Shown here piece by piece: positions 1 through 64,000 of a stretch of DNA of 64,000 nucleotides; within the stretch, counting starts at the first letter, position 1; each line of letters begins with the position of its first letter. Source of the DNA: Paramacrobiotus metropolitanus (lineage: Eukaryota > Tardigrada > Eutardigrada > Parachela > Macrobiotidae); contig NW_026570233.1 of the NCBI RefSeq assembly GCF_019649055.1, positions 1,612,001 through 1,676,000 of the forward strand, read 5' to 3'. The translations under genes and the position numbers were made by a program. The notes below the pieces were generated by a model. It was not told the origin of the DNA. It did not search any database and was given only the letters and a program-made list of their open reading frames with translations.

Positions 1-1615
1 AACTTTTCATACCTTGTTTATCGCGAGGAAACAGCTGCAACATCTCGCTGTAACGGTTATCGTATTCGTCCCTGATGTGTTGGCGGTCGTCCCGCCTGCC
101 GGGCAGAAACGTCAGCACACCGCGCACCGCTCGTCGAGATGTATTGTGCCAACTGACCAATCGTAGGCAGTAGCGAGCATCCGGAATCCGCTCCCAGAAG
201 ATCTCTAAGCGGTGCCCAATGATCTCGTGTAGAAAAACTCTGGATTTCTGTCCGGCATCTTGCTGCAGCTGTACGCAGTGAACCTTGCTGCCGTTTACGA
301 CTGCCGTGGAAAATACAAGCAGGAAATTAGGTGAACGGACGGTTTTCTGCAGGAATCCCATGCACAATTCGCCCCGAAAAGCTACCGGCGGCAAATGGCT
401 GCTCAGACTGGTTATCTCTAGAGATTGTGTAGAGTGACCATTTTCTAGATGGTTAACTACTTTAACTACTTCATCCATATCCAGTAAGGATCCGATCTGC
501 AGTCGATGGACTAACTGCACCATGTCTGGATCCCCTTGAGAAACACGGCTGTCCAGATAAGCGGCCACCGCTGCGCCAAAGGTCTCCGCATCGTCCACAT
601 AGCTCACTATGCGTTTGTCTAACGGTTTCTGCTGCAACGTCTTCAAAATGCCGCGTAATGGGACAAAACGGGAATTCTCGCCTACCAGCAGGATATCGAT
701 CGGCCCGGCGATGCAAGAGCCCGTGTCCAGCATACCTAAGCGCGCTAACTGCAACAAAAGCCGATTGCGAATATAGTCGACAATCGGCATAACAATCTCT
801 TCGTACTGATGCCGTGTGATAAGGACCTCATAACTATGGTACGGTGCCTTTACGGTAACGGACTGCGTGTTCTCTTCGTTGAATTCTTTCCACTGTCGCT
901 CACATTCTTTTTCCAGTTCAATTCCGCCAGTCAACTTCCAGCTCCGGCATACCGGCTTGCTGTAGCCCCTCCATGACCTTTTCCAGCAGACGATCCCGCA
1001 TCTTACTGAAGACATTCAGAAGCGACGCATTAGCTAAGTGTGCCAGATAGTTCGTGCGCACCACCTCGAAGGTGTCGGTGTGAATGTCGTTGTAGGTGGC
1101 GTTATAGACCAGGAAGTGCGCTTTGGATTTATCGGGTCGCAGTGGTATGCGCCGATCCAGTGTCAAGGTCGCATAGGCCAGCAACACAGCGGTGGCTTCG
1201 CTGACTAGCAGGAGCGATTTAATGTCGCTGTGCTGGCAAGCGTCCTGGAGCACTTTCGGCATCGTAGTATGCTCCAGCACAACTTCCGGCAGAACCAGAC
1301 ACATTCCTGTTACACTGGGGACCCCGCTAGCGGCGGCCACCTGCTTGACATAGAGCAGGAATCTCTCTAAAAGTGCAGATAGGAGTAGTGGAACCGATTG
1401 CTTTGCTGCCGTATCCAAGAGGGTGTTTTAAGGGAACGGAGATGTTCAAAGGTGGGCTCGTTGCGGTAGCTGCGCGCTTCTAGGCCAAAGTACCACTCGG
1501 TCTGGTCTTCCCGATACGAGACAATTGCCGGAAAGGACGCTACAACCCGCGGGACTCCCTGCTGAAATGTGCTGACAGAAACGGTTTTATATCCAGTTTC
1601 CAGTCCAATGTTCAT
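1..1615 (-). pseudogene. Divergent HSP70-like gene, cut by window edge, two frameshifts
   Basis: The reading frame opens at ATG 1615 (MNIGLETGYKTVS) and runs leftward off the window. The N-terminal part replaces the HSP70 phosphate-1 motif IDLGTT with IGLETGYKT. It is followed by a segment matching the HSP70 ATPase lobe: LLVSEATAVLLAYA around 1200 corresponds to the canonical INEPTAAAIAYG, and ILLVGENSRFVPLRGIL around 690 corresponds to the adenosine motif VLVGGSTRIP. The frame has to change near 1418-1435 and again near 918-930. Each half is otherwise open, over 500 and 900 nt. Either the gene is decaying or the assembly carries two single-base errors next to short homopolymers. The degenerate phosphate loops suggest a non-canonical chaperone relative even if the gene were intact. 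The second HSP70-like gene at 6.3 kb lies 4.7 kb away in the opposite orientation. The family assignment is firm; the functional state is not. Confidence 0.7.
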
Positions 1616-1620
1616 GATTT

Positions 1621-2283
1621 AAATGGATGGTGTCGGCACGGTCTAAACACTACGTTATTGGCGGTTAAAAATCACATGAACTGATATTGAAAGTAATGAT
1701 TTAAAGTAATAAATCGCTGCTTACCTGAAGAAAACGGAAACTGAGATACAAAAGAGGTATATAGAAATTGGTAACAATTTAGCAGAGAACTGCAATACTT
1801 TTAAACGGGACTCATAACGGTAGAGGTGAACTAACCGAGTACAGTACTAATATCAAAAATTAGTGGCAGCCATGAACCGCCTTCTAAAGTACTTATGGAT
1901 GGTAACATGCTCGATGAATGCACTGTGACATCAATAATTTAAAGTTAGGCTGCGCTGCAACATGTTTAATTATGCACTACTTGTATCGCTTACCGGCATT
2001 TTAAAGTTTTACAGTGTATAACGTACGCTGGTGTGTTCGTAGTTGTTCAGTGTTTGACGTCTATAAGAGTCAGTAAGACGATTTTCCGGTAGTAATGCTT
2101 CTCGCTTGAAGGTATCAAATGCCGGTACAAAGAGAACCTTCGCGTATACGGATAAACGGACCGTTTTTCACTTGTACCGATCACAAATTATTGCTGTAAA
2201 ACTGAACTCACGCGACGAGATATAATACGTCTTTTGAAACGGAAATCCGGCCGAAGGAGATGCATAACCGCATTCCAGTAGTA
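1621..2283. other. Intergenic, no gene recognised
   Basis: AT-rich sequence upstream of the leftward HSP70-like gene. It should contain that gene's promoter, but no heat-shock element array or TATA box stood out. No open frame of note. Confidence 0.5.
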
Positions 2284-2338
2284 CTACTCGAAACGCACTT
2301 TAAATGCGTTCTGTAAGATACAGAGCCGGGAGTTCTGT
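2284..2338. repeat. Left arm of inverted-repeat pair enclosing the LINE
   Basis: About 55 bp that recur in reverse complement at 5801-5856 with only a handful of differences. The shared core includes CACTTTAAATGCGTTCTGTA followed by GATACAGAGCCGG. The arms enclose 3.5 kb holding the LINE, so the LINE either inserted into an older inverted-repeat element or lies between two inverted copies of a short element. A weaker related fragment (GCGCATTTAAAGTG) is at about 38370. Confidence 0.7.
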
Positions 2339-2925
2339 AAAAGTGAATCTACCAATGGTACAGCGCTGAATCTTATAGAGCGTTGAAGAGCAACGAGACC
2401 ATGGTTTCTAAAAGCGCCCAGTTACCGTGGTTGAATTGGTCAACAATTTATTTATTTCTAACAACAATTTTGTGGCCGTTTCCTTTCTCTTTTTCTGGCG
2501 ATTTTAAGTTGTGTTAAGTTAAGAAATCCAACGACTGCTGAAAAAGCGAAAGGCAATTCCACGTAAAGTACGCCGAGGTATTCCTCGCGCTGACGGCTAT
2601 GGCGAAGTTGCCTGTTGCCACCGCTACAAATTCAAACGTGCACAGTCGGAGGCAGCTAAAATCAGTGAACAAAGCAGAACTGGAATATGTTGATTTGATA
2701 GAAACAATTAAACTCTCGTTAATTACACCCTCAAAACTTGAAAATTAAAAATAGGACTTTAGACGTACAGCGGACTGTGCATACACATCAAAAAATAAAT
2801 CTGACGTAGCTAGAAATGCGAGTTTTGTATCGTAACGGAGCCAGGAGAGTTCCTTTTAGATACAGAACACTTTTACTCGTTCGTCCAATCAGTTTTTTTC
2901 GAAAGGGGCTGGCATCAAAAACCAC

Positions 2926-5772
2926 ATGAAGGCCTGCAAGTCCCGCTCATCTGGTCTTCCCGTCCCAACTGCATCCTCCAGTAACGCCGCCGGAGCTGCA
3001 CCGACTCCGCCCCCGTCGGACAAGCCCTTCAAGCCGTCGAGTGATCGTGTTATGCGGCGTATACCACACGGTGCACGGCCTGCCACCAGAACGTCGTTCC
3101 AGAAGGTTCTCCAGCGGGTCGCCACAAAGAACGACAAATCCAGCTGGCTAAAGCTGCTCTCCTTCGCCCCATCTACGCTTCGTGTCCCGCCGAAGGCAAA
3201 GTCTGAGCAAGCGAGTCGCTGGTGTCTGTGATAAAGAGAAACCTGGAGTTGTACGACCAAGATGCCGAACTTTCCCTACCCCACCCCTGGCGCCACTAAG
3301 AAACGGCCTGATAGTGAAGACCTGGTTCGAAGAGTTGGTCAAAGATTGATGACGGCTGCATCTCGGGGCCATGCGTCTCATCTTGTCGACGGATGCCATC
3401 GCTCCCCTTCTCCTGATGTGCTGCAAGAGTTAAGGGAGAAACATCCGGAATGCCCACCCCCGCCATTACCGCCTCAGCTCAGTCCGCCTCCAGATGCAGC
3501 GCCACCTATTACTGCGGCCGAGGTTTTTGCTGCCGTACACTCATTTCCACGGGGATCGGCAGCGGGACCAGATTCCTTGCGGCCACAGCACCTGCTCGAC
3601 ATGGTTGGCCACAAACTGGATGACCACTCCAGGCCACTCTGTGAAGTACTAGCCGCTGTACTAAACCTAGTTATCGATGGAACTTTACCTGACGATGTCC
3701 GTCCTAATTTCTTCGGTGGAAAGCTGCTCGCTTTACGAAAGAAGGATGGAGGCCTGCGCCCGATTGCGATTGGACTAACGCTGCGCAGGTTGACAGCCAA
3801 AATCATCTGTTCCAGAGTGGCCGATCGTGTAACAGCCATTCTATCGCCACAGCAACTCGGCTTCAATGTTCGCGGCGGGGCAGAAGCCATTGTACACGCG
3901 ACCAGAGTTTTTATGGAATCATGCACAGCTGAACCTACGGTAATTCTGAAAGTGGACTTCAGAAACGCCTTCAATACGGTATCTAGGAGGCCGTGCTCAG
4001 CGCTGGGAGTTACACCTCCCCGAATACAGTAAGTTTCTTCAATCAGCATACGGACACCACTCGTCGCTTTTCCTAGAAGATTTTCTCCTGTCGTCGGAGT
4101 CGGGCGTACAGCAAGGAGATCCATTGGGCCCACTATTATTTTGCCTTGCTTTACTCCCGGTTGTGACCGATCTCAAGGCAGAGCTGAACGCTTGGTTTTG
4201 GACGACGGAACCATGGGCGGTAAGCCAGCGACAGTGGCCCGAGCCTTTGACGAAGTGATAGAACGTGCGCAGGCTATTGGTTTGGCTGTCAACGAGGCGA
4301 AATGTGAACTTTTGTCGATGGGGAACGGTGGAACAGCAGAACGAAGTCGTGGAATATTTTGTTGAAAGATATCCAAAACTGCGGATTTTAACTAGGTCAT
4401 CATTTTCATTACTCGGCGCGCCAGTCTTGGATGATGCTATCGGCCCAGCAATTGTTGAGAAATCCACCCTGTTGAAGTCGGCATGCGAGCGACTGCAGCT
4501 GCTACCTGCCCATGTCGCGTTGTTCCTGTTGAAGAATTGCCTTGGTGTCCCTAAGATCGTGTACATGTTACGGTGCTGTAACGCGTGGAAGCAACCACAA
4601 CAGCTCTACCAGCTTGACGAAGTGACGCGCGAGTGTTTTCAGACCTTGTGTAATGTGCGGACCAACAAAAATGATTATCCGTGTTGGCGGCAGGCGTCTC
4701 TTCCCGTGAGCAGAGGTGGTATCGGCATTCGTCGAGCGGAAGAATTAGCTCTCCCAGCCTACTTGGCTTCGATTCACTCCGCATCTGCACTAATGTCGTT
4801 ACTTCTTCCCAATCACGCTGTAGTGGACGCTACTGATGCACGGGAACAGTGGAAAGTGATGAGTGGTCAGACAGATCCCCCCCGAACTCAACTTCCAAAA
4901 AGTCTCAGAGATCATGGGACCTACCGCTCTGCAATGCGTCACTGTCAACATTGCTGGACGTTTTTCGTGACGATGAAATTAACAGAGCTCGTCTCCTTGC
5001 TCAATCTAAACCGGAAGCCGGCATCTGGTTAAATGCGCTGCCTTCGGCACACATTGGAAACCTCCTCGATGACGATACATTAAAGATTTCAGTTGGTCTA
5101 AGGCTGGGCGCAGTAATCTGTGAAGCACACTCATGTGCAAAATGCCGCAAACCAGTCGACGTTTATGGTCACCACGGACTGTCATGCTCCTTCTCTGCAG
5201 GTAGACACGCTCGCCATGGCGGGCTAAACAGTATTGTCTGCCGATCATTAGTTTCGGCGGGCATCCCAGCGAAGCTCGAGCCCGCGGCACATCCCACACG
5301 TCCGATCGTCGCCCGGACGGGTGCACGACGTTCGCCTGGAAACGTGGCATGTGTTTAGCCTGGGACGTCACTTGCGTCGACACTGTTGCCCCATCGCATA
5401 TCAAGTCCACTTCGGCATCCGCGGGATCCGCCGCTGCCCAAGCCGAAGACAGGAAGACCAGTCTGTACGCGTACCTCGATGGTAGATACATTTTCGCGCC
5501 GTTAGCCTTCGAAACACTCGGACCATGGGGCAAGTCGGCATCCGCTCTAGTGAAGGAAATCGGCAAGCGACTGCAGCAGCACACTGGTGAACCTCGATCA
5601 CATGAATTTCTACGCCAGCGTCTGTCTATCGAAATTCAACGGGGAAATGCGGTGTCCGTTTTTGGAACTATGGATGTAACGGACAACTTAAGAGAAATTT
5701 TTCTGTTATAATTATTCTTGGTTTATTAACAAAATTTGCAGTGTGACTGGCTTGTGCTAATAAAGACACATC
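2926..5772 (+). mobile_element. Non-LTR (LINE-type) retrotransposon, reverse transcriptase pseudogene
   Basis: A decayed reverse-transcriptase ORF in several frames. An N-terminal Pro/Ser-rich part (2926-3231) ends in two stops. The frame at 3262-4032 carries finger/palm blocks such as KKDGGLRPIAIG and LKVDFRNAFNTVSR. Palm continuation with SGVQQGDPLGPLLF lies near 4100. The catalytic [YF]xDD block near 4195-4210 is broken by what looks like a one-base deletion, leaving LDDGT in a different frame. The thumb region is 4265-5032. A C-terminal part (4849-5711) has a Cys/His segment (CRKPVDVYGHHGLSC) and the block WDVTCVDTVAPSH. At least four frame changes make it inactive. The 3' UTR ends near an AATAAAGA stretch at about 5760-5772, shared with the second copy at 63390-64000. 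It is a LINE-class element; I cannot name the clade with certainty. Confidence 0.88.
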
Positions 5773-5800
5773 AGCGGTAAGGGGGTGTGATCGAAACGTC

Positions 5801-5856
5801 ACAGAACTTCCGGCTCTGTATCATACAGAACGCATTTAAAGTGCCTTTCGAGTCTA
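5801..5856. repeat. Right arm of inverted-repeat pair enclosing the LINE
   Basis: Reverse complement of 2284-2338. It lies about 30 bp beyond the apparent 3' end of the LINE, so it is not part of the LINE itself. Confidence 0.7.
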
Positions 5857-6303
5857 GTTATTGTCTATTGTCTAAACTGCTGTTCGAGGTTCACACATTG
5901 TGGTCAAGATCACATTTGACATTCATACTATTGCCGCAGACTTATGACTCGACAGTACCGCATTAAATCGGCGTATACACATCAAAAAGTATCGCCTTTT
6001 AATCACGCTTGCACGTCACTGGGGTAGACTGTCAGGTTCAGTGCTGACAAGCTGCAAAATACGCGCTCGTCGGACATCCGGCTTTTATGTGCGGTAACCA
6101 TATTATATAGCATTTCCCGTGTGCGGCACATTTTCCTGAGCCTTACTGTTGTCATAGGAAGCGTGTTCCGTTAATTTAAATTTGCAGTTGCGTTTAAAGT
6201 TTAGATTAATCATGCCACTTTTAAAAAGCGGCATGACCCACCGCAACGGAAAATATCGGATCCCGATTCCGGCAGCGGTATCGGTCCCGTGGAGGATCAC
6301 ATT

Positions 6304-8284
6304 ATGGACAGCAAGGACGGTAAGGACGGAGTGGGCATTGACCTGGGCACCACACACTGCTGTCTGTACGTATACAAACACGGCCGCAGTCCGCAGTTGC
6401 TGAAGAATCTGGTCGGGGAGACCACCACGCCCAGCTGGGTGTGCTATGAAAAGGGCGGAAATAATGTGGGCCATTCGGCCAAAACGCAGAGCCCGCAGAA
6501 TCCTAAGAACACCATCCGCAATGCCAAGCGGCTCATTGGGCGCGGTTTCGATGATTGTGCCGTGCAGAACGAGGTGGCCCGGGTTCCGTTTAAAGTAATA
6601 AACCAAAACGAAATCCCGATGATTCCGGTATCTAAGCGGCATTTAAACATATGAGACGCTCGATCTCTTGCTAACACTGCTACTTCTGGCAGTTGCTCCA
6701 GCGAAGCGAAGTGAAAGGTATTCTTAAGCTTTTTGTTAAGCAACATAAAAGTTCGCCGGTCTAACGTACAATATTGCGTCGCTCAATGTGCGATTCCTGT
6801 ACCTGGCAGTGCATAATTATGTGTAATTCTACCGAGCGAGCCGGCGCTTGCGGTTTTTTCTAAGGCGTAGCGGAAGGCCGATGATACAGCAATGGTGCTC
6901 GGGTGGAACGGACATTTTGTTGCCCATATCCTTATCCAATGCGTATAATTTAGAACTTCTTTACTTTTTGTTTATATTAAATAGATCGAAAATTAAAATT
7001 GTAACGTATTGTAGGATCGTTTCGCTCAGTTAAAAAATTAATATGATTGTGTTGCAGGTTGAGCAGCAGAACGCGGCAAGGGAGACCACATGGAGTGCCA
7101 CGATGGCGCCGGAGGAAGTCAGTGCAACACTGCTCAAATATATGAAGGAAATCGCTGAGAACTTTCTGGGCGCGGTCTCATCCGCGGTAGTGACCATCCC
7201 GGCCAATTTCATGGAGAGTCAACGAGCGGCTACCATAAAAGCGGCGAAAATTGCCGGCTTTACCGAGGTAACGCTCCTCAGCGAGCCCACGGCCGCGGCC
7301 ACTGCCTACAGCCACGTTGTGGACGAGCGCTGCACTATCCTGGTGTTTGATTTCGGCGGCGGCACCCTGGATATCGCTATCATGGACGTGCAGGGTCGCA
7401 ACCAATACCGGGTGCTGACCACGGACGGGGACATGTATTTCGGTGGGGAGGCCTTTGACGATGCCATCGTGCAGTACTTTCTCCAGGATATCAAATCCAA
7501 ACACGGCGTTAATCTGAAAGATGACACCCGCGCCAAAGCCGTTCTCAAACTGAAAGCCGAAGAAGCCAAGATCCATTTATCCTATCCGTACCATAATTTT
7601 TACAAGGAGACCGTTTACGGTCTACCTGATGCTTTGAAATACGAAGCCGTTCTAAATCGGGACACCTTCAGCGGGATGTTCGACCGGTTGCTGAAAAAGA
7701 TGCTAGAACCGGTTAAAAGAGCTCTGCAGTCTGCCGGGAAAACCGCCGAGGAGATCGACAAGGTCATTCTTGTCGGGGGCAGCACGAAATTGCCAGCGGT
7801 ACAGGAAGCGTTGCGGAAGTTTTTTCGGGCGGACATTGTCGCGGCAGACGCCACCCCCGATGAGGTGATTGCGCGGGGCGCCGCCATGCATTGCTACCGT
7901 GTCAATAACCACCTCCCGGCCAATGTCACCGAGGTCACGGCGTTTCATTACAGGCTGAAATTGTACCACGGGGACGTGTCGGAATTGATCCCGCGCGGCA
8001 CCGAATTCCCGTATAAATTCAAAAAAGTCTACCGCACCGCATATGATAATCATGTCGAGGTGGTTTTCGACGTCTTCCAGAGTAAGCACGGATTCACCGC
8101 TGATAAGTTCCAGATTGGACATTTTAAAATCAAAGATCTCCCTGCACGGAAACAAGGGGAATGCGCGTTTGATGTCACGTATGAGATCGATCGCAATAAC
8201 ATTCTGCATGCCACGGCGCAAGGCCAGTTCGATTTGGCGAATTACAAGCGGAGCGTCGATATTAGTCTGGCCAACATGGCGTAG
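6304..8284 (+). CDS. Short HSP70-like protein lacking the C-terminal lid
   Basis: Two exons, 6304-6627 and 7058-8284, joined across a phase-0 intron (CCG|GTATCT ... TTGCAG|GTTGAG). They give about 516 residues against about 640 for cytosolic HSP70. The ATG at 6304 is followed at residues 11-17 by GIDLGTT (phosphate-1). Then come KNTIRNAKRLIGRGFDD, FDFGGGTLDIAI around residue 206 (phosphate-2), and ILVGGSTKLPAVQEAL around residue 347 (adenosine motif). So the ATPase domain looks complete. The interdomain linker is unusual: the hydrophobic DVLLLD-type linker is replaced by VTEVTAFHYRLKL. The substrate-binding beta domain is recognisable (LIPRGTEFPYKF, FDVTYEIDRNNILHATA), but the protein stops right after it, with no helical lid and no EEVD tail. 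It may bind clients without lid closure; that is inference. No promoter elements were identified. Confidence 0.9.
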
Positions 8285-9358
8285 ACGGTGGCAACTGTAA
8301 CAATTTCTACTAGAGCAACACCGAACCATGTGTAATCAACAAACAATTTTATGTTTTCATAATGTCGCATTTCAAAATAATATAATTCAGCGTGCGTGTA
8401 TCGAGCACACGGTAACGACTACTCATGGAATTCCATCGCATATTTTTGTACGTCGAAAGCTGTAATAAATGTGGTCCACCGGCTGAGGAATACAAAAAAA
8501 TTGATAATGTTCATGTGATCGTTTAAGTTCCTATTCACAGCGACAAACGTTAAGTGAAAGTGATCGTTGGACTGAAATAACGATGTTATAGAAAAAACAA
8601 GCACTGGTCACTACATAAAAATGTGTTAAAGGAAAAGCAGAACATGTGTCGACGCAGCTTTGTTTGATTCTTCTCTCTTTTTTCACAAAATGCGGTTCAA
8701 TGTGAAACGTGGCGTTAGCTGTTAAGAGGTCATAACTATTATGTTTAGAAAAACCGTCGGTTGCATGAGTTCTAATGCACTGTTGCCGGTTTGCTGATGT
8801 CGAAAGTGAACGTTGATACAAATTCAAACGTATAACATAGTGAGCCCACAGAAAACTGCATGCTGCATAACAATAGAATATCGCGCGGTGAGAAAACATT
8901 GCATTTGTTTCTTCAGGCTAAATCAACGCATAGCAATAACGCCCCGTGTAATAATTTGTATCAACGAACCGTGTGCAGCTAAAAATATGAGTGTAACCTC
9001 ACTGTGACTAAGACTCTCAATTTGGTCGCTCGCCGTGAGTGAAGTCTTTTCACAGAGCAGAGCCTGTGCCGTTAAAATTTCCATTTAGCTGATTTTGCGA
9101 TGATATAGCGACTGTTTGTCTGAGTAACTTCCGGTACATTGCTAGTCATCATCGATGCGTTTTTTTTCTCGAAATGACGCGACTTTGACCGGCTGTGACT
9201 ATCATTCAAAAACGACAGCCACTCAAGCAACAAAAAAGGCACATTTCGTCCGTTCGTCGTAACGCTACTTTTTACCGATTTTAGAAAGGTATTGAGCTTA
9301 CGTGATAAACAAGTTATTAAATAACTAACGATCGCGTTCAGTGTACCCGTTTTAAAGG
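8285..9358. other. Intergenic, no gene recognised
   Basis: AT-rich, with only short unconvincing open frames. It contains the 3' end of the HSP70-like gene and the presumed promoter of the next gene. Confidence 0.5.
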
Positions 9359-10213
9359 ATGGACGATCTTATACCGATTCATTTTCCATTTCTGGATCCC
9401 TTGCGGAATTTAGCGGCTAGCGAGGCTTTAAAGGTTGCGGTGAGGACCATCAATACCGTGCTAGATAAGCTGCATCCTTCCTCCACACCGGAACGCAGTG
9501 CCCTGCTGCGCTACTGGGTGGATTTCAACGATAAAGACACGCTGCTGGCCATTCAGCACGCCCTGGCCGACGCCGTCATCGTCCCCAACCAGACCATTAC
9601 CTCGCAGATGTCCCGCTTGGAAGCCCTGATCTGCTACAGCACCACGGACCAGCAGATTGGGCGGGTCTACCATTACTGGGAAACCTTGATTCAGGCCACG
9701 CCCAATACCGAGCACTGGCATCAGCGGGAGTTTCTAGAGGAGTGCCAGCGCTGTGATCCCAAGGGCCTGCTGGTGACCCTGTACCATGGGGTCCGCGTGG
9801 AGTACCCGGTGAATGCGCTCTTGCCGAGTATTATGCAGAGCTGCGCGGATTATCGGGCGTATGAAGTGTGGTGCGACCATATCGCCATGAACGCGTTTCG
9901 GGCGTACTTGTGCGCCGTCACGAAACTGATGCATCGGCATCAGCAAGACGAGGGCGTGTCCAGTGCGCTGGTCGACACGGAGGTATGGACGATGCTGCGG
10001 CAGGTGGAAGATATCTGGATCGCTCTGGAACGGTCGAAGACAGTGTGTCAGGAGAAGATTTTCATGATGAAGGAAAACGACCCCGCGTCGCCGCTCAATA
10101 AACTGATCGAAAGTGCTATGTTGGCGGCAGATGATAAAATGCACGATGACAACGGTTTGTGTGCACAGCAGCTGGCCCGAGATTTAGAGCAAAGGTACAA
10201 AGTAAACTGTTGA
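9359..10213 (+). CDS. Uncharacterised intronless 284-residue protein
   Basis: A single uninterrupted frame from ATG 9359 to TGA 10213, the longest simple ORF on this strand in the region. Its codon use is G+C-richer than its flanks, like the HSP70-like exons upstream. The product has no signal peptide or membrane segment. It looks mostly alpha-helical, is rich in Leu, Gln, His and Cys, and is acidic overall. I recognise no domain. It sits 1.1 kb downstream of the HSP70-like gene and 0.6 kb upstream of another orphan gene, all on the same strand. A cytosolic lineage-restricted protein is the simplest reading. Confidence 0.75.
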   Translation: MDDLIPIHFPFLDPLRNLAASEALKVAVRTINTVLDKLHPSSTPERSALLRYWVDFNDKDTLLAIQHALADAVIVPNQTITSQMSRLEALICYSTTDQQIGRVYHYWETLIQATPNTEHWHQREFLEECQRCDPKGLLVTLYHGVRVEYPVNALLPSIMQSCADYRAYEVWCDHIAMNAFRAYLCAVTKLMHRHQQDEGVSSALVDTEVWTMLRQVEDIWIALERSKTVCQEKIFMMKENDPASPLNKLIESAMLAADDKMHDDNGLCAQQLARDLEQRYKVNC

Positions 10214-10387
10214 ATTGACAGAAAGCGTTGGACTCAAGGTCTTCAGTTCCTTCGGCTATTCTCCTATTATTTTGTATTGCATGCAGAACCTCTCCCTCTT
10301 TACTATTGCACTGCAAATTTACATACATATTTTGTCTGTAAATCTTCCATATACAGGATTTACAGTTTTCCCGAAGCATATGAATAA

Positions 10388-10510
10388 GCGAAGCATATGG
10401 GAAGTGACCCGGTACAGTACCAAACTCTTCTACATGCATGTACTGTAAACTTTCACTTTTGCGCAGTCCCAAACACTTTTTGGTTTTTTAGTATAACATG
10501 AAACAATGTA
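10388..10510. repeat. Fragment of the foldback repeat family
   Basis: Contains GGGAAGTGACCCGGTACAG, then a CTTTCACTTTTGCGCAGTCC block and the CCAAACACTTTTTGG block. These are the outer-arm hallmarks of the foldback element seen complete at 62358-63022. Confidence 0.6.
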
Positions 10511-10830
10511 GAAAACTACTTGGTAGTGCGCGAAAACCACAGTTCCCGTGTATGTGTGTACTAGAAGCACAGGAATCTCGTACCGGCTGTAGGTTATAGA
10601 GTTGCAGATTAGTATATTTTAGCTCTACCGCAACTTTACCGCAAATTTAATTTCGCTGATCGACCCTTCAGCAAATCAGAAAGTTTACACCTTTGTTCGC
10701 GGTTTTATTCGACCAATTCAGCCATGCTCTTGAAACTATTAATTTTACGTTCAACATTTCGAAGAAAACAGATAATCTGAACTGGTTGCTGAAATTTTAT
10801 AGATTTCCGTGTTATAAATGGGCGGTCATC

Positions 10831-11388
10831 ATGTCCGAGGAAGGTGGACGCAAGAACTTTCTGCATTACACGACCAGTTTCCCGCATGAGCTGTTTGTGC
10901 AGAAATCATCACTTTCTCACATGGTACCTGGAGATCTCCCGGTGGCGGTTAAGCAGCTTCTACCGCTCCTTTCTGGTAACCGATTCGGTCTGATCACCTG
11001 CCAGAAGCGCTATCGCATCGCTAGTCTCAATGCACGAGAGCGCCGACTAACCGTGATGTGGGCACGGGAAGCGGACATTGTCACGCTCGATCAAAATGCT
11101 AGCTTTAATCGGTTTGTAACCGACGTGGATATTGGTCGGCTCGCCAGGGAAACCAAACGTCTCAAGGGTGGGAAGCCGGCAGAAGAGAAGGGCTTTGTCC
11201 GGCCGCTGCTGCAGGAGCTTGAGAGCCGAGAAATGCAGCTGGTGGCGTACTACGGCATCTGCAACCGGGAGCCGGTTAGCCGTGTCGGTGTGCGCCTTAC
11301 CTATAGTAGCGGGTCGTCGTGGCCGCATTACGTGAGCAATAAAACCGGGCATCTGTTTCTGTGGGTCAAAAACAGTACGTTCATGTGA
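10831..11388 (+). CDS. Uncharacterised protein, about 185 residues
   Basis: Open frame from ATG 10831 (MSEEGGRKNFLHYTTSFPHE) to TGA 11388. The frame stays open upstream to 10693, but the ATG at 10831 follows an AT-rich leader and begins a hydrophilic sequence, so I prefer it. No signal peptide. The C-terminal half is basic. One short CxxxxPVSRVGVRL stretch loosely recalls the ZZ-finger context of the downstream gene, but the cysteines needed for a ZZ domain are missing. A weak donor-like GTACGT near 11373 could splice it to the ZZ gene, but the phase does not match the first ZZ exon, so I keep the two apart. Confidence 0.5.
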   Translation: MSEEGGRKNFLHYTTSFPHELFVQKSSLSHMVPGDLPVAVKQLLPLLSGNRFGLITCQKRYRIASLNARERRLTVMWAREADIVTLDQNASFNRFVTDVDIGRLARETKRLKGGKPAEEKGFVRPLLQELESREMQLVAYYGICNREPVSRVGVRLTYSSGSSWPHYVSNKTGHLFLWVKNSTFM

Positions 11389-11550
11389 TTGGAATTGTCA
11401 ATAACCACCGCCAGTATATGCCTTTTAGTCATTTTCTACAGAAAAACCTACTCCGGAGCTTAAATATCCAGAGCGATTAAAGCGATTTTTCTCGGTCACC
11501 AGGCATCCTTTAAATAGGGTAAGGATTAAGTGCAAAAGTTTAGCAATGCG

Positions 11551-11860
11551 CAGGGCCGTCACAAAGGAGGGGGGGCGGTCCGCCCCCCTGTTTTCGATTT
11601 TTGACCGCCGGGGGGCGGACTGGAAAACGTGGCTGCAGGTGAGCGGCCAGGGGGGCGGAATAAATTTCAATTTTTTTCGGATCTTTTTAATTTTTTAAAA
11701 AAGTTTTCATAAAAATTTTTAATTAAATTTTTCAAAAATTTCATTCCGTCCCCCCGGCGGGCTGTCCAAAATCAGTCCACCCCCCGGCGAATTTTGCGCG
11801 CTCGACAGCCCCCCGGCGGCCTTCCGCCCCCCCATCCAAAAATTCCTTGTGCCGGGCCTG
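11551..11860. mobile_element. hAT-type MITE, 310 bp
   Basis: The element begins CAGGGCCGTCACAAAGGA and ends with TCCTTGTGCCGGGCCTG, an inverted terminal repeat of the CAGGGCCGG type common in hAT elements. It is flanked by near-identical 8-bp direct repeats (GCAATGCG at 11543-11550, GCAAAGCG at 11861-11868), as expected for hAT target duplications. The interior is an alternation of G- and C-runs with poly-A/T and has no coding capacity. Confidence 0.8.
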
Positions 11861-11999
11861 GCAAAGCGTAACAGCAAAGTGCTTGTTAAGGAAAAGGGAA
11901 TTCGAAATCTGTTCTATCAAAACTTAGGCTTGAGTGGGAGAATATTAGCTGAATTAAAAATTATAACAAATTTGCGATTGTCCTAATTTTCCTTAATAG

Positions 12000-14120
12000 G
12001 GTCACAAGAAAGGAAACTTGCAATTAGAATCTTCTGTAACAGACGAACGCGAGTCGCCTGAACCGATTGTTTCCAGCGATGTTTCCTGCTGTGGTTGCCA
12101 GGCTGAAGCAATCACAAACCTTCGCTTCAGTTGTTTGATGTGTCGTGAATATGATCTGTGCAGCACGTGCATGGCACAAGGACTTCATTCTGAACACGAG
12201 TTCATGGCTATGCGGAATGGTCGATTAGGCGGATCAGTGGTAAGGACGAATGCATAGCCTCCTAATTAAGTAAGCAGTACTTCGTAGGTCGTAGCGAATC
12301 CTCAAGCACCAAATTAAATTCTTTAGCGTACAGCCTTACAGACTCGTACAAATTACAGTTATGCGGTTCTTCTTATCACAGATGCGAAAAATTTATCGAA
12401 CGTTCCCGGAAATATTGGAGTCATCTAAGGAGGACGAATGGCTTCACACCGCGGCTCACGGTAACCTGCGTTGCGATGAGTGCGGTGTACATCCGATAAG
12501 TGGCTACCGCTGTGTTTGTCTGGCGTGCCTCGATGATTTATGCATAACGTGTTTAATCAATGGCCGCCATGCCGAGCATAATTTCCTGGTGGTCAACGCA
12601 CCTCATAGAAAAACAAGCAGTGTGAGTATATTCTTGAACAATTCAAAAAAGTATGCATGAGATTTTGATAGTACTCTTCAACTGCAGATTAGCAAATTGC
12701 GAAGTTATTACAGTAAAATCCCTCTACTACATACACCCTCCGTTCCTAGCTCTCTGAATGTTGTAAAGAGGTGTATGTTACACAGGGGCACTGCCCCTGG
12801 GGGTGGTCAATGACTCACCCCCAGGGGGCTGGCCATATATTGGTCAATAGCAACTAAGCACGGTGCCGCTAATGTTTTGCTTACAAATTTATGTTAATCC
12901 TCCAAAAAATGGCTCTGCAGCGCTTTGTTTTGCATGCCTCTTCAAAAGCTGTGTTACTGGCAGTTCATTCTACAGAATAAACCGGTAACCATTAATTTTC
13001 AATGCCTTTTTGCTGCTTTTACTGTCAGATCTGGTACTGGACAGATCTGAAACAGAAACCGGAACTTTCTTTGAAAATTTTCTGCGCTTATTCAGCCAGC
13101 TGTATGTAACGCAGGGGTTGACTGTATGTTAAATACTGTAGGCGGTTCCACGAAAGGTGTATGTTATACTTATAGAGGGGTGAATGTTATATAGAGAACC
13201 GCCCCTATGTTATAATCCACCGAAGAGTTCGGTTCCCAGCCGCACGTATGTAATAAAGAGGTGAATGTTGTGTAAGGGTGTATGTAACGAGGGGTTTTAC
13301 TGTATGCGGACTTCCTACAAAGTCCGTCTCATCAACTGCGGAAAGACGAAATACAGTTACCACAAGTTATGACTGTTCCACCAACTGAAGCGTTACCTGC
13401 TTCTCAACATGTGAACAACAAATTACAGTCTAACATTCATCCGGAGCAGCGTCCCATGGATGTGATCAAATCTTATTTGGAATGCAGCGTCTGCTCAAAA
13501 AAACTGACCACTGGGTTGCGTTTTTGCTGTCTCACTTGCGTGAACTTTAATTTGTGCGGATCATGCATGGCCCAACAACACCATCCAGAACATGATTTTC
13601 TCGTCCTGCAGCAGTCGGATGAACCGACTGCAGGAGTACGTTGTCACCGGTTCCGAAAGCTGCTACTAATACCCACGAGTTTACTCATGGGTTGCTTTTC
13701 TGCAGATCTCGGAATTACGAGAAGCCCACGCAGCCGGACTGGAAAGGTCAAAAGACCCGGAATGGTTAGCTAGCGAATCACATGGCTGCATTGGTTGCGA
13801 CAGCTGCGGTACGCAGCCGATTACCGGCACTCGTTTCAAATGCCTTTCGTCGGCATGCAATGCAGATTTATGCACGTCCTGCATGGCACAAGGACACCAT
13901 CCCGAACATGATATGTTAGCGATTCGAAAACCGCACAGAAGGACGTCGTTGGTAAGTGTAAGAACAACGTTGTCTTTGGTTGCGTGCATATTTGTGTGCG
14001 GTCGCAGTTGGCAAGTGTAACATGGGAAAAAATCTTCCGGCAGAATATGGCGGACGATTTCAGATTTTCTTTTTGCAGATATTCCTGTGGCAGCTGAAAT
14101 ACCTTAATGGACTGGAATAA
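12000..14120 (+). CDS. Protein with four ZZ-type zinc fingers (model lacks 5' end)
   Basis: Five exons fit with all junctions in phase 0: 12000-12239, 12382-12621, 13357-13635, 13706-13951 and 14079-14120 (TAA). Exons 1-4 each encode one ZZ-type finger with the repeated plan C-x2-C ... C-x2-C ... C-x2-C ... H-x2-EH-[ED]-F/M, for example DLCITCLINGRHAEHNFLVV and NLCGSCMAQQHHPEHDFLVL. The fingers therefore arose by exon duplication. Exons 2 and 4 share an upstream helix (I..L..S/A..L..SK..EWL). The short last exon ends GLE, followed at once by an AATAAA signal at about 14116. ZZ domains bind zinc and mediate protein or N-degron/histone-tail recognition in known proteins. No other domain is visible and no initiator Met is certain, so the first exon(s) may lie upstream. 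Confidence 0.75.
12711..13302. mobile_element. TA-flanked MITE (mariner/pogo-like termini) in intron 2 of the ZZ gene
   Basis: Termini are CAGTAAAATCCCTC on the left and GAGGGGTTTTACTG on the right, imperfect inverted repeats extending to about 27 bp. A TA dinucleotide lies on each side (12709-12710 and 13303-13304), the target duplication of the Tc1/mariner/pogo superfamily. The interior repeats a GTGTATGTTA-like motif several times on the right and contains a G/C palindrome at about 12785-12826. No ORF. Confidence 0.75.
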
Positions 14121-15823
14121 AATACGTTGCCTACAATTCTTTTAATAAACACTACTTTAACGCTTTTGTTATCACATCTATTTAGTAAATATGTTGTTAG
14201 CTGTTAAAATTAAACCATCATTATCCGGAGGACCACCCAAACTTTAAACTGCTTCTAAACACAACTTCGAATAACCAGAAAAATAAAGTATTTGGCAGAT
14301 TTGTTTGTAGTATGTGCCGCTTTGGAAATGTAAGCTAAGACACAAAATTTGTCGAGGGGTGCCCTGGACGGAAACATGACCGAATGCGAATATTGCACCG
14401 TTCTACTTTTACTGACAAACGGCGCACTTGAGTGGACGTAGCATAAAACTGATACTACAAGTATGAGGCTATAGCAGTATGTAACAAGGAAAATATCATT
14501 CGGTGAATTATGAACCATGCCTATGCAGTTGTTACAAAAATATGCCGGTGCAGCATAAACAGATAAACATCTTTCCAAATAGAGCCTGCTCTACTTCTCT
14601 ACAGCAAACAAGAGTATTTTTGTTATATCATAAAATGCGTACTTACTGCTGATCATCAGACTGGTATAAGATAGCACGTGCGTGAGCGAATTTAATTCTT
14701 CCGGTACAGGTTTCACGGTTTCCTATGCGCTACCTAAAGGACGGTGGCGCGATCGAGTACTTAGTATGTGAAACACCGCGCAACACAAAGCTACGGTTTT
14801 ATTTTGAAATAGAAAGCAATTTTTCATCGTGACCAAGCAGCTGTTTAGTTTTTCTGTTGTATTAGAATTATTAGAATTATTAGAATTATTAGAATTTTCA
14901 ATATGGATTTTAAATTCAAAGTAGTACAAAGGCCACCAAAAAGGTACATCAGCATCATGTTTTGGTATCAGAGGGAACCCGACCCAAGAATCAGCGGACT
15001 AGCAGAAAACAGCAAGACGTACTAAATGGCCTACTCACGAAGATTCGTCCAGACGGTTACCGGAAATATGTTGAGGTGGCGCTTAGAAAAGGCGCCACCA
15101 TCGTCGATGAGTACCATGGATCAGTCCCATCGGACTGCACCACCAAACCCCGGATTATTGGGAAAACCCGGTGCTGAACTTAGCATATCAGATTGAAAAG
15201 ACTACTACCGCCGGAGTACAAATTTCCATTCATCCAATGTCAGCCATGACGGAAGTGATGATAGGACCGGTGAACCGTGAAACCAAAAATCTACGATGGA
15301 ATATTTGGATTTAGGTTAGTGATCACAGCCACTACTCGTAAAAGCTAGTGCGGACAAAAGCGTGATTTAGATAGGTATCTGAAAAGCTGCGAACGAGATT
15401 TTTCCTTTTATTCTAACCTAAAACAAGTAGAAGCCACTTGTTATGCATTTAACATGGTAATACTATATTTAATACTCAATACCCCGGAAATTGTCGGTAC
15501 TGCTGATAGGAGGTCACGCTGCTCGGTCACTGTGAAATCCTCGCTTTAGGCGCGGAAATTTTAAATCTCATCCGTACTTGTAAAAACTGTAACATTTAAA
15601 TATACTTCAGTAAAAACAAACATTTGGGTAGCACAAATGCACCGTGGAATACATTGAAAACGGGCTATTTCGGCGACAGGAAATATGATTTTCTTGGGAT
15701 GCCGTACATTGAACGCAGGCTCCATGACGCTGTTGCATGCGCAATGCGCTTACGTCATGGATTAGATGGTATTTAGTCGCCTCTAATTTGAGACACTATA
15801 AACCAACTAGTCAAGGATATGAT
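14121..15823. other. Intergenic; short tandem repeat, no convincing gene
   Basis: Contains an ATTAGAATT-type 9-bp tandem repeat at 14861-14898. A basic 71-codon open frame at 14962-15177 lacks splice or homology support and is not called. Confidence 0.5.
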
Positions 15824-15929
15824 CCGGCAGAAAGGTGGACGGCTCATCCACCAATCTGCCGACCTTCGGCAGATTGGTGGATGCGATTTGATTCAACATC
15901 CACCATCCACCCGTCCCCCTTTCTGCCGG
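15824..15929. mobile_element. Small foldback MITE, 106 bp
   Basis: The outer arms are CCGGCAGAAAGGTGGACGG and its inverse with one mismatch (15911-15929). Inside lies a perfect 18-bp hairpin (arms 15845-15862 and 15866-15883, 3-nt loop CCT). No clear target duplication. Confidence 0.65.
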
Positions 15930-16544
15930 CTACACACGCGCAGTCTTCGGGGTTCGTCTTGCGCTTAGCTCCAGAGCAAAAATAATTAACCCAGCGGCCT
16001 TGAAACAGTGCTATCATCAGCGCAGAATAGTATGGGCTACGAAACTTGGAGCCTGTCTCTTTCAGGATTTGGGCAAGTTTTCTAGCATGATCCTTTCCGT
16101 TGGAGCCTCTTATGGGTGGATTTCACTTCCTCCAAACTGGGTAATCTGACATAAGGTTTGCTGGATGACATGTAAAGTAAAAGTTATGCAGCAGAGGATT
16201 TGCATCGTAATGCTCGCGCTTAGTTGAGTTAGCTCTCTGCAAAATTATGAAGCAACTTTTCTAAGATAACTCAAGGATTTACGAAGTTCAAGTCGCCAAT
16301 ATAAGGTCAGGGATGCTGCGGGAGGACATACGGATGATCCATCCTTACGCAGGAGAATGCAAGCACAAACTTTCTTGTTTCGTTCAATAAGGATTGAGAA
16401 AAACGAGAAACCTTGTGCTTGTATGATTTTGGAAAACGAACGAAAGAACCACGATAATGTGCGCACAGGACGTCTTTTTTGGGATAGGATGTTTCTAGCT
16501 GGTATTCCGGTATTCCAGTAATGCCAAAACACTTGCAAAAAATC

Positions 16545-16598
16545 TGCCCAGTGAATCGAACCCACAAACTCCATACCACTAGGCTATCGGCAAAGCAT
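16545..16598 (-). repeat. Remnant of a tRNA-derived SINE head (tentative)
   Basis: Read on the minus strand, TAGCCTAGTGGTATGG resembles a Pol III A box and GGTTCGATTC resembles a B box. The spacing between them is far shorter than in a tRNA, so this cannot be a functional tRNA. It would fit a SINE head with an internal deletion. Confidence 0.35.
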
Positions 16599-17616
16599 AC
16601 AAATTGTATTGAAATGTTCTATCGAGCGATTCTATAGAGACAGGATGCCGCTCTGACAGCTCATACTTGCGCAAAGTGGTAATTAATAATTGTTGAAGAT
16701 GGCTGCAGATGGCAGCCACCGCACAGTCATTCTGAGCGTTGTTGGTGGTGAGCATGAAAACATGTCTGCGGTTGCTGACTGAGTTACATATGGAAAAAGT
16801 TAATCAACAGCAAACGTTGCGCCCAAATGAAAACCTTCTGTGGATCGATGACGGCCATTGATTGCGTATCACCCACCTATCTAACCACTATCCAGTGCAA
16901 CAAAAGCGTTGCGGCTTTGCCGTGTTCTCAAGCACGGTTGTTTTCAGCGAGGTGCCAGTCGTAGAATAATTTGCATTGCATAGGCGGCACACTGCACAGT
17001 ACACAATCAGCACTGCAAACGCAACAAATTGCGGAATGCTGTTTAAACAAAAGCGACGCTGCACTGTGTGCTGCAGTGTGCATAAGTAACGAAATTCCGG
17101 TGCGCAAAGCACGAAATCAGGATACGGTGCATAACAGCCTCCAGAAGCTGCATTATCAGTACCACAACCAAACTGTAAAGTGTAAGTAAAATAAAGCAAA
17201 GATTACAAGTAATTAGGTACTGACCTGGTGAGCACAGTAAGCCAAAGTGACGAACTGTGTAGTGTGTACTTGCGCCTACCCTAAATAATCAAAAAAGCTG
17301 TCAGGCAAATAGTGTTTTTTGTCCATATGTTTTGTTGACAAATTGCGGCACAGGAACCCCTGTTAACTGTTGGTAACAAAGATTCAAGCAGTATTTCATG
17401 AACGCGCATTGACCGCCTTCCCTGTTAGAATGAACTTATTGAAATTAATCCTAACCCGTCTCTATTTTTTTAGCTATGTAAAAAGTTGCGCTGAAATATC
17501 TAAATAGGATCATTTTTGGTGGTGCTTCGGTTAATGTTTAATTGTTAATGCCAAGTCACAGACTGTTACAAGATTTTTGCATGGGGTAACGAGTGACCGT
17601 TTTTGTCTGTAACTAG

Positions 17617-18169
17617 GTGAACGAATTTTTCGAAGCGGCGACGAATTGTAGTGCGGGTAATCGCAGTAACTGCGAGATCCGATGGTTTATTATCGCCCTG
17701 GAAAAGAAAGACGGAAAAGAGACAGTGGCGGCCAGAAAGGCCAGAATCGAAGCCTTGGCAGTGGAACGGGTTAAGAAACTGAAAGACGAAGAAGTGGCGA
17801 AGAAAACCAAGGTGAAACAGCAATGAATCAAGGCCAAGAACAGGGCTACAATATTTCGCCTGCGACATCCCACTGCCACTGAATGCCAGCGTAATAAAGA
17901 TAGCCGTCAAAGCAGCCGATACTGGGGCTAAAGTGGGAACGAGAGAACTTGCCAAGAGTGGGGTCAAGGTGGCCGCCAAAAAGTCGGCCACATTCACGTC
18001 AAAAAACCTTCCTTACGAAAATTCCGCCGTGAGAGGAGATCCGCTAGGTGCTGTCATGGAAATCGCCAGAGGCGCGGCATCGTTGGTTCCGGTATACGGG
18101 ACAGCCGCATCTTTGACGCGGGGATTGCGGCTTACGATCTTAAATACACTTAGAATGGTAACTAATTAA
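17617..18169 (+). CDS. Possible coding region, unrecognised, one frame change
   Basis: Two consecutive open stretches look coding. 17617-17823 ends in a Lys/Glu-rich helical segment (VERVKKLKDEEVAKK). Then, in another frame from about 17850, comes a stretch through LPLNASVIKIAVKAADTGAK to the stop at 18169 that alternates Lys and small residues as in an amphipathic helix. No intron of plausible length joins them. It may be two exons of a gene I cannot model, or a decayed gene. Confidence 0.35.
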
Positions 18170-18399
18170 TTAACTTTCAATGAAATATTTCGACGATTTG
18201 TCGTTATCCGGATGCGGCTACCTTTGTAAGAAAATTCTGATATAAGCTCCCCAAAATGGGGTTAAACAACTTTGACCTTGGGTTACTGCCTTATGTTTTT
18301 GTTTACCCTTCGTGTTTACTTACAGAATATTTGATTTGTATAGACATTTGACACAGAAAAATGCTAATATACTGTAAAAGGTTCATTTCACTGCCTCAG

Positions 18400-18635
18400 A
18401 AGGAAACAAGGCCGATAAAAGCTATGACAAAAGCAAGAACTGTTATCTTCACGGCTGTGGCCCCACTTGTACACTGGTACGAATTGCCAAGGGTCGATAC
18501 AAAATCGGAAAATGTCTTCTTTTCTCCTTCACCGCAAGCTGTACCGATCGAGTCTGCAGAGACTTTGGCCGTAAACTGGTTGTAGATCCTATTACACGAG
18601 AAAGAAAGATAAGTCAAAGGAAACCACAGAAGTAG
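18400..18635 (+). CDS. Candidate exon of a six-cysteine secreted-type peptide
   Basis: A good acceptor (TTTCACTGCCTCAG) at 18399 opens a frame to TAG at 18635. It carries six cysteines spaced C-x4-C-x3-C-x14-C-x8-C-x4-C among basic residues, followed by a basic tail. Small disulfide-rich secreted peptides have such layouts. No signal-peptide exon was identified upstream, so the gene is incomplete as seen. I recognise no family and assign no function. Confidence 0.4.
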
Positions 18636-18780
18636 AAGTAGTCCTTCTGTAATACTATTACGAGAAATAAATTATTATCCCAGTGATTTGATAAATTATT
18701 TTGCTGGATTATCTGTGTAATACAATCACAAAGCTACTGTTATGGGAAAATAATCAAAATAAATGTTCGCATTGTGCAAC

Positions 18781-19363
18781 CTACCGGCATTCCAGATTCT
18801 GGAAGTTGGCGTCGTTGAGTACCATTGTATTTGGTCGGAAGAGTCCCTCTGCGTAGATGACCGAAAACATCTGTTCACCGAGAATCACCATCCATTCCTT
18901 GCGCTGATTACAGTCCACCAGTTTTTTCACGTTGGTCGCATTCAAACGCGGATCGGTCAGGATTGTACCGAAATGGCCCATAGCTCGGGTCATCAACGCG
19001 CGTTCCGGAATATCAAAACACGGATAGACGACGCTGGATGGGCACTGGATTCTGGTGTGGTTCATGCGACTGTAAAAGCATACATTCAAATAAATATTCA
19101 TTATTAATCGAAGAAATCTGCCGGGTGTAACATTACCTGGCCAGATCACGGTAGTTTTCGTCAGTCCAATCCGCTCCAATCTCCTCGCTGCTATTTGCCA
19201 TCACTCTTTCTATGGCCCGAAATAGCGGAGTGCTCCCGGCTACTTCCACAGACAGCACACATGGGAGATATCTGGCCTGGTCACAATTAGGATTGGGCGT
19301 TGTCGGCGTCTGGGCCAGGGACAGGCCCAGGCACAGGGAAAGCACGGAAGCTAAGAGCATCAT
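18781..19363 (-). CDS. Small secreted protein, uncharacterised
   Basis: Two exons on the minus strand, 19363-19137 and 19069-18781. They are joined by a 67-nt GT-AG intron in phase 2 (GGCCAG|GTAATG ... TTTACAG|TCGCATG). The product has about 170 residues. It starts with a clear signal peptide (MMLLASVLSLCLGLSLAQ), then a short Thr/Pro linker, then a globular part with several cysteines and potential N-glycosylation sites (NSS, NHT, NAT). The frame extends upstream of 19363 to 19510, but the signal peptide fixes the start. No family recognised. It is probably a small extracellular globular protein. Confidence 0.75.
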
Positions 19364-20802
19364 GGTAGACAGCAGGAAGGGAATTTTTATTTCCGGTGAA
19401 CGAAAGAACTGTGTCGCTGTCCACAGACGCCTACCGGTGTTTAAATTTGTTTGCAAGGATTGCTGCCATGCATCCGTATCGGCAGCTGTGCAAACATTTT
19501 GGTTGTGCATTGTTTACATGTCAATGGTTATCTCTTGCCGAACAATGTTACAATTGGTAATTCTTCAAGTTATACGCATAATAAAGACGGTTATAAAGAA
19601 TTGTAAGATAACGGTTTGCACATGTCTTCTGCTCCAATGGGTTTCCAAGTTCATTTTACTATAGTAGAGCCAAAAAAGCATATTTTAACGTTGATCTATC
19701 GTGTTTCTACAGTTTATCATGTTCCGATGCATGGATTGTACAAGATTAATGCGGTTATTAAAGTGAAGCAACAACTGGAAAAATTGTTGCACATACTGAA
19801 GTAAAATGTGGTGTATTTTGATTATAGTATCAGTATGCATTACCCAATATTTACATTCTGCTGGGTATCATTAATTTAGCTCTTCTCCATCGCCGAGGTA
19901 AAGAATAAACTACATCATTTGAACGCAACTTTTTCCAGAACACCGCGTACAGTTACCAAAACCGAACCAAAAGATAATTACAGTAGTTGAAGGACATACG
20001 AAAGATATGGGTAAACAGTTACGAACATTCCGATACGCAGTCTTTACTTCGGCTAGTGTCAAAGTTAACTTGGTTTTTTACGTTTCTAGGTTTCAGCAAG
20101 ACGATAACTATGCAGATGTGTGCCGGTGATTTCTAGGAACAATGACTTCAACGATAATGTAATTCGCTGTAAAGAAATGCCGGGCGAGTTTTGATATCGG
20201 TAGTAAACGTGAAATTCCACGTGTCGGATGGCAAGCGCGTAGTATAACGATGTTGCTGATAGTTATTGGAGCCGATAAATAATCAAGCTGATGCTGTGTA
20301 TAAATATAAGTTTATGACTGTGAATACGTATTTACGACCGGTTTTCTATGTGTGGTAGCGCAGTTGTGGCTTGGATTAAATGTTGATGCTTGATGCAGGT
20401 GTACATCATAAAAAGCAATTAACATATCCCAGTACATGGTATGTACAAATCAGTAGTCCGTATACATTACGTCGGCAAAATTTGGTACCGGATCTAAAAT
20501 ATACACGTGACGGTGCAAGACGCCTCTGTCGCGCATAATAAATAGGCAAAAATATGCGGCAATAAAGAAACCAAAAAATGCATGTAAAAAACACAGCGAT
20601 ATAAAAAACGCTTTATGAGTTACTGCATCGATTCATTACCTGTCGAATTCGCGACCTTATTATTTATCGTGATCGTCATAGTTTCTTGCTGGGGCAGCAC
20701 TGCTCAGCTTAGCTGGTCTAAGTGAGCAGTTTACGGCCGGACCGTTATTCATACTTGTACATAATTTTTTTTTATTCTTCGCTAGCAGTTTCCCTGATTA
20801 CA
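19364..20802. other. Intergenic, no gene recognised
   Basis: AT-rich, with no open frame or repeat worth calling. Divergent 5' flanks of the secreted gene (-) and the first LDLa gene (+). Confidence 0.5.
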
Positions 20803-22696
20803 ATGCATCATTTTGTTCCTCTCTTTCCAATCTTTACTATTCTTCACATCGGTAAGTAAGTAATGTGCACTGCAGGTGTAAATGAACGGCACAAATCCAT
20901 AGAAAACCGTAACAAATTAAAGAATTCTACTTGCATACACGTTGTCCTTGCATTTTTCATTTTTTGCTATGTATATTTGAATTGATATACTGGGGAGTAG
21001 GTGGTTATTTTTGAACTACGTACTCTGTGTACATTCTGCAGTAACGTTAACTTACTGTATTTACCAGATTAAATAACAGCCACAAATTGGTACACTGTGG
21101 GTTTTATGTCTTGATTCAAAGATAAAAAATTGCGCAGTAAGATCGTAATACAGTAGAATACAATGCAGCGCTCATAATTTTCTACAGGAAAAATCGGAGC
21201 GTCTCGGGAGTACTCGCGACCTTCACCATCGTACAGTTCGTACAGCGCACCGGTGTACCGCTCCCCTCCGTCGTATTCTCCGCCTCCTTCTTCATACAAC
21301 TCATACAGATACAGTGCACCGGCGGTGAACCGCTCGCCTCCATCGTATTCTCCTCCCGTTAACTCGCAAAGAAGCAGACCGGATTTTTCCCCAGCGTCCA
21401 GACCATCCTTCGGCTCTAGCTCACAGTCAAACGGTTTCCGTGCGCCAGCTCCCGTTGCTTCGCGGCCCAGTGATGGGAATGGAGATGCCGGATCGTCCAA
21501 TTCCCGTTCACGTCCATCCAGCTCCGGCTCCTCCTCTTCAACCAATTCAGGTCCCGTAACTTCTGGAGGGACCCGAATCCGCCAACCGAGCGTCGATGGA
21601 AACGTCCAACCGTCTGTGGGGAATCCTGCTGATAAAAGGGTACGAACCCCAGCAGAAAACCCAGCACCGTCGTCGGCTAAGAACGTCGTGAGTCGACCTG
21701 GTCCGCCAAAAGACACCGGCGCTTTTTCGTCATCCAAGGATCTTCTGCGCAAACCAGAGATTACGGGTGCCCGAAGTGTCCGTAACCCTGAAAATCGTCC
21801 AACGGTTCCGGTCAGCGTCGCTGGTGGATCAAAGCTGACTGAAGAACAAAACAATCTCCTCAAACGCCTGAATGGTCGTACACCTGGCGCCGTGCGGGAC
21901 ATCAATAATCTCATCCGAACACGGCCGAACGAAGCGCGCAACATTCTCAGCCGGGTGCCGGCTAACGAACTGGCCAAGCTCATTGCATCCGGGAGTAAAC
22001 GTGGCAATGTCCGAAAACGAGACCACGAAAAAAGGAAGGAGAACTGAGAAACCAGGAAAAGACGCCACGGTGGCGCCGCAATCCGGGAACACCAGAACGC
22101 GACCAACGCCACCTGGCCCGCCAACGGATGCCACAACCCCTCAGCCCCCAGGTTGCAAAGATTGTAGCACCCCACCGCCATGCAAGGGCCGTAACTGTCC
22201 TCCTCCGCCCATAACATACCCACCGCCCAACCCGACCACACCATTTCCCGACCCCGGTTGGCTGCATAAATACTGCTGGTCCTTTCTAAGTCCGGGTTAT
22301 CCATATTGCTATGATTATTTCAATATCGGGAGTACCGGGGATGCGGGTGCGGTGCGGTATTCGGGGGCGTCTTGTCCGATTTCGCAGTTTCAGTGCGACA
22401 ATGCGCATTGTGTCTACCGAAGCCAGGTAATGCCGCTCCGGGTCAATACTAAGCTAGATAGCAAGGAATTATATATATATAATTATGCAATGCGAACGGT
22501 TTTTTTGCAGTTGTGCAACGGTCATAACGATTGTGGAGACAATTCGGATGAAGGACCGCGGGCGAATTGTTCCCCGAAGGTCAGTGCTCCAGTTGGACTG
22601 AAAACCGGAATCAGGCATGGAAACGAAACGTCGGCGGTATTGGCCACCGCGGACCAGCTTGCCCAGATGATAGCGTTAGCCAATAAAAAGTCATAA
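20803..22696 (+). CDS. Secreted Pro/Ser-rich protein with LDLa domain, paralogue 1
   Basis: Exon 1 (20803-20851) encodes a signal peptide (MHHFVPLFPIFTILHIG) and ends in phase 1 at GGTAAGT. Exon 2 opens at 21188 after TTTCTACAG with Tyr/Ser/Pro repeats (YSPPPSSYNSY, NRSPPSYSPP), then a charged segment. The frame changes between about 21994 and 22056. A 61-nt GT-AG interval there (21995-22055) restores the frame in phase 1 but lacks a pyrimidine tract, so a frameshift is an alternative. A Pro-rich stretch leads to WLHKYCWSFLSPGYPYC and the LDLa half-domain CPISQFQCDNAHCVYRSQ. An 84-nt phase-0 intron (22427-22510) interrupts the LDLa. The last exon (22511-22696) supplies CNGHNDCGDNSDEG, the Ca-binding half, and ends ATADQLAQMIALANKKS. 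LDLa modules bind Ca2+ and ligands outside the cell. Likely a cuticular or matrix/mucin-like protein (inference). Confidence 0.82.
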
Positions 22697-23521
22697 AGCG
22701 TTGGACACTTCTACCCTAAAGTAGTCGTATGGCAGTATATCAGTATGTATCCAAAATATAGAATAATTTTTATAATTAAGGTCTGAGTGAGCCTTGACTG
22801 ATTTCGTTTTGAATGGCACGGCCGGTAGTACTCGTACTCTGCGTAACCGTAGCCCGCTTTCGATCTCGTTTTGTCTTTTTTCTTTGCTTCGCCTTACTGG
22901 CGGTGCCAAACGCTTGAAATTTGTACTTATTTGACACAGTTTGCTTTGGGGCACACTGTTATTACGTTTTTCTAGATGGACTCATGTGTACATGTACGCA
23001 TTAAGTATCTAGTTACAGAACTGCATCTTGATATTATAAAAAAAAGAACTGGTGAGTCTGTGCCTCCTTAAAAGCGGTTACATACAGTACATCGCTGCAG
23101 TACGGAATACAATTTCTACGTTCCTGAAGCGGAAATGATGGAAATACTGCAAAATATGAGACAAAAGCTTTGTTCGTGCATCCTGGCTTTTGTCATCTCC
23201 ATCCAACGCTTAATCTTCGACGCCGATAGACGGCTGGAGGCGAAAAATGCCAGCCCACTCCTACAAAAAACTAACGTAATAAACGGCGTCTTTGTATTGT
23301 GAAGTCGGATTGGGCGTTAAGTAAAGGATTGCTGTTGATAATTTTTTGGTTGTTTTACGAGACACCGAGGTTATTTTTCATTGCTGAAAAACAATTTCAG
23401 CGGGACAAGACAGTGCTTATAAAGGAAGTTTGATTTAGCGAAGACTTTCCATGTACTCCTCTGCATATCTGCGTGGACAGAAATTCGCTCACACATTGTA
23501 ATTTGTCCAAGTCCGGCTGAA

Positions 23522-24959
23522 ATGATTTGTCATATACTTTTACCATGCTTTCTCATCGCGATGCACGGGCTGGGTAAGGACTTACTGGTTTTTTGTGTAG
23601 TTAATACTTTTTGTAGTTAACAACGTAGTCCAAGAAAAAAAGTGAAATGCAATTCGAATAAAATATGGCATATACTGCGTGACTGCCTTAGGTTCCGCAA
23701 GGGCGTTTTTCGGTAATTTTAATCCTTCGCCGCCGTCCTTTGCATCGTTCGGCTCGTTCCGTTCACCGGAGTTCCGTCAGTCGCCAGTTGTACAAGACTT
23801 TTCAAGACCTTCCTCCGGTTTTAACGGCTTCGACACAGCCTCATTTGCAAACCGGCAACGTGTCCCCCAGCCTTCTCGGCCTGTACCTGAGACACTGGAT
23901 ACAGAAACATTTACAGGCCGCCAACGTGCCCCGTTGCCTTCTCGACCAGCATTTGAAACAGTGAATTCCAATTCTCATCCATGGGACGCCGGAAAATTAA
24001 CGCATTTCAGTCCTGATTCCCTTGAAGTGCACAAAAAACCGCCTTGTCATAGTCCGTTCAGCATCCCACCGTGCCGAACCACGGTCCTGCCCAATCCCCC
24101 GCCGCCGCCGTTAGTTACGCCCCCGCCCACGCCTGAACCGATTACACAACCTATACAGCCGGTGTGCTGGCCGTACTGTAACCATGGGGATAACAATTTT
24201 CAGGAACGAAGGAAGTGCCCCATCAGCCAGTTCACATGCGATAATGGGCGCTGTATTCCCACGAGCCAGGTAATTATATGAATACTGATTATCTGTGCCA
24301 GGACTTCGGCCCCTGTCCTTTGAGGCAAAGGATCTCGGCTTCCACTTCACCAATTTGGTTGCTTTAAAGTACATCAAAATTCTCTAAGTGTAGCGGTGGA
24401 TCCAAGATTGTTGACTTCTTGCCAAAATCATTTGTCTAGGTCCAGTGGTCAATCATAAGCTTGTTACCATGGACGCGATAAGAAATGCACACTGTTCTAA
24501 CACAACTTGACCGAAAACAGCAGAAGTATCTGAGCTGCTACTTAACAATAAGTACGAGTACAATACAAAATAAAAATTCATGTAATTTAACACGTTATTA
24601 GTCATCATCACGTTAGTGATCATTGCAAGTTATCTACCGTATGTACAAGTAGACAGTCCGTGTTTCGATTAACTTATGTAAAGTGTATCATAATATTAAG
24701 TACTAAACATACGTACGGGTTTATTAATATTATGACAGTCTGTAAGCGACCGCAAAACAACACATCCTTGGTTTTTACTTAGTTTTTGATAGTCATCGGC
24801 CAATATTCATCCGTGCTGGGCTTGTTTGAATATAGCAGCGCCACGTAGTCCAGTCGCCAATAATGTAGGATTTTTACTCGTATGGTTTAATATTTGCAGA
24901 AATGCGACGGTGACAATGACTGCTGGGACAATTCGGATGAATTTCTGTGTTCAGGATAA
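23522..24959 (+). CDS. Secreted Pro-rich protein with LDLa domain, paralogue 2
   Basis: Same architecture as its neighbours. Exon 1 is 23522-23573 (signal peptide MICHILLPCFLIAMHGLG, phase 1). Exon 2 is 23692-24269 (acceptor TGCCTTAG). Exon 3 is 24900-24959. Exon 2 has the repeats FANRQRVPQPSRPVPETLD / FTGRQRAPLPSRPAFETV, then a Pro-rich run and the LDLa half CPISQFTCDNGRCIPTSQ. Exon 3 completes the domain with CDGDNDCWDNSDEFLC and stops one codon after a final Ser-Gly. The intron inside the LDLa sits at the same codon as in the paralogues but is 630 nt. Compared with 1 and 3 it lacks the YCW..PGYP block and the ATADQLA tail, so it is the most divergent member. Confidence 0.85.
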
Positions 24960-25800
24960 CCCTAGCGTAATCTAGTAGTAACGGAAATAAATAATAACTG
25001 TTAATCAGGAACCCATAACAGCTCGCTCAGTGTTTGGTGCATCGCTGCTTCAACTGTTTTTGCAAAATCTATAAAAACACTACGGTTAAGACAATCAATG
25101 ATACCCACACAAAACCTGCAGTAGAAATGTACTGATTTCTTGTGAGTCTTCCAAAGGGCAAAAAGCGACGGTGGCTTGGTTTTGAGTGTTACTGCATGTA
25201 CCTGCATTGTATTACAGTAACTTACTGGTGTATTTCGGTTTGTAAGGGCATTCGCAACGCTGTATTTCACACGTTAGTTTTAAGAAGTTAGTTTTGAAGA
25301 AACAACTAATGAAAATCACAGGATGCAACATAAGCTTTAACTTCCATGGTAGAACTGGTTTAAGGTAAATTTCTACTCACATTACGCCATTTTAAATTAT
25401 ACAGGAATCGATAGAGAATTCATTTCTCTATCAGCTGATGTGAATCAAGTCTACCGCAGTTTACTCACACTTATGGTGAGTCACACATGTGACATGAAAG
25501 AGTTAGGATCTTGTAGTAGGCAAGCACAGTTGGCATTTCGTCTCTAGATTTCCTTGTACACTCCTACAAAACAAAAATTCGAGGAGAGCTAAATAAACAT
25601 ATTATGGTATAAAACTTTGCACGAATTCAAGGCTGTTTAGTGCTTACATAAAAACCGGCAAATGAAATAGGAAATTTACACCTGTATAGGCTTCGTCTAC
25701 CTCACCCGTCTTGCGTTGCTCATTTACTCGTAATAATGCTCTCCGGCAATGTAGACGTTATGTAGACGTGTCGTACTGATAACTGTAGAAAATTATCATT
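24960..25800. other. Intergenic, no gene recognised
   Basis: AT-rich 3' flank of LDLa paralogue 2. No repeat or open frame is called. Confidence 0.5.
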
Positions 25801-26465
25801 TCACCGCAAGGCCATCTCGCCGCGCGACGTTCCGTCGCAGGACATTTCGTCGGTAGGAATTTACGCCGCGCGATTTTCCTTCGAATGGCCGCTTCGACGC
25901 AAGGAAATTGCGCCGCAAGGATATCTCAACGAAGCGACATTTTGCCTATCAGATAAATGATTAACCAAGCTAAATAAAAGAGTCAGAAAAGCGACAAATA
26001 AAAAACGAAACCAAACGAAAAACCCAAGAAACCTAAAAAAACCTAAGAAACTTGAGAAAACCTAAGAAAACCTAAGAAACCTAAGAAACCAAAAAAAATC
26101 TAAGAAACCTAAAAAATGTATGAAACCTAAGAAAGCGTAAGATGACCTAAGAAAGTCTCAGAAAGACTATAAAAACCTAGGGAAAACTAAGAACAAGCTT
26201 ACAAGCTCAAAAAAAACTAAAATCTGGTGAGAATTAAGAATTATTTTGCGATTAGTCGCATCGTTGGAAAAGTCCCAAGACGAAATGTCCGCGACTATAC
26301 GTCTTGCATCCAAATGTAGCAAAGGTAAAATGTCTCAAAGTATAATGTCCCAAACCGAAGTGTCCCAGCGTCCGAATGTCCGGCGGCGAAATGTCTTCGC
26401 GGCGAAAAGTCGCGCGTCGAGTCTGAGTGCGGCGAAATGTCACACTCCCAACTGTCCGGGTGCGC
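25801..26465. repeat. Foldback of decayed GACATTTCGTCG-type minisatellite arrays
   Basis: The left array (25801-25945) repeats units like GCAGGACATTTCGTCG. The right array (26270-26465) repeats the inverse, CGAAATGTCC. Between them lies a simple repeat of AAACCTAAG units (26000-26220). Units are 13-18 bp and diverged. Related motifs flank the orphan ORF at 38775-39422. Confidence 0.7.
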
Positions 26466-26539
26466 TTTTGGCACAAACGTTGAACATAGGGGACCTCCGC
26501 TACGCTTCGCTCGATGAGATCCATATCATTTCCCCATAA

Positions 26540-26897
26540 TTTTAAAATAAATTTTAAAATCTTTGAAATTCATGTTAAACCGGAAAAAAATGCTATGGAT
26601 CTGATATTGGTTCACTTTCGACTTTTTGGCCATGTGTCTTTTGCAGCAAAGTTGCAAGAAGACCAGACTTTTGGTACACAACAATGCATTTAAGCTTTTC
26701 ACCCATTTTCGTACGCTATATCTCGGCAACCGGATGTTGCGTGCGCAAATGGTTTTCAGAACAATGTACACAAATTATTTAGCTTTAGTAAGACATAAAG
26801 ACTAAAGTATTACAACAAAGTGGTTCGGAGTGCGCGAAAGCGAAAGTTTTAGTGTATGTGCCTATTTTTGACACCATGTACCGGGCCATTTCCCTTA
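26540..26897. repeat. Right arm of foldback repeat family
   Basis: Shows in order the family blocks TTTTGGTACAC, TGCATTTAA, GCAACCGGATGTTGCG, GTGCGCGAAAGCGAAAG and CCATGTACCGGGCC, ending TTCCCTTAA at 26897. The left arm is absent or unrecognisable. Confidence 0.7.
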
Positions 26898-28414
26898 AGC
26901 AGTCCTTAAGTACTGATAAATTGCGAGAGTTCGCTGAACGCTGAACACGCTTTTGCTTTTTGCTCGTCACTTGAAAACCTACTAAGCACCGCGGTCAATA
27001 CAGTATTGCCTGATTTGTTTTCACACACTGAGATACATGTTTTTCACTTCTGACGCAACGGCTATAGCTAAAGCAGTGCTGACCATTAGAAGTACACGCT
27101 GAAAAAAAAACATCATCAGTTCGTTCGATTACTTGAAAAGAGTCGCTTGTTGGTCCCGAGATGCGTTTTCATAGAAGAAGCGCTTACTGCCTAATCTCGA
27201 TAAAAATAACTTTTTATGAGTCGTGCCTTATATCTTGCTATTTTGCGTTTAATTTAGAATGCTCCTCGAGATATCATGGGAAAAGAGAATACCGAAAATG
27301 AAATGTACAACATTAAAATGTTTTATTCCGATGACGACAAGTATTGTATCGAACGAAAATTAAACATTTAATGTTGGCTACCGCGACAGAATGAGAGTTT
27401 ACGAGGCGAAGATGTTTCCGTGAGCAGAATCCGTCGACAGTTATTTCATATAATGTCAAACGTCTACAGACTAAAATGGCGCGCGTTTTCCTGCATAAAG
27501 CGTCTTGACTTGAAAACCTCTTTGCCCATTGTGGTAGGCTCCCATTCGATACGCCTTATGGTTAAACGGAAAATGTAGCGATCTAGCCTTGTTCAAACAA
27601 AATGTAAAAGGCCTGCTTCCATTGACTGTATGGTAACTATGGCCTTTTTTGTTAAGCTTTTTTAAAACTTACTTCATAAAAGCTTGCTTCATAAGAAGCT
27701 CATAAGCTTCTCATAAGCTTCTCATAAGCTTCTCATAAGCTTCTCATAAGCTCATAAGGTCACTAAGCTTCTTCATAAACTTACTTCATAAAAGCTTTTT
27801 AAAATACTCCGAATGGTTTTTGAGTGCGCGATAACAGCGGTAAAATAATGAGTTTTCAATAGCAAGAAAATTAAAGTATGAATCGATGATCGGTAGAATT
27901 TCTTACGTTTAGTGCGGACATTCGGAATGTTGTCTAATTTCTCAAGCAATAGTTGATTGTTGTATGTGCTGTTAATGTTCCTTAATGGCTCCGAGCCTTT
28001 GCACTTAAGCGGATAATTTGCTTTGATCGTATCGGTGCGATAAAAAACAGGTTGGGATAAAAGCACTTAAGTGGCATTTGCAATGTTTTCCGCGTTTTAA
28101 ACCGTGTCATAATGCTCACCGAAGCTCGTTTTATAGAATGTAAAATAAAGCGTTCCCGTACCTCCTTGTTAAGTATGCTACAGTACTGTATGTATGATGA
28201 AAATCATAGACCTGCCAGCGATCAATCAGTCCAAGCAAATTGTATGTTGCTTACTGCATAACGATATGCATTTGTAATCACTCATAAAATTTACTGGCTG
28301 TTTGTTTTTTTAACATTTTCTCTCTGTTTCACGTTTTAGCATTTTAATGTTATGAATAAATACAAGACTTTTCAAGATGTAATACTGCTCTGATTAACCT
28401 ACTGTACTTTCAGA
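26898..28414. other. Intergenic; one tandem repeat
   Basis: No gene recognised. Contains the 11-bp tandem array at 27697-27757 (listed separately) and AT-rich sequence leading to LDLa paralogue 3. Confidence 0.5.
27697..27757. repeat. 11-bp tandem repeat CATAAGCTTCT
   Basis: About five near-perfect copies of CATAAGCTTCT, with HindIII-like AAGCTT in each unit. Degenerate copies lie on either side. Confidence 0.9.
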
Positions 28415-30271
28415 ATGATTCATAAGTTATTTTTGTACGCCCATATTATTTATTCGGCTTATGCAGCGGGTAAGTGTGGCTCGATTTGGACGGTCAGTTA
28501 GAACGCCCAGTACAAACAAACCTCATATTCTGATTTTCCATATTCTCGATCTGCTTTTCCAATCTTTTTGCCCATCGCAGTTACGTTTCTTCCAAACTAC
28601 AGGTAATTCTAACCGCGGTGATGTTGTTATTACGAGCCGGGATTCCGTTCCCTCTTCGGGTTCTCCTCGTTAACAACAACAACAGCTTCCGTACCGTCGA
28701 ATAAGAACGGTGTATTCAGTCTCAATAACGGGGTGAAAAGCAAATATCAGCCACCTATTTTCAGTAACTCGTTCAAATGGCTGTATACACCAGTAAGTCC
28801 ACCGGTGTCCTCCACAACCAGCAGTACGGCTCCCGTTCAGACAACGGGTTCGCCTGGACCTCCGTTCGGATCGCCGGGATTAACAGGACTGCAGTCGGTG
28901 GGTGCAGCAAACGGGGGCAGTCGCATCCTGTTGAAAACTGATGATCTGATATCGGCTACGCAGAACAATGACAACGTTCGCCGAACAGCAACCACCACCA
29001 CACTTCCGCCACAACCAACAATAGTCTGGAATTCTGGCGACCCTACCACCTATAAGCCGGCAATGTCGACCGTCACGGATCCACCTCAGACAAGTGCTCC
29101 AACGTCTCCACTAAGTCTTTCTTCCCTTAATCAAAATATCGACGGAGGATTATCGTCGTCTGGAAGTGGACAAACCGTGACTCAAGAGCAATCGTCACAG
29201 CCTAAAACGGTACCAAAGCAAGCGAGGAAATCTTCTGGTCCACAGAAATCTGCCTTCATATCTCCAGCTGATTTGCTGAGCATACCGGTGCAATCGGCTC
29301 CCGAAATTTCGATTAATCCAGTGGAGACATCTCTATCACCAGTGTTCACGACTTCAACCATTCCTGTTGTTACTGAGAAGCCGAAGCCGAAAAGCTCGAA
29401 TCGCTCGCAAAGCTTCCAAAAAGTTCGCTCACACTTTTCAGCCGCGCAACTTGTTGACCAATTCGTAGCGGGAAACAGGCGTGCGCATTCCGCCGAGCGG
29501 ACATCGGCCCAGTCAAACAGCAGCAATATCACAACCGATTCGCGGTCTAATGAAATACCAAATAAGCCGCAACTGAAAAAAGATTTTCCGGCTAACAACG
29601 TTAACAATGCTACCGTTCCGCCTGGATTAATCGAAAGTACTACTACCACAACCGCAGCAAAAGCGGCAAACAAAACTGACCAACCGCTGAAGGCACTGGA
29701 CTCCAACATTGTTTTTACGACGACAGTGAGGTCAACCACACCGAATGGGATAACCACCGCACCGCTCCTGCAGCAATGGCTACATCTTTATTGTTGGCAG
29801 TTCAAATATCCAGGATATCCGCTTTGTGTCGATTACCTGAATATTGGCTCCACAGGTTCCACTGGAGCTTTAAAATTTGCGGGTGGTTCGTGCCCGATTA
29901 GCCAGTTTAAATGTGACAACGAGAACTGCGTTTACCGTAGCATGGTAAGGCCAAAAACTTTCTGGTGAGAACTATGTGACGTAACAGAATAAATCGTTTT
30001 TCAGTTGTGTGATGGTCGCGATGATTGCAAGGACAATTCGGACGAAGGACCTCTGGCGAAATGCGGTAAAGCGGTAAACAACAGCAACACCACGACCGTT
30101 GCACCGGCAGATAGCGTTACGGAGATTGTTTTCAACGGAACGTTTCTAGCCACAGCGGACCAACTGGCAGAGATTTTCGCTCAAGCGAATAAGCCTCAGA
30201 ATCAGGGATCAAGGGTAATATTTCTCCATGACCTCGCAGGAAATCTTGGGAATCTAACGATAAAAATTTGA
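28415..30271 (+). CDS. Secreted Ser/Thr-rich mucin-like protein with LDLa domain, paralogue 3
   Basis: Exon 1 is 28415-28469 (MIHKLFLYAHIIYSAYAAG, signal peptide, phase 1). Exon 2 is 28686-29944; the acceptor after AACAACAACAACAG follows a pyrimidine-rich stretch and matches the phase. Exon 3 is 30005-30271, with a 60-nt phase-0 intron inside the LDLa. Exon 2 is about 420 residues, very rich in Ser, Thr, Pro and Gln, and so probably heavily O-glycosylated. It ends in WLHLYCWQFKYPGYPLC, the NIGSTG block and CPISQFKCDNENCVYRS. Exon 3 gives CDGRDDCKDNSDEG and the tail ATADQLAEIFAQANK. The last codons may instead splice onward at about 30216. It is longer than paralogues 1 and 2 because the mucin region is expanded. 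Confidence 0.85.
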
Positions 30272-31049
30272 AAATCGATTGCCAATTCTGTATCCGGCCT
30301 GCTTACCGGTTTACCTTACGCTGTGTATGTTTCTGCAGACTTTGCTGAAAACTGTTGATATAAATGCGACAACCATGTAACTAAGAAATTTGCGCACGTA
30401 TCTATTCGTTAGGACGTGACAATTAGCATACGTACAGTATATTTCGAAACTAAATTAACGATTGATTGGTAGCCATTTTGCAACGAGCGAGCTTTAGTAC
30501 CCTTTGGAAAATCGTTTTACCGATCAAAGTGCTTATTAGCGGATGGAAAAGGGAAAGGTTTCATGATTTATATCTGCCAAAAAATTGCTTCTCGACGTTA
30601 CGTTATTGTAGCACATCGCTGCGTTAGGTCCAAGTGATTACTCACTATGCAGTAATACCCGGTTACAAACGGGCGGCAAAATTATTGATCGAAGTAGTGG
30701 TTTTTGTATCCCGTAATGGATGTGTATCCGTCATAGTGGTCTGTACGCGTAAAAGCTCTTCCAAAATTGATAGCAGTTGATGCTGAATTAATATAGCCGT
30801 CTCATCCATTGAAAAGCCGATTAGGTTGGCTCAGCAAAACGTTTTGTTTGATATGATACAACAATAAGTGGGCGGCAATAGTAGTGTTTCCCGTTGTTCT
30901 ATGGATATTTCCAACATCAACCGTTTACATCGAATTATTTTTTTAGTTGATTTACAGAAACGCTCTGCGTATTGCGTTCTTTCCCGTTTTATTAAGAACG
31001 ATGATTACGGAAGACAGTTTAGGCTCTTCTTGTAAAAGCGTTACCCATA
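30272..31049. other. Intergenic, no gene recognised
   Basis: AT-rich, with no coding or repeat signal called. Confidence 0.5.
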
Positions 31050-32996
31050 ATGCAAGCGTTTATACCACGACTGCTATCACTCTTGATGATCGCTGTTAAT
31101 ATGTCAAAATCACATCCAGTGGACCCATTTGAAGGCGTGAACGATCCACGATTCGTTGCGTCGTGTATCAGTGTGCGGTATCCCTCATTTGACCGTCATC
31201 AAAGCTGCCGGAAAACGTGTATTCGCATTCTTATACGATCGGTAAATAATGTGCGGTTAATTCGTTTCACTGTATATTTTGATCCTTGCACAAAAAAACC
31301 CTTTGCAGTCGAAACCATATGCATATGTTTCTCCGAGCACTGGATTGGATTACGAACTATTGTCCATTTTAGCGGAACAACTCGATTTCGTCTACACTTT
31401 GTAAGCACTGAAGCAGTACATGCTTTTTGCCGTGATACGAACACAGCGATTTCTGTTTTTGGCAGAACTGATCTGTCAACGGCACATCCTGAAATGGAGT
31501 CGGACGAGAACAACGCTAAACTGGTGTATGATTTAATTGGCAGCGGATTGTACGATTTAGCCATTGGTGGATTAAGCTCCACTTACAAATGGGGCGCTCC
31601 GATTCCCGATGACTACCCGGTCCGCTTTCCAACACCCTACATTGAAGACAGTATTATTATCCTGCAACGCCGTGTCCTTGCCAGCATGACAGTAAACGTC
31701 TTTCCCATTTACTGGGACGCTCTGTTGGCTGGGATGGGAGTTTTTATATTTTGGACATTGGTTTTCCGTTTAAGCAGGGTATTTCTCGGAAAGAATAGAC
31801 GTCGTATTCGTCCGACGACGCTTAAAACTGCTGTTGTGAATCAGTTAAGCCGAGCTGCTTGCAGTGTGGAGCCTTATAAAGAGATGCCTTATGAAGATAA
31901 AAACTTTAGTAAGCTGTGGTACTCGTATTTAGTGACAATAAACAAATAAATCTTATTACTTACTTGATTTAATTTTAATTTAATTCAGTCAGCGCAGGTA
32001 GCTCATATCCGGCTAGGATGCCGTTCTAGCATGGGATCTTAAGCCAGGCTATTAATTTTAAATTTCGGTTATGGTACGTATAGCTTGTTGTTCATGGTAC
32101 TTTGCAGGTACAAAGCGCAGTACCGGTCGTAGACGAAGCGAATTTTTACTCGTCAGCCAAATGTTTCTGATTGCGCTTGGCCTCTTTGGCATACTCTGCG
32201 TAAATGCCTTGTACAACCAATTTATGACGTCCAACATGCAGCTACAATATACCAACGATGTCGTGGAAAATCTCGAGGAACTGGCTGCTCACACAAATCG
32301 CCGCATTATTATGGCGAAACGAAGTTCGGCTGCGGAATGGTTTGAGGTTGTGGCCTTTCCGTATTACCAAAAGATATCGTTCTAACTGATGATTTTCTTT
32401 CAGCGAAAAGCTAATTATTCGGCGCTCATTAAAAGCGTTTGGACTCGGGCCGTCGCCCAGCCAAGAAAAAGCGGTTTTGTTGAGCAGCGGTCAGCGGTCA
32501 ACATGTTGCTCAACGACACCCAAGGGTCTACCGTGTTTATTGGGTTTAAACGGCGTACCGTGTACAAGTCAGGTAAAGATTCAAGGAAAACCTGTGGATT
32601 CTATATTCCCCCGACGGAAATCGGTGTACTGTGGAGGTCATTTCCCATTCACCGGGAGGCTGCAAAATTTGACCGGGAATTGTCGGAAAAGTAGGGGTCC
32701 TTCACATGACACCCGAGTATTTGACTAATAGGTCGAGTTGTAGGATTAATTTCCTAAGGGCGTGCAATATTCCCGAGAGACTCTATCAACTCTACAGTTC
32801 CGATACGGCGCTGTGTCAAACTAAAGAAAAAGCCGCCATGGAGCAGGAGGAAAGTCCACTATCGTTACGGGAAATGAAATATGTGTTCTATTTGTACTGC
32901 GTAGCCTGTGCAGCAACCATGGCATTTTTTGTGCTGGAAAGAATATTTATTGGAAAACATGTGAGCGTCCGAAATATATTAACTTCAATATTCTAG
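31050..32996 (+). CDS. Ionotropic receptor (IR/iGluR superfamily) chemoreceptor-like
   Basis: Six exons can be joined: 31050-31241, 31309-31400, 31466-31908, 32108-32346, 32404-32572 and about 32692-32996. The first four junctions are supported by good sites and phase, including a 57-nt intron with a TCTAAC branch-like site; the last acceptor is weak. A signal peptide (MQAFIPRLLSLLMIAVNM) leads to the S1 ligand-binding lobe, with GLDYELLSILAEQLDFVYT and FPTPYIEDSIIILQR. TM1 is DALLAGMGVFIFWTLVFRL. TM3 is MFLIALGLFGILCVNALYN, followed by FMTSN and NLEELAA as in IRs. S2 follows, and a final TM is YVFYLYCVACAATMAFFVLE. A pore loop is not evident, as in many divergent IRs. It probably acts as a ligand-gated cation channel subunit in chemosensory neurons; the ligand is unknown. 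It lacks the large amino-terminal domain of synaptic iGluRs. Confidence 0.8.
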
Positions 32997-33528
32997 AGTC
33001 GTACGCGGTTCCCTTGGATGGGAAATGGTGCGATTCTGATTAAAGTTTTCTGAAGGTGTTCGAGTGACGCGCTACTACACATCCTCTGCAGACAGTTATG
33101 CAGTTTATATAAAATTACCCCATTCTCAGTTTAGCGTGTTTTGAATGTTGTAGCCTATAATCATTAGTTTAAAAAATAATTACTAATTAATAAATAATTA
33201 AGATTTATTGAAGATGCCGAAATGAGGCCAGTTAAATGCTAAGATTCATTTAAGATGCTGAAAATGAGTCCAGTTAAATGATGCATGCTACATAACGGTT
33301 AAACTAGAGGTTTATATGGCAAACGGAAACTTCCATGAGCTGCATGATTTATCAACCTGTTATATCACATACTTCAACTTGACATCAGCGCCAAAACAAA
33401 ATACTAGTATACAAGAGAAGTCAACAACTGTCGGCAGTAAACACGGTTATGTAACAACCAGTGCCGGGTCCGTTCTACAAACATCTATACTGACTTTACA
33501 ATTGAGCAAAAGCGTGTACGGACCGGCC
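32997..33528. other. Intergenic, no gene recognised
   Basis: 3' flanks of the receptor gene (+) and the Gln/Ala-rich gene (-), which converge here. AT-rich with short direct repeats (TGCT/GATTTAAGATGC-like) at 33200-33260. Confidence 0.5.
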
Positions 33529-34320
33529 CTACTGTTTCTGAGCAGGTGCCGGTGCATTATCGGTATTGCCAATATTCTTAATAATATCTTTGGTATTCTG
33601 TGCGCTCTGCGACCAGGTTTGTGCAATCTGGGAGCCGGCATTCTCCATGTTGTCTCGGACGCCTTTGGCTTTATTTACGACCGCCTGACCGACACGGGCT
33701 GCGGAGTCGCCGATGGCGGCTACTCCACCGATGAATTCATCTTTGGCGCCTTGGATTTCGGATTTTGGAGCCTGTGCTTGACCAGCTTGGGCCTGGCCTT
33801 GCTGCGCCTGTCCCTGGGCAGCTTGGCCTTGCGCAGCAGGAGGGGCGGCGGCTTTTTGTCCCTGCTGATAAAAAAACCGTTAATGGCATTCGCATTAGTA
33901 ACCGTACAACGTGCAAGAAAAACTGCTTGCCCATTAAAGCAGAGTTTACTCGATACTCAAGGGCCCACAAAAATATCTGTTTTTTTGTTGCCCACAAAAG
34001 TACGAACAGAGAAAGAAAAGGAACAATTCCTTCATAAGATATATTTACACCAAATTAAACATACTTTTAGTTTTAAAATAAATCAATAATTTTTTTCAGT
34101 TTACACTTAATCATAACAATAACTTTCGCATTTACTAATAGACGGGTACTTTTGAAAGGCTCCTGAAATTAATGCCAGGAAAATATTCATTTCTCAACGA
34201 AAAAAAGAACTGCATTAATAATTATTGTCTTTACCGTACCTGAGCTTTTGGCTGAGCTTGATCTGCATAAGAAAAAGCGATGCAAGCAACAAGGAAAATA
34301 CTAGCTGCTTTGGTAAACAT
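33529..34320 (-). CDS. Small secreted Gln/Ala-rich amphipathic protein (LEA-like or apolipoprotein-like)
   Basis: Exon 1 (34320-34240) encodes a signal peptide (MFTKAASIFLVACIAFSYA) and a short QAQPKAQ stretch, ending CAG|GTACGG in phase 0. After a 375-nt intron, exon 2 (33864-33529) opens at TTTTTTATCAG with QGQ repeats (QGQAAQGQAQQGQAQAGQAQ). It continues into a Gly/Ala/Lys/Asn-rich segment (GDSAARVGQAVVNKAKGVRD) that looks like an amphipathic helix rich in small residues, and ends ...PAPAQKQ with TAG at 33531-33529. The product has about 138 residues and no cysteine in the mature part. The composition recalls LEA-type desiccation proteins and exchangeable apolipoproteins, but no diagnostic motif is present, so the function is open. 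The opposite strand carries a longer open frame (33316-34089) that is only its shadow. Confidence 0.75.
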
Positions 34321-35363
34321 TGTGGTTGTGTACTGTAGACTGATATCAAACGAGATTTAATAAGTATCAACACGTAAAGATTTACGCCGTGTAATCATTT
34401 AGATCCAAAAAGCACTGATGTGTTTTCGATGCAGCGACTTTTATGCTAGTAGCCACGCCGGTGAACGTTCCAGTGGCAAATTGGAAAGTACTCATGACTG
34501 ACGTGACAGTTATACCGGTTTAAGAGCATTGCTGCATTGATAACAATCAGCACTTTTTCTCCGCACGTGTAGAAAGAAACAGCTACGATATTATACAGGT
34601 AGTAAATTCCCAAGTTCCGAGTAAAGGCCGCAATATTATTGCCGCCTACTTCAGTGACCGGCAACTTTAATATCTACAGATACATCGCGAGCAAAAAGCA
34701 GCTTTTCTTATGTTTAGTCGATTGCAGCAGGTAGATTTCCATGTTACCGCCTACCGGTTAGTCGAGCGCGCCTGCGTACACTGTATAGGCTGTGCGAATG
34801 CTTACGTATTTACTATCTACGCAGCGCACTGCTTTTGGCGGCAATCTGTTTTGAAACAGAAGTATTGTTAATTTTTCACTCGCGATATCGGGCTTGCCGG
34901 CACATTTTGCTCAGTGTTCATTGGTGTGCAAAGTTCCCAGCAATTGTTGCTGAATTAAAGATTTACTCGTACTTGTATTATGGGTAGTAATTTGCCGCGT
35001 TATCTCTGCCGCGTGAAAATTAACAAGCCCACAAAAGGAAAGCCGTATGGAGAAATGCCGCTCAAGTGCATAAACCCAGCTCAATAAATGAAAAAAATGG
35101 TGCTTGTGTTTGGTATAATTCCATTGTATTTCGACGGATACGATACAAGATAATGTCGGATGAGACGGTGTTCATACGATCAATGTAGTATGCTAATTAT
35201 GCAATAATTATATTCTTTCCTCTATTCAAGTCAATGACTATTGGAAAGCATTGACCGAATAATGACGACATGAAACAAAAGTACTGATGCGAAAATATCA
35301 CAGCCTGGACAAGTAAAAAACAAAATACTCTCGCTTCCTATTTGCAAAGAAGAATTGCCTCAG
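34321..35363. other. Intergenic, no gene recognised
   Basis: Contains the presumed promoter of the Gln/Ala-rich gene and AT-rich sequence. Nothing else seen. Confidence 0.5.
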
Positions 35364-37316
35364 TTATAAAGCCGATCTTGCGGTCATTGCGTCTTTTCTC
35401 TTGAACGCTAACGACGAGTTATAATTCATATCGGGCTGGTAGCGGAACCATCGCCGTTCAAGAGCACGAGCCGCCGCAGTGCCTTTGGTGTCTGACGTTA
35501 CCCCACCCGGCGTGATCCGATACTGAGCATGGTATCCCTCCGGAATGGGTAGGAGACGGTGGGGCTCCCGGGCAATATGAACCGGATGTCCACTATAACT
35601 GCTGACCAACGGAGGCGAAACAACCGAGGGCGCTCCATATCTACAGTACATTACGGTTTTGCCACCTGTGTACCGTAATTTACTGAAATTTACTGTAATT
35701 TACCGTAATCATGTACAAGTACCGCAATTTATATCTCAATACCTAATCTTTACTAGCTGTAGTTCGCCTTTTAATAATTTACGAAATGTCGACTTCACTT
35801 TAGGGCAGCGTTACAATTTACGACAATAGGGCACACACAGTTTTTGGTACAACCGCATGCTATGCCTTAACGTGCAGTCGCGCATCCGAGCTAAAAACCG
35901 CTATTTTCATGGTGTAGCTTTAGCTGCACTGTGCAGTACTGCGCCACATTCGTTTGTTTAGGATTTAGAGTTGTACTAAAAGGGGTCACTTAATGCCGCG
36001 GTTGCCATACACGACCCGAAACGAAGCACAGCAGTCTTTCGGTCGTAAAATGCAACTTTAAGTCAGTGGAAATGATTCCTTTATTTAAAATTATAATTAC
36101 CCTAATCGACAGCACTGAATCCAGTCAATATGAAGATCTCCACCAATAGGATCGAGTTTGCAAGCCAATCCCGTGGCCACGTATCCTTGAGCGCACATAA
36201 CGACGAAATTGAAGTTGGAGTCGTAGTATTCCCAGTACTGGTCATGCGTGGGAAAGTAGTCTGCAACAACGCAGTACAGAGTATAAACCAAGAAGCAGTA
36301 CTTGTCTCACTGCTTTGCAACACATACAACACGATGCGTAGTCGATGTAGTATCCTTTGGGTGTCGTGCAGCATTTGATGGAATTATCGCTTTGTGGTCC
36401 TAACATGTACGGTTGAAAATTGGAGAACCACATGCCTAAATTTAACAGAATTAATAATACTCAAGGTTCATGATGTCCCACCATTAAAATACTGCACTGC
36501 CAGGTTTTCAATTGACCGGAGTTATATAAAAGGTGAATTACCGGTAATGAAAGTGTTAAGGCTGATACTGGACTCTCTGGGATTGTAGCAAAGGTAGGCG
36601 GTAGTGAAGTTCCTTACAACACAGCTGCAGTGACAGGAAATTATTACCGCGATTTATTTTATGAAAAGTCATGCAACGTACCTTGGGTAATACGGATACT
36701 GTCCTTTGGATGGCGGTTTAAAAGGGAACATGAACTTGCACCATACGTTGACGATCCTCTTTTTACACACAAAAAATTATAGAAATAATACGCCGGTGAT
36801 TGTTACCATAGAGCACAAAGGCTGATTACTTACGTTGAAATCGTCAAAAAAATCTCTGCAATATGGACCAGTGGATTTTAACAGCAGTTTCATTGAAAGC
36901 TTTCTAGGTTATCCGATATTCTTTACTTACTGTATTCCTGTAAAAAAAGAAGCCCAAAACGCTGCTCTATCTGCGTCGTTTGAAAATAAATTTGTGTCTT
37001 GGGAAGCTTGAACGTACCCACCACGCCTTCTCCGTCGAGGCATTCCACATTCCACAGCCGGTGCGGTAGACGGGTGCCGCCATGATAGTGCCAGGTGGAG
37101 ACTACAGTATCACCCTACATACAGTAATTGCAAAACAGCAAGAAAACTCAAGCTTGCACATCATTTTGCCAACTAGGTAACCGATATAATGCAGGCGTAA
37201 AAACATACCGTCCCATAAGTTATGTAACTTCCGTCGTAACGTAGCGTAGCGGACGTAATACAGACAAAGCAACATAATTGTCCAGCAACAACAAGCAAAG
37301 AGGTTCCCTTAGGCAT
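35364..37316 (-). CDS. Secreted dermatopontin-like protein (gene A), exon model partial
   Basis: A signal-peptide exon starts at ATG 37316 (MPKGTSLLVVAGQLCC...) and ends near 37205. Next comes an exon around 37115-37020 with the block HGGTRLPHRLWNVECLDGEG. An exon around 36757-36682 has VWCKFMFPFKPPSKGQYPYY, with donor AAG|GTACGT. An exon around 36430-36310 has SIKCCTTPKGYYIDYASCC. An exon beginning at about 36260 after GTTGCAG has DYFPTHDQYWEYYDSNFNF, then CAQGYVATGLACK and WIQCCRLG. The last exon (about 35651-35364) has YGAPSVV and HPVHIAREPHRLLPIPEGY. The WEYYDSNFNF ... GYVATG ... W.QCCRL pattern resembles dermatopontin/TRAMP-family extracellular-matrix proteins; this is a motif-level resemblance only. 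A broken inverted paralogue lies at 39.6-40.7 kb. Exon borders other than those quoted are approximate. Confidence 0.6.
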
Positions 37317-38044
37317 GGCAAAATCAATTACCATCTTCATTAACGAAATGTATAAAAACGTTGCGAAATATGCACCACATAAGTGGTTGCATTTGTGAGG
37401 AAAAATTTCTGGGAGAATACAGCTTACACTGCCGAGACAAGGGATAGAGGATGAGAATAAAATTAATTAATTTTAACAATAATTTTTATACACTATAGCC
37501 TTATACACCCGAACAGGGTTTCGTTTTTACAAAGGTAGAGTGTGATTAAAATAAAAGATAACAATAACTGTTAGCAGAGTATCGTTTTTCTTCACACAAT
37601 CATCCATTGCTACAGATCTTTGGCAGGCTATAGTAAATTGCTCCTGAGACGTGCGCTGTTTTCAACAAAACAGAGTCTCATGATTAACGGGGTATGCATC
37701 CGACTCAACACCAACTGATTTTTTGTTTGGTCATCGTGGTCACTAGAGAGAAAACGAAAAGTGTTTGGACGTTAAATTCACCGGAAGAAAAAATAATAAT
37801 ACCTAGTGTAACGGATATCAGTCAGCAATTGACTACCGTTACTTATGCTTGTGCACGGTGAATGGTTCTTTTGTGATAAACCGCTGTATGATTTTTTATA
37901 ATTATGTAACGTTAACGTATTATGATTCATGAGAACCCGCGCTAATTCGTGCCTGCATATTGCCTTATTACAACGGAGATACGGAATTGATAGTTAGTTA
38001 ACTGTAAACTGTAGTCCGATTGACCGGTACCGATTGTCTCCTTT
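37317..38044. other. Intergenic, no gene recognised
   Basis: 5' flank of gene A; AT-rich, no called element. Confidence 0.5.
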
Positions 38045-38380
38045 AGGGCAGGGGGTAAAACGTGGCAGTTGCACCTGCCAGTGGCACTGCCATTGGCATG
38101 GCAAGCGATAAAAGCTGGAGTCTCTGGCAACTGGCAGGCGATAAAATGCGGCAGATGCCACATAAAATGTGGCGCCACGCATAAGCGGGTCGGAGATCTT
38201 TTGCACACCGTATATTCTTGATACCCTGAACAGTAAATATTCAATTTTTTTTCAAAAAGTTAGCAAGTACTGGCCATGCTGGCACATGCACAAAGTTCGT
38301 AAACAAGCTCCGGCATATTTAATTTCAAAAGGTCATGCATTTTGCCGTTTACTCAACAGATAAGAAAGCGCATTTAAAGT
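38045..38380. repeat. Interspersed repeat, copy 1
   Basis: The first ~140 bp (GGGGGTAAAACGTGGCAGT through AAAATGTGGC.CCACG) recur at 43557-43697 in the same orientation at roughly 85-90% identity by eye. Weaker similarity continues for about 200 bp (ATTTCAAAAGGTCA). No ORF. The type is unclear (SINE or MITE). Confidence 0.75.
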
Positions 38381-38670
38381 GATTTTGAGACACTTTCGGA
38401 ACTAGCAAGCACACCGCTGGAATATGCCTCGCGGTTCATCATGAGTGCAGCTGATCGATAAGTCTCCCTGTCAGTTTGCATCGTAACTCGTAACGTCAAA
38501 GCCACGAAGTTGTCAAAGCTTCTGTCCAACCCGGAGCAAACAGACACGATTGTTTTAAAAAATTGTTAATATAAAAGTTCAGAACAGTTTGACTAGTTTT
38601 TAAGTTACTTTAGCACTTCTTAAGGAGCCGTACTTCAGCAGTTTAGCGCACCACAATATGTGAAATTATG

Positions 38671-38750
38671 GCCCACCGACATTTCATCGGCTCGTCGACT
38701 AACACTTTGTCGACCGACACAACGTCGACCGCACTACGTCGACCGTGCCA
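38671..38750. repeat. Array of GTCGACC-containing units, left of the orphan ORF
   Basis: Units of 14-15 bp: AACACTTTGTCGACC, GACACAACGTCGACC, GCACTACGTCGACC, preceded by CGACATTTCATCGG. Inverse-type motifs (AATACGTCGGAGG, AAAATGTCCCGAC) occur at 39446-39545, beyond the ORF. Confidence 0.6.
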
Positions 38751-38774
38751 AGGGCAGATGAAAACGCGACTAAT

Positions 38775-39422
38775 ATGAAACCATACACCTTTGCGGCTCT
38801 AAAAGCCCTGGCGACCTGTGGACCGAAGTTTGCGACACCAAAGATCGCATTCCAACTCCTCAGGCACCATAAGACTGACGACATCGGTGGAGGTTGGAGG
38901 CAACTAAGCCAGAGCAACGTATACCGGTACTGTAACCTTGGGTACAACGAAAGTAAACTCATACGGACATATACCAGCAGCAAGCGGATGTACTACGAGT
39001 TCCCACCGGAGAAACGAGACCCGGCGCCGACCACTTACGAAGGTTGGGCACATGCCATTGAAGCGTGTATGGAGATGTCGTGGCACCCGGAAGGACTGAC
39101 CCGCGGCGAAGTTCTACATCAGCGGGTAGCTAGGTTCGAATTCAAATGGGAAGCTGAGAAACCTCAGCTAGTCGACATGAAGTACAAGCCCACGAACAGA
39201 ATGAAAGGAGGCGAAAAGTACATGCTGGGCGACGACCTGGACTTCGTCCTTAACAAGGGATTCTTCCAGAAGAGATTTGGTATCAGCCAGACTCGGGAAG
39301 GCGAACGATACGAAGCCCTCAACCCATCGACACACCGACATGGACATTTACCGAAGCATCCACCGACCTCGGAGCAACAGACCAAGTCAGCCGACTCTCT
39401 CCAGGTGAACCGGGTGGAATAG
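38775..39422 (+). CDS. Uncharacterised 215-residue protein inside a repeat-flanked unit
   Basis: Intronless frame from ATG 38775 (MKPYTFAALKALATCGPKFA) to TAG 39422. It is hydrophilic and basic with many Tyr, Lys, Arg and Glu, and has a Lys/Gly-rich middle (KPTNRMKGGEKYMLGDDLDF) and a Thr/His/Gln-rich tail. No signal peptide or membrane segment. G+C content is clearly higher than the flanks. It sits between GTCGACC/GACATTTC-type arrays, which suggests a mobile unit that inserted where the 5' half of dermatopontin-like gene B should be. I recognise no transposase signature. It could be a transposon-encoded accessory protein or a captured gene. Confidence 0.55.
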   Translation: MKPYTFAALKALATCGPKFATPKIAFQLLRHHKTDDIGGGWRQLSQSNVYRYCNLGYNESKLIRTYTSSKRMYYEFPPEKRDPAPTTYEGWAHAIEACMEMSWHPEGLTRGEVLHQRVARFEFKWEAEKPQLVDMKYKPTNRMKGGEKYMLGDDLDFVLNKGFFQKRFGISQTREGERYEALNPSTHRHGHLPKHPPTSEQQTKSADSLQVNRVE

Positions 39423-39635
39423 ACCAATGGATGAGGAGACGTAGAATACGTCGGAGGAGTCGCAGAACCGACCTCCTTCATGAGTACCACATAAGTACTT
39501 ATGATTACCGACCTCCTCTTGGACACAACAAAATGTCCCGACTTACCGCAATAGGGAATGTATTCGCCCATGGCCAGCTTCAGTCTCACGTGCGTCTCCA
39601 GTTCTGCTTTACCTGTTTCGTTTCCACTTTGAAAG

Positions 39636-40670
39636 AGGCTATACAGCTTATGGTGCAAATTTATTTTTCCATACAAACCACCTTCCAACGGACACTATCC
39701 ATATTATCCCCAGTATGTTTTGTTTTAACTCTTTCAAATCTGACAAGTTACTTACATGGATGAGCAGATTAACCATGCAAAACGCATTTTTGATTTTGCC
39801 CTAGTTGTGTGGTAAGAAATTTTTCCACTGCCTATCATTGCTACGGCCGGAAAGAGCCCGGCACAAGTCGGAACAGCTTCATTACTGGTAAATAAATTTT
39901 TCAACGCAAAACAAATTGCTGACAGTTTGAGATAGAAATCAACAATTAAGCATAGTGTATCGGTTTCTTTGACTTAGGTTATCGGTCCAGTACTTTTTTT
40001 GGATACCTTTTTGGACCCGACAACGATAATTCCGTAAAGTGCTGCACGACACCCAAAGGCTACTACATCGACTACGCATCGTGCTGTACGTCGTTGTCAC
40101 AGCAGGAATATTATGGAAATCACTGCCATTGGAGTACGGTTTTATTATTGCAGACTACTTTCCCACGCACGATCCATACTGGGAATACTATATGACTCCG
40201 GCTTTAATTTCATTGTGCTGTGCGGTCAAGGTTATGTGGCCACGGGAATGGCTTGCAAAATCGGCCCCAACGGTGGAGATTACCGGATTGAGTGGATCCA
40301 GTGCTGCCGATTAGGGTACGCTCTTGTTGAAGGCAGTTTAAATTGATTATAAATTATCCACTGTTTACTACCACAAAATTTATCATAGAAAAGAAGACTA
40401 TCCGTAGGATAATATGATGGTCATTCTGTTCGACACAGGTACGGAGCAGCGGCAGCTGCTTCCCCACCATTGGTCAGCAGTTACAGCGGACACCCAGTCC
40501 ATATCGCCCGGGATCCGTATCAGTTTTTCCCCATTCCGGATGGATACATACACCAGTATACATATTCCTTGGCTGGTTTCCGGTCGGTTTTCAAAAATAC
40601 CTCTTTCATTTCTCCACGCGCACGGGAGAGGTTTCGTCGACAACCGGATCTCGGTCAGTTGTTAAAGTGA
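39636..40670 (+). pseudogene. Dermatopontin-like gene B, 5'-truncated inverted paralogue of gene A
   Basis: Exon remnants match gene A in order. The WCKFIFPYKPPSNGHYPYYP block ends at 39712 with donor GTATGT. SVKCCTTPKGYYIDYASCC is at about 40030-40090. An exon opens at 40156 after TTATTGCAG with DYFPTHDPYWEYY. After GTACGC at about 40316, the last exon begins near 40442, with SPPLVSSYSGHPVHIARDPY, and ends at 40667. Relative to gene A, a 2-nt insertion (TATATGACTCC against TACGACTCC) at about 40190 shifts the frame inside the WEYYDS..FNF motif. The signal-peptide and HGGTRLPHRLWN exons are missing. It is therefore most likely non-functional. Confidence 0.65.
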
Positions 40671-41360
40671 TCAGGATCACCTTACTGGATGCAAAGATAC
40701 GAATAATAATAACAGAAATTGAGTGAAATAGTTAGCCTTCGTTATCTGACTATCGTGTCAATCGGGACGCTGAAACGATAGAATCTGATTATATTCTGTG
40801 ATGATGTTGCGTGACGGAAATACAATGTACGTAAAACAACAAGCCTGCATCACTACTTCTACAGCGGGCAATGGCACATAACTCAGTCGCTTTACGGCTT
40901 ACGCCTAATCAAATTACAAATCCGTAATTAAGGTGAAAGTAAAGTACATTAAGAGGTTGGGTACACATATAAAATCACTAAGACTCGAGCCCCGGTTCGT
41001 TTCAGTAAAAAACTATATGCGCTCGAGACGTTTTCGGGTGTGCGCGGCTCGTAGAGAACACGACGGGAGCACTGTATGTTTACGATAGAGCCCGATGGAG
41101 GCACCCTTTGCTTGTAACCGCCATCCTGGCGATTGTGCCTACGGTCTGTCGCCCACGTTAGCTTTCACCAGAGAAATATGCTCGCTCGAAATTTCAACTT
41201 TGAAATTCATCTTCGCATTTCAACTGGTGATCAAACTGGAAAATGTTTATTTTTTTGTTTGGCTCTCTCGTTCTCGACGTCATCGTCCACAAATCTGAAT
41301 TCTAATTAACGGAACAGAAGAAGCACCTTATACTTTTCCTGAAGTTTTTGCGATATCGCA
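40671..41360. other. Intergenic, no gene recognised
   Basis: Nothing called. Confidence 0.4.
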
Positions 41361-42846
41361 GTGAAATGGTTACGAGTAGAGTTCTTCGCGCTTGTGCTAA
41401 TAAACACTGGAGAAAGCTGCTATCGGACAGCTTATTTGCTCATCAGCTTATGCGAAGAACTTGTACTGTGTGGCAGCGCTTATAACAGTCCAGAAAGTTT
41501 GCCAGCAACATCCGCTCCTAATAAAAAGAAATGTTCTGGCCAAATGAGACGATATCGTCCATATCCAGCCAGTACGGTGCGCGAAAGGTTCAACACGAAG
41601 AAGGGAGAGGATCGTGTTCGTTCCAGATTTCCACTCGCAAAAGTAAGAATAAATTCGGCGATGTCGCTTAAATTCTGTACAGCAGCTTTATATACTCGTA
41701 CTTGGTGACGAACAGAATATTAGAAGAATGCGCCGCCTTATTCTATCGTCAAACGGACTGCTCATCCCCACGTATGAAATCTGATTTCTTTGCTTTTTGT
41801 TTTGGCATGCAGCAGCCCAAGAAAAGAGGCTGAGCAGGGGATGATCGACTCTGGCCGTCAAATGACTTTCCCGATATCAGGAAACATGAGCCTTTGGATA
41901 CAACTGAGCACTGACGAAATCGTCGCGGATACAGAGATTGCCCAATGCCCATGGTAAGTTTGTTTTACATTTTTTTTAGGAATTTGTTGCTTCTATGCTC
42001 TGACAACAATAATATAAATTCAAAACGTGTCGAAGACAATTTTGTCAATTGGAAAATATCAGTATCAATTTCGTCAATTGGCTCTCTTTGAGAGCATGAC
42101 TTGTAAAGCTGCTCTTTTGATTCTCGTGCACAGGAAAAGCGATTAATTTTTGAAAAATGCATTTGTTTTCATAGGATCACTGGACAGCTACGGTTACAAC
42201 ATTTTTGCGGCGATTTATGGAGTACGGATTAATTGACAATATTGTCTGGGCCTCTCAAAGCACTCAAGCTCCTGTCTGGATACTCTCACAAGATGTTTCT
42301 AGGTTTTATTTTTGCAGTCAAGTGAATTTACTGTGGTACAATCTGCTAATTTGTGTCTTCTGTAGTTCAATTGTGTAATTTTAACTAGCGCACTTTAACT
42401 TTTTATTTTGTCATTAACAAAAGCCGTGGTGTAACGATATCGCAATAAAATCTGTCCGAACTCATCCTGTTACAGCGCATGGGAAACTAAAAAGGCGGCC
42501 GGAAATAATAGGTAGTTGTAACAGAATCGGCACGCCGTTACAACCCCTATACTACAGATTGTGCACACGATCCCAATGGGATAGTTACACTTTTGCGGTC
42601 AGTTCGTCACCACTTCCGCACGTTCTGCGGTACCACTTCGCGACGTCGCTAGTAACGTCAGGAAAGCGACGATAACTCTACTTAAACTATACAAGCACAA
42701 GACGGTGAGGCTGCACGATGAACAGGTTTTGAGCGACGCTCTGCAACGTTTCGAGAATCCCCGGCACACGTTAAAAAAGTGCCTGCTGTCGAACCGGGGA
42801 GGAATGCACAAACATAACCATACAAACATACTTATTACATATTTAA
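41361..42846 (+). CDS. Possible multi-exon gene, unrecognised (tentative)
   Basis: Several segments look like exons but could not be joined in one phase. 41361-41643 is open, ending SRFPLAK with donor GTAAGA. About 41817-41955 lies between GGCATGCAG and a CATG|GTAAGT donor (TDEIVADTEIAQCP). 42173-42375 is open after TTTTCATAG (WTATVTTFLRRFMEYGLIDN). About 42603-42846 is open (ALQRFENPRHTLKKCLLSNR). The phases of the second and third disagree, so either the model is wrong or the gene is broken. No domain recognised. Confidence 0.3.
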
Positions 42847-43556
42847 TACATTCAAAAAGTTATGTAGTTGTTTGAATCATGTGTTCTATTAATAATATAA
42901 AAAAACATTAAGCGTTGTCGAAAGATATAAGGATCAGCTAGACAGATTTCGCATGATTCGTACTATTTTTGGAACCCTTTGAAAGTATATGCTCAAAAGT
43001 TTTGTGAACACATAGAATAATACTGAGAAGTCTTTGTGCGTTTTGGGTTATATTGCTGTTATTTTGGTCGGTTATAAAGGAGACATCTTTTTGTGGGGTG
43101 CTGACATTTTGATAGCTGGTCACGAGGCAAAATTATTCACCTTGGACATGCACGGTACAATAAACGATGGATTTTCCAAAATTGTAGCTCTTTACTATAG
43201 AACTTATGAGCTGTAAGCATTTCATTAACGCCTGGTGGATAGAGGTTTTCAATTTCTGGTGTCGGTAACTTATTCGGAAGAGCGGTCAGACTTTTAGGCT
43301 AATCACAGGTATTCAGACTTACTAAAATTGTAGGCGTTTCAGGCTGTGACTACCGCTGCGAGGCGGCTGTTTTCCTTATAGCAACCAACTAAAGTGCGAG
43401 TATTGTTCTGAAAATTACGTATGTGCGTATCATCAGTTTGAAGCGTACACAGCAAGCTGTAATTTAAAAATTAAATTAACCTGGCTGAATCTAAAGTAAC
43501 TGCATATCTGTGAAGTGTATACACAATCATCAATTACGCAGACACCTTCTAAAGGA

Positions 43557-43900
43557 GGGCAGGGGGTAAAACGTGGCAGTGGCACTTGCCAATGGCACTG
43601 CCAAAGGCATGGAAAGCGACAAAACCTGGAGTATCTGGCAACTGGCAGGCGATAAAATGCGGCAGGTGCCAAATAAAATGTGGCACCACGTATAAGCATG
43701 CTCGGAGTGTTTGGTGAACTGTGTATACTGGAAACTCTTACCAGAACACAGTCAATTTTCCTGGAAAGTGCTAACATCATGTGCCGTGCACTAAATGCGT
43801 AAGTGTGCAGACGGTATATCGTAACATTTCAAAAGGTCAACTTTGCATCTTGCTGTTCGCAAGAAATACCGTAACAAAAGAACGAAAAGCCGCGTTAAAA
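43557..43900. repeat. Interspersed repeat, copy 2
   Basis: Direct-orientation copy of 38045-38380, starting GGGGGTAAAACGTGGCAGT. Confidence 0.75.
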
Positions 43901-45960
43901 ATACAACCTCGATACACCCTTTAGGCACAATGCTGGAATAAAAGCATTTTATCGTGGCACTTTAAACCGATAATTACCTAAGTGCGGTAGAGTATAGTAC
44001 AGTCATTGCCGCTCTACAATAGTTCCGACTGAACAGTCTGAATTATTGTTGGCCGCAATGGTACAGTACCAGCATGACACACGATGCGTCAGGCTGTAAT
44101 CTGGGTTCTACCCTCTGTAGAACCCCCTAAGTCTTAGGAAACGGTTTTACAATTATTATAACTGCAAGATATTTACCGGTGCCGCTGTGACAATAGTAAC
44201 AAAACTCTAGTTGTGTTATGGCTTTGAACTTCGAAGTACGCAACGTAACCTGCCACGGAGGCTTTTGCAATGCTGTTGGGTATCCGTTAGCAAAACTCCC
44301 AGACTAGAAATATACGTGCGATCTCAGAAAGCAACTAACTTTTGCTGCTCATATCAAAACGCTATTCTTATGTTCCAGGTGTTATATTCTTCATACGTCT
44401 AAATATTTACCTATTTTTAGTGTGTTCCCAAGTACAGACTTTAAATACTATGTACATAACAGCATGAATGCTTGTAGTACAATAGTACTCGTATAATAGT
44501 TTAAGTAACGGGCGGTGGTTAAACCACAGCATATCGGTAAATGTTACGCAGCGCTGAGCGCTGCGACTAAATCATTACCACCTTAGCTAACTTAGAATTA
44601 TACCTACAGCACACAGTTAGGCTGATAATTTATTAATTTAGTCTTCGCAGTGAACTTGACGCTTATAATGTGCAAGTACTGAATTTGCAAGCATATCTGT
44701 ACGAAATTTGTTGGTAATACATGTAGGACCTTTTTAAGCTAACGTATAAACCATCAAAATTTTATATTTACGCATAATAAAAGTACACAATGCACAGGAC
44801 ACAGTAGCGTCTTCAGACTTATCAGAAGCTTTCAAGAAAAATTCTGCTAAATGTCAATAATAATTAAAGCAAAAAGATATGGAACAACAATTAAACTACA
44901 CAACTTACCCATACTAGCACCATAGTCGAATACTCAAATTCCGAGAACGCAGATACAGGCTGATACGAGTTTATTTTGGCTTCGCGCGTCACTATGATAC
45001 CGTAATTCCTAGCCAGTTTAATAGAGTCCACCTTTCATGAACGTGACAGTAGGGGCAATTGCCGCGGTATTGTTAGCCACTCTAAAAAATTATAGCGCCA
45101 GAAATCAGAATCACAACGTTAGACGCAACTGATTTTAGCGTACGCACACCGTACAGCAGGATATACCGTAAATTTGCGTACCGCTCGTGTTCATCTGCTT
45201 GTGTCACACGCTTATTTTTGCCGCTCTATGCAACGGGGAAAATAATCAATTAGCAAACAAGAAGATAAGGTTAGCTGTTTGTGGAGTTACACTGTAAGTG
45301 TAAAAACGCGCTTGTACTTGGCGCCGGTTTTTTTGGAATAACAGCAAAGTTCACGTGCAAGTAGACGAGCCGAAACTGTAGTGCAATAGATGAAAAATTA
45401 CAACCTGACACACTGTTTACAATTGTTAGTGTTTGCCACCTTACTGGCACTTGCCCGTAGTCTGTAGTCGAAACACTCACAAAAACGCGGCTTCACTCAA
45501 CTGTCTTTCTCCTTGCAGACATGTTCTCGTAATGTTGACAAGCGATTATAGCACTGGATTTTCCTTTCCGGTCCGAAACTGTTTGTGTATAATACTGATG
45601 GCCTGCCGCGTAGAGTGTTACTGGGTATGTTTAATTAGCATTATATTGCTTAGTTTTTTTTTAAAATTTCACTTAAGGATTGTAAAAGTATGAGCACCAG
45701 TACCATTACAATTAATTGCTGTTTTAATATTACGAGTAGTGTTTCTATCTTTAAGCATGCAGTATTAGTATCGCAGTAAGTTATTGTTATCAAACAGCAG
45801 AAACGACTGGCCTAATCACAGAAAAAAATTGATCTATGTTAGCCAAAATAAGTAACGTAATGCATACAGTGCAAAAATATTATTATCGCTATATATTCAG
45901 TACATAATTTAATTACATTATGTGCAACAAATTACTAATGCAGTTTTAGGGATAATCATT
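43901..45960. other. Intergenic, no gene recognised
   Basis: AT-rich with only short, compositionally unconvincing frames. The switch to the G+C-richer island begins at about 45990. Confidence 0.5.
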
Positions 45961-46196
45961 GCCACTTTCGAGTACAACGTTAACTCATACAGCATGAACT
46001 GCTGTGACGTGCTGCAGGCTGCCTTCTGAGCCTGTCCCGACAGTTGCGGTGGGGAAGTTCCCGTTCGTCCGTCTGGGGCAGTCAGCCGAGTTGCTCTCCT
46101 TGTGTGGGAGAGTTGAAAAATAGGGCAAGCGAAGGTGGCAGGGATCGCTTTTGCGATCAACCTGTTGCTACCACAGTCGCAAGACAGCAAAGACCA

Positions 46197-46239
46197 GGTT
46201 GAAGCAGAGGCTGCGTTCGCAGTCAATCTGTTTTCAACC
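46197..46239 (+). other. Two-tier hairpin
   Basis: Outer stem GGTTGAA/TTCAACC. Inner stem GGCTGC/GCAGTC (one G-U on the + strand) with loop GTTC. A separate GATCGC-TTTT-GCGATC hairpin lies just upstream at about 46143-46158. Confidence 0.7.
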
Positions 46240-46584
46240 ACGGGTTCTCCGAGTTCTCCGCGAAAATTACGCCTTTACCGTCTCCTCAAAGGATCCGGTG
46301 GACAGAAAACCAGACGATCTGCTTACCATGTGACAGGCAAGCGCAGGGAGCTCACAGAGTGCCTTTATTGTACAAATAAAGTGGAGCAAATACCGCGTGA
46401 TTGCGGGAAAAGAACAACAAAGCCAATGTCTGGCAGAAATCAGCAAGTCAAGTTGCTGCGAGCTAGTTCTAGAGCGTAATGAAATGTAGAGAATAGAATG
46501 CGCTGGCGGCAACGGCGTCACGCTGGCCAGACACAAGGAATGTGAGTGCGCAGACTGGACTCGTATCCAACGCGAGCGTATATG

Positions 46585-46622
46585 CGCGTACCGGCGACCC
46601 CATGTGGGGTCGCCGGTACGCG
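46585..46622. other. Perfect 18-bp inverted repeat with 2-nt loop
   Basis: Arms CGCGTACCGGCGACCCCA and its exact complement, spacer TG. Flanking CAGACTGGACTC and GAGTCCGGTGTCTG extend it as an outer imperfect stem (about 46547-46650). Confidence 0.9.
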
Positions 46623-47321
46623 TCCTCTTCCAATGGGAGTCCGGTGTCTGTTGACCGTTCCATCCTTCACCTCCAGACCCATGAGAGGCAAGCAACTCAC
46701 GGCCGAAAATCTGGAAGCCGCTCGGGGTTCGTTGTTGGACCGGTATCGCTTCTGTTGGCAGGCATCTTGCTTCTGTTGGCTCGCGGAGAAAGTAGAAGAA
46801 AAGTTTAATGACGGTTAAACAGCACGAGTTAAAAAGTAATAAATTTTAATCACAATTCCAGTGAGCAAAAAGTAAATACAAAACAGATCTGGTTAAAGTT
46901 TCTAAGTAAAATACAATTCCGTTTGTTCGAAAATGTATAAAAATACTAAAAAGAAATCTGTCCGGGGGCTTATTCCGACTAGGATGACGTCCACGGGTCT
47001 TGGGTTTCCACGGGGTCTCCTGTCTAAATGCAGTCCGGTGTGTCAGGTCCGGGGCGTCGGTTCCCGGGTTACCTCACGTAACCGGTAAGTTCGTCCGAGG
47101 TCGGGTAAGCACGGCTGACACTTGCGTCCGGCTCGTATTTTATCCGTTCCGGGGAGGGAGGCACTGTCGCTTTTGCGATTGCCGAAGCATCCTCTCTAAG
47201 TAAGGGGAATGGACCAAGGTCGTCAGACCAAGGTCGACCTACTGGCAAGCTTTTAACCAGCGGTCATGGAATCCGGCTAAGTCCCGAATTCCAAAGTTCA
47301 GGTCAGGTCGGACAAAACCGT

Positions 47322-49597
47322 ACTTGTGTCGTGCGACTTCTGTGGTCGCCAAGTGGTAATGCCGATGGAGTGTGGTCGGTTAAAACCGTTAAATCTGCTA
47401 CCACGAGCCTGGTTATGACTTCCGATGCGAACTGGCTCGAAGGTCCGGTCGGAATTGTTGTTCCATCCATCCACTGTTGGTTCGCTCTTGTCATCCGACC
47501 TGTTGTCGGTTGGGATGGACATCCGACCTGAGGTCGGTCGTAATGTTATCCGACCTGAGGTCGGTAATAACGCACCTCCATGGTCGACCTCGGTAACTCG
47601 TGTTATTTAGGCCCATGTGGGGCTAAACATGTCCCGTTAGGTCGAATTCGTCCATTTCGAGGTCGTTTCCAGTTCCGATCTCCAGTTTTGTGATCATTCA
47701 CCGACCTGTTATCGGTGGCTCCTGGTATCCGACCTAAGGTCGGTAGTAATGCTGTACGACCCGAGGTCGGTTACCACGTGATTGGTCCGTTCGAAGGTCG
47801 TATTTCGGCTAATCCGCTGGTGTTTCAAGCGAATCCGAACAATCCGGCGTTCCTAATCGACTTCTGTGGTCGGTTGGACCGGTTTATCCGACCTGAGGTT
47901 GGTGGTTCCATGTTCAACCGAGGTAAGTTACGGTATGCAGGCTCAAAGTGGAGCCGTACAAGTCCGTTTCGGTCGAATCATCTTCCTAACCGACCTGTTG
48001 TCGGTGACTTCGCTTTTATCCGACCTGAAGTCGGATGTAATGTTGTCCGACCCGAGGTAGGTGATTCTTCATCCAGGTCGATTCCGTCCGTTAAGAGGTC
48101 GCTCTAAGCCTCTGGGCACTTATCTAGACTCCGTGAAATCGTTTTGGAGCGATATCCAGTTCGTGCCTCTAACATGCCCTGGTTCGGGCTCGCGTCTTTG
48201 CCTCTGGACGGGTCCGAGTTCCGTCGAATTTGGCTGTTCTATGGCGTCTGTTGGCCGTTCAGCATGCACTCCCGGTCACTTATGGTATCAAAGGACTTCT
48301 GTGGTCCCTTTTTAACCAGGTAATCTCTTTGGTTCGTTTGTGCGTCGGGCCCCGACTTATGTCAGACAGCCCGTTCCTATCCCCATGCAACATGCAACCT
48401 GAAGTAGAATCAGATCACTTCTTCCCTGGTGTGGAGTTCCTTCTTTCGGTTCCGCGAACCTGTGACGCCTTGCCTCTTCGGTCGGGGGAAGACATCGCAC
48501 GTCCACGGGGAATTTTTCTTTGCCGGTGACGCTGGCCAACTGGCCGTTACTGTTGCGGGCAGGTGGTGATCGCCATCGGGGTTGAGGGGGTGCAGGTCGA
48601 GCATCCTAACTCGGTCTGCCTAGGATGTTCCATTTAAGACATGGGGAAGCAGGTCGCGGCGGAGTCGTTGGTACGCCGGTAGCCAAATCACCGTCGCTGT
48701 TCCTCTTCAGGGAATAGCAGCACGTTCGAGACGCGCCGAGTCGTGGTCACCGGTGAATCGGTTGGTTTATCCGATGTCCTCCGGGGGAGACTACAGTTGG
48801 ACTCCGGGTACAGGTTCCTAGTTGAGAGCCTGTAGATCTGGGTTCAACCGGAGAATCCGTCCCGACTGGTTAGATACCGCGGTCGGCGGTCGTCATTACC
48901 GCCTTCTGTGGTCAGTAAGGGTTACCGTAAGGCTATCCGACTTGCGACTTTCCGTGTGCTTCCGTATCAAGTCGACATCCGTTGGTCGAATGGTGACATT
49001 TCTGAGGTCGGCTACCGTTGGTAAAATCGACTTCTGTGGTTGATTCTAGGTAGCAGGTCGTAGTTGACACGGTCCGCCTTGTTACGCACGATTAATTCTT
49101 GATTCTTACTTCCGGAGTCCGGTTGCCGGAGTAAGCCATGGGTGCCTTGGCAAGCATGGTCTGGAACACGCCGTAAAGCCGTGTTTCGGGACATGCTAGC
49201 GGAATCCTCGCTGGTTTCTGCTCCGGAGTCCGGTTGCCGGAGTGTTTTCTGCAGCTTATTTCTCGGATGTAAAGTTGAAACTTTACCGATTTCTGTGGTC
49301 GGCTAAGTTATCCAAGTCGTAACGAGGGGGTCCAAGTTCTACCTTGAGGTTGGTTGACTTCCGTGGTCAACAACGGTAGTGGATCGTAATTCTGTGGCAC
49401 AGTCTGGGCCACTTCATTCCGTAATTTAGCTACCTCGGGAATGGTCAACTTCTGTGGTTGACTGAGGTAGAAGGGTATAATTACCGTCGCGATCTGCGAA
49501 GTTAAGTTTTTAGGCGGGGAGTCCGGTTCTTCGCTCCTGCCTTAATTCAATGCTCGATGTCGTAACAGGTCGGTTTTGACTTCTGTGGTTAATTCCG
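47322..49597 (+). repeat. Dispersed hairpin family with invariant TTCTGTG loop (9 copies)
   Basis: Copies (including outer stems) are at 47322-47354, 47853-47877, 48290-48311, 48896-48918, 49012-49054, 49279-49309, 49339-49379 (loop TTCCGTG), 49430-49470 and 49571-49597. Nearly all share AC-TTCTGTG-GT with a covarying stem: GCGAC/GTCGC, CTAATCGAC/GTCGGTTGG, GTTGAC/GTCAAC, GTCAAC/GTTGAC, AATCGAC/GTTGATT, CCGAT/GTCGG. Several have a second, lower stem (ACTTG/CAAGT, GCTACC/GGTAGC, CTACC/GGTAG, CTACCTC/GAGGTAG), often separated by a 5-8-nt bulge mainly on the 5' side. Spacing is irregular (70-600 nt), so this is not a tandem satellite. The copy at 48896 is the most degenerate. Confidence 0.85.
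47495..48061 (+). repeat. Second hairpin family, CCGACC-TGA-GGTCGG type
   Basis: About nine copies: 47495, 47523, 47550, 47699, 47729, 47757, 47888, 47989, 48018 and 48047 (starts; the least regular is 48047). Stem variants include a G-U (CCGACC/GGTTGG at 47888) and an extended ATCCGAC/GTCGGAT at 48018. Loops vary (TGA, TAA, CGA, CTGTT). Confidence 0.8.
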
Positions 49598-49787
49598 AAC
49601 CATGTGACATGCTGGACCGATGAGGATACCACTGTCTGCGGTGATGAAAGTTACTGGTTGGTTACCCGGTCCTAAAGTCGACCACGGGTGCCAGGCAAAC
49701 ACGGTGTGAAACAAGCGCAGCGACGTGTTTCGCACCATGTTAGCGTAATCCTCTCGGTCTGTACTCCAGAGTCGGTTGGCCGGAGTA
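49107..49787 (+). repeat. Duplicated structural unit: long stem followed by CTCCGG hairpin
   Basis: Unit 1 has a 17-pair stem (49154-49170 with 49180-49196) and, 24 nt later, CTCCGG-AGTCCGGTTG-CCGGAG (49221-49242). Unit 2 has a 15-pair stem (49699-49713 with 49726-49740) and, 21 nt later, TACTCC...GGAGTA (49762-49787). An extra copy of the CCGG hairpin is at 49107-49134. The two long stems differ by paired substitutions (G-C to A-T at the base, C-G to G-C inside, G-U to A-T). Confidence 0.8.
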
Positions 49788-50253
49788 ATTTTCTTCGGTA
49801 GCAGAACGTGGTTCACGATATGCTATGTTAGCGGGCCGGGGCGTCTGTTGTCTCCGGTCGAAGCAGATGTGGTTATCGATCTGCTCAAGCCATGCTGGGG
49901 AACTAAGGTCGGTTGCCCAATTCGTTCCAGGGGATTCCTCGGGGGACGTACCGGTACGGTGAAAGAACCGAAGCACCGCGGTCTTGACCACACGTTTCCG
50001 GGTCTGACCGAAGAATCCGGCCAACATGCGTGGTTGGCGCTTCTGGCTTAGTCGTGGTTCACGTCTGCTGTTTTAGGATCAGTAAGAAAACTAAAGAAAT
50101 ATCCGTTCCACGTTTCCAGGTCGTTTCTCGACGGTGCTGTTTCTCAGCTGGGCAGGTTCTCCGCCAGGTCGATTCTCGACTCCGCCGTTTCTCGGCTAGG
50201 TGTCCCTTCCTTGCTGTTGAAGTGGGGGACTCAGGTTCGCATGTGGGAATCTG

Positions 50254-52397
50254 TTATCCCAAGGGGACTGAGATCGGCGGGTCTCCACCGAAGTAGTCCT
50301 CATCTTCTTCGTCGTCAGGTTTCGGTGGTTTACCCAGGCGTCGGAAGACATCGGGTTTGCATGTTGCTGGTGGCTGCCCACTCTGTTGTGGAGTATCTTC
50401 CTGGCCGGGATGTTCCGCCCGCGCCTTCTTGGCTTTCTGGACCTTCCTGCGGAGTTTATGGGCGTTAGGTACCGCACCGGGTGCCAAGTCGTCCGACATC
50501 CCTTCTCCGTAAGGTCGGGAAGTGAATCCGCTAGGTAACGCTTTTTCTTCACGGTACCATTTCACGAATTCGGCCGCATCATCGTCAGGGTCTTTAAAGT
50601 CCTTCCGGAAGGCGTACTTGGACGCGTGCCGTTCCTGTATGTAAAGGAGGTCGCGTAACCAAACTACCAAGATGATGCTTCGCATGGGTGAGCCAAGTTG
50701 TGCGACAATTGTGTCCAGTTCCAGTGGTATGTGGCCAGTTCGGCGTGCTCCCCACAGGGTGTAGTGGCAAAAGTAGTTGCCCAACCTTGCTGCGAAGACA
50801 TACCGTAAAATGGTTGCGTTACGGTCCTCTGGTCCTGGTTCTTCTTCCGGCAAGTACTGCAGTAAGTCCAGGGCCGCTCGAGCTGCTGCGATGACAAAAG
50901 CCGGGTGGGCGTCGGTAATGACAAATTGAGCCACGCTCTCCAGTTGATCGCGCGAATACTCTTGAGGTCCGAGCTGACTTAGGCTCGTCCTCTCCGGTGT
51001 GGACAGAGGTATGTCCAACAGTGCCGGGTCATGCACCGAAGGCAAGGCGTTTGCTCGATTAATCGGGTGATCCACGTTAGGATGGTCGTTCATGTTGAAC
51101 TCACCCATCCAATTGTTTAGTTGGAATCTGGTCTGAAATCCGGATCGGATGAGGAACTGACGCAGGTTTTCTACCATCCGCCAGATCTGTGGTCGGTGTC
51201 GTTCCTCGTATCCTAGAGTATTCATAATGTAATTTGTCCGTTCGTTTGGATGTGGCATAACGACCTCAACTCCCTGTCGTCGGGCGTTGTCGTAGCGAGG
51301 GTCGTCTTGGCTCGGCACTTGCACTGTTGGCATCGAAGCCATCTGATTTGCCACTTCGACATCCATTTCTTCGGATTGGTCTGCCGGTTCCGCCATGTGG
51401 GCTTCCAGTTCTGGTTGTTGTTCGAGTTGGACGAAGTTCCGTTTCGACTTACTGGTTGAGTCGACGACCAGTCCCATACTTGTCTTCTCCGGACTTGACC
51501 GTTTACCAGGTGAAGGTCTAGTCGCTTCACTGTTACCATGTCCAGCAGAGGCTCGTCGTTTCTCGATTCTGTGTCGAGCGTCGTGTCCGAGCCTATGGCG
51601 AAGGTCATGTCCGGCCAGTGGTTTGGCAGGTCGGCGCTGCTATTGAGTCGTCGACGGGGCAACTGGTTGTGCCGAGGGTCCAGGTTGGGGAATCTGCTGG
51701 GGAACGGATGGCTGGGTTTGTGTGACCACTGGAACGACCTTCTGTGGGATCGTTGCCATCTGTTCCTCCGTTGCAGGGTAAAGAGTAACCATTTTCATGG
51801 TTCCATCGTGCTGTCGCATCATCATTTGGATTGACGCGGTTTGAAGAGGTCGGTGAATGTCTCCGACTATCACTTCTCGAATATCGTGAACCAGCTGTTC
51901 CGTGTCAGAGCGGCCTTGTGTGGGCTGCTGCAACCGAACAGTGATTTCTGGCTCATGCTGCGTTGGTGGTGGATGGACCTTCATTTTGGCAATCCTTTCG
52001 TCGACTGCCTTAATCTTCTCACGGTCCTCCTTCTGGCGCCTCAGGTCCTGTTGCTGGCGGTATTCCAGAAGTCAGTTAGTTAATACTGGTGGTGCCGTGT
52101 GAGTCCATCCAGGGTCGGAAGCGCGGTTGCGTTGGATTTCCGACAAGTGGTCCTGTTCATAGGCTCGTAACTGATTGATCAGGCGTTCGCTGCGAGCTAA
52201 GCGTCGGTATGCGCTAATATTTCCAGCGACGACGTTTATGTACAACGCCGCTGCTTGCATCGCGTCACGACGTCCGACCTGTGGAGTGTGTTCGTCCGAA
52301 AAGGAAATTATGCAGTCCGCGCATGGGAGTCTGTTGCCCTGCGGAGTGAGTTCTCTCTGCAATGTCGGCAGTCCGTCGTGTACGCCTCCGTTCGCGG
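50254..52397 (-). pseudogene. Long unrecognised reading frame with two in-frame stops (capsid/gag-like possibility)
   Basis: One frame on the minus strand is open from 52397 to the stop at 50254, broken only by TGA at 52072-52074 and TAG at 51640-51642. Coding character continues straight across both. It may begin after a splice acceptor (TTTTCTTTTAACAG) at 52398-52399. In order: a Cys-containing N-terminal part (LPCADCIISF); a helical part with a charged coiled-coil-like stretch (RRQKEDREKIKAVDERIAK); a Gln/Pro-rich linker; a basic stretch; a folded, Trp/Tyr-rich, mostly helical domain from about 51280 to 50560 (GYEERHRPQIWRMVENLRQF, LGNYFCHYTLWGARRTGHIP); and a Lys-rich then Pro/Asp-rich tail. 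The layout (linker, helical core, basic tail) recalls gag or nucleocapsid proteins, but no family is recognised and no reverse transcriptase or zinc knuckle accompanies it. The stops mean decay, read-through or reassigned decoding. Confidence 0.55.
51733..51754 (+). other. TTCTGTG-loop hairpin inside the minus-strand reading frame
   Basis: AACGA-CC / TTCTGTG / GG-A-TCGTT on the + strand: a 7-pair stem with one bulged A. It has the same loop as the family at 47.3-49.6 kb and links the two halves of the island. Confidence 0.55.
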
Positions 52398-52525
52398 CTG
52401 TTAAAAGAAAAGTTAAACGATCCGTTTCTCGGATTCGTTATCTTATACGAGTTACACCCTATAATTACAACGGTCGGGCCATGCCGGTTCTCAAGCTGGT
52501 CCGAGACACTTATGTGGTGAAATAA

Positions 52526-53098
52526 TTACATACCCAAAAACCATCGAACAAATCCCTGCAACGCAAACGGTTGAGTAATCACAGCGATGTCGGGATGCAC
52601 TTCCATGAAAATATTGTAGCCATGAGTTTGACTCACTGTATTCCTGTAAGTTAAGGACCTTTTTTCCGACTGCAGTATGACCTGTTGCTTAAATCGGCGG
52701 CTTACAGGCTTTTCAGAGAAATATATTAATTTCATTGTGATGTTTAACAAAGGCAGAATGGAAACGATCGTGATGATGCAGCCAGTTGAGTGATGTACAC
52801 CAGAGCCGATAATGCTAATCTGCCGTTTGGGAAACATAGTCACGAATGATATAGCGGTAAAAGCATGCGACGAATCGAACGTGAAGCAACCGGAAGAAGT
52901 ACTAGTTGTCTGCACGATGAGTGTTCTTTTCTCGAATGTATAATAATTATTATTATTATTATTATCTCGTACATGTACAGAGGGAGGGACAACTTGGCTG
53001 TAACTTGGCTGTATCATCAGTAATTTTTGCGAGTCATTGTGAGAACATGCGCTATTAATGTGCGACCATCTTTCGGTCATTAAGTAGTACCGTTGCAC
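52526..53098 (-). other. Open frame of 190 codons, unrecognised
   Basis: The frame has no clear ATG or splice support. Its composition is mixed, with an Asn run from the (TAA)n microsatellite at 52941-52966. One hydrophobic stretch (IITIVSILPLLNITMKLIYF) followed by a basic segment could be a decayed membrane-protein exon. Weak. Confidence 0.25.
52941..52966. repeat. ATT trinucleotide microsatellite
   Basis: Uninterrupted (TTA)n run. Confidence 0.95.
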
Positions 53099-53099
53099 C

Positions 53100-54364
53100 T
53101 AATTGACTGCACTTGTAACGTACGGACTGCTATGGAGTAAAATGGCGGAAACAGCAACACATCGATGTATTGTACACAAATGTGGCCGTCCCTTCTTTTT
53201 GCATGATGTTTCGCATTTGAGCCGGTCATTTGCAAGGCCATATCGTTTTGTAAACAAGCTGAACAAAACCTGTCGGAGTCGCTTTTAACGGTTCCAGACG
53301 TTGTTTAACACAAAAACTTGGCCAAACATGGAAATTCTACCAGTTTCCATAACTTTTATTTTAATTAACTACGTCCTTTAAGGGCAAGTACTCCGTTTGA
53401 TATGACTCGTCATATGTTGCAAGCCGGCGAGAATATGGAATGCAAATAAAGTATAGTAGTGCATCAATTAAAATACTGTTTTTTTTCGCTTCATTCAGAA
53501 TATCTGGCTGAGTTTTCGGGACCATTTCGAGCTATAACCGTCGTCGTCGTGCATCAGCAGTTTTTTTTTCTGCGGACGATATTCCTGAGAGTAACTTCGG
53601 GGTTTGCGCGTTCAAGGCGTTACAATCTAAATTATTCTAAAATATCTGCTAAAATCACCACCGTGAGACCGTACTCATGCAAAACTAGATAGTATGGACG
53701 ATGTGTGGTCACCCCCGCAACCTTTTCCTCTCGTTGTCAGTGAAAGTGACGAAATGATTGTGAAGCTTTGTATGCAGAATGGTATGAGCGTAGGTATCTT
53801 CCTGCGCTACGAAATTTTTGACAGTTTTTAGTTCTTAGGTAAAAATTCGAAATGATTGCGCAAAGTGACAGTAATTTTAGTGTCTCCCTAAACAAAAAAA
53901 TGGCCATCTGATCTTTGGATTAATCCGCTTGCCGCAGTTTATTTTCGCAAATGTGCACGGCTTAGCCTTATTTTTACCGTTTCACAAGATAAATAGCTTC
54001 CGTGGTAGCGCAGCGTAGCCGATATACAGCACAAAAGGCAATTTACCTTCGCCAAAATAGCAAATAACGAGTTCTGTCTTATAGGAATATTAATTAAACG
54101 GAAATCTAACATTTGTGCAAATACATGAACACCGTCATTTAGTCGTCTTTAAAGCGATTTCAAAATAAGTGCCGATCAATGAAATCTACATTAATAATTA
54201 TGTATTTGAGGTAAGCATGCGTTAATTACTGAAAAATCACTCATAGTCTATAGAGATAACTACAATATATTACCTACCATATTAACACCGCATCTAACTG
54301 TGTACCTGCAAGACTACCCTTTAAATGGTCTGCATTAAGCTGAAAATTTGCGGTTAATAAAGAT
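53100..54364. other. Intergenic, no gene recognised
   Basis: Only short open frames without support. Confidence 0.5.
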
Positions 54365-54590
54365 ATTAAGGGAAGTGGCCCGGTACATGTTACCAAATCT
54401 GTGCACAAACACGAAAACTTTCACTTTCGCGCACTCCCAAATACATTTTTGTTTCCGTTTATGGCATTCTGTAGCCAGATGATTTGTACATACTGGCGTG
54501 AAAACTGTTTGTGCGCGCAACATCCGGTTCGGAAGTTATGGCCGTTAGAAAATTTTAAATAGTTTAAATGCATTCAGGCCCTCGTCAAAA
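54365..54590. repeat. Left arm of foldback repeat family
   Basis: Starts TTAAGGGAAGTGGCCCGGTACATG and continues through CTTTCACTTTCGCGCACTCC, GCGCGCAACATCCGGTT and TAAATGCATTCA, the inverse of the order seen at 26540-26897. Confidence 0.75.
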
Positions 54591-56834
54591 AGTTTGTTAT
54601 AAACCGTATCAACATACCTCAGATGTTAAGACGTTTATCATAAAATGTGCCGACGGCATGATTTTTGCAGCAGATCCTATGTAATGATTTATATCAATAT
54701 GAGAACGTATCGAAGTTACAAAATTTATTCGCAACTCGTGTGCGCGTCGATCAGCGCTGGCGAAGATCGGTATCTTCACAAGCACGATTTGCGCCATTTT
54801 CAATTTGCGCGCGAACGTTCTGCAATACTAAATTTAAATAGTTATTACCAAAAAATGACAATACTTACCCCGTTGTAAAAAATTGTACTTAATAGAGCCG
54901 ATTTTTTCTATAGAATTGTATGTTTCCTGTATTCCCTAGAATGCCTTCTCCGCAAATCGCTGCTTGTTAATCAGATTAAAGTTATCACTGCTAAGGGCAT
55001 ATTATAACTGTCAATATCATGATATTTCATTTACTTTGTCGGCCGACCGACATTGATCGTCTTTTCAAACCACAAAAGCTTTTCTAATCTGTGACGCCGT
55101 TATACTTAGAGCATTAAAGTTCTTCTACGAAACCTGATTATGTAATCTGTTATCAAAATCACTATTTCTATGCAAAAACAAAAGGATCGGTCGACTGACA
55201 AGAATTTTTCTCAAAAACAAAAGTCGCAAAAATAAAAAATTTCTCAAAACAAACGGCGCTAACGTGACAATTTGGAAGCAAAGCGTTAATGACATCGCGC
55301 GAAAGTGCGAAATTGCACGCGCGGTTGCTACAGTACTTTGGCTACAGACTATGGTCACTAAAAGCTCCTGTTATGCTGCTCATGATTGGCTGTGGAGCAG
55401 TTTCATTGTTCACCACTAGTTCACGTTCAGCGCCGTTGCGCCCAATTTGATTTTGCCAGCCAGTTTTGGAAACTGGATTTCTTCACTGTTCTATAACAGC
55501 TTTCAAAATGATTTTTGGGAATTTTGTACTGCTTAGCTGGACTGCTTAGCTGGACAAATGTGCATGATGACATGCAGTAAAGCAACAGGTAAACCAGTTG
55601 TGTAGTGGTGCGCTATTTTTCAGCTACAAAATGGAGCGCTATTTTCAGCTACAAAATGGAGCGCTATTTTCAGCTACAAATTAATAAAATGAATTTCGCT
55701 TTAAGGGGAATATTAGTCCTTTTTGTTACCTTAAACATAAAAAACGAGCAGATACTAGATCTTTTACTTAAGAATTTTTCATAAGGTATTTTAAAGTGCA
55801 GCAGTGACAAATTCAACGTACTTATTGAAATTTATGTCGATTAGAATCTTTTTTATCGCTTATTTGCATGTCGACATGCCTGTTTCAAAATCGGTGGCGG
55901 TCAGTGCGTAATTGGCGGTGCTTATATAAAGAGCATAATTTTTCCATAATTTTGTTTTTACCATTTTTTTGAATCTCGTCCAAATAAAAAATTTTAGAAA
56001 AAATAAATAATGTATTTAATGCGTTGTTGTTGCACTGTCCTAACCGTTGCAGCTGGCTCGTAAAAACAATACAGAATTTTTATATCAGAGTGTCGATTTT
56101 TCCATTAGCTTCATTTTATTGGCAAACTCCGTTAACAAAAACAATTATCCTTAATTTAGGATTTTTGTTTGAAAATTGCATGTCGACATGCACAGCAATT
56201 TTGTTGCTGGTGTATTAAAGTCTTATCACGCCTCGCTTTTTTATAGCGAGTGACCGTACTTAAGTGCAGTAGATCTGAAATGCAGCATCTGTTGCGTTCA
56301 AGTAAAACTTGAATGCAGTTATTGTGCAGCTGAAAATATCATATAGTACATAAGTTAACCGTGCTGATGGTTCAAAATTTAAATGTTTTGCAGGGCAGAT
56401 AGAGTACTGCTCTCCTGGTCTTTGGCCAGACGCAAATCCACCGGGAGGTGCGTGGAAGTAGACATCCACAATTGTGCTTGCCATCGTGGCGATAATTAAC
56501 TTGTGCATTTAGTAGTCGCTGATGCTATCCACGCTGGCTCATTTGTAATTTCTATCATTTCTTGTCAGTTTTCCGTTTACGCTTCTGGCGCACTATCGAA
56601 ATCTATTTTCGTATTTAATTATGTTGGTGTTTTCATGAGAAAGTATGTTTCGGATGCTGGTTTTTTTATGCAAAACTTGTTATGTCGTATATGCCAAAAT
56701 AAATACAAAATGGTATCTGACATCCATATCTAAATGTTTCAAATTGGTAAGTTTTATATAAAAGAGGAGGTAATCTGTAATATCTAAGGCTAATTCAAAA
56801 GTAATCATTAAACTATATGATATTTCTGACGAGG
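54591..56834. other. Intergenic, AT-rich; one tandem repeat
   Basis: No gene recognised; contains the 25-bp tandem repeat at 55610-55680. Confidence 0.5.
55610..55680. repeat. 25-bp tandem repeat, three copies
   Basis: Unit GCGCTATTTTCAGCTACAAAATGGA, nearly identical between copies. Confidence 0.9.
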
Positions 56835-57310
56835 GAGGTGTACCAAAAATCTTATTATAGACCGATCTCCTTCAAATTTTGCACGTAAATGCACATGGCC
56901 ATGAAAATCGTTCTTGCACCGATCCAGACTTCCATGATTTTTTTTCAAATTTTAAAATAAAGTTTCAAATTTTTAAAATTGATTTTAAAATTTGAGAAAC
57001 ATGCTAGAACAGTGGATCGTTGTAAAACAGTTGTTCGTGGTTATGTGCATAATTGGATTTACGTGCAAAATTTGATGGAGATCGGTTCATATTATGAAGA
57101 GACTTTTGGTACACCTGAATGCATTTAAACTTTTTGGAATTTTCTGACAGCCATATTTCCACAAACGGTTTTCACGCAAGTGTACACAAATCATCTGGCT
57201 ACAGAATATCATAAAACAAGAGAAAAAATGGTTTGGGAGTGCGCGAAAGTGAAAGATTTCGTGCATGTACACGCTTGTGGTACCATGTACCGGCCCACTT
57301 CCCTTAACGC
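56835..57310. repeat. Foldback repeat, left arm truncated
   Basis: Begins mid-arm (GTGTACCAAAAATCTTATTA). It passes through the central AT-rich inverted section with GAACAGTGGATC and a complete right arm (GTGCGCGAAAGTGAAAG, ACCATGTACCGGCCCACTTC), ending CCCTTAA. Confidence 0.75.
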
Positions 57311-58478
57311 GAAGTGGCTAGCGAATGTGACTGCCCCATTGGCGTCGATCTTTCGTGTTATTATTGTAATCACGAATCACGATCAATGTTACAGTAAAAT
57401 CATGCGACGGCTCGACGTTAAACTTATCAGTTTTTTTAGTATTATTTTGACGATAATTTTTTACAGATTCTATAGAAAATTATCGAATGAATAAGCCTGT
57501 AACAGATATCGCACAACAATCGAATCATCAGTTTGTAGGTGAGTATCTGTATGCAGATTATGAAATAATATGATAATTTTACAGGTGCAGCGCTGTTAAT
57601 TCCAGTGCAGCAAACTTATTCAAACAACACTAGCGTGTGACGGGTAGTCTGCACTAATTATCTGCACTTGTTTGACAAGCGTTTATGTTTTTTTAACAAG
57701 ACAATTTTTCTTTCAGCTTCTCGAGTAAACCGACTGGGGAGTACAGTCTAAATTAACATTTGCACGTTGCACTAATAGCTTGCGATACACAATAAAAATA
57801 CGCTGCGGAAATCCCAAATAACTTTGACTCACAATCTCGTTCTAGTGCTTTACGTAGTAGCCCGTTCAGTCTGTGCGGCATCGAACTTGTGAAAGTCGTT
57901 GAACGTTAGGAATTTTGAGAGTCCCAACAGCGATATTTGTGTGAATCTAATAACTTATTCCGCTTTGCTTACTTTTGTCGGCGGGGAAATGGTATCATTA
58001 TTAGGCTCACGTAACCTGATTGTGCAACCACTTGTCCTCAAGATTTCGTTACTTATAAGTTATTTACACAAGGAATTCAGTGTGGCTCTTTGTTTGTACA
58101 GCACTTCATATTCGGCCGGGATATTTGTTTCACCTTTCTAGGTGGTAAGTGTTGATCGTCTGCCGGGTACCTGTACATATGCAGTGGCGGTTATCTTGCG
58201 ACACGCATCGCTGTTTACTGGTGTCAAACAGCGCTTGAAACGCCTTAGTCATATTGGTTATTGGTATCTTTGGTATGACCCAGCAAATCCAAACCGGTGA
58301 TGTGTCAAGAGATTTAATCTGCCGGATGATAACAATGTCCTTGAATTACCGTCAAAACGGCGTATTGATCCCTATTCCACAGGCAGTCGAAGTACTCTGA
58401 CTTTGCTATGCCCTTTTTGACACAAACCGCAATCAATTGCTTTCAAACTGAATCAATCACTTTAAGCCTTAAGGATAT
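57311..58478. other. Intergenic, no gene recognised
   Basis: AT-rich; nothing called. Confidence 0.5.
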
Positions 58479-58486
58479 ACAAGGAT

Positions 58487-61400
58487 TAGAGCCCTGCACG
58501 AGCCGAGCAGCTCGGCTCGGCTCACGAGCGCTCGCCGCTCGCGAGCCTGCCGAGCGAGCGGGGATAATTTTAGGGATTTCCGAGCGATCCGAGCAACTGT
58601 AGGAAAACTGTGAACGAGCCGAGTGAGCAAGGTTACTTCCACCGAGCGAGCTCGAGCTGCGCACAAGTTCGACTCGCGAGCAACTTACCAAAAAGGGAAT
58701 AAAATTAAAATAATTATTTTGACTTCTTCCTGGGAGTGGTTACATACAAACCGCCGAATTGCGCAAACCTTCCCCAGTCGTATGGCGGTCTCGTAATAAA
58801 GTCAAAATTCCTGCGCATGTGCAACCTTTAGTGAAGCGGTGGTCACTTCATTTCCAACGATACCTGCAGTTTGCTACATCTAGCACAAACTGTGAAACTG
58901 AACTGCTGTTTACTGTACGCCATAAGCATGCAAGCTAATAATAGCTATTATCACTGCAAATACAGAAAGCGCTTTAGTTTTCCACTGTTTGATGTGCGGC
59001 TGCGCTAACGGATGATCAATTGTTACCCATACGTTTATAAGTAGCGTCGGTGTTTCTGTTTGCGGTTTTAACGATGTCAGGTTCGGAGGAGGAAATCACA
59101 ATTACAGAGACGTTGCACAGTAAAGGCGAGAAACCAACGTGTCCTAAGACGAAGCGACAGAAATTGCACGATTCTCTGGATGTTTCTGATCAGAAACCTA
59201 CTTTATCCCAGCTAAAAGTCTGGCTTAATGACGGTCGTGCTCATTCGGTTCCTAACCCGAAAGATAAATCTGACGTGCGGGGAAAATTCGAGTTGGTTCT
59301 TGACAGCAGCGACAAATTTCTACGGTTCGCTCAGTGCGTAGCATGTAAGATGGTGTACTCGTATGATCTGGGAGGGCCGACAACCAGCCTATCTCGTCAT
59401 GTTTGTGAAAAAAGCCGGCCTCGTCGATACTGGGATATTTGGCAAAACCACACGTCAACGCTGCGGCCAAGGTCGAAATTACTGCGGCCTGTACGAAGTA
59501 CGTGTGTCGTGATCTGCGGCCGTTCGAATCTGTATCCCAAGATGGTCTACGCCAGCTGATTGACACCGCGCTGAACGTCGCGTTGAAATATGGAAAACAA
59601 CCAATAAACGAATTATTACCGGATCCTACAACTGTAAGTCGGAACGTTGGGAAAACTGCTGCTGAATACCGCGATAAAGTCGGGCCAACTGTGCGAACAT
59701 GCTTATTAAAAAGCGGAGGTGCCATCACGCTAGATCTGTGGACGGAAGACTACACGAAGACATCTTATCTTGGTGTGACCGCGCACTACGTTATCGAAAA
59801 TAAGGCAAGTACAAATATTTTTTGTTAGCTATAATAAGCCGTCCGATATTCACAACTGGCTTGAATACCACCTTGCTTTCCTAGTTGGTAGACTGTGTGC
59901 TATTCGTGACGGAGTACACTCTGGAAGACAAGAAAGCCGTGAATGTACGAAAGTTTCTACTGGAACGCCTGGCACAGTTTGGGATTAAACCAGAAGATCT
60001 GCCAGACACGGTGTTTGTCTCGGATGAAGGTCCAAATGTTGTCAACGCAGTAACGGCAAAGGATATGCGCGATCAGATACCGTTCAAGCACCGAGCCTGT
60101 TCTGGTCACATCCTTAATACAGTATTGCGTAATACGTTCGCATCCAAAAGTAATCCGTTGCCCCAAACTGCCTGGCCAGCAGTCGACATACTGGACAAGA
60201 TTAAAGCACTGGTGACCCATTTTAAGCAAACTGGACTGATGAAGCAGCTCGCAACTACGCTGAAACAAGAATGCGAAACGCGTTGGAATTCCAAATATCG
60301 GGTAACGAAATTAGAATTATGAATTTTGAACATTACAAATATGTATTACAAATGTACTGCATAGCTTACACTTATCTGCTGTATTAGCACACGACCACAC
60401 GTATTAGATTAATGATATTAATCATATTATTAATGCGTGTACGGTATCGTATAGATATGGTTTTCATATTTCTTTAGATGCTTCAGTCACTGCTGCGAGA
60501 ATACGAAAATGTGCGAGCAGTTTTGCGGACCCGCGAAGACAATGGTGAAAAAAGGACGGAACTTCTACCAGGCCGTAAAAGAATGGTAGATGACTTGGCG
60601 CAGTTGCTAAAGTTTTTTGATGAGGCAACAAAAGAGCTCAGCATGTCTAAAGAACCATCCTTGCAAAAATGTGTTGCATGGTTTTTTATCCTGCGAGACG
60701 AACTGGAGAAGTTTACCAGCGAATATGTGGCAGTTAATATCATTGCAAAGCGAGCGCTGGAGTTTTTACAGAAGAAGTTTGTGCTGCACGATATCGAAAA
60801 AATTGCCTGCTTTTTGGATCCCTTCAAGAAATCTCTGAATATGTATACTAAGCCGGAGAAAGATGCCATTCACAGCATTGTGCGGAAAAGCCTGCCTACG
60901 CCGGCTTGTGCCTTGAAATTGACCTTTCCAGTTCGATCGTTGGATCCGGCAGTGTGTACGATCGCTTTGAGCAACAGCCCACCGAAGCCAGTGATGAATT
61001 GTCCTCGTACTTACTTTCGCCGATACCGTCTAAGTCAGTTAAATTGTTAGCTTATTGGATTAGTGAAAAAGATCGGTTTCCGGGATTGAGCGCTCTAGCT
61101 CTGAAAGTTTTTGCGGTTCCCGCTACCAGTACTCCTTCTGAACGTGCTTTCAGTCTGAGCGGATTTTTAGTGGATGCCAGGCGCACTTCTCTGAAGCCAG
61201 ACAAGGTCGATGATGTGTTATTTTTGCATAGTCACATGAAGTAATAAATTTTATATGAAATAAGTACTCGTACTTAATACCGTAGTGGACTGACCGTGTT
61301 CATTTTGTATCACACATACCAAAAACTAAATAATTTAGGAAAACATATTGCCGATCTTACGAACGAGCCCGAGCATTGAATATATTTTAGCGAGCGAGTC

Positions 61401-61545
61401 GAGCGAGCAGTGAGAAAGAAAAATTCATAAACGAGCGAGATGAGCGAGCAAGCGGTTAAACGCGAACGAGCTGAACGAGCAGGGGAATTTAGAGAGTCTA
61501 AACGAGCGAGTCGAGCAGCGCTTTTGCTGCTCGTGCAGGGCTCTA
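58487..61545 (+). mobile_element. Complete hAT-family DNA transposon, 3.06 kb
   Basis: The termini TAGAGCCCTGCACGAGC (left) and GCTCGTGCAGGGCTCTA (right) are perfect inverted repeats. Both sides carry the identical 8-bp target duplication ACAAGGAT (58479-58486 and 61546-61553). Both ends contain clustered CGAGCGAGC subterminal repeats (58500-58680 and 61390-61520), as expected of transposase-binding sites in hAT elements. It encloses the spliced transposase gene at 59074-61244. The intact ends and duplications point to a fairly recent insertion. Confidence 0.95.
59074..61244 (+). pseudogene. hAT transposase, spliced, two frameshifts
   Basis: ATG 59074 (MSGSEEEITITE) leads to a BED-type zinc finger (CVACKMVYSYDLGGPTTSLSRH). 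A one-base frame change follows near 59410-59430 beside an A6 run, then the conserved hAT core ITLDLWTEDYTKTSYLGVTA. Introns are 59805-59884 (80 nt, possibly GC-AG: AAG|GCAAGT) and 60302-60477, both phase 0. The second exon has VFVSDEGPNVVNAV and ACSGHILNTVL. The third begins at 60478 next to the conserved CETRWNS.Y context. A second frame change near 60890-60920 precedes the C-terminal dimerisation domain (FAVPATSTPSERAFSLSG, FLHSHMK, stop 61244). All expected hAT domains are present, but the two frame breaks should prevent a functional product unless they are assembly errors. Confidence 0.9.
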
Positions 61546-61553
61546 ACAAGGAT

Positions 61554-62357
61554 AACGTGTATTTACCCTGTTTCGCTTTAAATCCAGTTACCCTTTGGCG
61601 TTACCGATGGGTTAACATATATATACGACGAAGCTGCTGCAGCACTGATTGCATAGCTGCAGCTCTGTAATTTACCAATTTTTGTGGGTTATATTTTTGT
61701 TTCATCATTACAAACTTATGGAAAGCAGAAATAGATTTTTATTCTTGGAGACAACTCGATTTAACCTAATATAGGGTGCGGGGCACTCGTTATCTCCGCT
61801 CTTGTACCGTTCCGTTGATCACACGCACGCATGAATTGATCTGTGCACCAGCCATTTAATTCCGCGTTATTCAAGGATTACATGTTAGAGCTGGGGAGGT
61901 TTTCAACAGAATACACTCAGGTGAGATGAGATTTCAAAAAGCCCGTTTTTGAAAATCTGTCGCATTATCTGAGCTTTGTAATGTAAAACCGCACGACAGC
62001 GGTTTCGGAGTCCCGTTGTAATGTGCAGCATGCAGCCCATTGCAAAGTCGGAGTAGCCCGTGGCTCCGTAGCATAACTAAGGTGGTGCACTTTCCGGAGA
62101 TCCGCAAAAGTATGAAGAATAAGCATTAGACGTAAACAGCAAAAACAGAGAAAGTGGATCGCTCGTATAATCGTATTGGATTATGTCACAGTGCCCATAT
62201 TTTGCGGTTAATTACAAAGTAGAAAGAAATATGAAGTTACCGGTAATACAGGCAGTTATACAGCTACTTCGACTTACCCTGGACTCTCTTCGAGCAAAAT
62301 ATTAATGCAAATACAGCGCGAGCAGATGATAGGATAGATTGGAAACTTGGGTCCGAC
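61554..62357. other. Intergenic, no gene recognised
   Basis: Nothing called. Confidence 0.5.
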
Positions 62358-63022
62358 TTATGGGATTTGGCCCGGTACATAGCATCAAATTCGTGTACAT
62401 CCAGGGGACCTTTCGCTGTGGCGCGCTCCCAAACACTTTTCAGCATTGTTTTATGGTATTTTGTAGCCAGAAGAATTGTATACCTAGGTGAGAAAATCGT
62501 TTGCGCGCGCAACATCCAGTTGCTGAGTTATGAGGGTAACAAAATTTCAAAAAGTTTAAATGCATTCAAGTGTACCAAAAATCTCATTATGGACCGATCC
62601 CTTTCAAATTTTGCGCGTAAATGCACATAACCATGAAGATCGTTTTGACACGGATCCAGACTTCCACGATTTTTTGGAAATTTTAAAATGAATTTTAAAA
62701 TTTGAAAAACATGCTAGAACAGTGGATCCGTGTCAAAACGATCTTCATGGTAATGTGCATTCACGAGCAAAATTTGAAAGGGATCGGTCCATAATGAGAC
62801 TTTTGATGCACTTGAATGCATTTAAACTTTTTGGAATTTTGTTACCCTCATAACTCAGCAACCGGATGTTGCGCGCGAAAACGAATTTCACGCCTATGTA
62901 CACCAATCATTTGGCTACACAATGTCAAAAAGCAACCCAAAAAAGTATTTGAAAGTGCGCGAAAGCGAATATTCCAGTCAATGTACACGATTTTGGCGCT
63001 ATGTACCGGGCCAAATCCCTTA
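62358..63022. mobile_element. Complete foldback element with ~300-bp inverted arms
   Basis: The left arm begins TTATGGGATTTGGCCCGG and the right arm ends CCGGGCCAAATCCCTTA. The sequence reads back on itself for about 300 bp per side (arms about 62358-62665 and 62728-63022) around an AT-rich centre with AAAACATGCTAGAACAG. No ORF. This is the reference copy for the partial copies at 10.4, 26.5, 54.4 and 56.8 kb. Confidence 0.88.
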
Positions 63023-63389
63023 TGTACTTTTGCACTTCTACAATAGGTGACATTGTGAATACAGAGTCTAACTGGCTAACAAATTCCATTTATGATAGAT
63101 TTATATGCTTGAGAATTGCTTACATCAATTTGAGCGAGTACACGTTTCAAAAACTTTCCTCACTTATGCGCATTTCCATATTTCTTTCCGAAAATAATCA
63201 TTTTCTGTGTTAGTTGCCATTTTTGGGATTCAAATGGCGAGACACAGTGACAAATGGAAAAGGGTTTCTGAAATTTTGTCTTATCAACGGTTTCGATTTT
63301 ATCGACAAAAATTAAGGCCCTCAGGGGCGCACATTCACCGTGCAGCATACTCTAGCGACAACAAGATAAAAATGCAGGTACACAGATGC

Positions 63390-64000
63390 CGTTATATATC
63401 TTTATCAGCACAAGCCAGTCACATTGCGAATTTTGGTAATAAAAACAAGACTGATTATAATAGAAAAATTTCTTTCAAGTTGTCCGTTATATCCATGGCT
63501 CCGAGAACGGACACGGCGTTGCCCCGTTGAATTTCGATTGATAGACGCTGCCGTAAAAATTCATTTTATCGAGGTTCACCAGTGTGCTGCTGCAGTCGCT
63601 TGCCGATTTCCTTCACTAGAGCGGATGCCGACTTTCCCCAAGGCCCGAGTGTTTCGAAGGCTAACGGCGCGAAAATGTATCTGCCGTCAAGGTACGCGTA
63701 TAAATTGGTGTTCCTGTCTTCGGCGTGCAGCAGCGGATCGTGCGGATACCGAAGTGGACTTGATATGCGACGGGGCGACAGTGTCGACGCAAGTGTCGTC
63801 CCACGCTAAGCACATGCCACGTTTCAGGCAAACGTCGTGCATCAGTCCGGGCGACGATCGGACGTGGGGGAAGTACCGCGGGGGTCTAGCTTCGCTGGGA
63901 TATCGAACGAAACCAGTGATCGGCACACAATGCTATTCCGTCCTCCATGGTGGGCGTGTCTGCCGGCGGAGAAGGAGCATGACAGTCCGTGGTGGCCGTA
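63390..64000 (-). mobile_element. LINE-type retrotransposon, second copy (3' part, runs off the window)
   Basis: Read leftward, it matches the C-terminal domain and 3' UTR of the LINE at 2926-5772. Blocks include DTCVDTVAPSHIKSTS (around 63800) and, in another frame, the GRYIFAPLAFETLG equivalent. The frame change between them shows it is also defective. The 3' end, GTGACTGGCTTGTGCTGATA, falls at about 63390-63420. Confidence 0.85.

Follow-up and report, generated by a model that had tools for sequence, protein, structure and literature searches.

Hairpins that are read through their loop are familiar from the iron-responsive element and the histone stem-loop. In MS2 and other single-stranded RNA viruses, many scattered stem-loops that share a loop motif and vary otherwise act as packaging signals, the motif of MS2 being short and loose, (x)xYA, in the passages concerned (PMC6281560). 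For the retrotransposon Ty3, RNA packaging is reported to depend critically on the nucleocapsid (NC) domain and its zinc finger, with a likely contribution, in the authors' view, from scattered sites on the RNA (PMC4974528). The cis signals of Ty1 and Ty3 were delimited to the ends of the RNA, and nucleotides 429-4979 of Ty3 are dispensable if the proteins are supplied; no array of repeated hairpins with a fixed loop is described in the packaging passages of this source (PMC4974528). The length limit of retrotransposons is traditionally set at about 10 kb, packaging capacity being one suggested cause, and the planarian Burro elements are gypsy-like, about 30 kb long and endowed with long extra ORFs; hairpin arrays are not mentioned for them in the excerpted text (PMC6431247). 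Giant gypsy-like elements such as Burro and dispersed packaging signals are already known from these excerpts.

The locus analysed here lies in a window of 64,000 nucleotides on contig C13 of the tardigrade Paramacrobiotus metropolitanus (genome of 170 Mb in 533 contigs). Its nine hairpins lie in the 3' part of a giant LTR retrotransposon that has a Ty3-type pol and is present in multiple copies. Dozens of hairpins per element, all in one orientation, carry a near-fixed 7-nt loop on stems that are free in sequence and conserved in pairing. The device is conserved in sister families, with a family-wide difference at the first loop base. This combination of a giant retroelement, near-fixed 7-nt loop hairpins and a family-wide loop difference appears to be new. 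We tentatively infer, in part from analogy, that the hairpins are dispersed cis-acting RNA elements, docking sites read by Gag that would select and condense the long RNA. No Rfam family matches the window at gathering level, nor positions 45900-52600 at E <= 1, which agrees with the preliminary description, where no described family was recognised, and rules out a known RNA family; the loops of the iron-responsive element and of the histone stem-loop are different ones. Among the titles and abstract openings listed in searches of open-licence PMC papers, there was no description of such hairpins and nothing pairing Paramacrobiotus with a retrotransposon.

The carrier element

Positions 46.0-52.5 kb of the window match many other loci along most of their length. 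Neither a stand-alone locus nor a scaffold lncRNA is supported, because members of this repeat family are found on many contigs; the lncRNA suggested in the preliminary description is ruled out since the region belongs to a multi-copy retrotransposon. The reference copy lies on contig C6 (hereafter the C6 copy) and was read as four separate pieces, L016-L019. It is flanked by direct LTRs (451 columns, 98.7% identical) whose outer ends are 29,630 bp apart, and no target-site duplication is evident in the flanks inspected. Its genes all lie on one strand and the long non-coding 3' part comes last. The pol gene (L018:3-3458) encodes the Pfam domains RVT_1, RT_RNaseH, Integrase_H2C2 and rve in the RT - RNase H - integrase order of Ty3/gypsy elements, and the relatives listed mostly have the same domain set. 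Upstream of pol, a Gly/Arg-rich Gag-like ORF, o560, carries a canonical CX2CX4HX4C zinc knuckle, as expected of a Gag nucleocapsid; in a neighbouring ORF, Retrotrans_gag is matched below the cut-off (E 0.13). LTRs, domain order and CCHC knuckle are thus shared with Ty3/gypsy elements.

Size and long extra ORFs recall Burro (PMC6431247). Unlike those of Burro, the three extra ORFs of the tardigrade element (1926, at least 954 and 675 codons) match no Pfam domain at gathering level; a Pfam search with 17 ORF pieces from the C6 copy, those of pol included, gave none of the ankyrin, BIR and MATH domains featured by Burro. Homologues of ORF1926 and ORF675 were found only among P. metropolitanus proteins, one each (about 8000 candidates scored per search), and the predicted structure of the ORF675 homologue has a mean pLDDT of 33. 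At the DNA level, ORF675 has at least 43 matches (40 of 147 candidates scored), including at least 23 near full length at 87% identity or more, the window copy among them, and at least 11 at 68-70%. The pol search gave at least 41 matches (40 of 2187 candidates scored), at least 7 being full length with 95-100% identity. The dN/dS ratio of ORF675 is 0.09-0.12 in 5 within-family comparisons and 0.15-0.22 in 12 comparisons with the sister families, where dS reaches 1.2-1.8. Such purifying selection on the ORFs indicates that the element was formerly active.

The window copy is broken, with two in-frame stops in ORF675 (dN/dS of 0.10 against the C6 copy), a short LTR piece and an inverted piece at 38787-39556 (Table 1). 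This inverted piece, 13 kb off, is the continuation of the element past 52519, an arrangement that either an inversion or an error of assembly could explain. The order of 3' region, LTR piece and 5' leader at 46007-46591 is that of a tandem or two-element junction. Another copy (L012) holds the 3' region of the element twice, at 5814-7098 and 8939-10000. A single minus-strand ORF of at least 120 aa touches the 3' non-coding region of the window copy (46267-46695, at the LTR border). The annotated ORF675 homologue, P0002, opens with a sequence very similar to the ORF1926 N-terminus (noted at L017:8558); this points to splicing of a subgenomic mRNA with a common leader.

Table 1. Features of the element copy in the window (positions are those of the window; E values are those of the covariance model)
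Feature	Position	Strand	Remarks
Hairpin 1, loop TTCTGTG at 47338	47332..47350	+	E 6.6e-4
Hairpin 2, loop at 47862	47856..47874	+	E 6.1e-4
Hairpin 3, loop at 48297	48291..48309	+	E 0.01
Hairpin 4, weak copy, broken stem	48898..48916	+	E 3
Hairpin 5, loop at 49032, lower stem GCTACC/GGTAGC	49026..49044	+	E 0.0011
Hairpin 6, loop at 49291	49285..49303	+	E 0.0097
Hairpin 7, variant loop TTCCGTG	49353..49371	+	E 0.018
Hairpin 8, loop at 49450, lower stem of 7 bp	49444..49462	+	E 2e-4
Hairpin 9, loop at 49581	49575..49593	+	E 0.0022
Extra hairpin, loop TTGTGTG, in leader piece adjoining LTR	46094..46112	+	E 0.003; homologue of L019:1849
Extra hairpin within ORF675 coding region	51561..51579	+	E 0.0062
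Extra hairpin within ORF675, loop TTGTGTG	51910..51928	+	E 0.003
Hairpin in inverted piece of the same element	39482..39500	-	E 0.0049 (minus strand)
ORF675 homologue (function unassigned)	50257..52278	-	93.5% protein identity to C6 copy; 2 in-frame stops
3' non-coding region, minus-strand reading	46591..50253	-	collinear with L016 from 3417 onward, with gaps
LTR piece, shorter than the LTR of about 450 bp in the C6 copy	46329..46587	-	matches L016 2897-3156 and L019 2077-2336
5' leader piece next to LTR	46007..46328	-	matches L019 1756-2076

Loops and stems of the hairpins

With at most one mismatch allowed, the 11-mer ACTTCTGTGGT is found 13 times in the window, where shuffled sequence would be expected to give 0.95, and nine of these 13 matches fall at 47336-49589; the nine hairpins are real and far above chance. 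Their loop is less uniform than first described. The context AC-TTCTGTG-GT is exact in six of the nine and deviates in three (CCTTCTGTGGT at 48902, ATTTCTGTGGT at 49289, a TTCCGTG loop at 49357), while the heptamer itself, present in eight of the nine, is TTNTGTG in the element and mostly CTTTGTG in the sister families. A covariance model whose source is another copy of the element, thus homologous and not independent at shared sites, recovers eight of the nine (E <= 0.018); the ninth, at 48898, is weak (E = 3). Four further copies with E < 0.01 lie outside the interval first described, at 46094, 51561, 51910 and, on the minus strand, 39482. An exact 11-mer off the element, at 18623 on the minus strand, lacks a longer stem (E = 3.3). 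The number nine describes only the local share of a larger set, which counts 38 sites in one element copy.

Throughout the C6 copy, TTCTGTG occurs 27 times, 12 of them flanked by at least five perfect Watson-Crick pairs, compared with 0.34% of all positions. Variant loops with stems are TTATGTG (4/6), TTGTGTG (4/10) and TTCTGTT (4/24); for loops of 5, 6, 8 or 9 nt no word exceeds six (TTGTT, 6/92), six words being listed per loop length. The 38 sites, with stems of at least four pairs and loop variants counted, run from L016:4117 to L019:1849, so that the same 7-nt loop is spread across about 28 kb of coding and non-coding parts, the densest stretch being the 3' non-coding L016:4117-6759 with nine of the 38. 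These counts bear out the irregular spacing and the multiple sites per molecule of the preliminary description. A set of 26 sites was chosen for its stems, making its own shuffle control partly circular; the 12/27 count and the orientation counts given below are independent of that choice. In the whole genome, ACTTCTGTGGT is found 430 times against 93 for the reversed pattern, often in clusters among the first 100 places listed.

Stems vary between sites even beside the loop, where the closing pair is C-G, U-A or A-U and the next one A-U, C-G or G-C. The second, lower stem beyond a bulge is a trait of family A, to which the C6 copy belongs: a lower stem of at least 5 bp accompanies 18 of 38 sites compared with 12.6% in swapped-flank controls. 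It does not extend clearly to family B, where one locus gave 3/12 against 15%. By predicted folding, hairpin 8 has z scores of -4.4 on the minus and -3.7 on the plus strand and hairpin 5 has -3.3 on the minus strand; hairpin 4 is absent from the predicted fold of both strands.

Covariation was assessed at homologous sites by aligning each site of the C6 copy with its counterparts, each copy being used once, which left 32 sites with at least two distinct rows. At 8 sites, 12 stem pairs had one Watson-Crick pair swapped for another. Cells changed on both sides were paired in 23 cases and broken in 6, the paired cells exceeding those of 1000 shuffles (mean 9, maximum 18) that ignore the relatedness of the copies, so that the 23 cells represent fewer events; sliding the partner by 1-3 columns left 1-10 paired cells. 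The site of hairpin 1 reads GTGAC/GTCAC in the C6 copy, GCGAC/GTCGC in other copies of family A and GCAAC/GTTGC in 3 of 10 copies of family B. Two copies have ATCCC/GGGAT at another site, in the 5' part, where a third copy has ATCTT/AAGAT. One-sided changes kept the pairing in 29 cells and broke it in 64, as expected of old, mostly decaying copies, yet unhelpful to the reading as RNA elements. The loop enrichment and the compensatory changes support the earlier proposal of a loop read in sequence and a stem read as structure. Neither outcome named as refuting in the preliminary description was observed: the covariation is above that of shuffles, and the TTCTGTG context does not belong to a simple repeat whose stems are all alike.

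The same data bear on the extremely unlikely case that the hairpins have no RNA function and reflect a repeated protein motif or the leftover of a short amplified sequence. The loops inside ORFs (L016-L018) do lie mostly in one frame, giving a peptide X-T-E/Q that is unexplained, as a protein motif would have it; the coding parts nevertheless show all three frames, and the nine copies and their homologues stand in the non-coding 3' region, for which a protein repeat is ruled out. At a coding site where families have different loop forms, they also differ in the amino acid (E versus K). Amplification is at odds with flanks that differ between most sites and with the covariation at homologous sites. 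Synonymous conservation at coding hairpins is clear at one site, with 60 of 71 identical codons compared with 53% overall, and weaker or absent at four others (30/45 in ORF675; 21/35, 14/35 and 27/39 in ORF954, against 51%).

Orientation and the first loop base

All hairpins counted have a single orientation relative to the genes of the element. The strand on which the loop was first written, TTCTGTG, is antisense to pol, and the loop of the coding strand is CACAGAA. In 14 loci of family A, TTNTGTG stands on stems of at least five pairs in 78 of 179 antisense occurrences and in none of 15 in the opposite orientation, and CTNTGTG in 2/32 and 0/13. In a set of 12 loci of families B and C, the numbers are 34/170 and 0/4 for CTNTGTG and 10/41 and 0/15 for TTNTGTG, all these loci being related copies whose counts are not independent. 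Outside the element, none of 69 such words in the window has a stem of this length. Model hits with E <= 1 in the B and C loci fall on the same element strand in 37 of 37 cases. This one-sidedness points to RNA, a single-stranded molecule, rather than to a site in DNA. A DNA-level device, either hairpins extruded from one strand of the DNA or palindromic sites for a DNA-binding protein, is accordingly very unlikely, even though other types of palindrome crowd the same 3' region: both orientations would be expected, the opposite one having none with stems of at least five pairs, and stems with free sequence and conserved pairing misfit a DNA-binding dimer that reads sequence.

Family B comprises 11 loci at 68-70% DNA identity and has the hairpin loop CTTTGTG, which is also carried by a further locus, L037 (mostly 66-70% identity, up to 90% at one end). 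In family B, CTTTGTG has stems of at least five pairs in 25 of 106 occurrences, compared with a background of 0.25%, and GACCTTTGTGGTC is found 211 times in the genome versus 6 for its reverse. On stems of at least five pairs, the first loop base is T in 78 and C in 2 cases in family A, and T in 10 and C in 34 in families B and C. Seven homologous sites could be compared across both families: four changed from T to C, one is mixed and two are unchanged. The homologous site of hairpin 1 has mostly CTTTGTG loops in family B together with compensatory stem changes, and the stem CTCGA/TCGAG of the hairpin at 51561 is retained by most copies of family B. A coding site in the Gag-like ORF has TTCTGTT in one family and CTTTGTG in the other on the same inner stem, the amino acid being E or K.

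We take the sense strand as the prior for the working RNA, since LTR elements have a sense genomic RNA. Read on the pol strand, CACAGAA, the loop of family A, is open and seven of nine window segments fold with a 7-nt loop (CACGGAA in one); of the other two predicted folds, one has a 9-nt loop and one no hairpin. The two ends of the loop are able to pair on the antisense strand, by U.G in family A and by C-G in families B and C. The family difference could thus be one of pairing rather than of a changed reader.

It is unlikely, but has points in its favour, that an antisense transcript does the work, presenting a UNUGU pentaloop with a closing Y-G pair, for instance in protein titration or in regulation of the element. 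Of the 43 hairpins in the C6 copy, 35 have loops that end in T/G, which can form a U.G pair on that strand only; the ends are C/G, which pairs on both strands, in 10/12, 8/10, 10/16 and 8/9 hairpins of four B or C loci. Seven of nine segments form, in predicted antisense folds, a stem extended by the U.G pair around a 5-nt loop. Single mismatches on this strand are GU in 27 and AC in 10 cases; this ratio offers nothing for the sense strand and leans slightly to the antisense one, although it is not far above the 1.6-2.0:1 predicted from composition (no formal test). Against an antisense transcript, eight of the 43 C6-copy loops end in T/T and are unable to pair, the sense segments fold equally often with their 7-nt loop, and the genomic RNA is the sense one.

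Candidate readers of the loop

The loops may all be bound by a single RNA-binding protein that the element itself encodes; the Gag nucleocapsid, which has one CX2CX4HX4C knuckle, is the most plausible candidate. Acting together, many such sites could pick out the very long genomic RNA and condense it, much like the dispersed packaging signals of viruses, an analogy already drawn in the preliminary description that fits a 29.6-kb LTR retrotransposon as carrier. Stem-loops that share a loop motif throughout the genome are indeed found in the element as in MS2; in place of the loose motif described in those passages (PMC6281560), there is a near-fixed 7-nt loop, a putative protein contact, at about 38 sites. 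The Gag knuckle is the best candidate because the NC domain with its zinc finger is reported to be needed for Ty3 packaging (PMC4974528) and because the knuckle diverges between families A and B. It reads CHFCKFGNHPQARC in o560 and CRHCMFNNHDGARC in the family B homologue, 4 of 10 non-ligand residues being kept (one copy per family), while the two main aligned parts of the Gag-like protein are 66-67% identical. The confinement of Ty1 and Ty3 signals to the RNA ends, in contrast with an array along the element, and the dispensable interior of Ty3 count against packaging, as far as these passages go (PMC4974528).

A further step, conceivable but doubtful, is that the families drifted to different loop addresses jointly with the zinc knuckle of Gag, the loop being an address over the whole 29-kb RNA by which each family selects its own RNA. 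With their different loop letters in one genome, the sister families are a natural experiment on how a protein and its RNA sites co-evolve. A repeated address with a near-fixed loop would explain, in a direct and testable way, how a 29.6-kb retroelement RNA can be recognised and condensed.

The same RNA element could be read instead by a host RNA-binding protein involved in nuclear export of unspliced RNA, localisation or translation control, which we consider rather unlikely. The sites, though present all along the element, reach their highest density in the 3' non-coding region, as is typical of export or localisation elements, and the spliced subgenomic mRNAs suggested by P0002 would make export of unspliced RNA necessary. 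A single host reader would not require the first loop base to differ between families of one host, and the number of sites far exceeds that of export elements as described.

Other repeats and genes were noted in the window. A second repeat family of near-perfect odd palindromes like CCGACCTNAGGTCGG has seven copies at 47493-48065, in the same 3' region as the hairpins. An 18-bp inverted repeat without mismatches, its arms 2 nt apart, lies at 46585-46622, and TCCGGAGTCCGGTTGCCGGAGT occurs three times at 49111-49786, two copies being identical and the third 82% identical. Finally, positions 7043-8284 contain a 413-codon HSP70 (DnaK-type) ORF that may be an exon belonging to a host gene.
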